Below, in pieces: positions 1 through 64,000 of a stretch of 64,000 nt of DNA (its first letter is position 1; each line of letters opens with the position of its first letter). Below the pieces are notes generated by a model. That model made no database searches. It had not been told where the DNA came from and was given only the letters and a program-made list of their open reading frames with translations. A program made the position numbers and the translations under genes. Where the stretch lies: positions 1-64,000 of the forward strand of contig JANXAC010000008.1 of NCBI GenBank assembly GCA_025061835.1. Reading direction: 5' to 3'. The DNA comes from Spirochaetota bacterium (GTDB lineage: Bacteria > Spirochaetota > Brevinematia > DTOW01).

Positions 1-128
1 TGTTGTCCGCCACCACCTTGTTGCCCTCCGCCTTGTTGCTGTTGTTCCGGCGTCGGACTGCAACCAAAGTAGCCCCACGCCACGAACACAGCTAAAATCA
101 AAATTAGTATTGTTTTGTAAAGCTTCAT
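1..128 (-). CDS. Lipoprotein, N-terminal part only (runs off the window)
   Basis: Only the first 42 codons are in the window. They encode a lipoprotein signal peptide ending in a YFGC lipobox with Cys23, followed by a Pro-Glu-Gln stretch and a Gln/Gly-rich spacer. The start ATG (126-128) follows a strong AAAGGAGG ribosome site. The encoded sequence is nearly the same as the N-terminus of the 815-residue lipoprotein at 342-2789, and the first 77 bases are identical to 2662-2738, so this is a tandem paralogue lying downstream of that gene on the same strand. By analogy the missing part probably holds Ig-like repeats, but this cannot be seen here. Confidence 0.85.
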   Translation of the reverse strand, partial: MKLYKTILILILAVFVAWGYFGCSPTPEQQQQGGGQQGGGGQ

Positions 129-314
129 ACGCTTATACCTCCTTTATGTCTTATATAAATATTATAACATGTTTTTTTAAAAACAGAAAATCTAATCATA
201 GATTCTATCTATGATAGAGAGTATAAACGTAATAATTTCTAGATTTCAACATTACACTTTTTCAGGATTTTTTGTTATAAGTCTTGTAGAAAAAGGTTTT
301 CTAAAGTTGTAGTG

Positions 315-334
315 AAGGGGGACAAAGCCCCCTT
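315..334 (-). terminator. G/C hairpin downstream of the lipoprotein gene
   Basis: A perfect 7-bp inverted repeat (AAGGGGG / CCCCCTT) with a 6-base loop lies 7 bases past the stop codon of the 342-2789 gene and before the next lipoprotein. It has the place and shape of a terminator, but no T-run follows directly on the minus strand; the nearest is about 20 bases on. Partial termination or 3'-end protection is possible. Confidence 0.5.
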
Positions 335-341
335 GAAATTG

Positions 342-2789
342 TTATGGGTTAAGGACATAATCTATTGATTTGTTAGTGATATCAGATATATATGGACCCC
401 ACGCACCTGCACCTGTTCTTGAAACACCTGATGGGTATATTGAGCGCATACCTTCTTCACCCGCTGTTCCGCCGCTCCTTCCATACAATACATATACATT
501 AGCAACTTGCCCGCTTGACGCACCAGAACCTATGTTTGCGTAACTTACAACAAATGAATACTTATAATCTCCACCACCGATAGATGTCATGGAATGTGAT
601 ACTGAAACCGAAGATGCAGTTCCCACTATTTTGTTAGCATTAGTAGCACCTAATGCTCTACTACCACCTGAACCCGATGAATTCCTAAGCCAACCCCATA
701 TCACAAGGTCTGCGTTGATACCAGCACTGTTTGTAAACCAAAAGTTACCCCAGCCTGTTGTCCAATCTCCACTCCAACCTGTTGCTGTAGGTTGATGTCC
801 TGTTGTCATGTTGGTAATGTCCACAAAGACATACAGGTTGTGGTCGTCTGTAGCAGTGTTGTTAATTATGATGTCAATCGTAAGCTGTCCAGAACCGCTT
901 TTTACATACACATCTTTTATTTGAGAAGCCCAGAAATTATACTCACCAGTGCCGAGGAAGGTTGCATTATTGGTTACCGTATTTGTATTCGTCGTGCTAT
1001 GGTTACCAACAGTATCAACTGAGTATGCTACTATGTTTATTGTAGTTTCTCTCAAGTTCCTCACGAGTCTAGACCAAGAGGTAGTCCCTGTTGCAAGTTG
1101 GAAAGGACCTCCATCTACTGATACATATACCTGAGCTACACCAATGTTGTCTGAAGCCGTTCCTTGTATCAATACCCCACCTGCAGGTAAGTTGTTAGTT
1201 ATGGTAGAGTTGTTAGCCGGAGATGAGATAGAAACTGTCGGCGGTGTTGCATCAACAGTTATGTTGATGGAGCTGGTGGAACTAGTATTGCCAACATTAT
1301 CAACACTATAGACCTGAATAGTGTATGAACCTGATGTTGTAATGTTGAGGTTGGTACTCCAAGAAGAAGTCCCACTCACCTGCCCAAAACCACCACTAGT
1401 CCCTACCCTGAGAAAAACAGCCTGAAGACCTGCACCACCTGTGTCGTTCGCACTCCCACTTACAGTGAAGATACCCGGAACAGTGCTACCGTTAGCCGGA
1501 GATGAGATAGAAACTGTCGGCGGTGTTGCATCAACAGTTATGTTGATGGAGCTGGTGGAACTAGTATTACCAACATTATCAACACTATAGACCTGAATAG
1601 TATATGAACCTGATGTTGTAATGTTGAGGTTGGTACTCCAAGAAGAAGTCCCACTCACCTGCCCAAAACCACCACTAGTCCCTACTCTAAGGTATACTGC
1701 CTTAAGTCCTGAGACTCCTGTATCGTTTGCTGTTCCGCTTACAGAGAAGGATGCCGGGACTATATCATTATCTGATGGTGAGGAGATTGCTATTGAGGGG
1801 GGGTTATTATCAACAACAATTATGATTTGTTGTGTTGAACTTGACATTCCAGCGGCGTTTGTTGCGAATACTTGGACAATGTTTGTCCCTGAAGTTAAGG
1901 TTAAAGAAGGAGTGCTCCAAGAGCTAGTTCCTGATGCTATTGAGAAGATCCCAGTAGTTCCTAATCTGTAGAACACAGTAGCAGTGTTTAGAGCAGTTCC
2001 GCTTACTGCGAGTGAGGTAACATTTGTAAGCACGATTGAGCTATTCGTACCAGGAGACCCAATTTCAACGACAGGGAAATTAATATCAACGGTTATGTTG
2101 ATGGAGTTGGTGGAACTAACATTACCTGCGTTATCTTCTGCATAGACCTGGATAGTGTATAAGCCTGATGTTGTAATGTTGAGGTTGGTACTCCAAGAAG
2201 AAGTTCCGCTTACCTGCCCGAAAGCACCACTAGTCCCTACTCTCAAATACACCGCCTTAAGACCTGTTCCAGCATCATTTGCCGTTCCACTTACTGAGAA
2301 GCCTGAAGGAACAGTACTATTGTTTGCTGGTGAAGAAATGGTCACAGTTGGTTTTGTTGCGTCAATGACAAATGTAACTGATTGTGTGACACTAGTATTG
2401 TTGGCATTATCAACAGCATACGCCTGGATAGTGTATGAACCGTCTGATAGAGTTATGTTAGTACTCCAGTTGGTAGTTCCTGTTACTTTGTAGAAACTAC
2501 CAGAAGTTCCTACTCTAATAAACACTTCTTTAACACCTGTGTTACCACTACCGTTGGTATCACTTGCTGTTCCAGATACTGTGATGTTAGAGGTATTGTT
2601 CGTAGAGTTGTTTGCTGGAGAGGTGATGGTTATTGTTGGGCGGTTAGTGTCTTGTATTTGCTGTTGTCCGCCACCACCTTGTTGCCCTCCGCCTTGTTGC
2701 TGTTGTTCCGGCGTCGGACTGCAACCAAAGTAGCCCCATACAACAAATAGGGCTAAAGTCAAAATTAGTAGGATCTTGTAAAATCTCAT
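342..2789 (-). CDS. Surface lipoprotein with tandem Ig-like domains
   Basis: This 815-residue protein is probably anchored by a lipid on Cys23 (lipobox YFGC after a hydrophobic signal). A Gln/Gly-rich spacer (about 29-45) leads into roughly six repeats of about 90 residues (about 48-600). Each repeat has the pattern of cadherin/Big-type Ig-like domains: a start like SSPANNSTV, a central SGTAND turn and a GTSSWSTNLN strand. Residues from about 605 to the end form a different all-beta, Trp-rich domain that loosely recalls glucodextranase-C or DOMON-like sugar-binding folds; that likeness is weak. The start has a good GGAGG site. The surface amylase at 44701-49176 has related Ig repeats, so a role in carbohydrate binding or adhesion is a guess. 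Confidence 0.9.
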   Translation of the reverse strand: MRFYKILLILTLALFVVWGYFGCSPTPEQQQQGGGQQGGGGQQQIQDTNRPTITITSPANNSTNNTSNITVSGTASDTNGSGNTGVKEVFIRVGTSGSFYKVTGTTNWSTNITLSDGSYTIQAYAVDNANNTSVTQSVTFVIDATKPTVTISSPANNSTVPSGFSVSGTANDAGTGLKAVYLRVGTSGAFGQVSGTSSWSTNLNITTSGLYTIQVYAEDNAGNVSSTNSINITVDINFPVVEIGSPGTNSSIVLTNVTSLAVSGTALNTATVFYRLGTTGIFSIASGTSSWSTPSLTLTSGTNIVQVFATNAAGMSSSTQQIIIVVDNNPPSIAISSPSDNDIVPASFSVSGTANDTGVSGLKAVYLRVGTSGGFGQVSGTSSWSTNLNITTSGSYTIQVYSVDNVGNTSSTSSINITVDATPPTVSISSPANGSTVPGIFTVSGSANDTGGAGLQAVFLRVGTSGGFGQVSGTSSWSTNLNITTSGSYTIQVYSVDNVGNTSSTSSINITVDATPPTVSISSPANNSTITNNLPAGGVLIQGTASDNIGVAQVYVSVDGGPFQLATGTTSWSRLVRNLRETTINIVAYSVDTVGNHSTTNTNTVTNNATFLGTGEYNFWASQIKDVYVKSGSGQLTIDIIINNTATDDHNLYVFVDITNMTTGHQPTATGWSGDWTTGWGNFWFTNSAGINADLVIWGWLRNSSGSGGSRALGATNANKIVGTASSVSVSHSMTSIGGGDYKYSFVVSYANIGSGASSGQVANVYVLYGRSGGTAGEEGMRSIYPSGVSRTGAGAWGPYISDITNKSIDYVLNP
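1212..1406 (-). repeat. 195-bp internal repeat, first copy (second at 1491-1685)
   Basis: Bases 1212-1406 and 1491-1685 differ at only two positions by my comparison, with a period of 279 bp (93 codons). They encode neighbouring Ig-like domains of the lipoprotein. Such near-identity at DNA level points to recent duplication or ongoing homogenisation, since the other repeats of the gene have diverged more. Confidence 0.9.
1491..1685 (-). repeat. 195-bp internal repeat, second copy
   Basis: Second copy of the unit at 1212-1406; two mismatches in 195 bases. The pair could recombine and change the number of Ig-like domains in steps of 93 residues. Confidence 0.9.
2662..2738 (-). repeat. 77-bp exact repeat of window bases 1-77
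   Basis: The stretch encoding the end of the signal peptide and the Gln/Gly-rich spacer is identical, base for base, to positions 1-77 at the start of the neighbouring lipoprotein. The bases upstream of the match (coding the first half of the signal peptide) differ, so the identity is local, as expected from gene conversion or a recent tandem duplication. Confidence 0.9.
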
Positions 2790-3174
2790 ATGTTGATACC
2801 TCCTTGAATATATAATATTATGGCACTAAATTTTAACATAACCATCTATCCTAAATTTCTAATATAAATATTTGTTATACAAATTTCAACAACTTTAACC
2901 TGAAGTTTGGTTAAGAGTTTGCTATTTTTTGAATAGTATTGTGAATACCTTACTTTCATAACCTACCCAAGTAACTCTCAATCCCCTTGTAGAAAGTTTC
3001 TGATTTTATCATATTTGACTAATTCGTATAATCAAACATAGTCATACTAATCTAACTGGACGCAAAAATTTTTCAGACACTCAGAAAATCCAAGAGACTT
3101 CGGGAAAAAGTTCTACATCCACACACCTTTAACTTGAATCTACAACAAGTTCATTTTTTATCCTATATTACATT
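2790..3174. other. Divergent intergenic region, lipoprotein / livG
   Basis: This 385-bp AT-rich region holds the start signals of both flanking genes. The lipoprotein has a clear GGAGG site just inside it. On the livG side a TATATT box (3164-3169) ends five bases before the livG ATG, without a convincing -35. I see no open frame, RNA gene or strong hairpin in the rest. Confidence 0.5.
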
Positions 3175-3981
3175 ATGACCGAAGAGAACATAATACTTGA
3201 AGTTGTGAATGTTTCAAAACACTTCGGAGGCATAAAAGCAGTCAGTAGCGTATCATTCGCAGTTGAAAGAGGTAAGATTGTCTCAATAATAGGACCAAAC
3301 GGCGCAGGTAAGACTACACTTTTCAATATCATATCGGGATTCTACAAACCCGACACCGGTAAAATAATCTTTGAAGGAAGAGATATTACAAACATCAAAG
3401 TCTATGAATGCTCTAAAATAGGTATCTCAAGAACATTCCAAAACATAAGACTTTTCTACAATATGACGGCACTTGAAAATGTTATGGTTGGAAGACACGT
3501 CAGAAGTAAGTCAGGGCTATCCTCCTTTTTTGACGCTATATTGAGAAACAAAGATTTCCACCAAACCGAGAAGGAAATACAAGAAAAATCAATCTACTAC
3601 CTAAAGATGCTAGGACTTGAGAATTACCTAAATGTCCTTGCAAAAAACCTACCCTACGGGCTCCAGAGAAGACTTGAGATTGCAAGAGCATTAGCAACCG
3701 AACCTAAACTGCTACTCCTAGACGAACCTAGCGCAGGTATGACATATAAGGAAACAAACGAAATAATGGAGATAATATCCAAAATAAGAGATATGGGTAT
3801 AACCGTCCTTCTTATAGAACATCAGATGATGTTGGTTATGACAATATCTGACAAAGTTATAGTTCTTGATCACGGAGAGAAAATATCCGAAGGAACACCA
3901 GAAGAAGTAAAGAATGACAAAAGAGTCATTGACGCATACCTCGGCGTTGAAGAAACAAAAACCTATGCCGAAGTGGATTAG
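3175..3981 (+). CDS. livG: Branched-chain amino acid ABC transporter ATP-binding protein LivG
   Basis: ATPase subunit of a LIV-type (branched-chain amino acid or amide) importer, 268 residues. Visible motifs are Walker A GPNGAGKTT (about 40-48), the LivG-type signature LPYGLQRRLEIAR in place of LSGGQ, Walker B LLLLDEPSAGM and the H-loop region LLIEHQM. There is no Shine-Dalgarno sequence before the ATG. The permease genes livH and livM and the binding protein are not here. The partner ATPase livF lies alone at 42533, about 39 kb away, which is unusual. The last 17 bases overlap the next gene. Confidence 0.95.
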   Translation: MTEENIILEVVNVSKHFGGIKAVSSVSFAVERGKIVSIIGPNGAGKTTLFNIISGFYKPDTGKIIFEGRDITNIKVYECSKIGISRTFQNIRLFYNMTALENVMVGRHVRSKSGLSSFFDAILRNKDFHQTEKEIQEKSIYYLKMLGLENYLNVLAKNLPYGLQRRLEIARALATEPKLLLLDEPSAGMTYKETNEIMEIISKIRDMGITVLLIEHQMMLVMTISDKVIVLDHGEKISEGTPEEVKNDKRVIDAYLGVEETKTYAEVD

Positions 3982-5332
3982 AAACAGAATTCTCTATCAA
4001 GTCTTCCCAGACCTTTTCTTCAAAGACAATTCCAACGAAGTTCCCCAAAAATACTATGGAGGAACCCTGAAAGGTATCATTCTAAAACTTGACTATATCA
4101 AAGACTTTGGTTTCAATGCTATCTACCTAAACCCCATATTCAAAGCAGAAACAAACCATAGATACGATGTTCTGGACTACTTCCAAACCGACCCGATACT
4201 CGGAACTAACGAAGATTTTGAAACACTCGTAAAAGAATGTCACAAAAGAGACATAAAAGTTATTCTAGACATCCCTTTCAACCATACCTCCCAAAACCAT
4301 CCATGGTTTAAAGAAGCAAAGAACAATAACTCTAAATACAAAAACTACTTCTTCACTGACGAAGGTGACTACAACAGATGGCGAGGCAGTGATTTAGTAG
4401 AACTGAACCTAGACAACCCCGAAGTCTTGGAAGAACTTATAACAGGTAGTAGAAGTGTCTTGAAATTTTGGATGGACAAAGGAATTGATGGAGTGCGCCT
4501 TGATTGCGCAAACGACTTAGGAATGAAAGTAGTCAAACTAATAAGAGATACCGCTCACAAATGGAATGACAACTTTCTAGTGATGGGCGAAGTTTTTAAC
4601 TTCGCAGGAGAGTGGAGTAAAGTTCTGGACTCGCTACAGAGTTATTACCTAACAGGACTCCTGTTTTCAATCGTGAATAGCGAAATATCAATCCAAACCT
4701 TTTCAAACGCATTGGACCACATAATAAGCGATTTTGACTACGAAGTGCTCCTAAACTCCCTAAACATCCTATCCTCACACGATACAACAAGAGTGCTTGA
4801 CAGAATAAACGATATGAAGATTTACAAAATACTCCTCGCAATTCAATTCACATTCCCTGGCGTACCTGTTGTACTGTATGGCGAAGAAGTAGGAATCAGA
4901 AGCACTAAAATAGGTGAAGCGAGTGCTAGGAATGTGATGGTTTTTGACGAAAATAATTGGAACTCTGATGTAGTCAAACTTTACAAAACATTCATCCAAC
5001 TACGAAAGAGTAGAAAAGAACTCCAAGAAGGTAAATTCAAAAACCTAACAAACCTAACAGACTACAAACTAATATCATTTATCAGGTATAGTGACAAAAG
5101 AGAAGAGTTTTCCATAGTAGTTATAAATCCAAAGAACGAGAGAGTTAGGAAGAGAATATACATTCCATATTCACACTTTCACGATGCACTCAAGGTGCGA
5201 GATTACTTTTCAGGTAGAGAGTTTATTTGTGAAATTAGTTCTATAAATGTTGATCTAGAACCTTATCAAGTTATGCTACTTACCCCAGAGTGGAAGTATA
5301 TAAAAGGATACTCGTTCTACAAGAGACAGTAG
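3965..5332 (+). CDS. GH13 alpha-amylase family glycosidase, cytoplasmic
   Basis: A 455-residue GH13 enzyme without signal peptide, so it probably acts on maltodextrins in the cytoplasm. It begins directly with the barrel (RNRILYQVFPDLF). The catalytic triad is visible: nucleophile Asp180 in GVRLDC, acid/base Glu209 in MGEVF and Asp273 in SSHDTTR; the region-I motif is DIPFNH. The TNHRYDVLDYF segment is typical of the neopullulanase/cyclomaltodextrinase group, but the N-terminal CBM34 domain of those enzymes is absent. An in-frame ATG at 3914 exists, but I chose 3965 because family homology starts there. It overlaps livG by 17 bases, so the two are probably cotranscribed. Exact specificity is open. 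Confidence 0.9.
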   Translation: MPKWIRNRILYQVFPDLFFKDNSNEVPQKYYGGTLKGIILKLDYIKDFGFNAIYLNPIFKAETNHRYDVLDYFQTDPILGTNEDFETLVKECHKRDIKVILDIPFNHTSQNHPWFKEAKNNNSKYKNYFFTDEGDYNRWRGSDLVELNLDNPEVLEELITGSRSVLKFWMDKGIDGVRLDCANDLGMKVVKLIRDTAHKWNDNFLVMGEVFNFAGEWSKVLDSLQSYYLTGLLFSIVNSEISIQTFSNALDHIISDFDYEVLLNSLNILSSHDTTRVLDRINDMKIYKILLAIQFTFPGVPVVLYGEEVGIRSTKIGEASARNVMVFDENNWNSDVVKLYKTFIQLRKSRKELQEGKFKNLTNLTDYKLISFIRYSDKREEFSIVVINPKNERVRKRIYIPYSHFHDALKVRDYFSGREFICEISSINVDLEPYQVMLLTPEWKYIKGYSFYKRQ

Positions 5333-5418
5333 ATTACATTGCTTCATAACCGATGTAATCTCCCCTACCCTATCAGTTCATATGAGAATTGAAACCTACC
5401 GATGTTTTTTCTTGCTAA

Positions 5419-5448
5419 TTGAATCCGAAGAAAAATATTTTTGATAAT
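5419..5448 (+). promoter_or_regulatory. Promoter of the macrodomain gene, start-proximal
   Basis: TTGAAT (5419-5424) and GATAAT (5443-5448) are separated by 18 bp. The -10 box ends 7 bases before the ATG at 5456, so transcription should start at or next to the start codon. There is no Shine-Dalgarno sequence in the gap. This argues for the ATG at 5456 and against the in-frame TTG at 5441, which would lie upstream of the transcription start. Confidence 0.55.
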
Positions 5449-5455
5449 AACGGAT

Positions 5456-6001
5456 ATGGAGAGAAGGTTTCTGAATGGTCTTGTGCTTGTAAAGGTTGGT
5501 GATATCACTGAAGAGGAAGTTGATGCGATAGTGAATGCTGCTAATTCTTCACTTATGGGAGGAGGTGGTGTTGATGGTGCTATACACAGAAAGGGAGGTC
5601 CTAAAATACTTGAGGAATGCAAGGTGATAAGACAAACCCAATACCCAAACGGTCTCCCAACAGGCGAAGCAGTCGCAACAACAGCAGGAAATCTTAAAGC
5701 AAAGTATGTTATACATACCGTAGGACCTGTATGGTATGGCGGTAATAGCAACGAAGAGAAACTATTAGAAAATGCTTACAGAAACAGTCTCTCTCTAGCC
5801 GAGAAAATGAATTGCGAAACTATATCGTTCCCCGCTATATCAACAGGTGTCTATGGATATCCCAAAGAAGAAGCAGCAAAGGTAGTGTGTAGAGTCTTGA
5901 AAGATTACTCAAAAAACCCTAAATTAAAGGAGATAAGGTTAGTCTTCTTCTCAAGTCAAGACTACGAGATATTCGTCAAGGTAGCAAATAAAGAGTTGTA
6001 G
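5456..6001 (+). CDS. Macrodomain protein (ADP-ribose / O-acetyl-ADP-ribose hydrolase type)
   Basis: A single macrodomain of 181 residues. The family signatures are clear: the GDIT strand, [18 protein letters not shown] that binds ADP-ribose, and the phosphate-binding loop ISTGVYGYP. Proteins of this YmdB-like group remove ADP-ribose from proteins or hydrolyse O-acetyl-ADP-ribose. The ATG at 5456 is preferred over an upstream in-frame TTG on promoter grounds. The next gene starts one base after the stop codon, so the two form an operon. No ADP-ribosyltransferase partner is seen nearby. Confidence 0.92.
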
Positions 6002-6002
6002 A

Positions 6003-7190
6003 ATGGAAGTAGAGAAGATAACATTCTATCTATTTGCATCAATAGTATCTGGAACACTCACATATCTACTGATTATGACCATACTTTCTGTCAAAATAAA
6101 AGCAAAAAGAATGAAGATAATATCGGCAAATGCTATTATTGCTTCAATTATTTATCTGATAGGTTCTATACTTATCTACCTTTTAAGAACCAGTGAGATA
6201 GTGTATATAATATATGGACTAGTATATGTTGGTAAATTCATAACCGAGACGAATATGTCAAACAAATTACACTACTCTCAAAGAAATTATACATTTTACC
6301 ATATCACAACATCCTTGCTGGTATTGGCAGCACTAGCAATTCAACTACTAGGTCTAGGAAATGTAATTATCTATGTAGTTATTTTATCTTTAGTTAATAT
6401 AATGATAAGTATTGCTTGGTTTTCAGAAAAGAATGTCAGGATATTATCCTTTAGTAATATAATTTCAATAGTTTTTCTAATTACACTAATGGATTATCCT
6501 TCAACTAGCCTTTTGTTTTCACTATTACCTCTTGGTCTTAGTTCAATATACATAACATCCAAAGAGTATTTACACACCTTGAGATCGCTTGATTTACTAA
6601 AGGAGAAAAAAGATGCTATAATTGAGCATCAGTTGAAAGAATTTAAAGACTTTCTGTTTCTCTTGATAAACAAGATTGAGGCAAGGTATCCCTTGAGGAA
6701 GCAACATTCAATTAATGTAGTAACTATTTCAGAAGGTATAGCTATAGAACTAGGTCTGGATGGAAAAGTTGTTAGTTTCATAAGAGAAGGAGCAATGATG
6801 CATGATATAGGATTTCTAGGGGTAGACCACAGGAATTTATTAGAAGGCAGTTCTTACGAAAATCCTGAAGTTATGAAGCATATATGGATTGGTAGAAGAA
6901 TACTTGAGAGTAGCAATATATTCATCAAGTATTTACCTATGGTGTTATACCATCACGAAAGGATGGATGGAAGTGGTCCTGAAGGTCTATACGGAAGCAT
7001 AATACCATTACCTGCTAAAATAGTAGCAGTAGCAGATAAATTTGAGAGATTGATAAACGGTAGAGAATCGGAAAAGTTATCAATACAAGATGCAATAGAA
7101 TACCTTAAGAAGCACCCAAATCTATATGACCAGGTAGTAGTTAAAGCACTAGAATCATTCGTATCAAAAAACTTCTTCCAACAACATTGA
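6003..7190 (+). CDS. Membrane protein with HD-GYP-like domain
   Basis: 395 residues: about six to seven hydrophobic segments in the first 190 residues, a short linker, then an HD-type phosphohydrolase domain (about 230-380). The HD pair is present as MHDIGF (His267-Asp268), although the usual Lys of HDIGK is Phe. The second signature reads HHERMDGSGPEGL (from about 317), which matches HHExxDGxGYPxGL except that the Tyr of GYP is missing. A c-di-GMP phosphodiesterase role is therefore uncertain; it may be a membrane sensor with altered activity. It lies one base after the macrodomain gene. Confidence 0.85.
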   Translation: MEVEKITFYLFASIVSGTLTYLLIMTILSVKIKAKRMKIISANAIIASIIYLIGSILIYLLRTSEIVYIIYGLVYVGKFITETNMSNKLHYSQRNYTFYHITTSLLVLAALAIQLLGLGNVIIYVVILSLVNIMISIAWFSEKNVRILSFSNIISIVFLITLMDYPSTSLLFSLLPLGLSSIYITSKEYLHTLRSLDLLKEKKDAIIEHQLKEFKDFLFLLINKIEARYPLRKQHSINVVTISEGIAIELGLDGKVVSFIREGAMMHDIGFLGVDHRNLLEGSSYENPEVMKHIWIGRRILESSNIFIKYLPMVLYHHERMDGSGPEGLYGSIIPLPAKIVAVADKFERLINGRESEKLSIQDAIEYLKKHPNLYDQVVVKALESFVSKNFFQQH

Positions 7191-7211
7191 AACGCTCTAC
7201 TTACTAAAAAC

Positions 7212-7240
7212 TTCAAAGTAATTAGTGTTTTGATTATACT
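7212..7240 (+). promoter_or_regulatory. Promoter of prmC, start-proximal
   Basis: TTCAAA (7212-7217), a 17-bp spacer and TATACT (7235-7240), ending 7 bases before the prmC ATG at 7248. No ribosome-binding site can fit downstream of the expected start, so the transcript would be leaderless or nearly so. Confidence 0.5.
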
Positions 7241-7247
7241 ATGATAT

Positions 7248-8102
7248 ATGAAACTATTTGACCTTTTCAAAGAGGCTGTAAAAATCCTATCAGTTTCTGG
7301 TATAGAAACTCCCAAGACAGATGCAGAGATAATAATATCAAATGCTTTAAGTATAGACAGAGTTCAGATTTATCTTAACAGAAATCTTGAAGTTGGTGAA
7401 GAAGATATTAAGAAGGTAATAAGTATGGTAGAGAAAAGGAAGGATTTCACTCCTCTTGAATACATTATAGGATACAAGTATTTCTGGGGTTATAAGTTCA
7501 AAGTAAGGGAAGGTGTTCTAATACCTAGATTTGACACGGAAGCAGTGATAGAGGTTGCTAAAAACATTTGTCCAAATCCTAGATACATACTAGACATAGG
7601 CACTGGAACTGGAGCGATAGGAATAACATTAAAGAAGATATTTCCTTCTTCGTATGTAGTTATGTGTGATATTTCCGAGATTGCCATAGATGTATGCAAA
7701 GAGAATGTCAAGGATATACTTGGAAATACCGATGGAGTTGAGATTATAAAATCCGATGTTTTTGAAGATATATGGGAATATATAGGTTGGGGAAGGTTTG
7801 ACCTTATAGTTTCAAATCCTCCTTACATCTCAATAAAGGACTACCAAAATCTTCCTAATGATGTAAAAAAAGAACCTATTATAGCATTGTTTGGTGGTGT
7901 TTCAGGATTAGACTTCTACATAAGAATCGCTGATAAGGTCAAAGACTTTATAAGGAAGAACGGTAGAATAATCCTCGAGGTAGGAGACGAAAAACAAGCG
8001 GAGAAGGTCAAAAAAATATTCTACCTCAAAGGTTTCAGAAACTTTATAACATTCAAAGACATAAACAGTAAAGTAAGAGGTGTTGCTATACTGAATTATT
8101 AA
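7248..8102 (+). CDS. prmC: Release factor glutamine methyltransferase PrmC
   Basis: S-adenosylmethionine-dependent enzyme (HemK family) that methylates the Gln of the GGQ motif in peptide chain release factors RF1 and RF2. It is 284 residues, the normal length. The N-terminal helical domain is followed by LIPRFDTE (usually PRPDTE), the SAM-binding loop LDIGTGTGAIGI and the catalytic NPPYI motif (in VSNPPYIS). No prfA gene precedes it here, unlike in many bacteria. The stop codon overlaps that of the convergent PilZ gene (8099-8102), leaving no room for a terminator between them. Confidence 0.95.
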   Translation: MKLFDLFKEAVKILSVSGIETPKTDAEIIISNALSIDRVQIYLNRNLEVGEEDIKKVISMVEKRKDFTPLEYIIGYKYFWGYKFKVREGVLIPRFDTEAVIEVAKNICPNPRYILDIGTGTGAIGITLKKIFPSSYVVMCDISEIAIDVCKENVKDILGNTDGVEIIKSDVFEDIWEYIGWGRFDLIVSNPPYISIKDYQNLPNDVKKEPIIALFGGVSGLDFYIRIADKVKDFIRKNGRIILEVGDEKQAEKVKKIFYLKGFRNFITFKDINSKVRGVAILNY

Positions 8103-9295
8103 CTCTTCTTCTTGATCCTGTGTGCTCCTTTTCGTTCAAGATCCAATATTGAGTTTATGAAGTTTTCAAGCTTATTTCTATCCTTCCAATCCATATTCTG
8201 TGAGAACTTAAGACCAACATCAACAAGTTCATCACCAGCTTTTCCATAGATATTCGCAACGGATGACAATGTTTTTATTGAGGTATTGTCAGGAAAGTAA
8301 ATCTGACAAAACAACCTCTTGCCAAGTCTTGTATATTTAGGGAATACAGGGTCTCTTATCAATACTCTCATTCCTCCAACACTTATATCAATTATCTCTT
8401 GGTTCTCTTTGGTTATTATTTCAAATGAACCTTCCGTTTCAAGCTTTAATGACGCATTCTGTGAAGCAGATACCAACCTTTTTATCATACCAGTAGTAAG
8501 TTTCTGATTCCTTGACATAACTCTTATTATGCCTATTGCCTCTTCATCAAATATTATTGGAACTACTGCCTCACTCAAGATTCTATTGTCAGTATAAAAC
8601 TTTTTAATCTCATCTATACTCTTACTTATTTCAGAGTAGCTCTTACCAATCTGTGCCATGAACTTTATGTAATCCTCATAAGTGAGGACAAAATCTTCTT
8701 TAATTTTGATATTTGATGTATCAAAAACTGCAAAAGGTTTCTTCATCTGCTTTACTATGTAATACACACCACTCTTCTCAGACCCGTCAAATAACATCAC
8801 CTTGGCAAAATCATAGTTTTCACTTCTTCTTACACTACTTTCTATGGTTTTTAATATAGCATCTATTTTTTGCTGTAGCGTGCTATCTTTTATCGTAGGG
8901 TCTATAACCTTCATTGATAGAATACCATACATATTAGTGATGAGGACATTATCCCTTACTGGTATTCTTGTATATTTCCTCTTAGGGTGCATAAGCAACT
9001 TCTGAGGAAATCTTAAAGATGACTTGTCTATCAATGAGGTATCAAATTTCACAGTATTCGCTCCATAAGGTGCCTCGGCCAAAGAATTCACACCTATACA
9101 CTCTTCTAGGTAGGAATTACCCGTGATAACAGAAACATCTTTCAAAAGTATAACATTATTAGATAAATCACTTATCACAGATACTAAAGATATACCGTTA
9201 TCTGTCTTTATACTTAATGGGGTTTTGTTTTCTTTGAAATACTGCAATATTTTTTGAATCCTAGTAAAATCCTGAACAATTTCCTCGGTTATCAT
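8099..9295 (-). CDS. PilZ-domain protein, probable c-di-GMP effector
   Basis: A 398-residue cytoplasmic protein. Near the C-terminus the PilZ signature DISVGGMRV (DxSxxG type) is followed by DVGLKF. An RKYTR sequence near residue 107 resembles the PilZ RxxxR motif but is nearly 200 residues away from the DxSxxG motif, so the protein may hold two diverged PilZ-like modules around a central region. The layout recalls the spirochaetal DUF1577 family, by memory. It lies 48 bases after fliY on the same strand, so it may be cotranscribed with the motor-switch genes and link c-di-GMP to motility. Confidence 0.75.
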   Translation of the reverse strand: MITEEIVQDFTRIQKILQYFKENKTPLSIKTDNGISLVSVISDLSNNVILLKDVSVITGNSYLEECIGVNSLAEAPYGANTVKFDTSLIDKSSLRFPQKLLMHPKRKYTRIPVRDNVLITNMYGILSMKVIDPTIKDSTLQQKIDAILKTIESSVRRSENYDFAKVMLFDGSEKSGVYYIVKQMKKPFAVFDTSNIKIKEDFVLTYEDYIKFMAQIGKSYSEISKSIDEIKKFYTDNRILSEAVVPIIFDEEAIGIIRVMSRNQKLTTGMIKRLVSASQNASLKLETEGSFEIITKENQEIIDISVGGMRVLIRDPVFPKYTRLGKRLFCQIYFPDNTSIKTLSSVANIYGKAGDELVDVGLKFSQNMDWKDRNKLENFINSILDLERKGAHRIKKKS

Positions 9296-9343
9296 TTCGG
9301 AATTCCCTAATATAATTATCTAAAAAAATTACTTAAAACTTTA

Positions 9344-10405
9344 TTATCCTCTATCAGAATACTTGAACATTCTATCAATATGATTAACTATTTCTGTTAT
9401 TCTTACACCGAAGTTTTCCTCAATAACCACAACCTCACCCTTTGCTATGAGCCTACCGTTGACCATAATATCAACAGGCTCACCCGCCAGCTTATCAAGT
9501 TCAACGACAGAACCTTCACCGAGTTGTAGAACTTCCTTTACAAGCATTTTAGTCCTTCCAAGTTCAACCGTTATCTGGACAGGTATATCAAGAATCAAAG
9601 CCAGCGAGCCTTCAGCTTCAACGGAAACCTCCTCAAGATTACCAAACTCAACAGGTCTGACTACTAATTTACCTGCCTCTTCAGGTTCACCTTTGTATTT
9701 TGATGTAGTTCTCTCCACTTCTGGCATCTTCTTGGTCGTATATGAAATTATCATTTGTTTAGCAGTATTTTGAGGGAATACGAAATATACCTTTCCCTGC
9801 CTATTACCTACACTCATTGAAAAAGATAACATAACCATCGGAATATTAGGAAGCGGAATACTTCTAGCGTCAGGTAATTTCTGAACTGTAGGACTACCGG
9901 CCGCTAATGTTCTACCTATCCTTTCGGAGAGTGTTGAAGTAAAGTTAGAAATAACGATTGACATATTCTGCTCAAAGGTATTTATAACAAGGTCCGTAAG
10001 TATAGTATTTGCTTCATCACCTATGAGGGGGTTGGTTATAGCCAAAACTGTAGCAGAAGGATATATAAAATGTATCTCTCCCGTAAGATTACCTGATATA
10101 TTGAACTTTACATCAACTACTTCTCCAACTATCTCTGATGAAAGCCTAAACGAGTCAAATGTATCTATAGTTAATCCTGATACAGAAATTTCCCTACCAG
10201 TTTGAGTCTTGAGTAGGTTTCTTTTAGCCTCAAGTATCTGTCTAAATAGTTCTGTAAGGTTAGCCCTGTCAACTTCAGTAAGTAACCCTTCCCCTGTATC
10301 AACTGTCCTACCTATATCAAAACCTTTGAAAGTATCAAAAGTATCAGTCCCACTCAAAAGTGCATCCATCTCCTCCTGTGAAAGATGTCCTTCTCCTCCA
10401 AACAT
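9344..10405 (-). CDS. fliY: Flagellar motor switch protein FliY (FliN family)
   Basis: 353 residues. The N-terminus has a LSQEEMDALLSG peptide like the one in FliM that binds CheY-P. The middle part is CheC/CheX-like (about 45-215), and the C-terminal 80 residues form the FliN SpoA domain (LDIPVQITVELGRTKM, later GEPVDIMVNGRLIAKGEVVV). This architecture is FliY, a component of the flagellar C-ring that in some bacteria also dephosphorylates CheY-P. Whether the phosphatase residues are kept cannot be judged by eye. It starts two bases after the fliM stop codon. Confidence 0.92.
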   Translation of the reverse strand: MFGGEGHLSQEEMDALLSGTDTFDTFKGFDIGRTVDTGEGLLTEVDRANLTELFRQILEAKRNLLKTQTGREISVSGLTIDTFDSFRLSSEIVGEVVDVKFNISGNLTGEIHFIYPSATVLAITNPLIGDEANTILTDLVINTFEQNMSIVISNFTSTLSERIGRTLAAGSPTVQKLPDARSIPLPNIPMVMLSFSMSVGNRQGKVYFVFPQNTAKQMIISYTTKKMPEVERTTSKYKGEPEEAGKLVVRPVEFGNLEEVSVEAEGSLALILDIPVQITVELGRTKMLVKEVLQLGEGSVVELDKLAGEPVDIMVNGRLIAKGEVVVIEENFGVRITEIVNHIDRMFKYSDRG

Positions 10406-10406
10406 A

Positions 10407-11450
10407 CTAGTCTTCTACCTCCCTTAAAACTAACTCTAATATATCTTCTGATAGTCTTTCTATAATACCAGTTATCTGAACAGATAATTTCTTACCAACC
10501 TTACCAGGCCTACAATAGAACTTATTCTTATTCTCAACCTTTACGATCATATTATCCTTGATACTCTGATCAAGTCTTATAACATCACCAACTTTGAGTT
10601 TATTCACATCCTTGAACTTAAGAGTAGTAGAACCAACTATCACACTCAGATCAAGTTCCACCTTGTTTAAGGTATCTTTTACCAAGTCCAGTGTTTCTTT
10701 GGTCATGACTTTCTTTATTCCAGAATACCAGTATTGAGCACTTAATTTAGACATTATAGGTTCTATCGTAACATAAGGAACACAAAGGTTCATCATCCCC
10801 TCAGCTTCTCCCATCTTGACATCAAATGTTATCAGAACCACCATATCAGTAGGAGGGACCAACTGTGCAAACTGCGGGTTAACCTCTATATTACCTAGTC
10901 TCGGTCTTAAGTCAATAACATTCGCCCAAGACTCTCTCAAATTGGATAAAATTCTAACTATAACGCTTTCCATAACAGACTTTTCAATATCTGTAAGTTC
11001 CCTATTATCCTTAAGTGCCTCTCCCTTCCCTCCAAAGAGCCTATCTATGATGACGAATGTTATCGTAGGATCTATTTCCAAGACTGCATTACCTTTGAGT
11101 GGTTCCATATTTATTATACCTAGAGTAGTTGGTGATGGTATGCTTCTTGAGAACTCTTCGTAAGTAAGCTGGTCTGTTGAAGCAACATGAACTTGAACAA
11201 CTAATCTAAGTTGTGCAGACAGAAATGTTGATGTTAGCCTTGCGAATGTTTCATGGATCATTTGTAGGGTTCTCAACTGATCCTTAGAAAACCTGTCAGG
11301 TCTTCTGAAATCATAACTCTTTATATTCTTCCTAGCAACAGCAGCAGGTGTCTCAGCAGCAATAACAGAAGGTGTTTCCTTTATTTCACCACCTGTCTGA
11401 AGAGCAGAGAGTAAGCTATCTATTTCTTCCTGAGACAACACAGATGTCAT
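10407..11450 (-). CDS. fliM: Flagellar motor switch protein FliM
   Basis: 347 residues of the FliM family. The CheY-binding peptide at the N-terminus (VLSQEEIDSLLSAL) is followed by an Ala/Thr-rich linker, the FliM core that starts at YDFRRPDRFSKDQLRTL, and a C-terminal SpoA domain. It builds the cytoplasmic C-ring with FliG and FliY and receives the chemotaxis signal. It is the first gene of a fliM-fliY-(PilZ) group. A TAGGG-like ribosome site precedes the ATG. I did not find a sigma-54 type -24/-12 element upstream, even though a sigma-54 activator is encoded just before it. Confidence 0.96.
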   Translation of the reverse strand: MTSVLSQEEIDSLLSALQTGGEIKETPSVIAAETPAAVARKNIKSYDFRRPDRFSKDQLRTLQMIHETFARLTSTFLSAQLRLVVQVHVASTDQLTYEEFSRSIPSPTTLGIINMEPLKGNAVLEIDPTITFVIIDRLFGGKGEALKDNRELTDIEKSVMESVIVRILSNLRESWANVIDLRPRLGNIEVNPQFAQLVPPTDMVVLITFDVKMGEAEGMMNLCVPYVTIEPIMSKLSAQYWYSGIKKVMTKETLDLVKDTLNKVELDLSVIVGSTTLKFKDVNKLKVGDVIRLDQSIKDNMIVKVENKNKFYCRPGKVGKKLSVQITGIIERLSEDILELVLREVED

Positions 11451-11586
11451 ATACTACCCTACACATTATAATTATAAAAAATGTTAGTTCCTCTATCAAA
11501 TGTTATCAATACTAAAATTTTCGGAAACTAACCTTTGTTCAAAAGTTTTTAAATGATACAACACCCTTCATCAAAATCTCAAAAAC

Positions 11587-13653
11587 TTAAATTCTATACT
11601 TCTTCATATACGAAAACAGAGTGTTTCTGTTTATACCCAGTATCTCTGAAGCCTTAACTTTGTTATTGTTAACCCTAACCACAACCTGATTTATAAGGCT
11701 TTTAAGAATAGGGTCTATAACTTTGTCATACAGTTCATTTTCTTTTGAAAGGTCAATAGATGAAACATATTCAGATACTATCTGATTTATTCTCTCCTCG
11801 TATGTCGGCGTTACTCTAGATATCTCCCTTAACCTTCTAGGTAGCAAATCCTTGGTAAGTATTTTATCTTTTGACATTATAACAGCATGTTCAATAACAT
11901 TCTCAAGCTCTCTCACATTTCCTGGCCACTCGTAGATTAGGAATAATTCCATAAAGTCTTTTTCAACGCCTTCTATATTCTTTGAGTGTTCCTTAGAAAA
12001 CTTATTGACAAAAAAATCTACAAGCAATGGAATATCATCCTTCCTATCCCTAAGAGGAGGGACTTCTATCTTGACCACATTCAACCTATAATAGAGATCC
12101 AATCTAAATTTACCTTCTTCAACGAGACTCTCAAGATTTTTATTAGTTGCAGCAATTATTCTTATATCCACCTTCACGGGCGTTCCACCTATAGGTTCAA
12201 CCTCCCTCTCCTGTATCACTCTCAATATCTTCGCTTGAAGAGACAAAGGCATATCACCAATCTCATCAAGGAATAAAGTTCCCCCTTCAGATTGAAGAAT
12301 CTTACCTTTCTTATCAGAAATTGCTCCCGTAAACGCTCCTTTCTTGTATCCAAACAGCTCGCTCTCAAGCAGTGTCTCAGGTATAGCAGCACAGTTTATC
12401 GCAACAAACGGCTTGTCTTTTCTATTACTGGCATAATGTATAGTTTTTGCGATAAGTTCTTTACCAGTCCCAGACTCACCTTCTATCAAAACAGTTGAGT
12501 TCGTTTTTGAAACAATACTAATTATCTCAAAAATATCAAGCATCTTCTGAGATTTACCAACTATATTACTCACACCATACCTCTCAAGAAGCTGCTCTCT
12601 CAACATTTCATTCTCGCTTATGAGATCTTCCTTCTCCTTCTTAGCCTTTGAGTATCTCAAAACCGATATAGCAAGAAGCTCTGATACCTCCTTCATTAAC
12701 CTACTGACAACCTCAAACTCGGAAGAGTTTGTGAATTCTTTTTCTATCAGTATAACTCCTAAAGTATTATCTTCAAACATTATAGGGTTTGCGAAGAAAG
12801 ATATTCTCTTTGCTTTTGATCGCTTTGCTTTCGTTTTACCAAGAAACCTTTTATCCTCCCATATATTAGGTATTGAGATAGGCTTACCAGTCAAAGCAAC
12901 AGTTCCCACTATACCCTCGCCAATACTATAAACTCCTCTACTCGCTTCCTCCCCAGTAAGACCAAAACTCTTTATTATACTTAACTCATTCTTACCATCA
13001 TCAAGCAAGAATATCATTCCTCTCTCAATCCGCAAATTGTCTATCAAAAAGTTCATCAATTTGTTGAAGATACTATCAAGGTCATCTAAACTCTGAAATA
13101 TCCTATACACCGAGTAGAGTAATCTGTAAAACTTTGCTTCATACTCTTTCGTTTCAATCCTTGTATTATATTCTATAAGTGTTGAAACAAGAGGTATTAT
13201 GATACTTATCTTCTCAAGATCCTCTTTTGAGTACTTATCTTCTTGATAGTTTTCAAAGTTTATCACTGCTACAACTTTACCATCATAAGAGATTATTGGC
13301 ACTGCTATATCAGACTTTTTCCTCTCATCAAGAGGGACGTAGAACTTATCAGTTTCGGTATTGTCTGAAACATACATAGACTTGTTTCTATATACCCAGC
13401 CAACTATACCTTTATCAAAAGGTAGATAATAATTATTGTGCTTTATAAACTTGACCCCATGACCACTCTTCTCAACCAGATACTTCAATTCCAAACCTTT
13501 GTTTGATATATTATCAGGAAAGTATATACCTACTATCTCCGAATCTGTTATGTCAGATAGGAATGTAAGAAGTCTTTTGTAGAATTGGTCTATATCTTCA
13601 TAACTACTCGTTATAACATCAATAAGTTCTTCTACATCTATTTTACTACTCAT
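11587..13653 (-). CDS. Sigma-54-dependent transcriptional activator with two GAF domains
   Basis: 688 residues of the NtrC/NifA type. Two GAF-like sensor domains (about 10-160 and 175-335) are followed by a short coiled linker and the AAA+ domain with Walker A GESGTGKE, the sigma-54 contact loop GAFTGA, Walker B GGTLFLDEIGD and the arginine-finger region. A Fis-type helix-turn-helix closes the protein (ASEILGINRNTLFSYMKKY). There is no receiver domain, so it is probably controlled by a ligand or redox signal through the GAF domains. The ATG overlaps the nadA stop codon (ATGA), so the two are translationally coupled. The targets are unknown; flagellar genes are a common choice and lie just downstream. 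Confidence 0.93.
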   Translation of the reverse strand: MSSKIDVEELIDVITSSYEDIDQFYKRLLTFLSDITDSEIVGIYFPDNISNKGLELKYLVEKSGHGVKFIKHNNYYLPFDKGIVGWVYRNKSMYVSDNTETDKFYVPLDERKKSDIAVPIISYDGKVVAVINFENYQEDKYSKEDLEKISIIIPLVSTLIEYNTRIETKEYEAKFYRLLYSVYRIFQSLDDLDSIFNKLMNFLIDNLRIERGMIFLLDDGKNELSIIKSFGLTGEEASRGVYSIGEGIVGTVALTGKPISIPNIWEDKRFLGKTKAKRSKAKRISFFANPIMFEDNTLGVILIEKEFTNSSEFEVVSRLMKEVSELLAISVLRYSKAKKEKEDLISENEMLREQLLERYGVSNIVGKSQKMLDIFEIISIVSKTNSTVLIEGESGTGKELIAKTIHYASNRKDKPFVAINCAAIPETLLESELFGYKKGAFTGAISDKKGKILQSEGGTLFLDEIGDMPLSLQAKILRVIQEREVEPIGGTPVKVDIRIIAATNKNLESLVEEGKFRLDLYYRLNVVKIEVPPLRDRKDDIPLLVDFFVNKFSKEHSKNIEGVEKDFMELFLIYEWPGNVRELENVIEHAVIMSKDKILTKDLLPRRLREISRVTPTYEERINQIVSEYVSSIDLSKENELYDKVIDPILKSLINQVVVRVNNNKVKASEILGINRNTLFSYMKKYRI

Positions 13654-14606
13654 ACTATTTCGAGCATCCTTTGGATAGGTATAAGTGCCTTTTGTCTTAT
13701 CTCTTCAGGAACTTTAACTTCATATATTTCATGCCTTAGAGACTCTAAAACTTTCTCAAGTGTTATTTTCTTCATATACTCACACACCATCTCCTCACTA
13801 ACGGGGTAGAAACTAGCATTAGGTTTGTATTTTTTCATTCTATGTAAAACCCCAACCTCAGTCGCAACAACAAATTCATTCTTTGGAGAGTTCTTAACAA
13901 AATTTATCATACCTTCTGTTGATAAGAAGTAAGTATTATTTGAGCTTATGTCCTTACTTTCAACATAATAGTAGCAACTCGTCGTGCATCCACACTCCGG
14001 ATGGATCAGAAAATCAGCACTTGGATGTTTTTCTCTAACTTTTTCAATATCCTCTGGCCTTATGTTAGCATGGACATGACACTCACCAGCCCATACTCGT
14101 ATCTTCCTACCAGTTACTCTCGCTACATAACTACCCAAAAACATATCTGGTAGGAATAATATCTCTTTGTCTTCAGGTATAGACTGTATAACCTTAACAG
14201 CGTTTGAAGAAGTGCAGCAGTAGTCGCTTTCAGCCTTAATCTCAGCTGTTGTATTAACGTAAGAAACCACAACAGCACTCGGGTATCTCCTTTTCCATTC
14301 TCTCAACTCCTCAACGGTGATACTATCCGCAAGCGAACATCCTGCCTCAAGGTCTGGAAGCAAAACCTTCTTGTCAGGGTTCAGTATTGACGCAGTCTCA
14401 GCCATAAAATGAACACCACAGAATACAATTACACTAGCATCAGTATCCTTTGCCTTTATGGAAAGCCCAAGAGAGTCACCTACAAAGTCGGCAATATCCT
14501 GAACATCTCCTATCTGGTAGTTGTGTGCTAGTATAACTGCGTTCTTCTCCCTCTTAAGTGTAAGTATCTCTTCTATTATCTCCTCTTTTGAAATCGTTGA
14601 TTTCAT
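13650..14606 (-). CDS. nadA: Quinolinate synthase NadA
   Basis: [4Fe-4S] enzyme that condenses iminoaspartate with dihydroxyacetone phosphate to quinolinate in NAD synthesis. The protein has 318 residues from the ATG at 14606, where family homology starts (KREKNAVILAHNYQ). A longer in-frame frame upstream to 14696 encodes a hydrophobic stretch without family likeness and is probably not translated. Cysteines fit the cluster ligands: VFCGVHF, YCCTSS/AGECHVHAN and HPECGCTTSC. nadB and nadC are not in the window. It overlaps the sigma-54 activator by four bases. Confidence 0.95.
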   Translation of the reverse strand: MKSTISKEEIIEEILTLKREKNAVILAHNYQIGDVQDIADFVGDSLGLSIKAKDTDASVIVFCGVHFMAETASILNPDKKVLLPDLEAGCSLADSITVEELREWKRRYPSAVVVSYVNTTAEIKAESDYCCTSSNAVKVIQSIPEDKEILFLPDMFLGSYVARVTGRKIRVWAGECHVHANIRPEDIEKVREKHPSADFLIHPECGCTTSCYYYVESKDISSNNTYFLSTEGMINFVKNSPKNEFVVATEVGVLHRMKKYKPNASFYPVSEEMVCEYMKKITLEKVLESLRHEIYEVKVPEEIRQKALIPIQRMLEIV

Positions 14607-14921
14607 ACTATAATCTTTATATAAACAGAATTCTAAAGTCAAGAAGCAAAATTCAAACAAAAATATCAAAACAACTATCAAGTAAAACAATATCAAACCT
14701 TAATTCAAATAAATGGTAATATTATCCATCAAACATCCAAAAAAATACAAAACAAATTAATAACAATTGAGGCTCATAATTATAGCACCAAATAACTTTA
14801 AAATGTTGGAAATAAAAAATCTGACTAAATACTTTACTGTAAAACTCCGTGCAAAGATAGTGTAAGATTATTGAAAAAATTTATTGCAATCCAGATTATG
14901 AATATATAACATTAAGTATAT
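14607..14921. other. Divergent intergenic region, nadA / HD-GYP gene
   Basis: This 315-bp, very AT-rich region lies between divergent genes. On the plus side a TATAAC box (14905-14910) lies 11 bases before the ATG of the HD-GYP gene. On the minus side TATATA and TATAGT stretches lie within 20 bases of the nadA ATG. I see no coding frame or stable hairpin. Confidence 0.4.
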
Positions 14922-16082
14922 ATGTCAAATTTTGACAAAAGTGAAGTAGTTCCTGTCTCCTTCTTGAAGGAGGGGATGATTTTGAACGGAAACATATACG
15001 ATATGAATGGAGGATTTCTTTGGCCTGCCAAAGTCCCTGTAAAGAAAGAATTCATTGACAATTTAATAGCACTTGGTATAACACAATTAACATACAGACC
15101 TATATCGCCTGATATTTCGCTCTCAAAACAATCAGTAGAGAACCCGATGATATCTGAGGTAACACAGAAGAAGATATATGATAGCTTCTCAAGTGTTGTC
15201 TTTGATATAACCAATAGCAAGATGCCGAATACGGAAAAGGTGAAAGAATCCGTTGATGAAGTTGCGAAAGAGATAAAACTCGGAGTAGGTAAAACAATAA
15301 ACTTACTTGACCTTAAAGGACATGATACCTACAGTTACGTACACGCAGTTAATGTTAGCATTCTATCATCATTCATAGCAACTAAACTAGGAATGTCAAT
15401 TGATAAAGTATGTGCAGTAGGTGTTGGGGGATTGTTGATAGATATAGGTAAGATAAAGATACCTGTTTCAATACTCAACAAAAAAGACCCACTATCGCAG
15501 TTTGAGATAGATACCATAAAAAGACATCCAGTTATAGGATACCAAATACTAAAAGATACAACAGGTATAGATGAAATTTCAAAGCGAATAGTCCTTATGC
15601 ACCACGAACAGATTGACGGTAAAGGATACCCATTAGGTGTTGATGGAAGTAAAATAGATATCTATACCAAGATGGTTTCAATATGCGACTCCTTTGACGC
15701 AATGACAACAGATAGACCCTATAGACCAGCACTACCCGTAAGAGTTGCGATTGAAGAGATACTAAAAATGGCAGGAACAAAGTATGATGAAGAGATATCA
15801 TTAAGGTTTTCTATAGAAATCTCAAAGATGTATAAAATTCAGAGCCCAATATCTGAAGGAAGCGTAGTAGAACTAACAACAAATGAAATAGGAATAGTGA
15901 AAAGACTACACTCAGAGTACGATATTTCTCCTGAGATGGTAATATGTATATCTCAAAATGGAACACCTTTAAGAAATCCTATAAGCGTTGACCTAACAAA
16001 AGATGCAACTGGAAGAAAGATAAAAAGAGTCATTTTTGATGTAGCAACTATAATGAAAGTTAGAAGCGTAGTTAAAAACTAA
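14922..16082 (+). CDS. HD-GYP domain protein lacking the HD histidine
   Basis: 386 residues. An N-terminal beta-rich part (about 1-75, like DUF3391) precedes an HD-GYP domain (about 125-315). The first His is present (YVHAVNVS), and the second half is intact (HHEQIDGKGYPLGV, then DSFDAMTTDRPYR). The motif that should read HDIGK is IDIGK: the metal-binding His is Ile173, confirmed by the ATA codon. HD-GYP enzymes use that His-Asp pair to bind the iron or manganese centre that hydrolyses c-di-GMP. This protein may be a catalytically weak or c-di-GMP-sensing form. A C-terminal extension (about 320-386) is of unknown role. Confidence 0.88.
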   Translation: MSNFDKSEVVPVSFLKEGMILNGNIYDMNGGFLWPAKVPVKKEFIDNLIALGITQLTYRPISPDISLSKQSVENPMISEVTQKKIYDSFSSVVFDITNSKMPNTEKVKESVDEVAKEIKLGVGKTINLLDLKGHDTYSYVHAVNVSILSSFIATKLGMSIDKVCAVGVGGLLIDIGKIKIPVSILNKKDPLSQFEIDTIKRHPVIGYQILKDTTGIDEISKRIVLMHHEQIDGKGYPLGVDGSKIDIYTKMVSICDSFDAMTTDRPYRPALPVRVAIEEILKMAGTKYDEEISLRFSIEISKMYKIQSPISEGSVVELTTNEIGIVKRLHSEYDISPEMVICISQNGTPLRNPISVDLTKDATGRKIKRVIFDVATIMKVRSVVKN

Positions 16083-16335
16083 TCTCTAAAGCACCAAAAA
16101 GACCACATCAACAAAATCAAGACTTATGTAATTCAAAAAACATAATGCTCTTAAAACTCACCAGATTTTCAGGTTTCTGATAAACTCCAAGGGAGCTTTG
16201 TATTTAATACTTGTTGTATCAAAAGACCCTAAAATTCTATCTTACAATTACTAGGAAGTTGATAGATATCAAAATTTACGATAATACACACAACTAGGAT
16301 TACAAGATTGAAGACACTAATTATATTCATAAATT

Positions 16336-18069
16336 CTAGACTTCAATAGTATTGTATTTCTTGTGTTCCTCATCTACAAGTCTCTTAACATCTTCTACTG
16401 CACCAGATAAATCAAACTCGTAAGACTGTCCATTGTCTCTTCTTTTGACTTCTACTTTGTTTTCATTCAGTGTTTTTTTACCAACTATTACCTTGAATGG
16501 TATTCCTATGAGGTCGGCATCGTTGAACTTAACACCAGCAGTTTCCTCTCTATCATCAATCGCAACATCCACACCTTTTGAGAGTAATCCTTTGTAAATC
16601 TCTTGAGCAACTTTAACTATCTTCTCATCTCTATTGGATATTGGTATCACAATCACCTCAAAGGGTGCAATGGTTATTGGGAATATTATTCCGTTTTCGT
16701 CATTACTTACCTCTATTACCGCAGCAATGGTTCTATCAATACCTATTCCGTAGCACCCCATTATAGGTCTTATCCTGTTTCCGTTCTTGTCAAGGACTGA
16801 CACATCCATTGATTCTGTGTATTTGTATCCTAATTTGAATATATGTCCAACTTCTATACCTCTAGTCTCTTCAAGGATACTATTACATCTAGGGCATCCA
16901 TCTCCAGATTTAGCACTCCTTATATTAGCAAAATCACTCACAACAAAGTCCCTATTTATATTCACATTAATTAAGTGCTTATCCTTCTTGTTAGCACCGG
17001 TTATACCGTTCTTAATGGTCTTGACAGAGTTGTCTGCTATAATTCTAATTCTATTCAGCCCCACAGGTCCAGCAAAACCAACAGGTGCTTTTGTAATACT
17101 CTCAACGGTTTCTGGGTCAGCAAGCTCAAGCTCAACTGCATTTAGGTAATTCTTCAATTTTACTTCATTTACATCAAGGTCACCTCTTATCAGAACCATA
17201 ATCGGTTCGCCGTCAGATTTGTATATCAGAGATTTTATAAATTTTCTCGGTTGAGTTTTAAAGAAACTGGTTAGGTCATTAATAGTATATACATTTGGTG
17301 TATCAACTTCTCGGATAGGTTTTTCTTCTTCATCATCAGGTGTCTCATCAATTACAGACTCTGCTCTCTCAACATTAGCATAATACCCACACTTCGGACA
17401 GTATAGAATAACAGCCTCACCTACTGAAGAAAAAACCATAAACTCTTCACTTCTAGTTCCCCCCATACTTCCAACATCCGCTTCAACTGGCAAAGCATTA
17501 AGACCAACCCTCTTGAAGATACTTATGTAAGCCTGCCTCATATTAAGATAACTTTTTTCAAGACCTTCCTCATCAATATCAAACGAGTAAGCATCCTTCA
17601 TCGTGAATTCTCTACACCTCATCACTCCGAACCTTGGTCTTATCTCATCTCTGAATTTCTTTGCTATCTGATAAAGAGTTATAGGTAATTGTTTGTATGA
17701 ACTTATAGTTCTTCTTACGATATCTGTAAAAGCCTCTTCGTGAGTAGGACCTAAAACCAAAAGTCCATCTCTTCTATCTTTTATTCTTATCATCTCTTTT
17801 CCCATAGTGTGTAGTCTCCCGCTCTCTTCCCATATCCCACCTGGTGTAAGTATGGTAGGTAAGGCTTCAACACCTCCAAACCTATTCATCTCCTCCCTAA
17901 CTATATTAACGACCTTGTTATAAACTCTAAATCCTAACGGCAAGTAGCAATATAGCCCACTCTCTTCTTTGTATATAAGTCCTGCTCTCAACATAAGCTT
18001 ATGACTAACTATTTCAGCATCCTTTGGGTCTTCCCTCAAAGTGTATATGAGAAAACTACTAAACCTCAT
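16336..18069 (-). CDS. proS: Prolyl-tRNA synthetase
   Basis: 577 residues of the bacterial-type ProRS that charges tRNA-Pro. The class II motifs are visible: motif 1 around LGFRVYNKVVNIVREEM, the TxE loop GPTHEEAFTDIVR, motif 2 FRDEIRPRFGVMRCREFTMKDAYSFD (shown here only as FRDEIRPRFG and MRCREF) and motif 3 GCYGIGIDR. An editing (INS) domain of the YbaK type sits between motifs 2 and 3 (about 225-390). The anticodon-binding domain is at the C-terminus. A TATAGT box lies 9 bases before the ATG. The gene stands alone between spacers. Confidence 0.96.
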   Translation of the reverse strand: MRFSSFLIYTLREDPKDAEIVSHKLMLRAGLIYKEESGLYCYLPLGFRVYNKVVNIVREEMNRFGGVEALPTILTPGGIWEESGRLHTMGKEMIRIKDRRDGLLVLGPTHEEAFTDIVRRTISSYKQLPITLYQIAKKFRDEIRPRFGVMRCREFTMKDAYSFDIDEEGLEKSYLNMRQAYISIFKRVGLNALPVEADVGSMGGTRSEEFMVFSSVGEAVILYCPKCGYYANVERAESVIDETPDDEEEKPIREVDTPNVYTINDLTSFFKTQPRKFIKSLIYKSDGEPIMVLIRGDLDVNEVKLKNYLNAVELELADPETVESITKAPVGFAGPVGLNRIRIIADNSVKTIKNGITGANKKDKHLINVNINRDFVVSDFANIRSAKSGDGCPRCNSILEETRGIEVGHIFKLGYKYTESMDVSVLDKNGNRIRPIMGCYGIGIDRTIAAVIEVSNDENGIIFPITIAPFEVIVIPISNRDEKIVKVAQEIYKGLLSKGVDVAIDDREETAGVKFNDADLIGIPFKVIVGKKTLNENKVEVKRRDNGQSYEFDLSGAVEDVKRLVDEEHKKYNTIEV

Positions 18070-18245
18070 AACTTCATCACTATAGTTAAACTAAATTATA
18101 CAAAAGCACAAGCATAGAATTCAAAACGGGATAATATTATGTTTCACTTCCGAGACGAAAAGGTGAATCCTTCTTTACAGCCTTTCTCCTAATTGAAAAG
18201 GTCACCACAAATCGTGGTTAAAAATCTCACAAAACCGCAAGTAAT

Positions 18246-19325
18246 TTACCCAAATATTATGTTGTCAACCATAAGATTACCGTGCTTATTCGCCTTCTGA
18301 TTTTCCTTCAGTATGAAACATCCTTGTTCGCCGAAGGTTGCAGCCCCTATAAACGGAGCATCACCCAAATACAGTTTATACTCTTCTACAACTTCTTGTA
18401 TTTCATCCATTACCACACCGACACATCCTGCACAATAGACAAGAATAGACCCCTTGAGTTTAGTCTTGTATTTGTCTATACCGAGTGCTCTTTCAACGAC
18501 CTGTCTAGCCCGTTCTATGAGTGCTTTCTTATAACCTGTCATCAGAATTATCTCATCCCCTTCGTTAAACTCCGTGAACAGAGTTAGTGCCTTGTTTTCT
18601 GGTATTACCGAATGTGGATGTGATAGAAGATAGTTCTTTATACCCATAACCTCTCCAACAACTCTTCCAATAGGCTTAAGTGTCGTTGCCCCAAGAATTA
18701 CTCCTCCCTTTTCCAGATATTCCGAAATAGAACCTTTAGTCCATTCATTGTAAACAATTGCAGCAGGCTTTCCATTTATTTCGTAGATAGTCCTACCTTG
18801 TGCTTTGGTAACTTTACCCCTTTCAGCTGATGGTAGATACCCACTCAAAAATGCTCCATAAACCTTTCCAGAACTTTTAAAACCCACTATGAGAACTCCA
18901 CTTTTGGTAATCGTATTATTCAGGAAAAGGAACCACTTTCCTGATATGTCATCATCGCCAGCACTACCTCCATACACTTTAACCTTACCTCCATAGAACT
19001 CATCTATACCCTCTATGACCCTCTCTTCAAAACCAGGAGTTGCGTGCATAAGTATAACATCAGGGTTTCCAATTTTATCAGATATTTCTCTACAAGCCTC
19101 AATAGCTTCTTGCTTAGCGTTAAGTTCAGAACACTCTTTTAACACCGGTAGTGCACTTACTCCATCCTCCGGATAAGAAGCTAGAAAATGTGCTCCTCGT
19201 AAAAAACCACTTGGGGTAAACACTCCTTGGAAGGAGCTACAACCAAAAACATTGACATCAACATTGATCCCCCTTATTCTACCCATTTGTTTGGATATAT
19301 CCACCTCTACGGTTGTATATGCCAA
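18246..19325 (-). CDS. FIST-domain protein, reading frame broken near its start
   Basis: This 359-residue frame matches the FIST_N and FIST_C sensory module, thought to bind small ligands such as amino acids in signal transduction. Landmarks are VFGCSSFQG, VYGGSAGDD and YCAGC. The frame opens only with a TTG at 19325 without a ribosome site. An ideal start lies upstream: AAAGGAGG, six bases, then ATG at 19381, which reads MRYFSSDHIDAIFNAIGGPW and then shifts out of frame. One extra G in the GG at about 19323-19324 would join it to the main frame as GGPWAYTTVEVD. The gene is therefore either inactivated by a one-base loss, carries a sequencing error, or uses frameshifting. Confidence 0.75.
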   Translation of the reverse strand: MAYTTVEVDISKQMGRIRGINVDVNVFGCSSFQGVFTPSGFLRGAHFLASYPEDGVSALPVLKECSELNAKQEAIEACREISDKIGNPDVILMHATPGFEERVIEGIDEFYGGKVKVYGGSAGDDDISGKWFLFLNNTITKSGVLIVGFKSSGKVYGAFLSGYLPSAERGKVTKAQGRTIYEINGKPAAIVYNEWTKGSISEYLEKGGVILGATTLKPIGRVVGEVMGIKNYLLSHPHSVIPENKALTLFTEFNEGDEIILMTGYKKALIERARQVVERALGIDKYKTKLKGSILVYCAGCVGVVMDEIQEVVEEYKLYLGDAPFIGAATFGEQGCFILKENQKANKHGNLMVDNIIFG

Positions 19326-19381
19326 GGCCCACCTATAGCATTGAAGATCGCATCAATATGATCACTACTAAAATACCTCAT
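19307..19381 (-). other. Detached 5' end of the FIST gene
   Basis: A 24-codon frame with a perfect Shine-Dalgarno sequence and ATG at 19379-19381 ends at a TAG (19307-19309). It overlaps the FIST frame, which lies in the -1 frame. Joined, the two would give a protein of about 379 residues, nearer to the usual FIST length. Confidence 0.6.
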
Positions 19382-19453
19382 ACCAAACCTCCTTTAATAA
19401 AAATATAGTCTCATAAAGTTATAAATGTACTTCAGATACCAATACAACTTCAG

Positions 19454-19783
19454 TGGAGGATGTTCAAAAAATGTATGTAATGCTTATGAATACTTGTTGT
19501 TCTGATGAATATCTCTTTGCAAGTATGGTAAAAACACTAAAAACAAAAAATTTTCATCCCCCTCAAACATTACAAAACCTAATGCACTTATCATTACCAA
19601 AATCCCTAGCCATTTCTACATCCCTCACTTCTAACCACCTCTCTCCACTTCTCTTGAAATGACCTATCACCTCCTCAACCTTATACCTATTCCTACCGTA
19701 TTGACACCCGTAATCCCTAAAATCCCTCTCACACTTCTTCCTCAAAAAGTGTTTCACCTCTTAACGATTTTTTTGAACACCTT
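19454..19783. mobile_element. Small inverted-repeat element (MITE-like or decayed IS)
   Basis: The ends are imperfect inverted repeats: GAGGATGTTCAAAAAA on the left (19456-19471) against GAAGGTGTTCAAAAAA read inward from the right (ends near 19768-19783), 14 of 16 matching. A 6-bp CTTCAG lies directly outside each end (19448-19453 and 19784-19789) and could be the target duplication. The 330-bp body contains one short frame on the minus strand. The size, ends and flanking repeat suggest a non-autonomous transposable element or an internally deleted insertion sequence. The family is not identified. It sits between two genes that both show a one-base frame break. Confidence 0.6.
19563..19757 (-). 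CDS. 64-residue frame inside the inverted-repeat element
   Basis: It begins with GTG after a GAGGTG-like stretch, 11 bases inside the right-hand inverted repeat, and encodes a basic peptide rich in Arg, Lys and Asp (contains RNRYKVEEVIGHFKRSGERW). The pattern of a charged stretch with VE and FKR recalls the C-terminal end of DDE transposases, where a Glu of the active site lies, but it is too short for a firm match. It may be a transposase remnant with no activity of its own. Confidence 0.4.
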   Translation of the reverse strand: MKHFLRKKCERDFRDYGCQYGRNRYKVEEVIGHFKRSGERWLEVRDVEMARDFGNDKCIRFCNV

Positions 19784-19845
19784 CTTCAGATGTTGAAAAT
19801 TTTACTCCGATTCTCTACAATCAAATCTAGAATAAGAAGTTATAT

Positions 19846-20513
19846 ATGAAAGACAGACTATCTTCATCATTATATTAACCCTATTTATTGCGCTTTATGG
19901 TTATGCAGAGACTGGTATAACCATAAAACCCTACCTTGGCTACTCAACAGTTTTTATGAGTGATATTAATGAAGACATCAAACAGTTAAGTGTCCTTTTC
20001 CCAGGTACTCAAGTAGACTTGTTTGATAATGCTTTAGTTGGTGGGCTACAATTGGGTTATGATATCCTGAATGACCCATCAATAGGTAATCTAAACATTG
20101 GCATTGGGGCATACTACCTGTATGTACTACCTGGTAGCATAAAGTTTAGCTTTATTTTCTTTGGCTCTATAACTTTTGAATCAATCTACAATTCTTCATT
20201 GATACCTATACTTGGTGGTATTACCTACACTTACAATATTAATCCTATATATCTGGGTGCTAATGCAAGTGTAGGTTATGGCTTCGCATCTTTTTCAAGT
20301 GATCTTACAATCAAGACTAATGGACAGGTGATTTCTAACGCCAGTCAGTCCAACTCGGCAAGCGGTTTAGTAGCAGAAGGGAAGTTGATTATTGGGCTCA
20401 ACATCATAAAAGAGTTATCCGTGGAGCTTAATGTTGGTTACAGATACGCTCCAATAGGTAAAACAGACTTCAGTGGTATAATTGCTACCCTCGGCGCTAA
20501 CATAAGACCATAA
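19846..20513 (+). CDS. Outer-membrane beta-barrel protein with a frame break at codon 3
   Basis: The mature part (from about 19909) is a small barrel-type protein of roughly 200 residues with alternating hydrophobic strands and Gly/Tyr-rich turns. The longest frame with a normal start begins only at ATG 19956, which lacks a signal peptide. Reading upstream in the same frame gives RQTIFIIILTLFIALYGYA, a textbook signal peptide with cleavage after YGYA, but it has no start codon. An ATG at 19846 fits if one A is added to the run AAA (ATGAAAAGACAG instead of ATGAAAGACAG). The gene thus seems to have lost one base at codon 2-3, or the sequence has an error there. Confidence 0.7.
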
Positions 20514-20518
20514 CACCT

Positions 20519-20535
20519 AGGGGGTCCATCCCCCT
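20519..20535 (+). terminator. G/C hairpin after the barrel gene
   Basis: AGGGGG and CCCCCT pair perfectly around the loop TCCAT, six bases after the stop codon. No T-run follows. It resembles the hairpin at 315-334 and may mark the transcript end. Confidence 0.5.
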
Positions 20536-20600
20536 GCTCTCCAATGTAATTCATAGAACACTCATCGTTTGTCTTCTCCTTTTTCAACTCTTTGGGTTTC

Positions 20601-20620
20601 GTAATTTCTAAACTTTGATT
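20601..20620. repeat. 20-bp dispersed repeat, copy 1 (copy 2 at 42420-42439)
   Basis: The 20-mer beginning GTAATTTCTAAACTT is found identically here and at 42420-42439, both times in spacer DNA. A chance match of this length within 64 kb is unlikely even at this base composition. Its role is unknown. Confidence 0.6.
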
Positions 20621-20766
20621 CACTCTAGATATTACTATTAGGATTGGATAACTCTTACGTCTAGGTATAAACAGAAAATGAGAACTATCGTGATAGAGAC
20701 ACAAGCATGGAGATGACTACTTAGTTAGGGAAAAAACGGATTATAGGTTATTAAAACCAGACAACG

Positions 20767-20839
20767 AGCGGGAAACGGGACTCGAACCCGCGACCCTCGG
20801 CTTGGAAGGCCGATGCTCTACCAACTGAGCTATTCCCGC
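20767..20839 (-). tRNA. tRNA-Gly (TCC)
   Basis: A complete cloverleaf: acceptor stem GCGGGAA/TTCCCGC, D-arm AGCTCAGTTGGTAGAGC, anticodon loop with TCC, T-arm with GGTTCGAGTCC and discriminator T. The CCA end is not encoded. It lies 15 bases upstream of ispG on the same strand. Confidence 0.97.
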
Positions 20840-20854
20840 AAAAAGCAAATAATA

Positions 20855-21913
20855 TTATGAAGAGACATTGTTAAACTTTTCAACTTCTTCCAATAGGAAG
20901 TCTAGTATCTCTTCATTTTTGAGTCTCTTATATAATTTACCATTCTTGTAGGCAACAGAACCACTTTTGCCACACGATACTCCTATGTCAGCATCCATAG
21001 ACTCACCAGGACCATTCACAACACATCCCATTATAGCAACTTTTACCTTCTTTTTCATATTCTTCGTTTTCTCTTCAAACTTGTTGGTAAGTTCAATTAT
21101 ATTCACATCCGCCCTAGCACAGAGAGGACAAGAAACAACATCTACATAGGTTGGTTTGTATCCAAATTGCTGAAGTATCGCTATACCTATCTCAACTTCC
21201 TTAACAGAGTCTCCAGTCAGTGAGACTCTAACTGTATCACCTATTCCTTCCATAAGAAGCGTTCCAATTCCTATAGTGCTTTTGATTGTTGACTTAAACT
21301 CCGTTCCTGCTTCAGTAACTCCTAGATGTAGTGGGTAATCACACTGACTCGCGATAAGTCTATACGCTTCCACCATAGTTATCACATCATTATGTTTGAC
21401 CGATATCACAATATCATAAAAACCAAGATCCTCAAGTATTCTCACATGATGAAATGCAGAGTCAACCAGTGCTTCAGGAGTAGGCTTTGGATACTTACTT
21501 CTGTCAATTGATCCGGCATTAACTCCTATCCTTATAGGTATTCCGTTGTCTTTACAAGCTCTTACAACTTCTTCTACCTTCCACCTTTCTTTTATATTCC
21601 CAGGGTTCAGTCTAATTTTATCAGCACCGCTTTTTATAGCCTCTAGTGCTATTTTGTAGTCAAAGTGAATGTCAGCAACTATCGGAACTTTGACATGTTT
21701 CTTTATCTCCTTTATAGCCCTAGCAGATTCAATATCTGGCATCCCGAGCCTGACAATATCAACTCCAGCTTCCTCACACCTTTTAATGATATCAACGGTC
21801 TCTTTTATGTTAGTTGTCTTACTTGTCGGCATCGTCTGAACTGTAACAGGCGCATCACCTCCTATGTATTTATCTCCTACTCTAACTTTTCTACTCTTTC
21901 TTCTTTGTATCAT
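20855..21913 (-). CDS. ispG: 4-hydroxy-3-methylbut-2-enyl diphosphate synthase IspG
   Basis: [4Fe-4S] enzyme of the MEP isoprenoid pathway that converts MEcPP to HMBPP. It has 352 residues, the usual length for the bacterial form without an insert domain. Landmarks are the TIM-barrel start (APVTVQTMPTSKT, VADIHFDY, RLNPGNI) and the cluster-binding part with SCPLCARAD and MGCVVNGPGE. A TAGGAG ribosome site lies seven bases before the ATG. It is followed on the same strand by tRNA-Gly. The enzyme needs reduced ferredoxin or flavodoxin, in keeping with the ferredoxin-linked metabolism seen in the Kor genes. Confidence 0.97.
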   Translation of the reverse strand: MIQRRKSRKVRVGDKYIGGDAPVTVQTMPTSKTTNIKETVDIIKRCEEAGVDIVRLGMPDIESARAIKEIKKHVKVPIVADIHFDYKIALEAIKSGADKIRLNPGNIKERWKVEEVVRACKDNGIPIRIGVNAGSIDRSKYPKPTPEALVDSAFHHVRILEDLGFYDIVISVKHNDVITMVEAYRLIASQCDYPLHLGVTEAGTEFKSTIKSTIGIGTLLMEGIGDTVRVSLTGDSVKEVEIGIAILQQFGYKPTYVDVVSCPLCARADVNIIELTNKFEEKTKNMKKKVKVAIMGCVVNGPGESMDADIGVSCGKSGSVAYKNGKLYKRLKNEEILDFLLEEVEKFNNVSS

Positions 21914-22151
21914 ACTAAAACTCCTATTTCAAGAGTGTTAATAAATTTAGAAAAAACGATAATATTTTTCAAATTAAGGCAAATTATGAAACTCAAACTT
22001 AAATATTTTAATATCCAAAGAATCTCAAGTTGGATTTCAACTAAAACTATGCCCAAAGAACTCTAAACATATTACCTCATAATTATATTACCAGAACTTC
22101 AATGTAGATAATTTCAAAATCTTATACCTCAAGAAAATGTAAAAAAATCTC

Positions 22152-22171
22152 TCACCTAAATCTCTAGGTGA
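22152..22171 (-). terminator. 7-bp hairpin followed by a T-run on the minus strand
   Basis: TCACCTA and TAGGTGA pair around a 6-base loop. On the minus strand the hairpin is followed within four bases by seven T residues, as in an intrinsic terminator. It lies about 240 bases upstream of ispG on the same strand, so it might end a leader transcript or attenuate ispG. No minus-strand gene ends just before it. Confidence 0.35.
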
Positions 22172-22217
22172 AAGTGTGTCAATACTTCAAACCCAATCCT
22201 CCAAATCTTGACATAGG

Positions 22218-23432
22218 ATGTATTATTGCTTCATACTGATACTTATGAGAGTAATGTTATTTGCTATTGTAATGTTTCTAGTTTGCTCAATTTCCTCCGC
22301 AAAGGATGTTGTAATATTTGAGTTTTACAACAAGGAAGGCAAGAATATTCCAAGTGCATCAGTAGGTGTTCTCAAGTCAATAATGCAGTTCGCTAAGTAT
22401 TATCCCGGCGCTAATATAAAAGAATCTTCCTTTGATGTCAAAGGTAGAGATGTGAAAGAATTATCAAAAGCAGTCTCTGGATATGATAATTACATAGTTG
22501 GATATTATACTTTCAAAAACAATGTATATACTTACGAAGTTTCAATATACGACGATCAAGGTTCATCTCTGACTTCTTTTAGTGTTAGATCTGAAGATCT
22601 GTTTGATATAGCAGACGGCATAATGCAGAAGGTTTTTTCATTCTACTCAGGTAAGGCGGTAGGTTTTGCTAGGATAGCAGTTAATATCAACCTTGATGTT
22701 CAAAGCACATACACTGTCTTTCTGAACGATCAGGTATTATCCGCCGTCCAAGGAAATACCAATATATCGGTTAAGGTAGTATCAAAGACACCTTACTCTG
22801 TGATAGTAAGGAATGACGTAACTAAAGAGATAGTGTTTAACAAATCCGTAATACTTACGGACAACGAGGAAACTATTTTGAATGTTGTCAAAGAGGAACC
22901 TAAAGAAAAACAAACATCCCTACAGCCTACTACTCAAGTTCAAGATGAAGAGAAAATGAAGTCTTCGGTTTTAATGGCTATAAGGACGAGTATAGAAAGA
23001 AAGGATATATTTGATGATGAAGTCTTTAATGTTATGAAAGGAGATGCCAAAATACTTGATTACCAAACGAGAAAAAATACCTATTATAGGTATTCAATAA
23101 GTATATTTGGAATGATAGGTGCATCGGTGCTTAATATAATTCCAGGTCTAGGTAGTCTAGTAATTGAAGATATGGGAGGAGTAGCTATATCTATACTATC
23201 ACCATACGCTACACTTGCAATTTTATCTGCTCTAGATAATAGAGCAAGGGAAGAAACTATTTTAGGTCCTCTTCTAGGTCTTTTCGTGATAGCAGGTTAT
23301 ACATATAATATTGCTCGTCCGTTTATATATGCTACTTGGTGGAATGGTAGATTAGAGGAGATGTTGAACCTTAAAGAGAATGTATCGTTATCGCTTGATT
23401 TCCAAAGAGTCTCCCTTAACATAAGATTTTAG
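22218..23432 (+). CDS. Exported protein with a P13-porin-like C-terminal region
   Basis: 404 residues. A signal sequence is present; an ATG at 22245 would give the more usual form (MRVMLFAIVMFLVCSISSA). A beta-rich region (about 25-240) is followed by a charged linker with Gln/Glu and a C-terminal part (about 285-404) with several hydrophobic segments. The latter contains NIIPGLGSLVIEDMGG and later GYTYNIARPFIYATWWN. That order, PGxGS then a Gly pair and RPxxYA, resembles the Borrelia P13 channel family. The likeness is by eye and covers only the C-terminus. It is transcribed apart from its neighbours. Confidence 0.7.
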   Translation: MYYCFILILMRVMLFAIVMFLVCSISSAKDVVIFEFYNKEGKNIPSASVGVLKSIMQFAKYYPGANIKESSFDVKGRDVKELSKAVSGYDNYIVGYYTFKNNVYTYEVSIYDDQGSSLTSFSVRSEDLFDIADGIMQKVFSFYSGKAVGFARIAVNINLDVQSTYTVFLNDQVLSAVQGNTNISVKVVSKTPYSVIVRNDVTKEIVFNKSVILTDNEETILNVVKEEPKEKQTSLQPTTQVQDEEKMKSSVLMAIRTSIERKDIFDDEVFNVMKGDAKILDYQTRKNTYYRYSISIFGMIGASVLNIIPGLGSLVIEDMGGVAISILSPYATLAILSALDNRAREETILGPLLGLFVIAGYTYNIARPFIYATWWNGRLEEMLNLKENVSLSLDFQRVSLNIRF

Positions 23433-23562
23433 TTGTTTCTGGATACTAACTTGCTTTCAAATACTCAATACTTAAAGTCATTCAAATTCAAAGATTGAGA
23501 GTAAAATTTTAATCATTTTTGGTGTATCCGAAACTTAATTAAGAACTCTCTAGGAGGTAGAA

Positions 23563-24339
23563 ATGAATTTTGAGAAAGACGAGTTCAATGAATACGGTGT
23601 TAGGACAAACTTTCAACCAAATGCTTCAGGTTCTTCTAAAAGCAAGATTTCATCGGGTCCTAAGTTGTCTCTAATAGTGATTGTAACAGTGCTGTTTTCT
23701 GTATTTAACTTCGTTGTAGGCTATATGATAGGTAAATTTATGAATAGTAATACCAAAGAAGTTGAAATCACCTCTAGCAAGACACAACCAGACGATGTTC
23801 TTGGGCTTCCATCATCAAAGCAGAGTTTCTCAGAACAGAAAAACAAATTCAAAGAAGAGTTTATACCTGAAGACGAGGAGATAACAGATCTTATACCTAA
23901 AAGTTTTGAAAGTAACAAGAACACACTATTAGAAACAAAAATTGAAAAATCGGTTGAGAAGAAATCAGGAGAAAATGTAATTTCAAGGAAAAAAGAAGAA
24001 GCAACAAAGTCTGAAATGAAGACAAAGGTTCAAGAAAAAAAACAAGTTGTAAAAAATGAAACACCAAATAAAAAAGAAGTTGAAACAAAAAGTTCCCCTT
24101 CTAGGAATGTAAAATATTTCATTCAAGTATCTTCAAACGAGAGAAAGGATGTTGCGGAGAGTAATCTTAACAGATTAAAGTCTATCGGTATCAGCGGTTT
24201 TATACAAGAGGCTACGGTGGATGGTAAAAAATTATTTAGGGTTAGGGTTGGTGGCTTTGAGTCTTATGAGGAGGCAACAAAGGTCCTTGAGAAGGCTAGA
24301 AAAGTAAATCAATCAGCCTTTCTTGTAGTAAGTAAGTGA
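23563..24339 (+). CDS. SPOR-domain membrane protein
   Basis: 258 residues: a short cytoplasmic N-terminus (about 1-35), one transmembrane segment (SLIVIVTVLFSVFNFVVGYM), a long Lys/Glu/Ser-rich periplasmic linker (about 60-180) and a C-terminal SPOR domain (about 185-258, from VKYFIQVSSNERKD to FLVVSK). SPOR domains bind denuded peptidoglycan strands at division sites. The topology is that of FtsN-like or DedD-like proteins, so a role in septation or envelope maintenance is likely. A strong AGGAGG ribosome site precedes the ATG. It converges on motB with a 7-base gap. Confidence 0.9.
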   Translation: MNFEKDEFNEYGVRTNFQPNASGSSKSKISSGPKLSLIVIVTVLFSVFNFVVGYMIGKFMNSNTKEVEITSSKTQPDDVLGLPSSKQSFSEQKNKFKEEFIPEDEEITDLIPKSFESNKNTLLETKIEKSVEKKSGENVISRKKEEATKSEMKTKVQEKKQVVKNETPNKKEVETKSSPSRNVKYFIQVSSNERKDVAESNLNRLKSIGISGFIQEATVDGKKLFRVRVGGFESYEEATKVLEKARKVNQSAFLVVSK

Positions 24340-24346
24340 TCCAATT

Positions 24347-25093
24347 TTATCTGTAAGTTGGTAGTGATGTCTTTTTGACGAGTTTTATATATATATCTGT
24401 TCGCCTGTTGAACGCTCTACCTTCAGGAGTATCGTTGGGTTCAACAGGTTCAAACTCTGCTCTTCCGCTAGCGGTCATTATCTCTGGGTTTGCCCCAAAA
24501 TCAACAAGCGCCCTAACAACAGAAGATGCTCTTGCAGTAGATAGTTCCCAGTTAGAAGGATACCTTTCTTTGACTATTGGATTTACTACTGGAGATTTAT
24601 CAGTATGCCCTATAACATCAACTTTCACATCCTTAAGGGACGATATGAGTTCCGATACCTTCCTTATGGTTGGCATGACCTCTTCCTTTATGTCAGCACT
24701 ACCACTATCAAAGAAGAAATCATCTGCAAGGCTTATCTTTATACCTTCTTCTGTAGTTGTAATTTTTACTTTTCTACTCTTTATTTCAGGCTTGAATAGT
24801 TCCCTAGCTTCCTGTTGTATCCTAGACATCGCAACTCCTGTCTCTCTAGAAGGTAAGGACTCTATTGATGAACCTAACTCTGAAAACTGACCTTGAGACA
24901 AGCTCCTGCCACCTGTTAGAAAACCTATGTTTCCAGAGAAAGAAGACAGTATCATTCGTGCTTCAAGCCCTTCAATCGTTGCTTCAGACATAAAAACGAT
25001 AAAAAGTGCGAGTAGAAGGTTATTCATATCTGCGAATGTAAATATCCATAGAGGCATCTCTCTTTTATGACCAAGTTCTTTTTTCTTTGCCAT
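24347..25093 (-). CDS. motB: Flagellar motor stator protein MotB
   Basis: 248 residues from the ATG at 25093, which has a GGAGGTG site in the end of motA. A single transmembrane helix near the N-terminus (WIFTFADMNNLLLALFIVF) carries the proton-binding Asp in FADM. A periplasmic linker then leads to an OmpA-type peptidoglycan-binding domain (about 110-245) with FDSGSADI, GHTDKSP, ELSTARA and FNRRTDI. With MotA it forms the ion channel that drives the flagellum. It is the last gene of flbD-motA-motB, the usual order in spirochaetes. Confidence 0.95.
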   Translation of the reverse strand: MAKKKELGHKREMPLWIFTFADMNNLLLALFIVFMSEATIEGLEARMILSSFSGNIGFLTGGRSLSQGQFSELGSSIESLPSRETGVAMSRIQQEARELFKPEIKSRKVKITTTEEGIKISLADDFFFDSGSADIKEEVMPTIRKVSELISSLKDVKVDVIGHTDKSPVVNPIVKERYPSNWELSTARASSVVRALVDFGANPEIMTASGRAEFEPVEPNDTPEGRAFNRRTDIYIKLVKKTSLPTYR

Positions 25094-25094
25094 A

Positions 25095-25895
25095 CTATAC
25101 ACCTCCTTCTTTCTTTGATAGAACTTGTTCTCTGAGTTTTGGCGGTAGGAATGCAGTCAATTTTTCCCTTGTTAGGGTTGGGTTGTCTCCTGCCTGTATT
25201 GATAGCACACCTTCCAACATAATTGTTTTTATAAGAATATCTTTCTGGTTCTTGAGATCCAATCTTGTAGCCATAGGTAGAACTATAGCGTTTGATATGA
25301 ACACTGCGTAGAGTGTCGCTATGAATGCTATAGCAACTCCATGCGTTACTGCTGCTCTATCCTCCGCGTGGCTCAACGCTGCTATGAGTCCTACTAACGC
25401 ACCTGCCATTCCTAGTGCTGGACCATAATAGCCCCATTCATCAAAGAACTTCTTGTTAAACAGATGTCTCAATTCCATCTGTTCCATCTCAGTTATCATA
25501 ATATGCTTAACCATTTCAGGGTCTGTTCCGTCAACTATCAACTGTATAGCCTTTCTCATAAATGGTTCTTTTATATCCTGAACATCATTTTCAAGGGAAA
25601 GCAATCCTTCCCTTCTTGACTTTTCTGCAAATGTGACTAGTGTTTCTATCAACTCTGCGTAGTCAGTATCCTCAGTGGAGAATAGAACTCTAAATATGTT
25701 AGGCAGGTTCCTAACATACTCAAACGGAACGGAAACTATCGCAGCACCGAACGGAGAAACAACCGATATCAAGAAAGCTGCCAAATCCAAATACGTGTAT
25801 AGAGGCACTCCATGTAAAAGCACTGCAACTATCATTGAAACTATGGATATAGCCAAACCTATCACTATATAAAGGTCAAATCTTCTCTCACCCAT
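25095..25895 (-). CDS. motA: Flagellar motor stator protein MotA
   Basis: 266 residues. The ATG at 25895 is chosen because GGAGG stands five bases before it; a TTG four codons upstream is less likely. Four transmembrane segments lie at about 5-25, 32-52, 150-170 and 180-205. The cytoplasmic loop that meets FliG runs from about 60 to 145. The last pair of membrane helices holds the MotA signature region (GPALGMAGALVGLIAAL, THGVAIAFIATLYAVFISN). The gene overlaps flbD by eight bases and is one base from motB. Confidence 0.95.
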   Translation of the reverse strand: MGERRFDLYIVIGLAISIVSMIVAVLLHGVPLYTYLDLAAFLISVVSPFGAAIVSVPFEYVRNLPNIFRVLFSTEDTDYAELIETLVTFAEKSRREGLLSLENDVQDIKEPFMRKAIQLIVDGTDPEMVKHIMITEMEQMELRHLFNKKFFDEWGYYGPALGMAGALVGLIAALSHAEDRAAVTHGVAIAFIATLYAVFISNAIVLPMATRLDLKNQKDILIKTIMLEGVLSIQAGDNPTLTREKLTAFLPPKLREQVLSKKEGGV

Positions 25896-26097
25896 TTTTA
25901 CCTCCAATAGATGATGATATGATATTTCTAATTTTTTCTTTTATCTTGTTTTCTATCTCATACGGATCTTCCAACACTATATACATAACTTCATTCATCA
26001 TCCTGATCACAGTGTTATTCTTCTTCTCAACCATTTCAATCTGGAAGGGATTTATATTTATCTTTGAGCCATCTATCCGCGTGAGTTCTATCAACAT
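25888..26097 (-). CDS. flbD: FlbD family protein
   Basis: A 69-residue cytoplasmic protein of the FlbD family (MLIELTRIDGSKININPFQIEMVE), a small conserved protein that stands before motA in spirochaetes and other bacteria. The exact role is not established; it is taken as a motility accessory protein. The family core is the first 55 residues. Its last eight bases overlap motA and provide the motA ribosome site. Confidence 0.9.
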   Translation of the reverse strand: MLIELTRIDGSKININPFQIEMVEKKNNTVIRMMNEVMYIVLEDPYEIENKIKEKIRNIISSSIGGKNG

Positions 26098-26215
26098 ACA
26101 TTTAGTTTATTACCTTATAAATGTTTTTTTCAAGAAACTAAACTATAGTTGTTTGATCAAGGAATTCTTTCAACTTCTTATAATAAGCATATTCAATTAA
26201 GGAGACTACTCTAGG

Positions 26216-26245
26216 TTGAATAGTTGGGATTTATGTTTTTATAAT
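26216..26245 (+). promoter_or_regulatory. Promoter of rpsB
   Basis: TTGAAT (26216-26221), an 18-bp spacer and a perfect TATAAT (26240-26245). The leader of about 15 bases contains the CGGAGG ribosome site, so this is an ordinary led transcript, in contrast to the start-proximal promoters elsewhere in the window. Confidence 0.7.
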
Positions 26246-26267
26246 TTATTATGATCGGAGGAAATGT

Positions 26268-27104
26268 ATGTCAGAAATTGTTCAAGAGAGTCAAATAGAG
26301 ATACAGCCGTTTTCGTCTGAAAAGGTTAACATAAATGTTCTTCTTGAGGCAGGCGCTCACTTTGGACACCAGAAGAGTAAGTGGAACCCAAAGATGAAGA
26401 ACTATATCTTCGCCACCAAAGGTAATGTTCATATAATAAACCTCCAAAAGACCCTTGAGAAACTAAAGGAAGCATACAACTTTGCCAAAGAATCTGCCCA
26501 GAAAGGAGCAAGGTTTTTGTTTGTTGGAACTAGAAAGCAAGCACAGGATATAATAAAGCAGGAGGCATTATCTTGTGGTCAGTTTTATGTTAATAAGAAG
26601 TGGATACCCGGAACACTAACAAACTTTCCATCGGTAAGAAAAGCAATCCAAAACTTGATGAGGATAGAAAAGATGGAAGTTGATGGTTCAATAAACCAAC
26701 TACCTAAAAGTGAGATAAGCAAACTAATGAAGGTCAAGAAGAAACTTATTGACAGGTTTGAAGGAATAAGAGATATGAAAACACTACCCGATGTGCTTTA
26801 TGTTGTTGATATAACTAAAGAAGAGATAGCAGTCAATGAAGCAAGAAGACTTGGAATACCAATAATAGCAATAGTTGATACAAACGCTGATCCAACACTG
26901 GTTGACTATCCCATACCTGCTAACGACGATGCAGTGAGATCCATACAAGTGATAACGGAAGTTATAAAGAGTGCTATACTTGAAGGTGAAAACTTCGCTA
27001 TGAAGAGGGAGGTAGAGGAAAAAGAAGAAGTAGTTGAAAAAGAGTCTCTTTATGTTTCGGAGGAGATAACCGAAGAAGTTGAAAGTCTTGAGGATAGAGA
27101 ATAG
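26268..27104 (+). CDS. rpsB: 30S ribosomal protein S2
   Basis: 278 residues. The S2 core starts after a 20-residue acidic/polar extension ([24 protein letters not shown]) and shows [29 protein letters not shown] and [20 protein letters not shown] Glu/Lys-rich tail of about 35 residues follows the core. S2 binds late to the small ribosomal subunit. In most bacteria rpsB is followed by tsf (elongation factor Ts). Here the next gene, six bases on, is pgeF instead. A CGGAGG ribosome site precedes the ATG. Confidence 0.97.
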
Positions 27105-27110
27105 TAGAAA

Positions 27111-27833
27111 ATGGTTATTTCTTATAACTTTGAAAATTTTGATTTAGGTGTTTCTATACCTACAACGGATAACTCAAAACTAGTTGATGAATTCCAACTC
27201 ATAAACCTTGATATGTCATCTGTCATTACACCTACTATCTCACAGAAACAGGAAGTATTTACACTTAAACAAGTTCATGGCACTGATGTTGTGATAATAT
27301 CTGAAGGTAAGATCTACCACGATGGCAATGCCCTTAACTTTTCATACTCACTTGACCATAGTCTTGAAGCGGATGGGATAATAACAAACGATAGAAATAT
27401 AAGAGTAGGAATAAGGACTGCTGATTGTGCTCCTGTTATGTTTTATTTTGATGGCGTTGTAGGTGGAATACACTGTGGTTGGAGAGGTTTGAAAAGTAGA
27501 ATAGTAAAAAAGACTGTAAGTCTGGCTAGAGATAAGTTTCAGTTCAATCAAGAAAGGGCAAAGTTTTTTATACTCCCTTGTATTCATGTGTGCTGCTACG
27601 AGGTTGGTAGTGAATTTCTTGAGTGGGCTTCAGACTTTTGCCTAAGGAGAGGAGATAAAATATACTTTGATATCCCGAGGTTTATAATCTCGGAACTTAA
27701 AGAATTTGGTGTCATAGAAGAAAACATCTACTACTCACCACTCTGCACGAGTTGTTATTCAAATGTTCTACCATCATACAGAGCAAACAAAACCGAAGAT
27801 AGAATCGTTTCTTTCATATCCTTGAAGAGTTAA
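27111..27833 (+). CDS. pgeF: Multicopper-oxidase-like (YfiH/PgeF laccase-domain) protein
   Basis: 240 residues of the YfiH/PgeF (DUF152) family. The zinc ligands and active-site residues are kept: KQVHGTDVV, RTADCAPVMF and GGIHCGWRGL. In other bacteria PgeF clears mis-made UDP-MurNAc-Ser precursors during peptidoglycan synthesis, and relatives act as purine nucleoside phosphorylases or adenosine deaminases. It lies six bases after rpsB, in the place normally held by tsf, and probably shares its transcript. Two extra CysCys pairs (HVCCYEVG, LCTSCYS) are seen. Confidence 0.9.
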   Translation: MVISYNFENFDLGVSIPTTDNSKLVDEFQLINLDMSSVITPTISQKQEVFTLKQVHGTDVVIISEGKIYHDGNALNFSYSLDHSLEADGIITNDRNIRVGIRTADCAPVMFYFDGVVGGIHCGWRGLKSRIVKKTVSLARDKFQFNQERAKFFILPCIHVCCYEVGSEFLEWASDFCLRRGDKIYFDIPRFIISELKEFGVIEENIYYSPLCTSCYSNVLPSYRANKTEDRIVSFISLKS

Positions 27834-27944
27834 ACCTTCTGAAATCATAATGTTTTCTCAATCTAAAAAATCAAGAAGTAAGTAGAGACAATAGCTCCCA
27901 TACAAACTATCAGAGTTTGTAATAATATGTTAGTTTTCTCAAAC

Positions 27945-29003
27945 TCATCTAGCAGATATAAGATCCCAGTAGTAAAATAATACTCTATTATCAGGGAAGT
28001 CAGCAAACATTGCAATAATCTTTCCACTCCTATCAACCTTGAACCCCCTCATCATAAGAGGATATTGAAAATCAATATATATCTCGTGAGAAACCTTGAA
28101 AGAGGGAGAGGACGGATCAAAAAACATCACTGTAGGCAGATTACCTTTGTATGTAGCACAGGCTACGAATCCATTCCTCAAATAACTCAACATCTGAAAA
28201 TTCTCTCTAGGTAATACTACTTCATACTTTTTTGAAAACTTGTTCAGATTTATGTCAAATGAAAATATTTCACCTTTTTGCTGGTTTTCAAGCGAGTCAA
28301 ACTTGAAAAGGATCGTGTAAGGCTTGGTAACCACTACCGAAGAGAAAACAAAATTAGATGAAACTATCTCATAGACCTTAACATTACGAGAGACAACAGG
28401 AATGAAAGAGGGAGAGAAAACATCTATTCTTATCTCATTATCATCTGGCATCTGAAAGACATAAAAATTACCTTCATCATCAGTTTCAATCTTGAAAACA
28501 TTTGTAAGATTATATGTATGGTTTTCCAGAGAGTTAGAACTCTCTCTTAAAAACGCGATAGAATTCACAAAGTAGTCGGAGGGTAAGATATTCTCCAGCA
28601 TAAGTATCATCATTGATTTATACTGATTTAGCACCACATCTTGGATTAAACTTTCAGATTTTAATGTTAGTTCCTTAACATTAACTACCTTATCCTGAGA
28701 AGAGTTTAGGATTCTGATCTGTTGTCTAATTTGATTTACAAGCCATACTTCCTGGTTGACACTGTGAAATGGTAGGAAAAAGTTATCATCAAGATAAGTC
28801 TTAACACTTCTATCAACAGATGATGACAGAAAATCCTGGTAAGACTGAAATATGTAATTTGAGCCACCGTAAGAGATCCAAAGAAGGATATTATTAGTGT
28901 TCGTCCCAATATCAAAAGATGTCAGCAATCTACCCTTCATTCCCTGGGAACAGGATGTCAGAAGTATATAAATCACTACGAATATGACTGAAAACCTTAA
29001 CAT
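27945..29003 (-). CDS. Lipoprotein of unknown function
   Basis: 352 residues with a lipoprotein signal (lipobox LLTSC, Cys18). A helical region (about 55-175) precedes a beta-rich part (about 175-352) made of repeating strands with FYVFQMPDDNEIRID and MRGFKVDRSGKIIAMF. The repeats look like blades of a beta-propeller, similar in style to some spirochaete lipoproteins, but I do not recognise the family. An AAGGGTGG ribosome site precedes the ATG. It is monocistronic and converges on pgeF. Confidence 0.75.
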   Translation of the reverse strand: MLRFSVIFVVIYILLTSCSQGMKGRLLTSFDIGTNTNNILLWISYGGSNYIFQSYQDFLSSSVDRSVKTYLDDNFFLPFHSVNQEVWLVNQIRQQIRILNSSQDKVVNVKELTLKSESLIQDVVLNQYKSMMILMLENILPSDYFVNSIAFLRESSNSLENHTYNLTNVFKIETDDEGNFYVFQMPDDNEIRIDVFSPSFIPVVSRNVKVYEIVSSNFVFSSVVVTKPYTILFKFDSLENQQKGEIFSFDINLNKFSKKYEVVLPRENFQMLSYLRNGFVACATYKGNLPTVMFFDPSSPSFKVSHEIYIDFQYPLMMRGFKVDRSGKIIAMFADFPDNRVLFYYWDLISAR

Positions 29004-29151
29004 AAACCACCCTTATCATCTAAGCATTATAAATGAATTATCCAGATTCTAGCGAAGTTTTGAACTACTCTTAACAAGCACTTAACAAAAACTACCAATA
29101 AGAAGTAGTTTAATAACATCACTGTTTTTATTTAACTAATCTGTCTTAAAT

Positions 29152-29180
29152 TTGACTAAAGTGGAAGGTTTTTTTTAAAT
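29152..29180 (+). promoter_or_regulatory. Promoter of korA-korB
   Basis: TTGACT (29152-29157), a 17-bp spacer and TTAAAT (29175-29180). The short leader holds an AAAGGAGG ribosome site before the ATG at 29201. Confidence 0.55.
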
Positions 29181-29200
29181 TTATACCAAAGGAGGAATCT

Positions 29201-30925
29201 ATGGAACAAGGTGAGGTAATAATAAGAGTAGCGGGTAGTGCTGGAGATGGTGTTGCTTCAGTAGGTGATACATTATCAAAGTTAGCATCTCGTAGTGGTC
29301 TAGGTGTTTGTGCTTATAATAGTTATCAATCTGTCATAAGAGGTGGATTTGTTTGGTTACAAATTAGGATCTCAAATGAAAAGGTTTATACACACGGCGA
29401 TAATCCTCACATACTCATACCTTTAAATCAGGCAGAGTATGAGAGACACAAAGATAGTGTTCTACCCGGAGGCTTTATAGTCTATAATGAGGACAAAGTC
29501 AAAGTAACTGAAAAAAGAAGTGATGTAAATTATGTAGGTCTTTCTCTAAGACAACTTGCTCCTGAGCAAGCAAAGCAACCTATAATGCAAAATACACTTT
29601 TAGTTGGTTCTGTTGTAAAGATTACAGGTCTTGATAGAGACTTACTAGAAGATGTTGTTAGAAAGTCTTTCGGAGGGAAGAAAGGTGAGGAAGTAGCAAA
29701 AGCAAACATAGATGTTATAAACGCTGGATATAACAATACTAATATAACCTATGACTTTGGTATAAGGAAACAAAACAAACAGTATTATGTAATAACTGGT
29801 AATTATGCGATAGCAACTGGTGCAGTGATAGGTGGGTGTAAGTTTTATTCTGCCTATCCGATGACACCTGCAACTTCAATCTTACATTGGTTTTCTGCAA
29901 ATGCTAAAAAGTATGGTATCGTTGTCAAGCAACTTGAGGATGAAATTGCGGTTATAAACGCAGCGATTGGTGCTGGGTTTGCAGGAGCAAGAGCCATGTG
30001 TGCAACATCTGGAGGCGGTTTCTCTCTGATGACCGAGGCTATAGGTTCTGCTGGTATGACTGAAACTCCTATAGTTGTCGTTAACTCCATGAGAGGAGGA
30101 CCTTCAACAGGATTACCAACAAAAACAGAGCAGGGAGATCTATTCCAGGCACTAGGTGCATCTCAAGGAGAATATCCAAAAGCAATCATCGCACCAAAAG
30201 ATGTTGTGAGTTGTTTCTACCTTGCTCCAGAAGCTTTAAACCTAGCAGAAAGGTATCAAATGCCTGTTATACTCCTTATTGACTTCCTACTCTCAAACGG
30301 GTATTACGGAGTATATACGAGTGAGTTAGACCCATCAAAAATAAAGATAGAAAGAGGAGAGATAATAACGAGTGTAAATGGAGATGGTTACCATAGATAT
30401 AAAGATACTCCAACCGGCGTTTCACCTAGAGTATTACCTGGAACACCTGAAACATACTACGTCGCAGCTACTGATGAACATGATGAAAAAGGAATACTAA
30501 TAAGTGATATATTCACTGACGAGGTTAAGAGGAAAAAGATGATGGAGAAAAGAATGAGGAAGATGGAACATGTCGTAAAGGAATTTCCTCTACCTACCGT
30601 AGAAGGTGATGAAAAACCTGATATTACTCTAGTTGGCTGGGGCTCAACTTATGGAGTTATAAAGGAGACAGCGCAATTATTAAGGAAAGAAAAAGTAAAG
30701 GTTAATCATATTCATGTGGAATATCTCTATCCAGTTAAGAAAGAAATTTCTGATATTCTCTCAAAATACAAGAATGTCGTGATTGTTGAAAATAATTACT
30801 CATCACAGTATGCTAAGCTACTCAGAATGGAGACAGGATATCATATAGACAAAAGTATTCTCAAATATGATGGAGAGCCATTTACTCCTCTCTATCTTTT
30901 AAATGAAGTAAAAAGATATTTATAA
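29201..30925 (+). CDS. korA: 2-oxoacid:ferredoxin oxidoreductase, fused gamma-alpha subunit
   Basis: 574 residues. Residues about 1-180 form the gamma domain (AGSAGDGVASVGDTLSKLA, YNSYQSVIRGG), about 195-420 the alpha pyrimidine-binding domain (NYAIATGAVIGGCKFYSAYPMTP, QLEDEIAVINAAIGAGFAG), and the C-terminal part the domain II (LVGWGSTYG). With the KorB subunit it oxidises 2-oxoacids such as 2-oxoglutarate to the acyl-CoA with reduction of ferredoxin. A strong ribosome site precedes the start. korB follows after nine bases. Pyruvate or another oxoacid as substrate cannot be excluded. Confidence 0.93.
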   Translation: MEQGEVIIRVAGSAGDGVASVGDTLSKLASRSGLGVCAYNSYQSVIRGGFVWLQIRISNEKVYTHGDNPHILIPLNQAEYERHKDSVLPGGFIVYNEDKVKVTEKRSDVNYVGLSLRQLAPEQAKQPIMQNTLLVGSVVKITGLDRDLLEDVVRKSFGGKKGEEVAKANIDVINAGYNNTNITYDFGIRKQNKQYYVITGNYAIATGAVIGGCKFYSAYPMTPATSILHWFSANAKKYGIVVKQLEDEIAVINAAIGAGFAGARAMCATSGGGFSLMTEAIGSAGMTETPIVVVNSMRGGPSTGLPTKTEQGDLFQALGASQGEYPKAIIAPKDVVSCFYLAPEALNLAERYQMPVILLIDFLLSNGYYGVYTSELDPSKIKIERGEIITSVNGDGYHRYKDTPTGVSPRVLPGTPETYYVAATDEHDEKGILISDIFTDEVKRKKMMEKRMRKMEHVVKEFPLPTVEGDEKPDITLVGWGSTYGVIKETAQLLRKEKVKVNHIHVEYLYPVKKEISDILSKYKNVVIVENNYSSQYAKLLRMETGYHIDKSILKYDGEPFTPLYLLNEVKRYL

Positions 30926-30934
30926 GGAGGTTAT

Positions 30935-31807
30935 ATGCCAGTTGTTGATATAAAAAAGTATCAAGTTGAACTTAACCCGACTTGGTGTCCCGGATGTGGT
31001 GACTATGGTCTCTTGAGAGGATTACAGACTGCTCTAGCAAAACTTGATATTGACCCATCAAGAGTTGTTATTGTTTCTGGTATTGGTTGTTCGTCTAACC
31101 TACCACACTTTATAAAAGGTTACGGTTATCACAGTCTTCACGGTAGATCACTACCTACGGCTCAAGGTATAAAGATGGCTAATCCAGACCTACTCGTTAT
31201 CGCAGCGGGAGGAGATGGTGATGGATATGGTATAGGCGTTGGGCACTTCGTACATGCTTGTAGAAGAAACCTAGATATAACATATGTAGTTATGAATAAC
31301 CAGATATACGGCTTAACAACAGGTCAAACTTCACCGACAAGTGATTTTGGTAGCAAAACCAAATCTTCACCAGATGGAAACTATGAATTTGGTCTCAATC
31401 CAATTCTAGTTGCTATAGCGTCAGGTGCTACTTTTGTAGCAAGAACATTCTCTGGTGAGCCAGAGCATATGTCAGAAATAATAGCCAAGGCTATTCAACA
31501 CAGAGGTTTTGCTCTAGTTGATGATATATCTCCATGTGTAACATACAATAAGAAAAATACCTACCAGTGGTTCAAAGAAAGAATTTACAAACTAGAGGAT
31601 GTAGGACACAACCCTTACGATATATCACAAGCAATGCAAAGAGCATCTGAATGGGAAGATAAGATACCGATAGGTATATTCTACATCAACCCTGACAAAC
31701 CATCACACGACCAGATAGACCCAGTCATAAGAGATGGTGGTGTTGTAAATAAACCAATAGAACTAACAGAAGAACAAAAGAAAGAGATACTACAAGCATT
31801 TCTATAA
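30935..31807 (+). CDS. korB: 2-oxoacid:ferredoxin oxidoreductase, beta subunit
   Basis: 290 residues, the TPP- and cluster-binding partner of KorA. Landmarks are TWCPGCGDYG with the first cluster Cys pair, GIGCSSNLPHF, the Mg-TPP motif AGGDGDGYGIG and VVMNNQIYGLTTGQ(TSPTS). A further Cys (SPCVTYN) near residue 205 fits the [4Fe-4S] ligand. An AAGGAGG ribosome site in the gap shows that it is translated from the korA transcript. No ferredoxin-like delta subunit is encoded beside it, so electrons go to a separate ferredoxin. Confidence 0.95.
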   Translation: MPVVDIKKYQVELNPTWCPGCGDYGLLRGLQTALAKLDIDPSRVVIVSGIGCSSNLPHFIKGYGYHSLHGRSLPTAQGIKMANPDLLVIAAGGDGDGYGIGVGHFVHACRRNLDITYVVMNNQIYGLTTGQTSPTSDFGSKTKSSPDGNYEFGLNPILVAIASGATFVARTFSGEPEHMSEIIAKAIQHRGFALVDDISPCVTYNKKNTYQWFKERIYKLEDVGHNPYDISQAMQRASEWEDKIPIGIFYINPDKPSHDQIDPVIRDGGVVNKPIELTEEQKKEILQAFL

Positions 31808-31892
31808 TACTCTCCAAACTTTTCAAAACCTTGAATAGAAAGTTCTTATAGTTTTGATGTCACAAGCTATTTGTGAATAAACATAAATAAAC

Positions 31893-31921
31893 TTGACTAG
31901 TAGAATGTTTAAAATTATATT
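31893..31921 (+). promoter_or_regulatory. Promoter of korC
   Basis: TTGACT (31893-31898), a 17-bp spacer and TATATT (31916-31921). A leader of roughly 95 bases follows, with an AGGAGG site before the ATG at 32024. The lone gamma subunit may therefore be expressed apart from korA-korB. Confidence 0.55.
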
Positions 31922-32023
31922 GATTAAACTAAATTATGTATGTTTCTATTATTTCAAGGTTTAGTAAATATTTATCAGTTGATGCTTCTAGGTATTCGTC
32001 AAACTAGGAGGTATTAGATCACT

Positions 32024-32575
32024 ATGGAGAACAGAATAATAATATCTGGATTTGGAGGACAGGGAGTCTTGTCAGCAGGTATGATACTATGTTATGGAGC
32101 AATGTTTGCCGGCAAGTATCCTACATTCTTTCCATCTTACGGAGCAGAGCAAAGAGGAGGAACATCAAATTGCACAGTTATAATAGACGACTATGAGGTA
32201 GCGTCTCCCGTTACTCAATCTCCTAATATCGTTGTATGCTTCAACCAACCATCAGTAATAAAGTTTGAATCGTGGGTTGAGAAAGGCGGACTATTACTCT
32301 ATAACTCATCACTCGTCAATGTCCCGCCAACGAGAAGTGATATAGAGATTTACCACATAGATGCAAATAGTATTGCGTTTGACCTAGGAGACACAAGGTT
32401 TGTCAATATGGTAATGTTAGGTGCGCTTATGAGTCTTACACACATCTACAAATTTGAACATTTATTAGAAGGAATTGACAGATTCTTCTCCGAAAAAGGT
32501 AAGAGCACGATAGTGAAACCTAACCAGAATGCCGCTACTTTTGGATACAACTACTTTGCATCGCTTACAAAATGA
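32024..32575 (+). CDS. korC: 2-oxoacid:ferredoxin oxidoreductase, separate gamma subunit
   Basis: 183 residues of the gamma family (IISGFGGQGVLSAGMILCYG, FFPSYGAEQRGGTSNC). It follows korA-korB by 216 bases and has its own promoter. KorA already carries a fused gamma domain, so the locus encodes two. The lone subunit may belong to a second oxidoreductase encoded elsewhere, replace the fused domain for another substrate, or be a leftover. The GAEQRGG motif is typical of Kor/Vor-type gamma subunits. Confidence 0.9.
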   Translation: MENRIIISGFGGQGVLSAGMILCYGAMFAGKYPTFFPSYGAEQRGGTSNCTVIIDDYEVASPVTQSPNIVVCFNQPSVIKFESWVEKGGLLLYNSSLVNVPPTRSDIEIYHIDANSIAFDLGDTRFVNMVMLGALMSLTHIYKFEHLLEGIDRFFSEKGKSTIVKPNQNAATFGYNYFASLTK

Positions 32576-32663
32576 AATAATGAATTATTAAACTAAATTC
32601 ATACTGAACATTATCAATATTATCTGATAGATTTGATAAGAAGACACAAATTTTGTGTAATTA

Positions 32664-33386
32664 TCAAAAGTGTGTTATAACAAAACCTATGTTTTTTGAC
32701 CTACTAAGATATCTACCTAATTTCTCCCTCACAACTTTTCCACCTTTGTTCTTACTTCCACTAGCGTGTATGAGATACAATTCTTTACCTGTCTTTTCAA
32801 GAATTCCAAGGTGTCCTACCACTTCATCCTTCAGCCTATTTTTAGGATCTTTTACAAAGAATATTATACTTCCATTTGGAACTAGGTATTTTACTTTACC
32901 GTAATGTGTTTTAGGAATAAACAGTATATATTCTCCCAATCTTTCAGAAAAAACCTTTTCAGTTTGGTAGTTTGTGATAATCTTGCCCCACTTACCACTC
33001 AAGAACATATCCTCACCATATTCAAATCTATCGTTGTAGTTCAACACAACTCCATTGGAAATAAAACCTCTTGTTTTAAACCTTCTATCCAAAGCAATAT
33101 CTAAAGCAATTTTTTCATCACCATCAGCAAACGCAAGTTCTACACTTCTGAATGTTAAATACATACAATCAACTTCGCTGTCAAAGACAATCTTCCTTTC
33201 TCTTACATAAGCTCCTAATGGATCTGGGTCGTAAGGAGTTCCTATAAACTTTTTCGCATAATAAACTATCCTATCACCTATCTGTTCGGCAAATCCTCTA
33301 GAAAGACTAAATAAGAGCAAGAGAATGGATAGGATAACAACCTTGTTAGAAACTTCTAGTATTCTCCAAGCAAATTCTCTAGCCAC
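32664..33386 (-). CDS. Exported amidase-like protein (DUF1460 / NlpC-like fold)
   Basis: 240 residues from a GTG with a GAGAGG site, overlapping the end of the MBL gene by 31 bases. An N-terminal signal anchor (VVILSILLLLFSLSRGFA) leads to a domain with a possible Cys-His pair: Cys in DSEVDCMYLTFRS, His in VVGHLGIL, and LIHASG. This order resembles the DUF1460 N-acetylmuramoyl-L-alanine amidase-like group of NlpC/P60 folds, which would place it at the peptidoglycan. The match is by motif only. It is cotranscribed with the MBL gene. Confidence 0.65.
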   Translation of the reverse strand: MAREFAWRILEVSNKVVILSILLLLFSLSRGFAEQIGDRIVYYAKKFIGTPYDPDPLGAYVRERKIVFDSEVDCMYLTFRSVELAFADGDEKIALDIALDRRFKTRGFISNGVVLNYNDRFEYGEDMFLSGKWGKIITNYQTEKVFSERLGEYILFIPKTHYGKVKYLVPNGSIIFFVKDPKNRLKDEVVGHLGILEKTGKELYLIHASGSKNKGGKVVREKLGRYLSRSKNIGFVITHF

Positions 33387-33985
33387 TTTCTAACCTCTCC
33401 AAACCTGAAGCTTTCTCCATGTCCAGGAAGGCATAAGTCATCATCTTTTAGAATTGATAAAAGTCTTTTAATTGAGTTTCTTAAATCCCTCTCATTACCC
33501 CCAGGAAGGTCTGTTCTACCATACGAAAATTTAAAGATCGTATCACCCACAAACACTATGTTGTCATCAGGAAGATATATACAGGTAGAACCTGGAGTAT
33601 GTCCTGGTGTATGTATGAACGAAAACTCCTTATATGATGAGTCAATTTTATCACCATCTTTTACTTCCACATCAGGCTTGAAGGAATAGAAAGGCTTGTC
33701 CATATAAGCGGATAGATTGTAAAATGGATCTAGGAGCATACTAGTATCTTCCCTATTTACTACTAGTTTGGCACCTGTTTTAGAGATAAGAAAATTATTC
33801 CCTATTATGTGGTCAAAATGTCCATGAGTATTGATAACATATTCTAGATTTATATTGTTTTTAGTTATAAACTCTAAAATCAAGTCTGGATGTTCTCCAG
33901 GATCTATCACTATTCCGCTATTGTTTTGCCAAACCAAGTAGGAATTTGTTTGAGTTGCCCCTAGGATGAATATCTGTATTTTCAT
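33356..33985 (-). CDS. MBL-fold metallohydrolase (glyoxalase II-like)
   Basis: 209 residues with a complete metallo-beta-lactamase metal site: THGHFDH, HTPGHTPGST (third His), FVGDTIF (bridging Asp) and LPGHGE. The compact length and motif spacing match the YcbL/glyoxalase II-like group of cytoplasmic thioesterases. The start ATG fits family homology (MKIQIFILGATQTNSYL) but has no Shine-Dalgarno sequence. Directly before it stands a terminator-like hairpin with a T-tract. It lies 33 bases after pgk and overlaps the following amidase-like gene. Confidence 0.9.
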   Translation of the reverse strand: MKIQIFILGATQTNSYLVWQNNSGIVIDPGEHPDLILEFITKNNINLEYVINTHGHFDHIIGNNFLISKTGAKLVVNREDTSMLLDPFYNLSAYMDKPFYSFKPDVEVKDGDKIDSSYKEFSFIHTPGHTPGSTCIYLPDDNIVFVGDTIFKFSYGRTDLPGGNERDLRNSIKRLLSILKDDDLCLPGHGESFRFGEVRKWLENLLGEY

Positions 33986-34009
33986 ACAAAAATGGGGGCA
34001 TTAGCCCCT
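33986..34009 (-). terminator. Terminator-like hairpin between pgk and the MBL gene
   Basis: On the minus strand GGGGC pairs with GCCCC around TAAT, and an A-flanked T-tract (CATTTTTGT) follows at once, ending at the ATG of the MBL gene. It should end most gap-pgk transcripts. Readthrough would be needed to express the MBL gene unless it has its own start. Confidence 0.7.
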
Positions 34010-34018
34010 TTAGTCTTT

Positions 34019-35218
34019 TTACTTATCATCCAAAACTACAACACCAGGAAGAGGTTTACCTTCAACAAATTCAAGCGATGCGCCACCACCAGTTGATATA
34101 TGTGTCATCTTACTCTCAACACCAGCCTTGGCAACAGCGGCAGCAGAGTCACCACCACCTATAACTTTTATTGCATCTTTGAGGTTTGCTAGGAGTTTGG
34201 CAATTTCAACAGTTCCCTTAGCGAATTCATCTTTTTCAAAAACACCCAAAGGTCCATTCCAGAATATAGTTTTCGCATTCTTGAGTTCATCGCCAAATAA
34301 CTTTATTGTCGCTGGACCAATGTCTACTCCTATCATGTCTGATGGTATTTCGTTTCTACCAACAGTTTTTATCTTTGTTGGATTATCAATACTATCTGTA
34401 ACAACAACATCTTCAGGTAATACTATTGATATATTCTTTTCTTTTGATTTTTGTAGTATATCAAATGCAACTGATATATAGTCCTGCTCAAGTAGAGACT
34501 TACCTATCTCTATGCCCATTGCTTTGTAGAATGTAAACATCATACCACCACCGATTAATAGTTTATCAACCTTATTTAGTAGTGAGTTTATAACATCAAT
34601 CTTAGTTGATACCTTAGACCCTCCAAGTATAGCAACAAACGGTCTTTTTGGTTCATTAAGAGACTTACCTAGATATTCAAGTTCCTTCTCAACAAGAAAT
34701 CCTGCAACTGCTGGCTTACCCATCTGTTTCATAAGTCTCGGTAATGCTTCTACTGAAGCATGTGCCCTATGAACACTACCGAATGCATCACACACATATA
34801 CATCCACGAGTTCAGCCCAGTTTCTAGCAAAGTTTTCATCGTTAGCTTCTTCCTCTTTGTAAAACCTAACATTCTCAAGAAGTAAAACTTCCCCAGGTTT
34901 GAGGTTTTTTATCTCGTTTTTAGCGTCATCATTAATGCAGTCAGAAGCAAACTTAACACTTATACCTAGCCTTTCAGATAATGCTTTCTGGACTGCTATC
35001 AGGCTACTCTTTGGGTCTCTTCCCTTAGGTCTTCCTAGATGTGAAGCAAGAACGATGGCACATTGCTTTTCTAGTAGATACTTTATTGTAGGAAGCGCAG
35101 CATCTACCCTTGTATAGTCAGTTATGTTTCCATTTGCATCAAGGGGGACATTGAAGTCCTCCCTAACAAATACTTTCTTACCAGACAAATCTATATCTTT
35201 TACAGTTTTCTTATTCAT
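34019..35218 (-). CDS. pgk: Phosphoglycerate kinase
   Basis: 399 residues, full length. Glycolytic enzyme that transfers the phosphate of 1,3-bisphosphoglycerate to ADP. Landmarks are KVFVREDFNVPLD, RVDAALPTIKYLL, ASHLGRPKG, FGSVHRAHAS, the hinge region with AILGGSKVSTK, the nucleotide loop NGPLGVFE and GGGDSAAAV. An AGGAGG site precedes the ATG. It lies 21 bases after gap on the same strand; the pair forms one unit. Confidence 0.97.
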   Translation of the reverse strand: MNKKTVKDIDLSGKKVFVREDFNVPLDANGNITDYTRVDAALPTIKYLLEKQCAIVLASHLGRPKGRDPKSSLIAVQKALSERLGISVKFASDCINDDAKNEIKNLKPGEVLLLENVRFYKEEEANDENFARNWAELVDVYVCDAFGSVHRAHASVEALPRLMKQMGKPAVAGFLVEKELEYLGKSLNEPKRPFVAILGGSKVSTKIDVINSLLNKVDKLLIGGGMMFTFYKAMGIEIGKSLLEQDYISVAFDILQKSKEKNISIVLPEDVVVTDSIDNPTKIKTVGRNEIPSDMIGVDIGPATIKLFGDELKNAKTIFWNGPLGVFEKDEFAKGTVEIAKLLANLKDAIKVIGGGDSAAAVAKAGVESKMTHISTGGGASLEFVEGKPLPGVVVLDDK

Positions 35219-35239
35219 ATCTCCGTCACCTCCTAAAGA

Positions 35240-36340
<1,101 letters not shown>

Positions 36341-36399
36341 CTATTTTTATAGAACCTAAAATCAAAAGTCAAGAAAGCACTAATACCCTCCCAAGATGT

Positions 36400-36429
36400 T
36401 TGAAACACAGATCAAAGAATACTAATAAT
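36400..36429 (+). promoter_or_regulatory. Promoter of the ATPase C-I genes, start-proximal
   Basis: TTGAAA (36400-36405), an 18-bp spacer and TAATAA (36424-36429), ending eight bases before the ATG at 36438. The leader would be one to two bases or none. There is no Shine-Dalgarno sequence. Confidence 0.4.
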
Positions 36430-36437
36430 TCAATATT

Positions 36438-37448
36438 ATGAGCTACTCAACAACAATGGCACTCCTTATGTATCACATAAGGAGTGAGTTATACAAAACT
36501 ACCGATACATCAATAATAGACATACTAGCAGGTAGTTCAGTAAGTAGTAGTTATACTACTAGCGACCTGATAACTCAAGCACTCTCAAGGTTTGAAAAGG
36601 GAAAAATCAATTTTGACGAACTCAAAAGATATATTCTAAACATTCCTATAAAATTTGCTAAAAAAGTCATTGAACTCACGAGAGACCCCGATATGAAAGA
36701 ACTAATTGAAGCATACATGTTATACTACGAATTCTACAACTTGAACACTCTCTTGAGAGCAAAGTTAAGCGGACACACAGAGAAAGATTTGTTCCTATTC
36801 AACTACTCAACCACCACCACTATTGAGGAACTTATGAATGCAGAAAGGATTGAAGATATAAAAAATCACTACATCAAAACTCTACTTCATCATAAATTAA
36901 AAAACCGTAACCTATACGACGCCATCAAGACTGTTTCTATATCAACTATCAATGAACTACTATTCCTCTCAAGTGTTGAGTATTATCAAAACCTCATCTC
37001 AAAGAAAGTCAAATTCGGATATAACTACGAAAGAATAGTAAAGATAAAGTCTTTCTACGACATACTTATGATGCTTGCGAAAATGAAGTTCATATCTGGG
37101 ATTGACGTTGAAAAGTATATCCAAAACCTATACTTTCTTGAGGATAAACAAAACGTATTAGCGGAAATTTTCCTTTCAACCAAAGAGAGTTTCATAAAAA
37201 AGTGTATTGATACTGGAATATTACCACCTAATTTCATACTAACTGACATTGATGATATTGATAAATTCAAAAACATTCTTCTCAAGAACAAGTGTAAAGA
37301 TATTATAATAGGCACACCTATGGACCCCGCGACTGTGATAGCAATCATAGTAATGAGAGAGATTGATATGAAAAACTACTTTGCGATAATAGGCGGATTT
37401 GAAAGCGGGTTCAAACTGGAAGAAATAAGACAGGATCTAGTCTTGTAG
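36438..37448 (+). CDS. ntpC: V/A-type ATP synthase subunit C
   Basis: 336 residues, largely helical, with the order of features of the archaeal/bacterial subunit C (V-ATPase d/AC39 family): SYSTTMALLMYHIRSEL at the start, the middle ELIEAYMLYYEFYNLNTLLRAK and the C-terminal PMDPATVIAIIVMREIDMKNYFAIIGG. It forms the socket between the rotor ring and central stalk. The gene precedes subunit I, with nine bases between. The assignment rests on the C-terminal motif and the neighbour; the sequence is otherwise divergent. Confidence 0.85.
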   Translation: MSYSTTMALLMYHIRSELYKTTDTSIIDILAGSSVSSSYTTSDLITQALSRFEKGKINFDELKRYILNIPIKFAKKVIELTRDPDMKELIEAYMLYYEFYNLNTLLRAKLSGHTEKDLFLFNYSTTTTIEELMNAERIEDIKNHYIKTLLHHKLKNRNLYDAIKTVSISTINELLFLSSVEYYQNLISKKVKFGYNYERIVKIKSFYDILMMLAKMKFISGIDVEKYIQNLYFLEDKQNVLAEIFLSTKESFIKKCIDTGILPPNFILTDIDDIDKFKNILLKNKCKDIIIGTPMDPATVIAIIVMREIDMKNYFAIIGGFESGFKLEEIRQDLVL

Positions 37449-37457
37449 GAGGTATCT

Positions 37458-39362
37458 ATGCTTTTCCCTGAAAAGATGACCGAAATTACAATACTTACAA
37501 CTGAGGACTACCTAAGACCCATATCCGACTACCTTATGAAATTCGGTGAGTTTGAGGTAAAACCTGTTAGAACGAAGGATGCCGCTAAATTAACCAAACT
37601 CAGCAAAGGAAAGGACACAGACAATGAGAGATTCTCAAACTTAAAAACTAGACTAGACAGGCTCTCTGTGAATATGGGGATTGATGAGAAGACTATAAAA
37701 TCAACCCTAAACGAAAGAGAAACACTCTCGTTTGATGAGATTGACGCTAGGCTATCTAAAATTGAAAATAGGTTCTACTACAACCACTCTCTGCTTGAGG
37801 AATTGGAGAAGGAAGAGGTAGAACTCAGGTTAAGAAAACTAAAATATCAGATAAGGGAAAATATAAAGGCTAGAAACCTTCCGAAAGAGTTTTTTGTAGC
37901 GATCATCGTAGTAGCAAAGTATGAAACACAGCCAGTAATCAAAAATTTATCTACTCTTCCAAGCGTAGTAGAGGAGGTTGAAGCATTCGGAGACCTTTCG
38001 GTTATACTCGTATCGCTACCACAAGCGTACAAGAATGAAGTTTTAAAATTATCAACATCATTCCTAAAACTTATAGACATCTCGGAAGTTTTGAAAGAAA
38101 CGATAGACATTGAGCAAGTAGAAAGGAAACTTCGTGAGGTTGAGATAGAAAAGAAGAAAATGAAGAGTATCATTGAAAAAATCAGAGAAACCGACACAGA
38201 AGAAATTTTAACACTATACAAAGGACTCTGGTTTGTTAATTCATCACTTAAGATAAAATCATCATCAATCAGAGGTGGCAAATTAATTCTCTTCTCTGGC
38301 TGGATACCAGCAAAACACAAAGAAGAGGTATCTAGAAAGATTACAGAAATCACGGATGGCATTTCAGTTATTGAAACGAATGATGCAGAAAAGATACACA
38401 GACAGGACAAGCAGGTTGTCATACCAACAAAACTCAATAACCCAAAACAACTAAGTTCATTTGAGTCTCTTGTTAAGTTATACGCAATACCTAGGTTTTA
38501 TGAAGTTGATCCTACAATAATCTTCGCATTTCTTTATGTTCTTTTCTACGGAATGATGTTTGGGGATGTAGGACAGGGACTTGCATTATCACTTGTCTCT
38601 GCACTACTTTTCTGGAAGTTTAAAGGCTTCAGAGTTGTTTCAGGGCTTGGTATTGCAGTAGGTATATCAGCAGCAATATTCGGCTTCCTGTACGGTTCAG
38701 TTTTTGGAATAGAAGAGAAGATAATACCAGCAATGTGGACATCACCTTTACACGATGTTCTTAAACTGATGAAAGTATCAATCGCTATAGGTTTTATCGT
38801 AATATCTGTTGGCTTGATACTGAACATCATAAATACATCAAGAGAAGGAAACATTCCAAAACTACTCTTAAGCAGTAAAGGAATATCTGGTCTTATATTC
38901 TACACATCGCTAATAGGCTATCCAATATACCTGATTATCTTTGGCGGAACATTTAATGTAACTATAATGCTACTAGGAGTTGGAATACCGATACTCTTGT
39001 TTGTAGTAGAGAGCGTAATAGAGTCGGTAAAGCACCATCACAAAGTGTCACCTGTTACAGTGTTCTTTGAACTGTTTGAAGTATTTATATCATTCGTTAG
39101 CAATACAATCTCTTTCATAAGAATTGCAGGATTTGCACTTAACCATACCGCACTTATGATAACATTCTTTTCGATTGCAAATGTAATTAGCGGGACTACA
39201 ATAGGAGACATAATAGGTTTCTTTGTCATAGTCTTTGGGCAGATATTCATAATAGGTTTTGAAGGATTTATAGTCGGAATACAAGCGTTAAGGCTGAGTT
39301 TCTATGAATTCTTTACCAAATTCTTCAGGGGCGGTGGAAAAGTTTTTGAACCAGTGAAATAG
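37458..39362 (+). CDS. ntpI: V/A-type ATP synthase subunit I
   Basis: 634 residues. The first half is cytoplasmic with coiled coils (about 60-140 and 215-250). The second half (from about 355) has seven to eight transmembrane segments and contains IIFAFLYVLFYGMMFGDVGQG, SNTISFIRIAGFALNH and the C-terminal GIQALRLSFYEFFTKFFRGGGKVFEP typical of the family; the Arg residues in these helices line the ion path. It is the stator membrane subunit of the V-type ATPase. A strong AGGAGG site precedes the ATG. Subunits K, E, A, B and D do not follow; they must be elsewhere. Confidence 0.95.
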   Translation: MLFPEKMTEITILTTEDYLRPISDYLMKFGEFEVKPVRTKDAAKLTKLSKGKDTDNERFSNLKTRLDRLSVNMGIDEKTIKSTLNERETLSFDEIDARLSKIENRFYYNHSLLEELEKEEVELRLRKLKYQIRENIKARNLPKEFFVAIIVVAKYETQPVIKNLSTLPSVVEEVEAFGDLSVILVSLPQAYKNEVLKLSTSFLKLIDISEVLKETIDIEQVERKLREVEIEKKKMKSIIEKIRETDTEEILTLYKGLWFVNSSLKIKSSSIRGGKLILFSGWIPAKHKEEVSRKITEITDGISVIETNDAEKIHRQDKQVVIPTKLNNPKQLSSFESLVKLYAIPRFYEVDPTIIFAFLYVLFYGMMFGDVGQGLALSLVSALLFWKFKGFRVVSGLGIAVGISAAIFGFLYGSVFGIEEKIIPAMWTSPLHDVLKLMKVSIAIGFIVISVGLILNIINTSREGNIPKLLLSSKGISGLIFYTSLIGYPIYLIIFGGTFNVTIMLLGVGIPILLFVVESVIESVKHHHKVSPVTVFFELFEVFISFVSNTISFIRIAGFALNHTALMITFFSIANVISGTTIGDIIGFFVIVFGQIFIIGFEGFIVGIQALRLSFYEFFTKFFRGGGKVFEPVK

Positions 39363-39450
39363 TCTATAATATTCACCATTAACTTTAACTAGGTCAAGTT
39401 TAAACTAAAACATTGATATTGTTTATAATACATTTAGTATTTAGCGAGGC

Positions 39451-40968
39451 GTGAAACGCATAGAAAAATACATCCTTGAAGACAAACAGAAAGGTATTTC
39501 TGATGAAAAAATAGGTGAAAAGTATAATGTGTCATTAAAGTTTATTGAAAAAGCTATTGTGAAGTCCAAAGGGCTTAATATTAGCAACTTTAAGGATAAC
39601 ATTAGCATCAAAACTCTACATCCAAAAGAATTCCGAGAAGAAACTACCACTGTGTGGAGTTTCAAGAACAGAGGGAATTGGGCAACCCATAATGGAAGAT
39701 ATAGAGGTAATTGGTCTCCATACATACCTAGAAATGTGATACTCAAGTATTCAGAACCTGGTGATATCGTTTTAGATTGTTTTTGCGGTTCTGGAACTAC
39801 ATTAGTTGAAGCAAAACTTCTAGGCAGAAGAGCAATAGGTGTAGATATCAACCAAAAGGCAACTGAACTTGCGAGACAAAATTTGAGTTTTAAACCACAT
39901 ACAAATCAGTTAGAACTAATTAACCAAAAAGATCATGAATACGAGCCAGAAATTGTTGTAGGTGACGCAAGAAATCTTTCGTTCATTGATGATAATTCCA
40001 TTGACCTTATATGTTCTCATCCTCCTTACGCAAACGCAATACAATATACTGTTGACAACAAAAATGATCTCTCAACACTTGATGTTGATGATTTTCTTAA
40101 GGAGATTGAGAAGGTTGCAAAGGAAAACTATAGAGTCCTTAAGACAGGTAAGAAGTGTGCAATACTTATAGGAGATATTCGCAGAAAAAAGTATGTAATA
40201 CCTCTTGGTTTCAAACTAATACAAATATACCTAAACACTGGTTTCAAACTTAAGGAACTCGTTATAAAAAGGCAACATAACTGTAAAACAACACCCGTAT
40301 GGATTCAAAAAAGTATTCAGCATAATTTCTTACTACTCTCACACGAATATCTAGCAATATTTGAAAAACCAAACGAACCTACGAAAGAAGCATCTACAAA
40401 GATAACAGAAAATATAGTTACAGAAGTTTACGAAAACAACATACATGCAGAACAACTGGTGTCAGCAGATATAAATAAACAACTTGAAATAACAACATTT
40501 TGGCAATTTAGGGAAAAGTTAGAAGAGAATAAAAAAGTAAATCTCTTGAAGAGATACTCTGATGGAAAGAACTATTCTGAGACTCAAGTGTTATACAAGA
40601 GACCTAAAATAATTGTAAAAAGAAATATTGCTGGTAAAGGCAATAGTCTGGCAATTATAAAACTTGACATAACCTCAGAAATAACCAGACAAGAATTCAG
40701 AGAAATTGTCAATTGTCTTACTTCTGTGTTAAAACAAGAAACGGATAGACTTGAAAACAAAAGCATCATAGCAATTGATGTAAAGGACCAAAGAATTGAA
40801 GGATACATTGAGAACATTCCCATAAAGGTTCTAAACAGCCTAGAAGAACTCAAAATAAAAGAGATCATAATACTGGATAACTCCACAGACTCTTACTCCA
40901 ATAAAGACAAATGTGAAAACTTGAGAATAACACATAGATATGTCTTAGTTATGGAGGTATTAAAGTGA
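39451..40968 (+). CDS. DNA methyltransferase (N4-cytosine/N6-adenine type)
   Basis: 505 residues from a GTG with a GAGG site. An N-terminal helix-turn-helix-like stretch (about 10-35) precedes the substrate region TTVWSFKNRGNWATHNG. Motif I DCFCGSGTTLVEA (about 108-120) binds SAM, and motif IV is SHPPYANAIQY, an HPPY form of DPPY/SPPY. The C-terminal third (about 340-505) matches nothing I know and could hold the target recognition domain. It is not flanked by an intact nuclease gene; a decayed frame follows directly. Lineage and target sequence cannot be read from the sequence. Confidence 0.85.
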   Translation: MKRIEKYILEDKQKGISDEKIGEKYNVSLKFIEKAIVKSKGLNISNFKDNISIKTLHPKEFREETTTVWSFKNRGNWATHNGRYRGNWSPYIPRNVILKYSEPGDIVLDCFCGSGTTLVEAKLLGRRAIGVDINQKATELARQNLSFKPHTNQLELINQKDHEYEPEIVVGDARNLSFIDDNSIDLICSHPPYANAIQYTVDNKNDLSTLDVDDFLKEIEKVAKENYRVLKTGKKCAILIGDIRRKKYVIPLGFKLIQIYLNTGFKLKELVIKRQHNCKTTPVWIQKSIQHNFLLLSHEYLAIFEKPNEPTKEASTKITENIVTEVYENNIHAEQLVSADINKQLEITTFWQFREKLEENKKVNLLKRYSDGKNYSETQVLYKRPKIIVKRNIAGKGNSLAIIKLDITSEITRQEFREIVNCLTSVLKQETDRLENKSIIAIDVKDQRIEGYIENIPIKVLNSLEELKIKEIIILDNSTDSYSNKDKCENLRITHRYVLVMEVLK

Positions 40969-41215
40969 GACCTTATTGCTTATCAAAGCGGTTTATTACT
41001 ATATTAAACCGTCTCATGAGATAAGGAAGGCTACTAAACATTCTCTTGATCCCACCATCTATACGACCTAAGATGGAACTGAAATAATAGCGTATCCTGG
41101 TAAGAAATCACACAATGATTTTATAATAAAGTTCAAAAATTCTCAAACGAAAGGAAGAGAAAGAACACCAGCTCATGAGTACTTAATAGTGAGAATTAAG
41201 ATAATCCCTAAATAG
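40969..41215 (+). pseudogene. Decayed gene remnant behind the methyltransferase
   Basis: One frame in phase with 40964 stays open to the TAG at 41213-41215 apart from a single TAA at 41069-41071. Before the stop it reads IKPSHEIRKATKHSLDPT, after it DGTEIIAYPGKKSHNDFI and then KGRERTPAHEYLI. There is no start codon or ribosome site. The place, directly after a DNA methyltransferase, and the basic, Asp/Lys-containing content suggest the C-terminal end of a restriction endonuclease or another partner that has decayed. This is an inference from position; the family is not recognised. Confidence 0.5.
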
Positions 41216-41233
41216 TCTAGTTAGAACTTGCTT

Positions 41234-41262
41234 TTGAGTAAAGTATTTTAGTAATCTATTAT
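41234..41262 (+). promoter_or_regulatory. Promoter of the barrel gene at 41269, start-proximal
   Basis: TTGAGT (41234-41239), a 17-bp spacer and TATTAT (41257-41262). The -10 box ends six bases before the ATG at 41269, which is where transcription would begin. No ribosome-binding site can lie in between. Confidence 0.6.
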
Positions 41263-41268
41263 CTAGTC

Positions 41269-42294
41269 ATGGAAAGTTTTTTTTCTAAACAGGCGATACT
41301 ATTACTGCTTGTATTTTATATAGTTTCCACCTGCGATGCTATACAGTTTGAGTTCTTGAGTCAAGGTGCGAAGAACATAGCGGTCGGTAGAACAGGTGCT
41401 AACCTCTTCAAAGACCCTACACTAACAATTGTAAATCCTGCTAACATTTCACTTGAAAACAGTTATATCTCGCTTTATTACGAAGCAACCTCATCTGTGA
41501 ATGTTGGAAACATAATTGAACTCTATAGAAAAAGGTTTGTATTTGATCCTGCTAACATAGGTATTAGCATCAGAATTGATGACTTGACAAGATTGTCAAT
41601 ACTATACACAACATACATTTACGACATAGATACACCTGAAACATTTTACAAACCGTTTCTGTTTGGTTTGTCTAGAAAAGTTAATTCTTTTCTCTTGCTT
41701 GGCGGTGCCGTTGGACCAGTTTTTGGCATAAGCGAAAATATTCCAACTTTCTCCTTTATGGCTGTTGGAGGCTTGAAAGTAAAACTTGATGATTTCAGGG
41801 CTTCTATAGTTCTAAAGTCTCCATTCTCAACATCTTACCAAAACCCTTACTACGGATTAATACAACAAACTTTCCCGCCAGTAGTCTCAACAGGTATATC
41901 GTTTTCAATCGTTAATAGCCTCATAGTCTCAACAAGCCTTGATCTAGTTTTCTTAAATTTAATGAGCGCAAGAGCGGATAATTACGAAATATTCACATCC
42001 AGAGACAATTTGTTGGATTATCTTTTACCTAAAATTGGCTTTATATACTACGACGATATTTCCGGATACAGAATAATGTTAGGTTTCTCAAAAACTCAAC
42101 TAGAGATAATCTCTAGATCCTACTCACAATTCCATCTTACTGCAGGTGTTACATTCTTCATAAGGATACCAAACTTCAACGACTTTGAAGTAAACTTCTG
42201 TGTAGATGATCAAATACTACTCAATGTTTTACGAATATTTCCTGAAAATACGAGAAAGATATCCATATATGTAAGTGGTGAGTTAAGGTTCTAG
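41269..42294 (+). CDS. Outer-membrane beta-barrel protein
   Basis: 341 residues with a signal peptide (AILLLLVFYIVSTCDA, cleavage before IQFEF). The mature part begins EFLSQGAKNIAVGRTGANLF and then DPTLTIVNPANIS, a pattern of the PorV/FadL-like and UPF0164 barrel proteins of spirochaetes, in which many copies are common. Alternating strands follow to a C-terminal aromatic residue (ELRF). A role as porin or fatty-acid channel is possible. The likely transcript is leaderless. Confidence 0.85.
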   Translation: MESFFSKQAILLLLVFYIVSTCDAIQFEFLSQGAKNIAVGRTGANLFKDPTLTIVNPANISLENSYISLYYEATSSVNVGNIIELYRKRFVFDPANIGISIRIDDLTRLSILYTTYIYDIDTPETFYKPFLFGLSRKVNSFLLLGGAVGPVFGISENIPTFSFMAVGGLKVKLDDFRASIVLKSPFSTSYQNPYYGLIQQTFPPVVSTGISFSIVNSLIVSTSLDLVFLNLMSARADNYEIFTSRDNLLDYLLPKIGFIYYDDISGYRIMLGFSKTQLEIISRSYSQFHLTAGVTFFIRIPNFNDFEVNFCVDDQILLNVLRIFPENTRKISIYVSGELRF

Positions 42295-42419
42295 AAATTA
42301 CCAGTTTAAAACTATTCACTATACTAGCCTTTGATAATGTTATAAGTCTAAGCATAGAATTTAAGAAAAATAACCACTAGCGTTCCGAACCAATAAACTT
42401 CAATTTCCATTAGGAATAA

Positions 42420-42439
42420 GTAATTTCTAAACTTTGATT
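42420..42439. repeat. 20-bp dispersed repeat, copy 2 (copy 1 at 20601-20620)
   Basis: Identical 20-mer to 20601-20620, here 94 bases upstream of livF in the spacer after the barrel gene. Both copies have the same orientation. Confidence 0.6.
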
Positions 42440-42520
42440 AAACATTATCTCTTTTTTGAATGTTTGTTGGATAGTAGCTTCATAACTTTAAGCAAGTTCT
42501 TTTTCACAAAGCAAAGTATT

Positions 42521-42526
42521 TATAAT
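42521..42526 (+). promoter_or_regulatory. -10 box of livF, start-proximal
   Basis: A perfect TATAAT ends six bases before the livF ATG. The -35 region at the proper distance (TTCTTT) is weak. No Shine-Dalgarno sequence is present, which suggests a leaderless transcript. Confidence 0.45.
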
Positions 42527-42532
42527 ACTCTT

Positions 42533-44700
<2,168 letters not shown>

Positions 44701-47700
44701 CTACTTTTTACCCCTTATAATTATATTAGTGAATGCAATATTTGCTTTGTAGTCCTGTCCTCCGTTGTTATCCCAAGTTCCACTTCCATTATTAAAGGCT
44801 ACAGCGTAGTTATTACCAACGACACTTATGGTCTTACTCCACCAACCACCTCCTTCATTTACCATATCCTCACCTGGAGCAGTAGTCCAAGTACTACCAT
44901 TATTGTAGTGTATCTTGACTGTAGTCCAGTCAGGTCTGTAGTATCTAACTCTAACACTAACAGGGGCGTTGCCTGTGTATAAAGCTCCAACATTAACTAT
45001 TCTGTTGCTTACATGTATCAGATTACCATAAGATATTTTTGAGATATAATCTCTATTCAAGTTGTTGTCCCATTGAGAGCCATTGTTGAAGACAAAATCA
45101 AAAGTTTCAGAAGTTCCGTTTATATTTCTACTCCACCAACCATTTCCTTCACTAGTCATTGATTCACCCGGAGAAGTAGTCCAACTACCACTGATATTGT
45201 GATGGATATTCACACTACTCCAACTGTTGTTAAAATACTTGACTGTTATTCCGGTGGATGGAATATTTGTAATTGTAAATGGTATAGCATTAGTAGAACT
45301 TGTATTGTTTGAAACATCTCTTGCGAATACCCTTAACAGATTAGTCGTATTTATTGAAAGATTAGTTGTATAGTTCCAAGTTGTTGTTCCTGAAGCCAAG
45401 ACAAAAGGAGATCCATTTATAGATATAAACACTTCTTTTACGCCACTCCTATCATCCGAGGCACTACCGTAAATTGTTATGTTAGTCTGGTTCATTATCA
45501 TCTGATTGCTTGCTGGATATGACACACTAACAGTCGGTGGAGTTGTATCATTTAAGTTAGGAGAGCCTTGACTAGATGTTAAGCCCCAGTCATAAGTTAT
45601 ATCTACTGATTGACCTCCTACAACTCTGTAATTAGCACCTGGTGTCCAATCTACACCATTCCTTCTGAACTTAAACTCAATATTTCTACCGCTAGGAACC
45701 GAAGTAGAAGTCCAAACCCATATATTTCTACCGCTACTATCAGTACCTTTGTATGTCATTACAGTAGCAGGACCACTATCCCACCAAGTCATACCTGGAA
45801 CTATGTTGTTAGTATCATTAGCACTCGTGGGTGGAGAATAACTACCACAAACTCCAACAAAGTTTGCTCCTCCGACAAAGGATCTTAATACTATCGTAGT
45901 TATTGGCACGCTACCAACATATTTTATGGTATAAGCAAGTGTAGCATCATTAAACTCTATCTGGTAAGGACCCGTAACAGGTGCTTCAAATGTTATAGGA
46001 TCAGTTGAAGTTTCAACAGCATCTCCACTAACTGGTAAGAATGTTCCAACTTCGTTGTTATCACCATAAGTTTTCGTAGTTGAATAGACCGCGTTGAAAT
46101 AAACATTCACATTACCAGTTGATGTAACATTTATAGTTCCTCTCCATAGATTTCCTATAACTCTATTCATATTCGTTGAGTATGTGCCAGATATTGATAC
46201 ACTATTAGCAGGGTCTGGATAACTATAGACTAATACTACAAAACTATTACCCGAAACATTAACATTATAACTACCAGAGCTAACTGTTATGTTATTAGTT
46301 GAAATTGAGTCACCTGATGGCGTTAAAAGTCTATAATTACCATTTGGAAGAGATAGGTTGTAGTTCGCATTACCATCCCCTTTGTTTATAACAACATAAG
46401 ATACTGAACTAACATACTCTCTTTTGAATACTGCGAGATTTCCTTGTAAATGAATATTTACTTGAGATCCTCTCCTCAGAGATATTTCCGCCTCTCTTAA
46501 CCTATTTAACATTCTTAGATGTCTATATATAGGATAGTTATTTGGGTTTGATAGTAACCTATTTATCCTATCCTGACCAACAAACTTTCTATTTTTTGGC
46601 TCACCATCGCCGTAATCATTTATATTATCCCCAGTTCCCTCAAACTCTGTTCCATAATAAACAATAGGAATACCTCTCGCTAAATAGTACCAGTTAAGGG
46701 CATTTCTCCACATTCTAACCATAGAATTGTTATCCGCATATCCTCCGGGAAATCTTGGCTTATCGTGGTTATCAACGAATGTTCCCAGGAATGTTGGGTC
46801 AATACCTCCACTGTAATCACTAGCCATAATGTTAGCCATCTGTTCAAAACCAGTGCTACCAGCAAATATTCCTTTTGCTTGACCTGGAAAATCCATACAA
46901 GAGCCGTGTAGGTCAAGCAACGACAGAACACCTCTTGATGAAAACTTTGAATAACTCAATGCCTCTTGCCTTGTAGCAACCCATGCTTCACCTACAATCC
47001 AGAACCAAGGCTTGTTTTTAGTCGTCGCGGCATACTCCCACATAACATCAGCAAAGAGTCCCCAGAACTGCTTTCTCATATACGCAACTGTATCAAGCCT
47101 AAACCCATCAACTCCCCTGTCAATAAACTTCTTATAAACATTGAAAATGTGTTGTCGCGTTCTTGGATCACACTCATTGAAGTCAAGCAGATCAAGAAGT
47201 TTGTAATCACCTCTATAATTAAAGAAACCTGGATTATTCTCCCATATACCTTCTACATTAGGATTATTTTTATATGGGTCTGTAGTTGGATTATACTCCC
47301 ACCACTGTCCATCAAACTTAACCTTCAGCCTATCATTAAACCACTTAACACTTGGATGCGCATCACCACCATGAGCGTGGTTAGGAACAATGTCAAGTAT
47401 TATTTTTATACCTCTATTGTGTGCTTCTCTTATTAGGTCATCAAATGTTGCACCCGGAGATTCTAAATGTGGATCAATACTATCAAAATCATATCCCCAG
47501 TATCCATGATAACCAGCTGCGTCGTAGGTTTGACCACTGTTGACATATCTTCCTGGTGGTTGCTTTACAACAGGAGTAATCCAAATAGCATTGAAGCCCA
47601 TATTCTTTAAGTAATCAAGGTTATTTATAAGTCCCCTGAAATCACCACCGTTATAATACCTCAAAGCATCCGAACTATCATTATTAGGAGCTCTATACTC

Positions 47701-49176
47701 ATCACCATAAATATTGTTATTACCGGAAAATCCATCAACAAACCTATCAGTCATAACAAAATAGACTCGCCAATCTCTTGGGTCTTCAGGACCATCACCG
47801 GGAAACGATATTCCTCCACCCCCACCGCCAGAACCACCACCGGAGCCACCTCCGCCTCCACCAGAACCGCCACCGGAGCCACCTCCACTGCCTCCGCCAG
47901 ACCCCTGAACGATAACTATTACATTGACTTCATTGAAATTGCCCGCATTATCTATAGCCTTTGCGAATATAGTGTTAGTCCCGTTGGTTAAACCAACTTG
48001 CTTACTCCAAGTATCCTTACCTATAGCATCCTCATAATTTCCATTATTGACTTTTACTTGAACTACGCTAATACCACTTACATTATCACTAGCAGTTCCA
48101 TTAACAACAATCGTTGTTTGAGTTATTGTTGAGGTGTTAGCAGGACCTGTTATTGAGACAGTAGGTTTAGTATAGTCAATACCAACCACTATTGAAGCCT
48201 CCCCTTCTCTATTGATATTATCTCTAACCTTCGCCCTTATAACTACATTACTACTCTGAATATTAACTACTCTCTGAAACATCCAAGAAGAGGATGGCGT
48301 TGGTATTTCTTCCCAAGATGTATTGTCTATGTTAACAAATATCTTACCTATTGAAGCAGAGGAAGAAACACTAGCAGTTCCCCTTATAACCAAGTTACTA
48401 GAACTTATCCAAATACCATTCTGTGGTTCAGATATGCTTATAACCGGTATATTAATATCAACTATTAACGTAATTTCTCTAATCTCACTTATTTTACCTA
48501 CTACGTCTTTAGAGTAGACTCTTATGGTGTTAGTAGTGTTATTAGCAAAAATTAGATTGGTGACTAGATTTCTTGTATCTGATATTTTGGTATAAACATT
48601 GGTGTTTATAGCGATGAATATACCATCCACAGTAGTATCATCAGAAGCAAGAATACTCAATTGGAAATTAGTGCTAACTATTCTATCAGATGCACTTTCA
48701 AAACCTAAAATACTTAATGTCGGATTCTGCGTATCAACTATAACATTTAAAGTATTAGTTGAACTAACTTTACCACTACTATCTTTAGCAAAAACCCTTA
48801 CCTGGTTAGTCCCTCCAGATGTAAATAACAAAACCTTTGAAAATGAAGCATATACAAAACCCTGAGGATTTCTAGTTATCTCAAACTCACTAGCATCTAT
48901 GGTTACACTACCAGAAGATGTTAATATAATAACGCTGTCTATACTCTTATCATCAACAACAAAACCAAATAGTGAAAAAGTTTGACTAACTGCTTGATAA
49001 TCCCTTGGATTTATAATTTGAACTGAAGGGGGTCTATCATCGGATCTCTCTGAAGGCTGTGAAGTTTGTTGTCCTCCTAGTAGATTTTCAACTATAGTAG
49101 GTAGTTTCTGACACCCTACATAAGAAAATACTGAAATAAAGATCAACACCAGAATTATAACTATTCTACTCTTCAT
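44701..49176 (-). CDS. Surface alpha-amylase lipoprotein with Ig repeats and two CBM25 modules
   Basis: 1491 residues. A lipoprotein signal ends in the lipobox SYVGC (Cys22). Four Ig-like repeats (about 45-425) lead to a Gly/Ser linker (about 425-453), and a GH13 catalytic domain (about 464-900) with a C-terminal beta domain. The catalytic residues are Asp695 (GFRLDT), Glu730 (VGEAW) and Asp805 (FVDNHD); region I is DIVPNH. Further beta-sandwiches (about 1000-1210), one more Ig repeat and two starch-binding modules of CBM25 type (about 1310-1400 and 1405-1491, each with W.TTxPGE and GWWS) end the protein. It should degrade starch at the cell surface, feeding the cytoplasmic GH13 and MalQ enzymes. 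Confidence 0.93.
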   Translation of the reverse strand: MKSRIVIILVLIFISVFSYVGCQKLPTIVENLLGGQQTSQPSERSDDRPPSVQIINPRDYQAVSQTFSLFGFVVDDKSIDSVIILTSSGSVTIDASEFEITRNPQGFVYASFSKVLLFTSGGTNQVRVFAKDSSGKVSSTNTLNVIVDTQNPTLSILGFESASDRIVSTNFQLSILASDDTTVDGIFIAINTNVYTKISDTRNLVTNLIFANNTTNTIRVYSKDVVGKISEIREITLIVDINIPVISISEPQNGIWISSSNLVIRGTASVSSSASIGKIFVNIDNTSWEEIPTPSSSWMFQRVVNIQSSNVVIRAKVRDNINREGEASIVVGIDYTKPTVSITGPANTSTITQTTIVVNGTASDNVSGISVVQVKVNNGNYEDAIGKDTWSKQVGLTNGTNTIFAKAIDNAGNFNEVNVIVIVQGSGGGSGGGSGGGSGGGGGGSGGGSGGGGGGISFPGDGPEDPRDWRVYFVMTDRFVDGFSGNNNIYGDEYRAPNNDSSDALRYYNGGDFRGLINNLDYLKNMGFNAIWITPVVKQPPGRYVNSGQTYDAAGYHGYWGYDFDSIDPHLESPGATFDDLIREAHNRGIKIILDIVPNHAHGGDAHPSVKWFNDRLKVKFDGQWWEYNPTTDPYKNNPNVEGIWENNPGFFNYRGDYKLLDLLDFNECDPRTRQHIFNVYKKFIDRGVDGFRLDTVAYMRKQFWGLFADVMWEYAATTKNKPWFWIVGEAWVATRQEALSYSKFSSRGVLSLLDLHGSCMDFPGQAKGIFAGSTGFEQMANIMASDYSGGIDPTFLGTFVDNHDKPRFPGGYADNNSMVRMWRNALNWYYLARGIPIVYYGTEFEGTGDNINDYGDGEPKNRKFVGQDRINRLLSNPNNYPIYRHLRMLNRLREAEISLRRGSQVNIHLQGNLAVFKREYVSSVSYVVINKGDGNANYNLSLPNGNYRLLTPSGDSISTNNITVSSGSYNVNVSGNSFVVLVYSYPDPANSVSISGTYSTNMNRVIGNLWRGTINVTSTGNVNVYFNAVYSTTKTYGDNNEVGTFLPVSGDAVETSTDPITFEAPVTGPYQIEFNDATLAYTIKYVGSVPITTIVLRSFVGGANFVGVCGSYSPPTSANDTNNIVPGMTWWDSGPATVMTYKGTDSSGRNIWVWTSTSVPSGRNIEFKFRRNGVDWTPGANYRVVGGQSVDITYDWGLTSSQGSPNLNDTTPPTVSVSYPASNQMIMNQTNITIYGSASDDRSGVKEVFISINGSPFVLASGTTTWNYTTNLSINTTNLLRVFARDVSNNTSSTNAIPFTITNIPSTGITVKYFNNSWSSVNIHHNISGSWTTSPGESMTSEGNGWWSRNINGTSETFDFVFNNGSQWDNNLNRDYISKISYGNLIHVSNRIVNVGALYTGNAPVSVRVRYYRPDWTTVKIHYNNGSTWTTAPGEDMVNEGGGWWSKTISVVGNNYAVAFNNGSGTWDNNGGQDYKANIAFTNIIIRGKK

Positions 49177-49376
49177 AGGTTTATCCTCCTGCTAAAATAC
49201 AAACGAAACTTACAAACAAAAAGTGACAACAGATCCAAACTTATTCAACAAAGCCTAAAGTTCGCAATAAAGTCTAGAATTTTACCTACTCAATAGAAAT
49301 TGGAATTTGTCAAACTTAGTTGAATAATGTTGAAAACTAATTATATTATTAATGAATATAAAACTGGATTGGTTCT

Positions 49377-49808
49377 ATGAAAAAGATAGTATTTATATTA
49401 CTAACACTTACTACGATTCTGATTATATACTCATGTATTGAAATTTCAGCTACACGAATAACCGTCCAAATTACCAAAGGAAGTGGTAATAACTATTACG
49501 AAATAAATATTTATAGCAACTCAAACTTGAGTCAAAACAATACAAACAACTTCACATTCTCGCTCAACGACCAAAACAATGTATTGCTTGAGACGAGTAG
49601 TGGAAGATTGGAAAGAGGATACTCTACTTGGACATCCTATAGAAATTATGTAAGAGGTACTTACATAATAGTTGTCAAAATTGATATGACTGGCGATAAC
49701 AACATATCATCTGGTGGAGATGTATTTTCATATAAGTTTGTTGTTATAACCGAAGATGGTAATGGAACAGTCTCATTTTCAGACCTAGACAACTGGTATG
49801 GACTGTGA
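49377..49808 (+). CDS. Small lipoprotein of unknown function
   Basis: 143 residues with a lipobox (LIIYSC, Cys20) after a hydrophobic signal. The mature part is beta-rich and Asn/Ser/Thr-rich, possibly a single Ig-like or C2-like sandwich. It shares its last four bases with the start of the next gene (GTGA), so the two are translationally coupled and probably act together at the outer membrane. No family recognised. Confidence 0.8.
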   Translation: MKKIVFILLTLTTILIIYSCIEISATRITVQITKGSGNNYYEINIYSNSNLSQNNTNNFTFSLNDQNNVLLETSSGRLERGYSTWTSYRNYVRGTYIIVVKIDMTGDNNISSGGDVFSYKFVVITEDGNGTVSFSDLDNWYGL

Positions 49809-51112
49809 AGTCTAGACAAATAGTGTTAGTAGTCTTAATAACCTTCTCTTTCATACCTTCATCATTCTCAACCAACACATTCTCCATAAGGTATGATGAT
49901 AAGTTTGACTTCGCATACATAAGTCAGACATCTGACTATTTCTATCTTAAAGGAATTTTAAACAGCAGGAACGAACTTATCTTTTCTTTAAACGTAGTCA
50001 ATTCCAATGTATCACTAACACTAGGAGATGTTTGGATAAGTTTTGGAAGAGGTCTTGTCTTCGGTGATACAAGATACAACTATCTAACGAAGTTTGCATA
50101 TTTATATCCACTCCAAACCAATAGCATTCTTCCCTTCAATTACGATAGGTTGGATAGAAACTTTGATGGAATACAGGATATTATGAAAGGAGTTTGCTTT
50201 ACATTAAAGTCTTGGATTAGTTTATCACCTTTTATTCTATTCTCACAAGAGTTTTCTAACTACATACTTGGAGGTGTTATTGGTGTTGAGGATGTATATT
50301 TACTCGTAGGTAGTTGGAGTAATTTTTTCGTATCTGCTAACTACAGGGCTAGAAACCTACTAGGCCTTGGACTTGTTGGGAATGTTGAGATAAGTTCAGT
50401 AGTTTCAGACAAGATTAATCTAGCATTTGCTAGTCTTCTTGAATGGTATTACCGTAAGTTTGAGTTCTCACTTGAAAGCAGAATCTCAACGGATGAGTTT
50501 TATTCTCCATTCTCTTCATCTTTCTTCTCAAGAAGGTATGTCAGAAAAGGATTAATATTCTCATCAAGACTGAATGATGAAAATCTTAAATTCTCATACA
50601 TAAACAAGGTTATAATTGATAGTGAAGATATGAAGAGTAAAGAGAGAGGATTTGAGAGTGAATTTCACATCTTTGGAGCGTATAAAATATACAAGTTCTC
50701 TTTTCTAGATGTTGAAGCGTATAACGACATAAACCAAAAGAAGATATTCTTATCCTTGTATCCATACATAAGTATCAACGAATTAAGTTTTTATACTAAA
50801 CCACTGGTATCAATCAACAGCAATTTTAGTATGGAAAGCATAGAATTATCATTCCACATCAAAAGTAAGACAACAAAGTTCAATACTACCACATACATTC
50901 CACTTAATAATAGTGAAACCTTTATTTTTTACTCAACTACATTTAGGGATGTTTTTAAAGAAAACATTGACATAAAACTTTCCAATAGTGATGGAATTAC
51001 ACTCGCTTTTGAACTCGGAGTTAATTACGAAATACTTGAATTCGGAGGTATTATTATATTTAGTCAAAACTTGAGACAGAGGCTATTCGGAGTTCTAACG
51101 TTTAGATTTTAG
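49805..51112 (+). CDS. Outer-membrane beta-barrel protein
   Basis: 435 residues starting with GTG inside the end of the lipoprotein gene. The signal peptide (IVLVVLITFSFIPSSFS) is followed by many amphipathic strands and a C-terminal Phe (LTFRF), as needed for barrel assembly by BamA. Motifs such as FGRGLVFGDTRY in the first part are not known to me. Translational coupling with the lipoprotein suggests a barrel-lipoprotein pair. It converges on the next gene with a two-base gap. Confidence 0.8.
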   Translation: MKSRQIVLVVLITFSFIPSSFSTNTFSIRYDDKFDFAYISQTSDYFYLKGILNSRNELIFSLNVVNSNVSLTLGDVWISFGRGLVFGDTRYNYLTKFAYLYPLQTNSILPFNYDRLDRNFDGIQDIMKGVCFTLKSWISLSPFILFSQEFSNYILGGVIGVEDVYLLVGSWSNFFVSANYRARNLLGLGLVGNVEISSVVSDKINLAFASLLEWYYRKFEFSLESRISTDEFYSPFSSSFFSRRYVRKGLIFSSRLNDENLKFSYINKVIIDSEDMKSKERGFESEFHIFGAYKIYKFSFLDVEAYNDINQKKIFLSLYPYISINELSFYTKPLVSINSNFSMESIELSFHIKSKTTKFNTTTYIPLNNSETFIFYSTTFRDVFKENIDIKLSNSDGITLAFELGVNYEILEFGGIIIFSQNLRQRLFGVLTFRF

Positions 51113-51114
51113 GA

Positions 51115-51663
51115 TCAAAATCTCATGGCTATTGGAACAGATATACTAGGTGATACCATAGAGGTTATTCTGTTATTTACATCACTTGATATAGTATATT
51201 TTATATCAACACCTGCCCAGAAGTTGTTATAGAAATTGTAAATAAAGCCTAGAACAGGCTCAAAAACAAGAGATATACTTGATAGCGACAATGTGCTTAC
51301 TGAAGCATTATTGAAAGATATACCAGTCCCTATACCGAATTTCAGGAAAAGGTTATTGTTCTTCTCAAATGAGTATATAAGAGCATTATAAGTAGGTATG
51401 AACTTTATAGCGAAGAAAGAGAAACTATTGACCTGAGCTTGAGAGAAAAGGAACGATATTTCGGGAGAGATTGCTATTGTATCTGATGGTGAGAATTTTG
51501 AATTACCAATCTCAATCATGCTCCCAAGCCCAAAACCTACTCCTACCGCATCCGCAAAGAAGTAAAAACTTGGAAACAGATAAACAGTTATATCTTGAGA
51601 GAACGCACCATAACCGAATAAGCAAACAAACACGAGAGTAATTAAAATGACTATACTCTTCAT
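51115..51663 (-). CDS. Small outer-membrane barrel protein
   Basis: 182 residues with a signal peptide (SIVILITLVFVCLFGYGAFS, cleavage near AFSQ). The mature part of about 160 residues has alternating strands and Gly/aromatic turns of an eight-stranded OmpW/OmpX-like barrel and ends in Phe (AMRF). Function unknown. The gene is separate from the two before it. Confidence 0.75.
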   Translation of the reverse strand: MKSIVILITLVFVCLFGYGAFSQDITVYLFPSFYFFADAVGVGFGLGSMIEIGNSKFSPSDTIAISPEISFLFSQAQVNSFSFFAIKFIPTYNALIYSFEKNNNLFLKFGIGTGISFNNASVSTLSLSSISLVFEPVLGFIYNFYNNFWAGVDIKYTISSDVNNRITSMVSPSISVPIAMRF

Positions 51664-51712
51664 ATCAATCCTCCTCTTAATGAAAACGAATTATCCAAAC
51701 CCAAAAGTGACA

Positions 51713-52177
51713 TCATAGTATTCTTATACCAATTATAAACTTAACTATGTTTGACATTATTCTCAAAAAACTTGATGTTTCAAGAATATAGTGTAGTTGT
51801 GGATATATATCGGTGAATATCACGAAATACCCAATAATGAACACCCCATTCACTGCGAATAACAAGAAACCAACCATTTTACTGACTATCGGTATATCTA
51901 TCTCTCCAACCATTTCGTATATTCTGTTAACAACCTGAAAGAACAAAAAAAATGATACTAGTGAAGAAACAATGACAACACCTACATCTATCACGAGTAG
52001 ATAATCTTGAACTATGAAGTATTTGAAAATTCTGAATATCACAGTATTGAATACAGTAATGAATGCTATAAACAAGAAAACTCTAAAGCTTTCCTTAAAG
52101 CCAAGCCTTATCCCTAGAAAGAGTATTGCTACATAGACAATAGCACCAACTATATCTAGTATCTTTGACATCAACAT
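51713..52177 (-). CDS. Membrane protein, CvpA-like
   Basis: 154 residues with four hydrophobic segments (about 8-26, 30-50, 62-85 and 100-125). The layout (ILDIVGAIVYVAILFLGIRLGFKES at the start, shown here only as DIVGAIVYVAILFLG) recalls CvpA/colicin V production family proteins of the inner membrane. The similarity is one of pattern. It may share a transcript with the barrel gene after it. Confidence 0.55.
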   Translation of the reverse strand: MLMSKILDIVGAIVYVAILFLGIRLGFKESFRVFLFIAFITVFNTVIFRIFKYFIVQDYLLVIDVGVVIVSSLVSFFLFFQVVNRIYEMVGEIDIPIVSKMVGFLLFAVNGVFIIGYFVIFTDIYPQLHYILETSSFLRIMSNIVKFIIGIRIL

Positions 52178-52280
52178 AATCGTTAAAGAATTCTAAAGAA
52201 GGTTTTATTGAAAACTCAAAGAAGGTATAACTTGAAAGAGAGTTGTTATTTTTACAAGAATACTTTCAGAGGAGGTTGTT

Positions 52281-53576
52281 ATGATATTTAGGTTCATTAC
52301 GATTACTTTTGCTTTAATTGTACTACTATTAGGTGGATGTGCAGAACCTAGACAGACAACAAGTGAAACAAAAACGCAAGACTATGTTTCATCCTCGTCT
52401 AAAGAAGCAAGTATAAAATCTTACGAAGTTGAAGGTGAAGGGGATGAATATTTTGAAGCACGCAGGAATGCTATTATTGATGGTATAAGAAAGGCATCTA
52501 TTGAATTGATAGGAGATAAGAAATTCAAAGATAACTTTACAGAGATAGACAAGCTAATACTACAAGATAGAAAGATTGTTAATGAAACATCTGAGTTTTC
52601 AAGTACTGCGATACTTGACAGATCTGGCAAGAAAGTTGTAAAAGGAATAACCAAAGTTAAAGTTGATTTACTTAAAAGTCATCTAGACAAAGTAATTAAG
52701 GAGAAGCCTAGTCAGAACATACCACCTGAAAGCATAACGAAGAAAGAGCAGTTATCTACTAGCGAGCCAAGCACAAAGAAGGTTGAGCAAAACATCGTTG
52801 AATTCAATCCAAAAAGTGATTCAGTTATATATGACATTTCCTTCTTAGTTTTTGTCCCAAACGATAAGATTGAAGAGATTGAAGATAATGATTTTCATAA
52901 AGTATTCATAGAGATTGTGAATTCCAAACTATCCGAGTATGGTCTAAATTACGTTGAGTTTAAGAGGTCTATGGAACTTTCCAAAAAGTTCCAATACATA
53001 TATGAGGAGAAGTCAGGTCAAACAATGTCTCTAGCACAGATGTTAGCCCAAGAACTTAAAGCTGATGTATATATTGAGGTTGATGCAGAAGCAAGAGACA
53101 ACCTTGCAACATCAACATTTTCAGATACAACGATACTAGGTAGTATAAAGGCATACGACGCTTCAACTGGCAAAGGGTTAGGTTCCTCTACCTTCTCAAG
53201 AAACAAGAAGTCTCAAAAAGGTGCTTTTGAAAATAGGATTGACATTTTAACCGAAGTAGTTGAACAGGAAATACCCAAGGTTCTGAAGACAGTAGAAGAC
53301 TACTTCCAGAGAGGAATAAGAATAAATGTTGTGATAATAGGTTTTAAAAATGTTTCAGAGGAAAGAGAGTTTTCAAATATATTGGATAGGCTACCAGGAA
53401 TAGGCAACAAGAAGAGAAAAAGCATCTCTGGTAATACCTCGGAGTACGAAATAACTTACAAAGGTGGTTCCTCAGATTTCGTTGATGACTTGATAAATGC
53501 TGTTGCTACTGACCCCAAATACTCAAAAATCAAGATTGATCAAAGTGTGAACAAAGTAATAATAACTCTTAAATAG
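52281..53576 (+). CDS. Lipoprotein with LPP20/FlgT-like N-terminal domain
   Basis: 431 residues with a lipobox (LLGGC, Cys20). An N-terminal domain has EARRNAIIDGIRKA, the helix typical of LPP20 and FlgT/FlgO-type periplasmic proteins. A Ser/Pro/Lys linker (about 135-175) leads to a second domain (about 180-330) with the VDAEAR-type region and YDISFLVFVPND, and a third domain ends the protein. FlgT relatives stabilise the flagellar basal body, while others work in envelope transport. An AGGAGG site precedes the ATG. Function not assigned. Confidence 0.75.
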   Translation: MIFRFITITFALIVLLLGGCAEPRQTTSETKTQDYVSSSSKEASIKSYEVEGEGDEYFEARRNAIIDGIRKASIELIGDKKFKDNFTEIDKLILQDRKIVNETSEFSSTAILDRSGKKVVKGITKVKVDLLKSHLDKVIKEKPSQNIPPESITKKEQLSTSEPSTKKVEQNIVEFNPKSDSVIYDISFLVFVPNDKIEEIEDNDFHKVFIEIVNSKLSEYGLNYVEFKRSMELSKKFQYIYEEKSGQTMSLAQMLAQELKADVYIEVDAEARDNLATSTFSDTTILGSIKAYDASTGKGLGSSTFSRNKKSQKGAFENRIDILTEVVEQEIPKVLKTVEDYFQRGIRINVVIIGFKNVSEEREFSNILDRLPGIGNKKRKSISGNTSEYEITYKGGSSDFVDDLINAVATDPKYSKIKIDQSVNKVIITLK

Positions 53577-53577
53577 T

Positions 53578-54027
53578 CTATATTGTGCCAAAAACTATAA
53601 CTAAAAGAAAACCTACGAAAGCAATGAAGTGAATGATTCCAACAAATATCATCAATCCTAGAATAAGTATCAGTAATCTATACTTATAACCAGAATAGGA
53701 TATAAACTTCCATACAGTTGGTAATATAAAAAACGAGAATGTATGCGTCAGAAAATAAGATATATTTAAGCCTACATTCAGTTGTATCGTTAATGACCTT
53801 ATAGTTTCGTAGGATGGTATGTATAACTCCTTCACAAATATCAATGAAAAACCGAATATCAACACTATGACAGTAGTCATGTATATCGGTAATTTTATGT
53901 TATGAGACTCTTTGATAATATTGTCAAGATGAACTGGCTCAACAAATTTTGACACATAGCGACCTAACATAAAAGAGAAGATTACAGATATAACCTGTAT
54001 CCATAATATGGAAATTGGTAATAGCAT
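53578..54027 (-). CDS. Membrane protein of unknown function
   Basis: 149 residues with four hydrophobic segments (about 5-25, 48-68, 85-110 and 120-145) and few charged residues outside them. No motif known to me. The stop codon lies one base from that of the convergent lipoprotein gene, and the gene starts 26 bases after the ATPase-fold gene on the same strand, so the two may be cotranscribed. Confidence 0.65.
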   Translation of the reverse strand: MLLPISILWIQVISVIFSFMLGRYVSKFVEPVHLDNIIKESHNIKLPIYMTTVIVLIFGFSLIFVKELYIPSYETIRSLTIQLNVGLNISYFLTHTFSFFILPTVWKFISYSGYKYRLLILILGLMIFVGIIHFIAFVGFLLVIVFGTI

Positions 54028-54053
54028 AGCGTAATTATCAAGATAGTTGACTG

Positions 54054-54677
54054 TTATTTATATTTTTCGTATTCAGGGTTATCCGGGAAGTATTTTATAG
54101 CACATACTTTATTACCCTTCTCGTTGTAATATATTCCTCCATTCCAATATTCTATTGCTGCAAACAGAGCATTACCTCCATCCATCTCATTCTCATTTCT
54201 ACCTCTCCAGGATATAAAGTTCATTATATTCTCAAAATCCTGCTTATATATAGCGATAGTTCTGGCAAGATTAAACTTATTCCAATCATCTATATCCTTA
54301 AACCCTTCACCTTCATCTTGAACGACTATTTTAACTTTACTATCAAACGAATACCATACTTTGACTTTCTTGTTAACGTCATTCTTATTACCATGCCTTA
54401 TAGCGTTCTTTATTAACTCACTAACCTGCTGTTCTAGAAGATTTGCTTCCTTGTAATATTCGGGAGCATCCTTAACTATAAACATAGCATATTCCCTAAG
54501 CCTATTAATATCACTTCTAAACTCAACATAGTGCATACCATCAACCTTGAACACCTCGTGGTCATCTGAAGATACTATCAACTGTCTTATCTCAAGTGTA
54601 TCACCATTTATCTTAACCAACAAGGTGTAATTGTTTTTCTTTCCTGCTATTGAAAACTGATAAGGAACTTCTATCAT
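54054..54677 (-). CDS. ATP-binding protein of the anti-sigma/histidine kinase fold (HATPase_c)
   Basis: 207 residues from the ATG at 54677, which has GGAGGT upstream; an earlier in-frame TTG is less likely. The C-terminal half has the GHKL ATPase motifs: N-box ELIKNAIRHGN, G1 box VQDEGEGF and a Gly-rich lid (DGGNALFAAIEYWNGG). The N-terminal half (about 1-90) is of unknown type. It resembles RsbW/SpoIIAB-like anti-sigma kinases without a histidine phosphoacceptor domain. No STAS antagonist or sigma gene is next to it, so its partner is unknown. Confidence 0.8.
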   Translation of the reverse strand: MIEVPYQFSIAGKKNNYTLLVKINGDTLEIRQLIVSSDDHEVFKVDGMHYVEFRSDINRLREYAMFIVKDAPEYYKEANLLEQQVSELIKNAIRHGNKNDVNKKVKVWYSFDSKVKIVVQDEGEGFKDIDDWNKFNLARTIAIYKQDFENIMNFISWRGRNENEMDGGNALFAAIEYWNGGIYYNEKGNKVCAIKYFPDNPEYEKYK

Positions 54678-54908
54678 CTTCTCAATACCTCCAGAGTCTA
54701 TAAGTTTTACAGAATTATAAAAAACGATAATTTTACTTTTCAACTGGAATGGAGAGTATTCACAAAAAATTGTTGTATTTTTTTAGAGATTAGGCAGGAA
54801 GAAGAATGAGTTTATGAAAGTATGTTAAAATGATGTCTCTCGGAGATAGGATATGAGGTTATTCTTAGAAGGTATTGAACGAATATACAGCAAGACAGAA
54901 ATAATAAT

Positions 54909-54936
54909 TTGATAAAAAGTGATACTTTGATATACA
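54909..54936 (+). promoter_or_regulatory. Promoter of the tRNA cluster
   Basis: TTGATA (54909-54914), a 16-bp spacer and TATACA (54931-54936), ending 14 bases before the first tRNA. Confidence 0.55.
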
Positions 54937-54950
54937 ATATATGTTTGTTA

Positions 54951-55024
54951 GCGCCTGTAGCTCAATAGGATAGAGCGGTGGACTTCGAATCCAAAGGCTG
55001 CGGGTTCAAGTCCCGCCAGGCGCG
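54951..55024 (+). tRNA. tRNA-Arg (TCG)
   Basis: Cloverleaf complete: acceptor GCGCCTG/CAGGCGC, anticodon TCG in CTTCGAA, T-arm with GGTTCAAGTCC. Discriminator G; CCA not encoded. First of three tRNAs in a row. Confidence 0.96.
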
Positions 55025-55032
55025 CGGATGAT

Positions 55033-55106
<74 letters not shown>

Positions 55107-55112
55107 AGAAGA

Positions 55113-55194
55113 GGGCAGATGGCGGAATTGGCAGACGCGCTAGACTTAGGATCTAGTGGGGCAACCCGTGGGGGTTCAACTCCCCCTCTGCCCA
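55113..55194 (+). tRNA. tRNA-Leu (TAG)
   Basis: 82 bases with a long variable arm as in class II tRNAs. Acceptor GGGCAGA/TCTGCCC, anticodon loop CTTAGGA with TAG, T-stem GGGGG/CCCCC around TTCAACT. Discriminator A; CCA not encoded. Confidence 0.96.
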
Positions 55195-55197
55195 AAA

Positions 55198-56058
55198 CTA
55201 AACACTACAACCACAAGTTCTTCTATAAACTGCTAAATTGTAGGTATTCTCAAGAAGCATTGCTCTTGTCATAGGTCCTACACCACCTGGCACAGGTGTT
55301 ATATAGGAACACAAGTCCTTAACATTGTCAAAGTCAACATCACCAACAATACTACTTCTACCGTCTATCTCAATTTTATTTATACCAACATCTATTACCA
55401 CACTACCCTCTCTTACCATTGAACTATTTACAAACCTAGGTTTGCCAACAGCAACTATTAATATATCTGCTTGTTTAGAAATTTCCTCCAAACCTACCGT
55501 TTTAGAATGACACACCGTAACTGTAGCATTTCTATGCATCAGCATAACCGAAACAGGCTTTCCAACAATATTACTCCTGCCAATAACAACAGCTCTCTTA
55601 CCTTCAATAGGTATATTGTAATAATCCATCAACCTTATTATACCCTTCGGAGTGCAAGGCTCCACAAATGGTTTTCCTATCAACAATTTACCAACATTCT
55701 CTGGATGAAAACCATCTACATCCTTTAGTGGAGATATTGAAGATAAAACCTTATACTCATCTATGTGCTTTGGTAGAGGTAATTGAACTAGAATACCATC
55801 TATTTCATCATCCCTATTCAATTCTCTTATGATTTTAATAACAACATCCTCAGTAGTATCACTAGGAAGGAAGAAATCTTTAGTGTATATTCCTACCTCG
55901 TTACACTCCTTTGTTTTCATTGAAACATATATCTTAGAAGCAGGGTTATCACCTACGAGGATTACCGCAAGTGTTATTTTTAAACCACTTGATGAGATCC
56001 TAGACCTTAAGTCATTTTTGTAGAAGGAAGATACTAACTTACCATCAATTATGTTCAT
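55198..56058 (-). CDS. folD: Bifunctional methylene-THF dehydrogenase/cyclohydrolase FolD
   Basis: 286 residues. Enzyme of one-carbon metabolism that interconverts 5,10-methylene- and 10-formyl-tetrahydrofolate. Landmarks are the active-site YVSMKTKEC with the catalytic Lys, LVQLPLPKHI, DVDGFHPENVG, the nucleotide-binding GRSNIVGKPV and TPVPGGVGPMT. It starts two bases after the rpmF stop codon on the same strand, so tRNA-Glu, rpmF and folD may be read together. The tRNA-Leu on the other strand ends three bases from its stop codon. Confidence 0.97.
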   Translation of the reverse strand: MNIIDGKLVSSFYKNDLRSRISSSGLKITLAVILVGDNPASKIYVSMKTKECNEVGIYTKDFFLPSDTTEDVVIKIIRELNRDDEIDGILVQLPLPKHIDEYKVLSSISPLKDVDGFHPENVGKLLIGKPFVEPCTPKGIIRLMDYYNIPIEGKRAVVIGRSNIVGKPVSVMLMHRNATVTVCHSKTVGLEEISKQADILIVAVGKPRFVNSSMVREGSVVIDVGINKIEIDGRSSIVGDVDFDNVKDLCSYITPVPGGVGPMTRAMLLENTYNLAVYRRTCGCSV

Positions 56059-56060
56059 AA

Positions 56061-56306
56061 CTAAACTTTTGTCTTAGCCATTTCTTGCTGTTTTCGTCTT
56101 TTCCTCTCAAGCCTTCTCTGATAGTCAATGTATACTAACCCTTTATACTTACCACAAGCAGTACAAACCCTGTGAGGAAGTTTTAAAGAACCACATTCGG
56201 GACACTTAACAAGAACATTATCTGGAAATGGAAGTGTATGATAAAATACTCTAGTCCTTCTATTCCTTACTCTCCTATGTGATTTTTTATGCTTTGGAAC
56301 ACCCAT
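56061..56306 (-). CDS. rpmF: 50S ribosomal protein L32
   Basis: 81 residues from the ATG at 56306 (MGVPKHKKSHRRVRNRR), the usual L32 start; a longer frame upstream reads through tRNA-Glu and is not real. The zinc-ribbon Cys pairs are CPECG and CTACG. The C-terminal tail is rich in Arg, Lys and Gln and longer than usual. The gene lies 14 bases after tRNA-Glu. plsX and fabH, often downstream of rpmF, are not there. Confidence 0.95.
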   Translation of the reverse strand: MGVPKHKKSHRRVRNRRTRVFYHTLPFPDNVLVKCPECGSLKLPHRVCTACGKYKGLVYIDYQRRLERKRRKQQEMAKTKV

Positions 56307-56320
56307 AAAAAACCTCTTTT

Positions 56321-56392
56321 CGCCCCCAAGGGGAATCGAACCCCTGCTCCGGGATTGAAAGCCCCGTGTCCTGACCACTAGACGATGGGGGC
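56321..56392 (-). tRNA. tRNA-Glu (TTC)
   Basis: Acceptor GCCCCCA/TGGGGGC, anticodon loop CTTTCAA with TTC, T-arm GGGGTTCGATTCCCC, discriminator G. CCA not encoded. Directly before rpmF on the same strand. Confidence 0.96.
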
Positions 56393-56468
56393 ATTGCTAA
56401 AACTTTTCTACAATTTTAGATAAAACTACCTCATTATTTCAAATTCAATACCTTTTCAGAATTTGAAC

Positions 56469-56497
56469 TTGACATAAATATCACTTTTTAGTATATA
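56469..56497 (+). promoter_or_regulatory. Promoter of the DOMON-like gene
   Basis: A perfect TTGACA (56469-56474), a 17-bp spacer and TATATA (56492-56497), followed by a short leader with GGAGGG before the ATG at 56519. Confidence 0.7.
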
Positions 56498-56518
56498 CTA
56501 ATACTTTTGGAGGGAAAT

Positions 56519-57031
56519 ATGAGAGTGCTAGTATTACTGATAATGCTAACTAGTTCAATATTCGCTTTTGGGCAAGCAAAGAACGTGAAAGTTGACGGTG
56601 TAATACAGGATAAGGAGTATTCCTCAACATACGCAGTTGATAAGGACTTTAAGTTTTACATTTCATATGATGACAAAAATGCTTATGTGGGTATGGAAGC
56701 AAACGCTAAAGGATGGGTATCTGTTGGCTTTGGCTCACCAATGATGGATAAATCAATTATGTTTATAGGATACTTCAACAAGGATAAGAATAAGTTTGAA
56801 GTAGAACAAACGATAGGTGTTAAACACAATCATGTCAAAGCGGAGAAGAATGAAGTAATTAACTCTGCTGGTAAGAGAGAGGGAAACAAAACGGTAGTTG
56901 AATTTGTCATACCAAGGAAGATAGGTAATGTAGAGTTAAAAGGAGAAGTTGATGTAATCTGGGCTTATGCAGCAAGCGATTCTTTAAAAGCATATCACTC
57001 CAAAAGAGGTGCTACAAAGGTTAAGTTTTAA
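56519..57031 (+). CDS. Exported DOMON-like domain protein
   Basis: 170 residues from the ATG at 56519 (GGAGGG site). Signal peptide VLVLLIMLTSSIFAFG (cleavage near AFGQ). The mature part of about 150 residues is one beta-sandwich: VDGVIQDKEYSSTY, FKFYISYDDKNAYVGMEA, GWVSVGFGSP, DVIWAYAASDSL. It resembles the DOMON domain, which binds haem or sugars in exported redox or sensing proteins. A Met (PMMDKS) and His pair (KHNHVK) could serve as haem ligands. The phosphoesterase gene follows after eight bases. Confidence 0.8.
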   Translation: MRVLVLLIMLTSSIFAFGQAKNVKVDGVIQDKEYSSTYAVDKDFKFYISYDDKNAYVGMEANAKGWVSVGFGSPMMDKSIMFIGYFNKDKNKFEVEQTIGVKHNHVKAEKNEVINSAGKREGNKTVVEFVIPRKIGNVELKGEVDVIWAYAASDSLKAYHSKRGATKVKF

Positions 57032-57039
57032 GGTTTTAA

Positions 57040-57948
57040 ATGGTTAAGACTCTCCTGACACTTCTAGTGTTTTTGATAGTTCTATCTTCCAGACTAGAAG
57101 GTGTCAGGATATTACATCTAACGGACCTCCACATTGACTACCTTAAATTGTTTTCTAGAAACTATTTAAAGAACATCCAAACTATAAGAAGCAACATCCT
57201 CTTACTTAAACCGGATATTGTTGTTCTAACTGGCGATATAGTTGAGTTTGGAGAGGGAATATTCTCTTGCGAAAACTACCGCATACTTACAAACATTTTC
57301 TATTACTCAAACGGAATGTTTTACTTTGATAGAGACTATAAAATACCAATCTACATGGTTGCCGGAAACCACGAGTATGAAACATTATTCAAGACTACCT
57401 CAACAGAAATACCAAACTACATTAGGTTTGTTGGCAAAAGATTTTTAAACTACTACATTGATATAAGCAATGTTAGACTGATATTCATAGATACTGGTTA
57501 TGACTACTATTTCTCCTTCTTTGCTTACAACGGTATTCTGCCTGAACCAGAAGCATCAGGTCTTACGGCTAGTCAGATAAATTTTTTAAAGAGTGCATTG
57601 GAAACCTCAACAAATAGGTTTAACATTATTCTCACACATCATCCATTCCTAAACAAAGATGATGAAGGGATATTTCTATTCAATAGGGATGAGTTCTATA
57701 ATCTGACTAAATCAAACAAGGTTAGTCTCATACTTTCAGGGCACACTCACGAAAATAGAGTTTTTGATAGCAAAATGAACTTGGTTCGTAGTTTTCCTAT
57801 TACAAACATTAACGATATCTATCACGTTCAGACTGGTTCAATAGGCAAGGATGGATACTTCAGAATGATTGAAGTTTTTGAATGGGGTATAGTAATAAAC
57901 AAACACTCAAATATTTCGGAACTACTTAATTCTAGTAGCATTCAATAA
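57040..57948 (+). CDS. Exported metallophosphoesterase
   Basis: 302 residues with an N-terminal signal segment (TLLTLLVFLIVLSSRLEG). The calcineurin-like metal site is complete: LTDLHID, VLTGDIVEFG, AGNHEYE, LTHHPF and LSGHTHEN. It hydrolyses phosphate mono- or diesters outside the cytoplasmic membrane; the substrate is unknown. It lies eight bases after the DOMON-like gene and shares its promoter. Confidence 0.92.
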   Translation: MVKTLLTLLVFLIVLSSRLEGVRILHLTDLHIDYLKLFSRNYLKNIQTIRSNILLLKPDIVVLTGDIVEFGEGIFSCENYRILTNIFYYSNGMFYFDRDYKIPIYMVAGNHEYETLFKTTSTEIPNYIRFVGKRFLNYYIDISNVRLIFIDTGYDYYFSFFAYNGILPEPEASGLTASQINFLKSALETSTNRFNIILTHHPFLNKDDEGIFLFNRDEFYNLTKSNKVSLILSGHTHENRVFDSKMNLVRSFPITNINDIYHVQTGSIGKDGYFRMIEVFEWGIVINKHSNISELLNSSSIQ

Positions 57949-58171
57949 ACAAACCTGAATTCAATATATTCAATTTGAGATAGTGTTAGCCCTTTAAAAC
58001 TCGTGTCAAAACTTCCATTACTTCCTAGTAGTTATATAATAACTATCTAATGTCTTGACGAATGTAATCTTGCAAGTCTAAACAGATTTGTAAAACTTAA
58101 TACACTATTAGAATTCTAAAACCTTTTATTCGTTAGCCTCACTAGTTTGTAGTGGTTTAATTAAGATAACT

Positions 58172-59659
58172 TTATATCCTGCTATACAATCTTGAGAGTT
58201 CGTAGAGTCTTTCTGATATTTTCTTTGTTATTTGTTCTTTTCTAACTCTCCAACTCCAGTTGCCGTAGGCGACGCCGGGTCTATTCATCCTTGCTTCGCT
58301 ACCGAGTCCTAAAACATCTTGCATCGGAATTATTGAGAACACAGCAGATGATGATATAGCGAGCTTTATCATACTCCAGTGGATTTCCTTATCACTCTTT
58401 ACACCAATATACTTCATTACATAATTCTTATCGTCGTCCGATAAGGTTTTAAACCAACCAACTGTAGTTTCGTTATCGTGTGTGCCTGTATAGACAACGG
58501 AATTTACATTGTAGTTATGAGGTAGGTAGTCATTATCCTGCCAGTTGTTAAAAGCAAACTGAAGAACTTTCATCCCCGGAAATCCGAACTTATCTCTCAA
58601 TTCAACAACATCAGGTGTTATTACTCCAAGGTCCTCTGCTATGATAGGAAGATTTTTACCAAGGTTTTCGGTTATGACTGTGAAGAGTTCATCTCCATAA
58701 GCCTTCTCCCATCTACCGTTAACTGCGGTTTCAGACCCGTAAGGGACTGCCCAGTACCCAGCAAAACCTCTGAAATGGTCTATCCTTATGTAATCGTATA
58801 TCTTGAGAGACATCCTAACTCTCTCAATCCACCAAGCATAGTTTGTTGCTTTCAACTTCTCCCAATCGTATAGAGGATTGCCCCAGAGTTGTCCAGTAGC
58901 GCTGAAGTAGTCAGGTGGAACACCCGCAACTTTTATTGGATTAAGTCTGTCATCAAACATGAATATATTCGTATTGCTCCAAGTATCGGCACTGTCCATA
59001 GCAACAAATATAGGTATATCTCCTATAATCTCAACTCCATTGCGGTTAGCAAAAGACTTAAGTTCCATCCAGTCATCAAAGAAAATAAACTGTAAGAACT
59101 TGTGGAATTCTATTTCTTCTTTTAATTTGTCTTTGTAATACTTTGTAGCATCAGTTTTTCTAAATTTAATATCTGTATCCCATTCAAGCCATGGTCTTCC
59201 TCCGTAGTGTGATTTGATAGCCATAAACAGTGAGAAATCTTCAAGCCACCAACCATTGTCTTTCTGAAACATCTGGAAGGAACTCTTTAAGTATGAGTTG
59301 TCTTTCTTAAACTTCTCAAACGCTTTTCTAAATATACCATACTTGAAGTTTATAACCTTTCCATAATCAACAAATCCATCGTTGAACTCTTCTTTTGGAA
59401 TATCTGACTTTGATACAAGCTTTCTTTCTACGAGTCTATCAATGTCAATAAGTAGGGGATTGCCTGCAAATGCCGAAAAGCATTGATAAGGTGAGTCACC
59501 GTATCCAGTAGGACCTAATGGTAATATCTGCCATAACCTTTGACCAGATTTAACCAAGAACTTTACAAACTCATACGCTTCACTACCAAGAGAACCTATG
59601 CCATACCTATTCGGTAGCGAAGTAACGTGCATTAAGATTCCAGACTTTCTCCTAAACAT
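58172..59659 (-). CDS. malQ: 4-alpha-glucanotransferase (amylomaltase, GH77)
   Basis: 495 residues. Transfers alpha-1,4-glucan chains between maltodextrins, releasing glucose, in the cytoplasm. GH77 landmarks are HVTSLPNRYGIGSLG, LPLGPTGYGDSPYQ, the nucleophile Asp in RIDHFRGF, the acid/base Glu in IIAEDLG and the third acid in YTGTHDNET. The length is that of the short bacterial amylomaltase without N-terminal extensions. A GAGGTG site precedes the ATG. A small lipoprotein and a membrane protein gene lie upstream on the same strand. Confidence 0.96.
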   Translation of the reverse strand: MFRRKSGILMHVTSLPNRYGIGSLGSEAYEFVKFLVKSGQRLWQILPLGPTGYGDSPYQCFSAFAGNPLLIDIDRLVERKLVSKSDIPKEEFNDGFVDYGKVINFKYGIFRKAFEKFKKDNSYLKSSFQMFQKDNGWWLEDFSLFMAIKSHYGGRPWLEWDTDIKFRKTDATKYYKDKLKEEIEFHKFLQFIFFDDWMELKSFANRNGVEIIGDIPIFVAMDSADTWSNTNIFMFDDRLNPIKVAGVPPDYFSATGQLWGNPLYDWEKLKATNYAWWIERVRMSLKIYDYIRIDHFRGFAGYWAVPYGSETAVNGRWEKAYGDELFTVITENLGKNLPIIAEDLGVITPDVVELRDKFGFPGMKVLQFAFNNWQDNDYLPHNYNVNSVVYTGTHDNETTVGWFKTLSDDDKNYVMKYIGVKSDKEIHWSMIKLAISSSAVFSIIPMQDVLGLGSEARMNRPGVAYGNWSWRVRKEQITKKISERLYELSRLYSRI

Positions 59660-59671
59660 ACTTCACCTCTT

Positions 59672-60232
59672 CTATTCCTTTTCTGAAATTACTGCTACTA
59701 TGTCTTTCCTTATAGGATTGTCAAACAAGACTAAAAGATAAGGATACCCTTTGGTTGGAGATGAAGACCTTGTATATTCAATCTCAACTAACACTTTTTC
59801 TTCCTTTTCAGTCGCTTTTGATGATACTAGTTTAACTTCGTAGTTTCCAGGGTCAAAGGTAATAAGGACTGCCGATTTATCTTTCAGAAAGTCATAACCA
59901 ACAACCTCTTCCCCTACTCTCACGAATAGATTATCTTCTCTAATCGCAGGTGGAACATAGTTTTTGAGTTCATTATACACATTCCTTAATTCTCTTATAT
60001 CTTTAATTAAGAATACTCTATTTGTTGGGTATTTGAGTGGAACATTTCTGAATGTTGAGTAGTATAGTTTCTTCTCCTCATCAAAAGCACTCAACTTTGC
60101 GACCAGAACACCAGAGTATGTATTTAAGGGTATGTTTATACCTCCTCTTGGTATCTCTGCCTCTCTAGTTCTTGGACAACCTAACATTATTAACAACGCT
60201 ACAATTAGAGATAGAAACTTTAAAGTTTTCAT
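59672..60232 (-). CDS. Small lipoprotein of unknown function
   Basis: 186 residues from the ATG at 60232 (GGTGGAG site). Lipobox LIMLGC (Cys19). The mature part is beta-rich and contains a possible protein-protein surface with no known motif. It lies 9 bases after the coiled-coil membrane protein and 12 bases before malQ, so the three may be one unit. Function unknown. Confidence 0.75.
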   Translation of the reverse strand: MKTLKFLSLIVALLIMLGCPRTREAEIPRGGINIPLNTYSGVLVAKLSAFDEEKKLYYSTFRNVPLKYPTNRVFLIKDIRELRNVYNELKNYVPPAIREDNLFVRVGEEVVGYDFLKDKSAVLITFDPGNYEVKLVSSKATEKEEKVLVEIEYTRSSSPTKGYPYLLVLFDNPIRKDIVAVISEKE

Positions 60233-60241
60233 CTCCACCCC

Positions 60242-61675
60242 CTACATCTTTATGGATTTTTTTAGTTTCTGTTTTGAGTTTTCAACTTCCTTTTCGTATA
60301 AGCTTTTGAGATTGTTTATGTTCCTCAAGATATTTTCCTTGTATCTCTCAAATTGAATCTTATAACTGGTTGCAATTCTTTCTACTTCATTATCAATTAA
60401 AGATGCTACGAAACCTTCTTCAGAAGTGATCTCTTCTAGTATTTTTTTTATGTTCTGTTTGTTTGTCAAGAAGTTGTAGATAAGATTTGTTAGGTTGAAT
60501 TTGGGATCGGTTATAAACCTATATCTATACTCTCCGTTTAGCGTATCCATAAATGGTTCAAATTCAAAATCTACCGAAAAACTTGATATATTGACTTTAC
60601 TTTCTATTCCTTCAAAGTTAGCTGTTCCATACCAAGTTCCGTTTGATATGCCCCCTACAAACCTGAACTTGCCCCCTGTGTAAATATCGCCATGAATGGA
60701 TATCTCAATGTTATTGTTCGTAGTTGATAAGGTGTATGATGCATTCTTCAGTGTTAGAACCTGGGGAACATTGATAAACCTGTATCTTTCAAGTCTTTCC
60801 AAAAGATAGACAGGAAAGTTTAGGATAAACAGATCTACATACTTTTGAGGATTTTTCTTGAGTATCTCAATTTTCTGATCCCAAGCGGTCTTGTATCCTT
60901 CTCTTAATATGCGCAACTTTGAGTATTCCTCATCCACCCTTTTCTGATAATCAATTAGGTTGCTTTTTAGGTTTTGAATTTCTCTATCAAGTTCAGTTAT
61001 GAATTCATTGATTCCTTTGGAAACTCCTTTTGCAGATGATTGTTTTATGTAGTATGAATATACATCATCTCTGAATTTGTTTAAAAGGTCCTCCATCCCC
61101 TTTTTGACTTCATCAACACTTTTTGATATTCCAAGTTCAAGTTTGCTTATCTCAACGGATATGTCAACCCAAGCAGATGTAAGTTTGTCAGTATGCTTAT
61201 AGAATATGTCCTTACTCTTCAAAACTCCATTCTCAACAAGGTTTGTGAAAGTATTTGAACTCACTTCAACCAAGTAAAGTTCAATAACATTCGTTGAGAT
61301 ACTAAACCTTTCTTCATAACTTAATCCTAGACTAGCAATAATCTTTGAAAGTTCCGATAGGTTTATTGAGTTTGAATGTATAGTGAAAGTTATGTTGTTT
61401 GTAGATACTTCAAGAAAACCTATTAGATCATCATACCGTGCTATACAGTAGTTTCCATAAAACTCTGGTAAGTATGAAACTTCTTCTGCTATTATGTTTC
61501 CAAACAAATCCCTTTTTAGGTTATTGACATTGAGACTCAAGTTTAGATTCTTACCTAGTCTTTTATTCATATAGTCAGTCTCTGTTGAACCAACTGGAAG
61601 TCTTATAAACCAGATTATCGTAAAGATAATGATCAATATAGTTATAACTACACCTATAATGATCAACTTTTTCAT
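60242..61675 (-). CDS. Inner-membrane protein with periplasmic coiled coil
   Basis: 477 residues: one N-terminal transmembrane segment (LIIIGVVITILIIIFTIIWFI), a beta-rich region (about 35-140), long Lys/Glu-rich coiled coils (about 165-260), a further beta region (about 300-390) and a final coiled coil (about 420-477). The layout recalls AsmA-like or TIGR03545-type envelope proteins, but only loosely. No catalytic motif is visible. A promoter with TATAAT lies just upstream. Confidence 0.65.
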   Translation of the reverse strand: MKKLIIIGVVITILIIIFTIIWFIRLPVGSTETDYMNKRLGKNLNLSLNVNNLKRDLFGNIIAEEVSYLPEFYGNYCIARYDDLIGFLEVSTNNITFTIHSNSINLSELSKIIASLGLSYEERFSISTNVIELYLVEVSSNTFTNLVENGVLKSKDIFYKHTDKLTSAWVDISVEISKLELGISKSVDEVKKGMEDLLNKFRDDVYSYYIKQSSAKGVSKGINEFITELDREIQNLKSNLIDYQKRVDEEYSKLRILREGYKTAWDQKIEILKKNPQKYVDLFILNFPVYLLERLERYRFINVPQVLTLKNASYTLSTTNNNIEISIHGDIYTGGKFRFVGGISNGTWYGTANFEGIESKVNISSFSVDFEFEPFMDTLNGEYRYRFITDPKFNLTNLIYNFLTNKQNIKKILEEITSEEGFVASLIDNEVERIATSYKIQFERYKENILRNINNLKSLYEKEVENSKQKLKKSIKM

Positions 61676-61686
61676 AGATTGTGAAA

Positions 61687-61716
61687 ATTATAGTTGTTAA
61701 AATAGGGTAATAACAA
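61687..61716 (-). promoter_or_regulatory. Promoter of the coiled-coil membrane protein gene
   Basis: On the minus strand TTGTTA (61711-61716), an 18-bp spacer and TATAAT (61687-61692), ending 11 bases before the ATG at 61675. The leader would be only about four bases and no Shine-Dalgarno sequence is seen. Confidence 0.5.
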
Positions 61717-61741
61717 AATTTGGCTACAGGTTAATGGAGTT

Positions 61742-62512
61742 TTAAGGATATATTACCTTTATTCCTTTCTTTTCTGCTAGTTTTTTTGCATCTTCATAGA
61801 TGAAGTATGTTACTATTCTCTTCTCACTAACTTTTCTTCCTACCTCTTGTTCATACACTCTTACAGCTTCTTCAAACCTCTCAACCTCAGAAACACTACA
61901 ACTTGACTTAACCTCAACAACCATCTCAACACCATCCTTAACTACTATATCTATCTCATACTCCCTTTTTTCCTCAAAGTCTCCAATCTTTACAACAGCA
62001 CTACTCTTCCATTTTTTGACCTCACCACCCCAACTACTCACGAGATCTTCTGCAAACTTCGTGATAGCTTTTTCCGAGCTCAAACCCCACCTGCCACCTA
62101 TTGCCTCAAGTTTCCTATCAAGCCTTCCTACCGACTCATCTATCTTCCTGTCAAGCCTCTCTACCTCCCTATCTATCTTCCTATCAATCTCATCTTTAAC
62201 GTTAAGAACAAACTTCTTAAGGTCTTCTGACTGCTTCTCAAGAGCACTGTAAAACTCTTTTCTTAACTCCTCCGACTGCTTCTCAAGAGCACTGTAAAAC
62301 TCTTTTCTTAACTCCTCGGACTGCTTCTCAAGAGCACTGTAAAACTCTCTTTTTAGGTCTTGTGAATACTTCACTAGTGCTTCATCAAAGTAAGTCTTTG
62401 TTAAAAGCTCATCCCCATACAACTTCAGTATCAATTTATGAATTTCAAAAGCGAAATCCTTATCTGTTCTTATTATGCTCAGTAATCTCTCTTTGAGTTC
62501 CGTTTCTGTCAT
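61742..62512 (-). CDS. DUF3782-like protein with a PD-(D/E)XK nuclease-like domain
   Basis: 256 residues from the ATG at 62512; an upstream TTG at 62548 coincides with the -35 box and is unlikely. A helical N-terminus is followed by a coiled coil that contains a 15-residue repeat (EFYSALEKQSEELRK, nearly three copies) and a heptad-rich Arg/Asp stretch (about 105-135). The C-terminal 115 residues look like a PD-(D/E)XK nuclease fold: a Glu in KAITKFAEDLV, EIDIVVKDG and VVEVKSS. Such proteins are common in thermophiles and often multiply. Activity is not established. Confidence 0.8.
   Translation of the reverse strand: MTETELKERLLSIIRTDKDFAFEIHKLILKLYGDELLTKTYFDEALVKYSQDLKREFYSALEKQSEELRKEFYSALEKQSEELRKEFYSALEKQSEDLKKFVLNVKDEIDRKIDREVERLDRKIDESVGRLDRKLEAIGGRWGLSSEKAITKFAEDLVSSWGGEVKKWKSSAVVKIGDFEEKREYEIDIVVKDGVEMVVEVKSSCSVSEVERFEEAVRVYEQEVGRKVSEKRIVTYFIYEDAKKLAEKKGIKVIYP
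62229..62350 (-). repeat. 45-bp tandem repeat, about 2.7 copies
   Basis: Copies start at 62229, 62274 and 62319. The first two differ by one or two bases; the third diverges after about 30. They encode the coiled-coil repeat of the DUF3782-like protein. The near-identity suggests slippage, and the number of units may vary between strains. Confidence 0.9.
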
Positions 62513-62518
62513 ATTGAA

Positions 62519-62548
62519 AGTATAATTACAACAGGTATGTTCAGTCAA
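62519..62548 (-). promoter_or_regulatory. Promoter of the DUF3782-like gene, start-proximal
   Basis: On the minus strand TTGACT (62543-62548), an 18-bp spacer and TATACT (62519-62524). The -10 box ends six bases before the ATG at 62512, so the transcript should begin at the start codon. Confidence 0.6.
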
Positions 62549-62652
62549 AAACTAACTAGAAGAAGATTAAACATTTCAATCTCTAGGTTTTCTGTATCAC
62601 TAACACTTCAAACAACACACATTCTTCCGATAAGTTTAGTAATATTATTACT

Positions 62653-63567
62653 ATGAGGAGAATATTTTTTCTTCTGCTAGTTTCTGTAATAGCCCAGACA
62701 TCCTATGGGGGGATACAACCTGAACTTTCATTTGAATATGAAACATTTAGGATGCTACAAGAGATACCGGTGATATTTACTGTTAGGAATGTAGGTAATA
62801 ATAGCGAGGAATTTTTCATATACGATAACATCTACAAAACATTCTTCATAGACTTAAGAACGGAAAAGAATGACCAAGTTGAATTGTCTTATGACTTTAT
62901 AGTTAAACACGACTTTTTCAATATTCACTCAACGAAAAGGTCTATAATCCTAAAGCCAGACCAATCGTTTTCAGTTAGACTTGATATATCCAAGATATTT
63001 GACATCTCCAAACCTGGTGTTTATTACATAAGAGGTATTTTCTCCCCCGATGGAATGGCAGACAAAAGAGATGGATTATTCACGGACTTCTACAAGATAA
63101 TTATAAAACCCCCTAGGAAGGTTGAAGAAGTTGTTGTAAGTATTGATACCGAGTTCCAGAAGAAACAACAAGAACTCTACAACCTACCGCCTTATGAAGT
63201 CGTAAGAAGAATGCTTGATGCGAAATACAGAAGAGATGCAAAAGAGTATCTAATCTACTTTGACTTTGACAAACTTATAGCAATATTTCCATCATTCTCA
63301 AAGAGATATGACGAAAGTAAAACAGCGTCAGAGAAGGCAAGAGTTATAGAAAAATTTAAAGAATACCTAACAACATATTGGGAAGACCCCATACTTTCAT
63401 TCTCAATAATTAGAACCGAGATTGAAGGAGACAAAGCAAAAGTAATAGCAGATGTTGAGTATAAGCTGAGAAATACATCCTACAAGTTAAGATATTCCTA
63501 CGAACTATTTAGAACCTATGACAACAGATGGCTCATCTACTCCTACGAAGCTGTTAACTTTAAGTAG
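62653..63567 (+). CDS. Exported protein of unknown function
   Basis: 304 residues with a signal peptide (RIFFLLLVSVIAQTSYG). The first half (about 25-160) is one beta-sandwich like an Ig or BsuPI-type domain (EYETFRMLQEIPVIFTVRN, GVYYIRGIFSP). The second half (about 185-304) is of alpha/beta type with a helical pair and a C-terminal NTF2-like sheet (KVIADVEYKLRN, WLIYSYEAVN). It might be a periplasmic binding or assembly protein. AATATT/TATTAT boxes lie within ten bases of the ATG and no ribosome site is seen. Confidence 0.75.
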   Translation: MRRIFFLLLVSVIAQTSYGGIQPELSFEYETFRMLQEIPVIFTVRNVGNNSEEFFIYDNIYKTFFIDLRTEKNDQVELSYDFIVKHDFFNIHSTKRSIILKPDQSFSVRLDISKIFDISKPGVYYIRGIFSPDGMADKRDGLFTDFYKIIIKPPRKVEEVVVSIDTEFQKKQQELYNLPPYEVVRRMLDAKYRRDAKEYLIYFDFDKLIAIFPSFSKRYDESKTASEKARVIEKFKEYLTTYWEDPILSFSIIRTEIEGDKAKVIADVEYKLRNTSYKLRYSYELFRTYDNRWLIYSYEAVNFK

Positions 63568-63618
63568 TTCTACAAATTCAAAAAAATTGACAAGTGTGAG
63601 ACTAACCTTGAGTTCGTT

Positions 63619-64000
63619 ATGAATGTTCTAATTCTAGGTGCTACAGGTAAATTTGGCAAATACCTATCAAAAGGAATTGTAAGTAAGAAAATTCTGCCAA
63701 AAACTCAAAACCTATACCTACAAGGTAATCTCAATGTGGAAGATTTAGAATACCTGTCAGCCGAAGGACTCAACACAAAGGTTTTCAAATCAGACTTCTA
63801 TCTTCTAGACGATGTTAAAAGACTAATTTCTGAAATGCCTCAAAAAATAGATGTTTTCATAAACCTTCTGTCTATCTTTGAAGAGAGTAAGTATAGTTCT
63901 GAAATAGAAAGTGTTGATAGAGTTTTAAGGATAAACTTTCACAATCAGGTTCTATTCCTAAAAGAGACCTTACCGAGAGTAGATGGAGGAGTTGTAGTTC
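63619..64000 (+). CDS. Short-chain dehydrogenase-like protein, N-terminal part (cut by window end)
   Basis: 127 codons are visible. The N-terminus NVLILGATGKFGKYL is a Rossmann nucleotide-binding loop (GxxGxxG type) of the short-chain dehydrogenase/NAD(P)-binding family. Later features fit this group: INLLSIFEES in place of NNAG, and RINFHNQVLFLKETLPRV before the active-site region. The catalytic Ser-Tyr-Lys lies beyond the window if present. The substrate is unknown. Confidence 0.75.
   Translation, partial: MNVLILGATGKFGKYLSKGIVSKKILPKTQNLYLQGNLNVEDLEYLSAEGLNTKVFKSDFYLLDDVKRLISEMPQKIDVFINLLSIFEESKYSSEIESVDRVLRINFHNQVLFLKETLPRVDGGVVV

Follow-up and report, generated by a model that had tools for sequence, protein, structure and literature searches.

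Concerted evolution among the stalk units of a putative Ig-like surface lipoprotein gene in a Spirochaetota bacterium

Introduction

The ligA and ligB genes of Leptospira are tandem genes for surface proteins with Ig-like domains. Their 5' parts are nearly identical from position -266 to +1890, for which gene conversion has been proposed; the sections of the source concerned with these genes name the Lig domains as Big_2 and describe them as not being repeats (PMC7821625). A second class of reference are the Periscope Proteins, which, according to the parts of the reports available to us, combine a stalk of alike folded repeats with a functional domain at one end, whereby the likeness of the repeats at the DNA level is thought to drive changes in unit number (PMC8201768, PMC9704523). 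Here, we describe a gene (gene A) and the beginning of a tandem neighbour (gene B) in a window of 64,000 nucleotides, the whole stretch of DNA that was analysed, from a spirochaete genome (G000) of 55 contigs. The event at this locus is of an ordinary kind in an uncharted genome, yet the contrast between exchanging units and marker units is unusually clear. As a clean natural example, one gene here unites Ig domains that exchange with others that do not, and the markers reveal which units exchange.

Results

Gene A encodes a putative lipid-anchored Ig stalk with a C-terminal head

Gene A and its parts are arranged as follows.

342..2789, minus strand: gene A, 815 aa, with leader, Gln/Gly linker, six Ig-like units and C-terminal head (open reading frame; Pfam Big_7, E 1.1e-33; lipobox by eye)
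2649..2789, minus strand: leader with cysteine and Gln/Gly linker
2361..2648, minus strand: Ig-like unit A1, 96 aa
2085..2360, minus strand: Ig-like unit A2, 92 aa, placed by the unit tree in one group with A4 and A5
1809..2084, minus strand: Ig-like unit A3, 92 aa, a marker unit and orthologue of sister-species unit G4 (support 99.4/100)
1530..1808, minus strand: Ig-like unit A4, 93 aa, homogenised with A5 (null models, tree)
1251..1529, minus strand: Ig-like unit A5, 93 aa, homogenised with A4 (null models, tree)
966..1250, minus strand: Ig-like unit A6, 95 aa, a marker unit and orthologue of sister-species unit G7 (support 99.8/100)
345..965, minus strand: C-terminal head, 207 residues (609-815), with no named family in profile and structure searches

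The leader is hydrophobic and carries a cysteine at its end, which was recognized as a lipobox by eye. From this anatomy, the product is predicted to be a lipid-anchored cell-surface protein with an acylated N-terminal cysteine, its surface location being read from the leader by eye, and the six-domain Ig stalk would hold the C-terminal head away from the membrane. The NCBIfam domain model NF047446 (OmpL47-type) lies above its cut-off on gene A (118.9 vs 40 bits), whereas the equivalog model NF047441 (OmpL47) lies below (124 vs 250 bits). Together with a match to Treponema, this Leptospira-type model points to Spirochaetota. The naming of the Ig units is hazardous, since NCBIfam labels them as OmpL47-type beta-barrel domains and Pfam as Ig-like. 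Big_2 was absent among the 21 Pfam families that match gene A at E values up to 1.

A sharply bounded tract is homogenised between units A4 and A5

The sequence-only reading of this DNA had described two 195-bp units differing in two bases. The two differences in 195 bases were confirmed; however, the repeat unit measures 279 bp, and the 195-bp stretch is a sharply bounded tract inside it.

1491..1685, minus strand: homogenised tract, the copy that is read first (2/195 bases differ from the other copy)
1212..1406, minus strand: homogenised tract, the copy that is read second (2/195 bases differ from the other copy)
2164..2204, minus strand: 41 bp of A2 that recur without a mismatch at 1609-1649 and 1330-1370 (exact match)

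Compared over their full length, units A4 and A5 have an identity of 81.4% at the DNA level and 80.6% at the protein level (93 residues; own alignment), with 52 mismatches in 279 bases, 50 of which fall within the first 123 bases. The edges of the tract are sharp, with 2 mismatches in its 195 bases compared to 31/84 before and 52/84 after it, and it runs 39 bases into the following unit, where it stops abruptly. The tract is composed of exact runs of 78, 32 and 83 bp, has a dS of 0.04 and a pN of 0, and thus shows no amino-acid difference. Synonymous recoding of the same 65 residues (5,000 draws) gave 54 differences on average and 36 at minimum, against the two observed. When the A4/A5 mismatches were permuted, none of 20,000 permutations yielded a 156-base run with at most two mismatches (longest run 83). 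Chance is excluded for the A4/A5 tract by these controls. For the 41-bp stretch of A2, recoding gave a mean of 12 differences, and in none of 20,000 draws was the number of differences zero.

The sister-species orthologue homogenises its own units

The orthologue in the sister species (genome G001) is split between two contigs, with the 5' part on C5 and the 3' part on C99, which overlap by 106 exact bases; by arithmetic, C99 starts 6 bases past the end of the homogenised tract. Joined across both contigs, it encodes 902 aa with seven units, compared to six in gene A, whereby this difference in unit number rests on one genome per species, both fragmented assemblies. Synonymous sites of the head are saturated between gene A and the G001 gene (pS 0.74). 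The within-gene dS values are 0.58 for A4/A5 and 0.46 for G5/G6, and those of the orthologous markers are 1.20 (A6/G7) and 1.41 (A3/G4). G5 and G6 are 84.2% identical in protein over 95 residues (own alignment); their run of low mismatch is not extreme when taken alone, as it was matched by 55 of 5,000 permutations.

In the unit tree, for which a single topology is a simplification given that the units recombine, groups within species were recovered for A4 and A5 (97.4/99), for A2 joining these two (98.8/98) and for G5 and G6 (99.8/100), next to the orthologous pairs A3 with G4 (99.4/100) and A6 with G7 (99.8/100). A forced orthologous pairing of A4 and A5 with G5 and G6 was rejected (AU test, p 2e-6). 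The G001 version thus appears to homogenise its own stalk units independently of gene A. Since A2 resembles A4 and A5 across the marker A3, the exchange must have passed over A3 without displacing it, which favours conversion over plain tandem duplication. The pattern is one of intragenic concerted evolution, and its mechanism is best explained by gene conversion.

The shared start of genes A and B is truncated by the contig border

1..128, minus strand: beginning of gene B, truncated by the contig border; window 1-77 equals 2662-2738 (sequence comparison)
2662..2738, minus strand: 77 bases of gene A identical to window 1-77 (exact comparison)

The window and contig C8 have their first base in common, and gene B is therefore truncated to its first 128 bases. 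The 77 identical bases reported earlier for the two gene starts are exact (1-77 equal 2662-2738), and the match breaks off at base 78; the two genes thus have 77 bases or more in common, as gene B is incomplete. Over the 75 shared in-frame bases there are no differences, compared to a mean of 14 and a minimum of 4 in 20,000 synonymous recodings. Within the leader, 15/51 bases differ between the two genes, so that gene B is a sequence distinct from gene A.

The right end of contig C6 and the left ends of C26 and C27 have exactly 77 bases in common, in a comparison of the 80 readable ends out of 110 (the other 30 read N and were left out); the only further exact end-to-end overlap among the readable ends was one of 59 bases between the right ends of C21 and C28. 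The figure of 77 was most likely set by the assembler k-mer (k = 77), and as this accounts for it, the shared length of genes A and B is to be read as a floor of at least 77 bases rather than as a biological length. Two of the exact runs within the gene A tract exceed this probable k of 77, and the unit count of gene A is therefore provisional and may be wrong. More generally, fragmented assemblies cut such genes and thus lead to an understatement of their length and number.

A search with the DNA start of gene B led to just two places, which both lie on C8, and the remainder of the gene was not found. By geometry, the right end of C26 fits either gene B or the second gene of a tandem pair on contig C3, and a protein comparison leaves both assignments.

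Other Ig lipoprotein genes and gene neighbourhood

Gene A matches itself exactly over at most 83 bp and the G001 orthologue over at most 74 bp, compared to maxima of 9 to 21 bp in the other eight Ig genes. This comparison covered ten genes, namely gene A, the G001 gene, C3 gene 1, C3 gene 2, the genes on C26, C5, C6, C17 and C4, and a GH13 protein gene, with those on C26 and C6 and C3 gene 2 being partial, and with gene B and the Ig places at C3:78462 and C2:95128 left out. By the same measure, long homogenised tracts are absent from the eight other Ig lipoprotein genes of the own genome, three of them partial. Between different genes of the ten, 20 bp in common were found only for gene A and the G001 gene. 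A second tandem Ig lipoprotein pair is located at L026 4354-10119 (G000 C3), whereby its second gene runs off the contig end. As no exchange was detectable in the C3 pair, tandem placement alone is insufficient.

The C5 protein (G000 C5, L027 4083-6797) has the same type of stalk together with NosD and Beta_helix Pfam matches. Judged by eye, Ig units also precede beta-helix-like heads at L029, L030 and L028 (G000 C17, C4 and C6). A decayed copy of the C3-type Ig lipoprotein with in-frame stops lies at about L241 3300-4270 (G003 C4) and matches part of the head, too. Within the window, a 1491-aa protein (44701-49176, minus strand) combines Big_7 with a GH13 alpha-amylase domain and CBM26 and has a lipoprotein-like leader by eye.

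The neighbours of gene A, a transporter ATPase gene and a GH13 gene, occur in the same order in G001, G003 and G004, and no Ig-stalk gene was found beside them in the flanks read there (10 kb in G003). In G000, the PASTA gene that adjoins the sister gene is located on contig C10, and the 8 kb read there contain no Ig-stalk gene. Elsewhere in the window, short tandem arrays with periods of 33 bp and 45 bp are located at 62112-62355, where one minus-strand frame has stops, and a 186-aa frame at 5441-6001 (plus strand) looks by eye like a macro-domain protein.

The C-terminal head is a candidate new domain family

In the sequence-only reading, the C-terminal domain had been described as unrecognised, and this was borne out, as no Pfam family reached its cut-off in the profile search and no solved chain matched; the profile search of solved structures returned a chance-level hit only (E 1.2). 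Among 392 genomes of the same phylum, six gave head matches, which are full-length or nearly so in four (the own genome, G001, G074 and G380). The head alignment omits a 37-residue remnant with a stop from G003 and a weak 64-residue match from G012. In the own genome, the head is present three times. When viral contigs were scanned with the head alignment, 29 pattern matches came up, none of them a relative, and a scan of plasmids gave no relative either. AlphaFold2 on the single head sequence reached a mean pLDDT of 40.3.

The comparison with carbohydrate-binding families that had been suggested for this domain gave no significant match. For Glucodextran_C (PF09985), 111 columns were aligned at an hhalign probability of 3.8 (20 relatives), and for CBM9 (PF06452) the probability was 1.8 (16 of 17 relatives, one dropped for a stop), compared to 1.2 for an Ig control; no named module is supported by this profile comparison. 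The head relative of G074 has one GH13 gene and two CBM48-containing genes as neighbours, and its N-terminal part bears a weak likeness to one CBM48 region (33% over 46 columns, E 0.003). A literature search of titles and abstract openings brought up no description of gene A or of the head that we recognised, which does not exclude that one exists.

The head is regarded as a candidate new domain family. That it binds a glycan, perhaps an alpha-glucan, is our best, though tentative, guess from gene context, which we consider somewhat less than evenly probable. That it is instead a protein adhesin or an enzyme has about an even chance, in line with the lack of a matching carbohydrate-binding family; the genes of starch type beside the relative in G074 and the occurrence of GH13 and CBM26 on the same type of stalk speak against such a role.

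Discussion

With moderate confidence, we favour the reading that gene A encodes a lipid-anchored Ig stalk with a head, whose units A2, A4 and A5 are homogenised mainly by gene conversion. These three units would swap sequence via recombination inside gene A, with A3, A6 and the head staying outside the exchange, and it is because of this intragenic exchange that A2, A4 and A5 would be alike within the species and diverge from the sister species. The same recombination may add or remove units, as the counts of six and seven suggest, and the stalk is therefore predicted to be able to change its length. At least the leader-linker part would in addition have been exchanged between gene A and its tandem neighbour B. 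For antigenic variation, which the sequence-only reading had raised, the results give no support. The idea of recent duplication or gene conversion, put forward from the sequence alone, is strongly supported inside gene A by the tract edges, the dS contrast, the unit tree and the sister species, so that signs of conversion are present there as well as in the truncated A/B stretch; between genes A and B, conversion or duplication is supported only for this stretch of at least 77 bases cut by the contig end.

A rather unlikely alternative to gene conversion is a lineage-specific tandem duplication of units by unequal crossing over, followed by uneven decay. It would explain the different unit numbers of the two species, and a grouping of units within species is expected from it as well. 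However, copying of a single unit predicts identity over the full 279 bp, whereas here it extends over 195 bp with most mismatches in the remainder, and the grouping of A2 with A4 and A5 across the orthologous A3 would need further deletions. That the tract or the tandem neighbour arose by misassembly, from two copies or from two strains, is suggested by the contig end lying exactly at the 77-base shared stretch, with k probably 77, and by the two exact runs longer than 77. We regard it as improbable, though, because gene B differs from gene A at 15/51 leader bases and the independently assembled sister genome has the same kind of within-gene likeness. Still far less probable, and already disfavoured, is that purifying selection on the protein alone maintains the likeness of the units: the pN of 0 in the tract would be in agreement with this, but its dS is 0.04 although synonymous sites are saturated between the species, and recoding never gave fewer than 36 differences where two were observed.

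Beyond homogenisation by gene conversion, a wider scenario may be imagined, in which conversion in one lipoprotein lineage is restricted to a small set of exchanging units next to fixed marker domains, in which sequence-directed local recombination tunes stalk length in these genes, repeatedly in the two species and without affecting the other Ig paralogues, and in which the heads form a new surface glycan-binding family across distant members of the phylum. As a whole, we consider this scenario unlikely.

Comparison with known systems

Genes A and B may correspond to the ligA/ligB arrangement, as they lie in tandem and are identical near the 5' end, over 77 bases or more in the part of gene B that the contig retains. 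In contrast to ligA and ligB, the exchange in gene A would take place mainly between units of one gene, and Big_2 is not among its families. With OmpL47-type proteins, gene A shares the domain model NF047446; unlike in OmpL47 itself, the equivalog model fails, and Pfam assigns these stretches to Ig families. With the Periscope Proteins, as far as the cited sections characterise them, gene A has in common a stalk of alike repeats and a head at one end, whereby the surface rod is predicted from anatomy. Its anchor is N-terminal and its head C-terminal. Compared to what those sections describe, only A4/A5 (and A2/A5) come near 80% protein identity, and the repeat identity of gene A, at 80.6% in our own alignment rather than in the authors' program, barely reaches the value given there for Periscope repeats. 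Taken together, gene A likely represents, in its mode, a further case of the kind covered by ligA/ligB and the Periscope Proteins.
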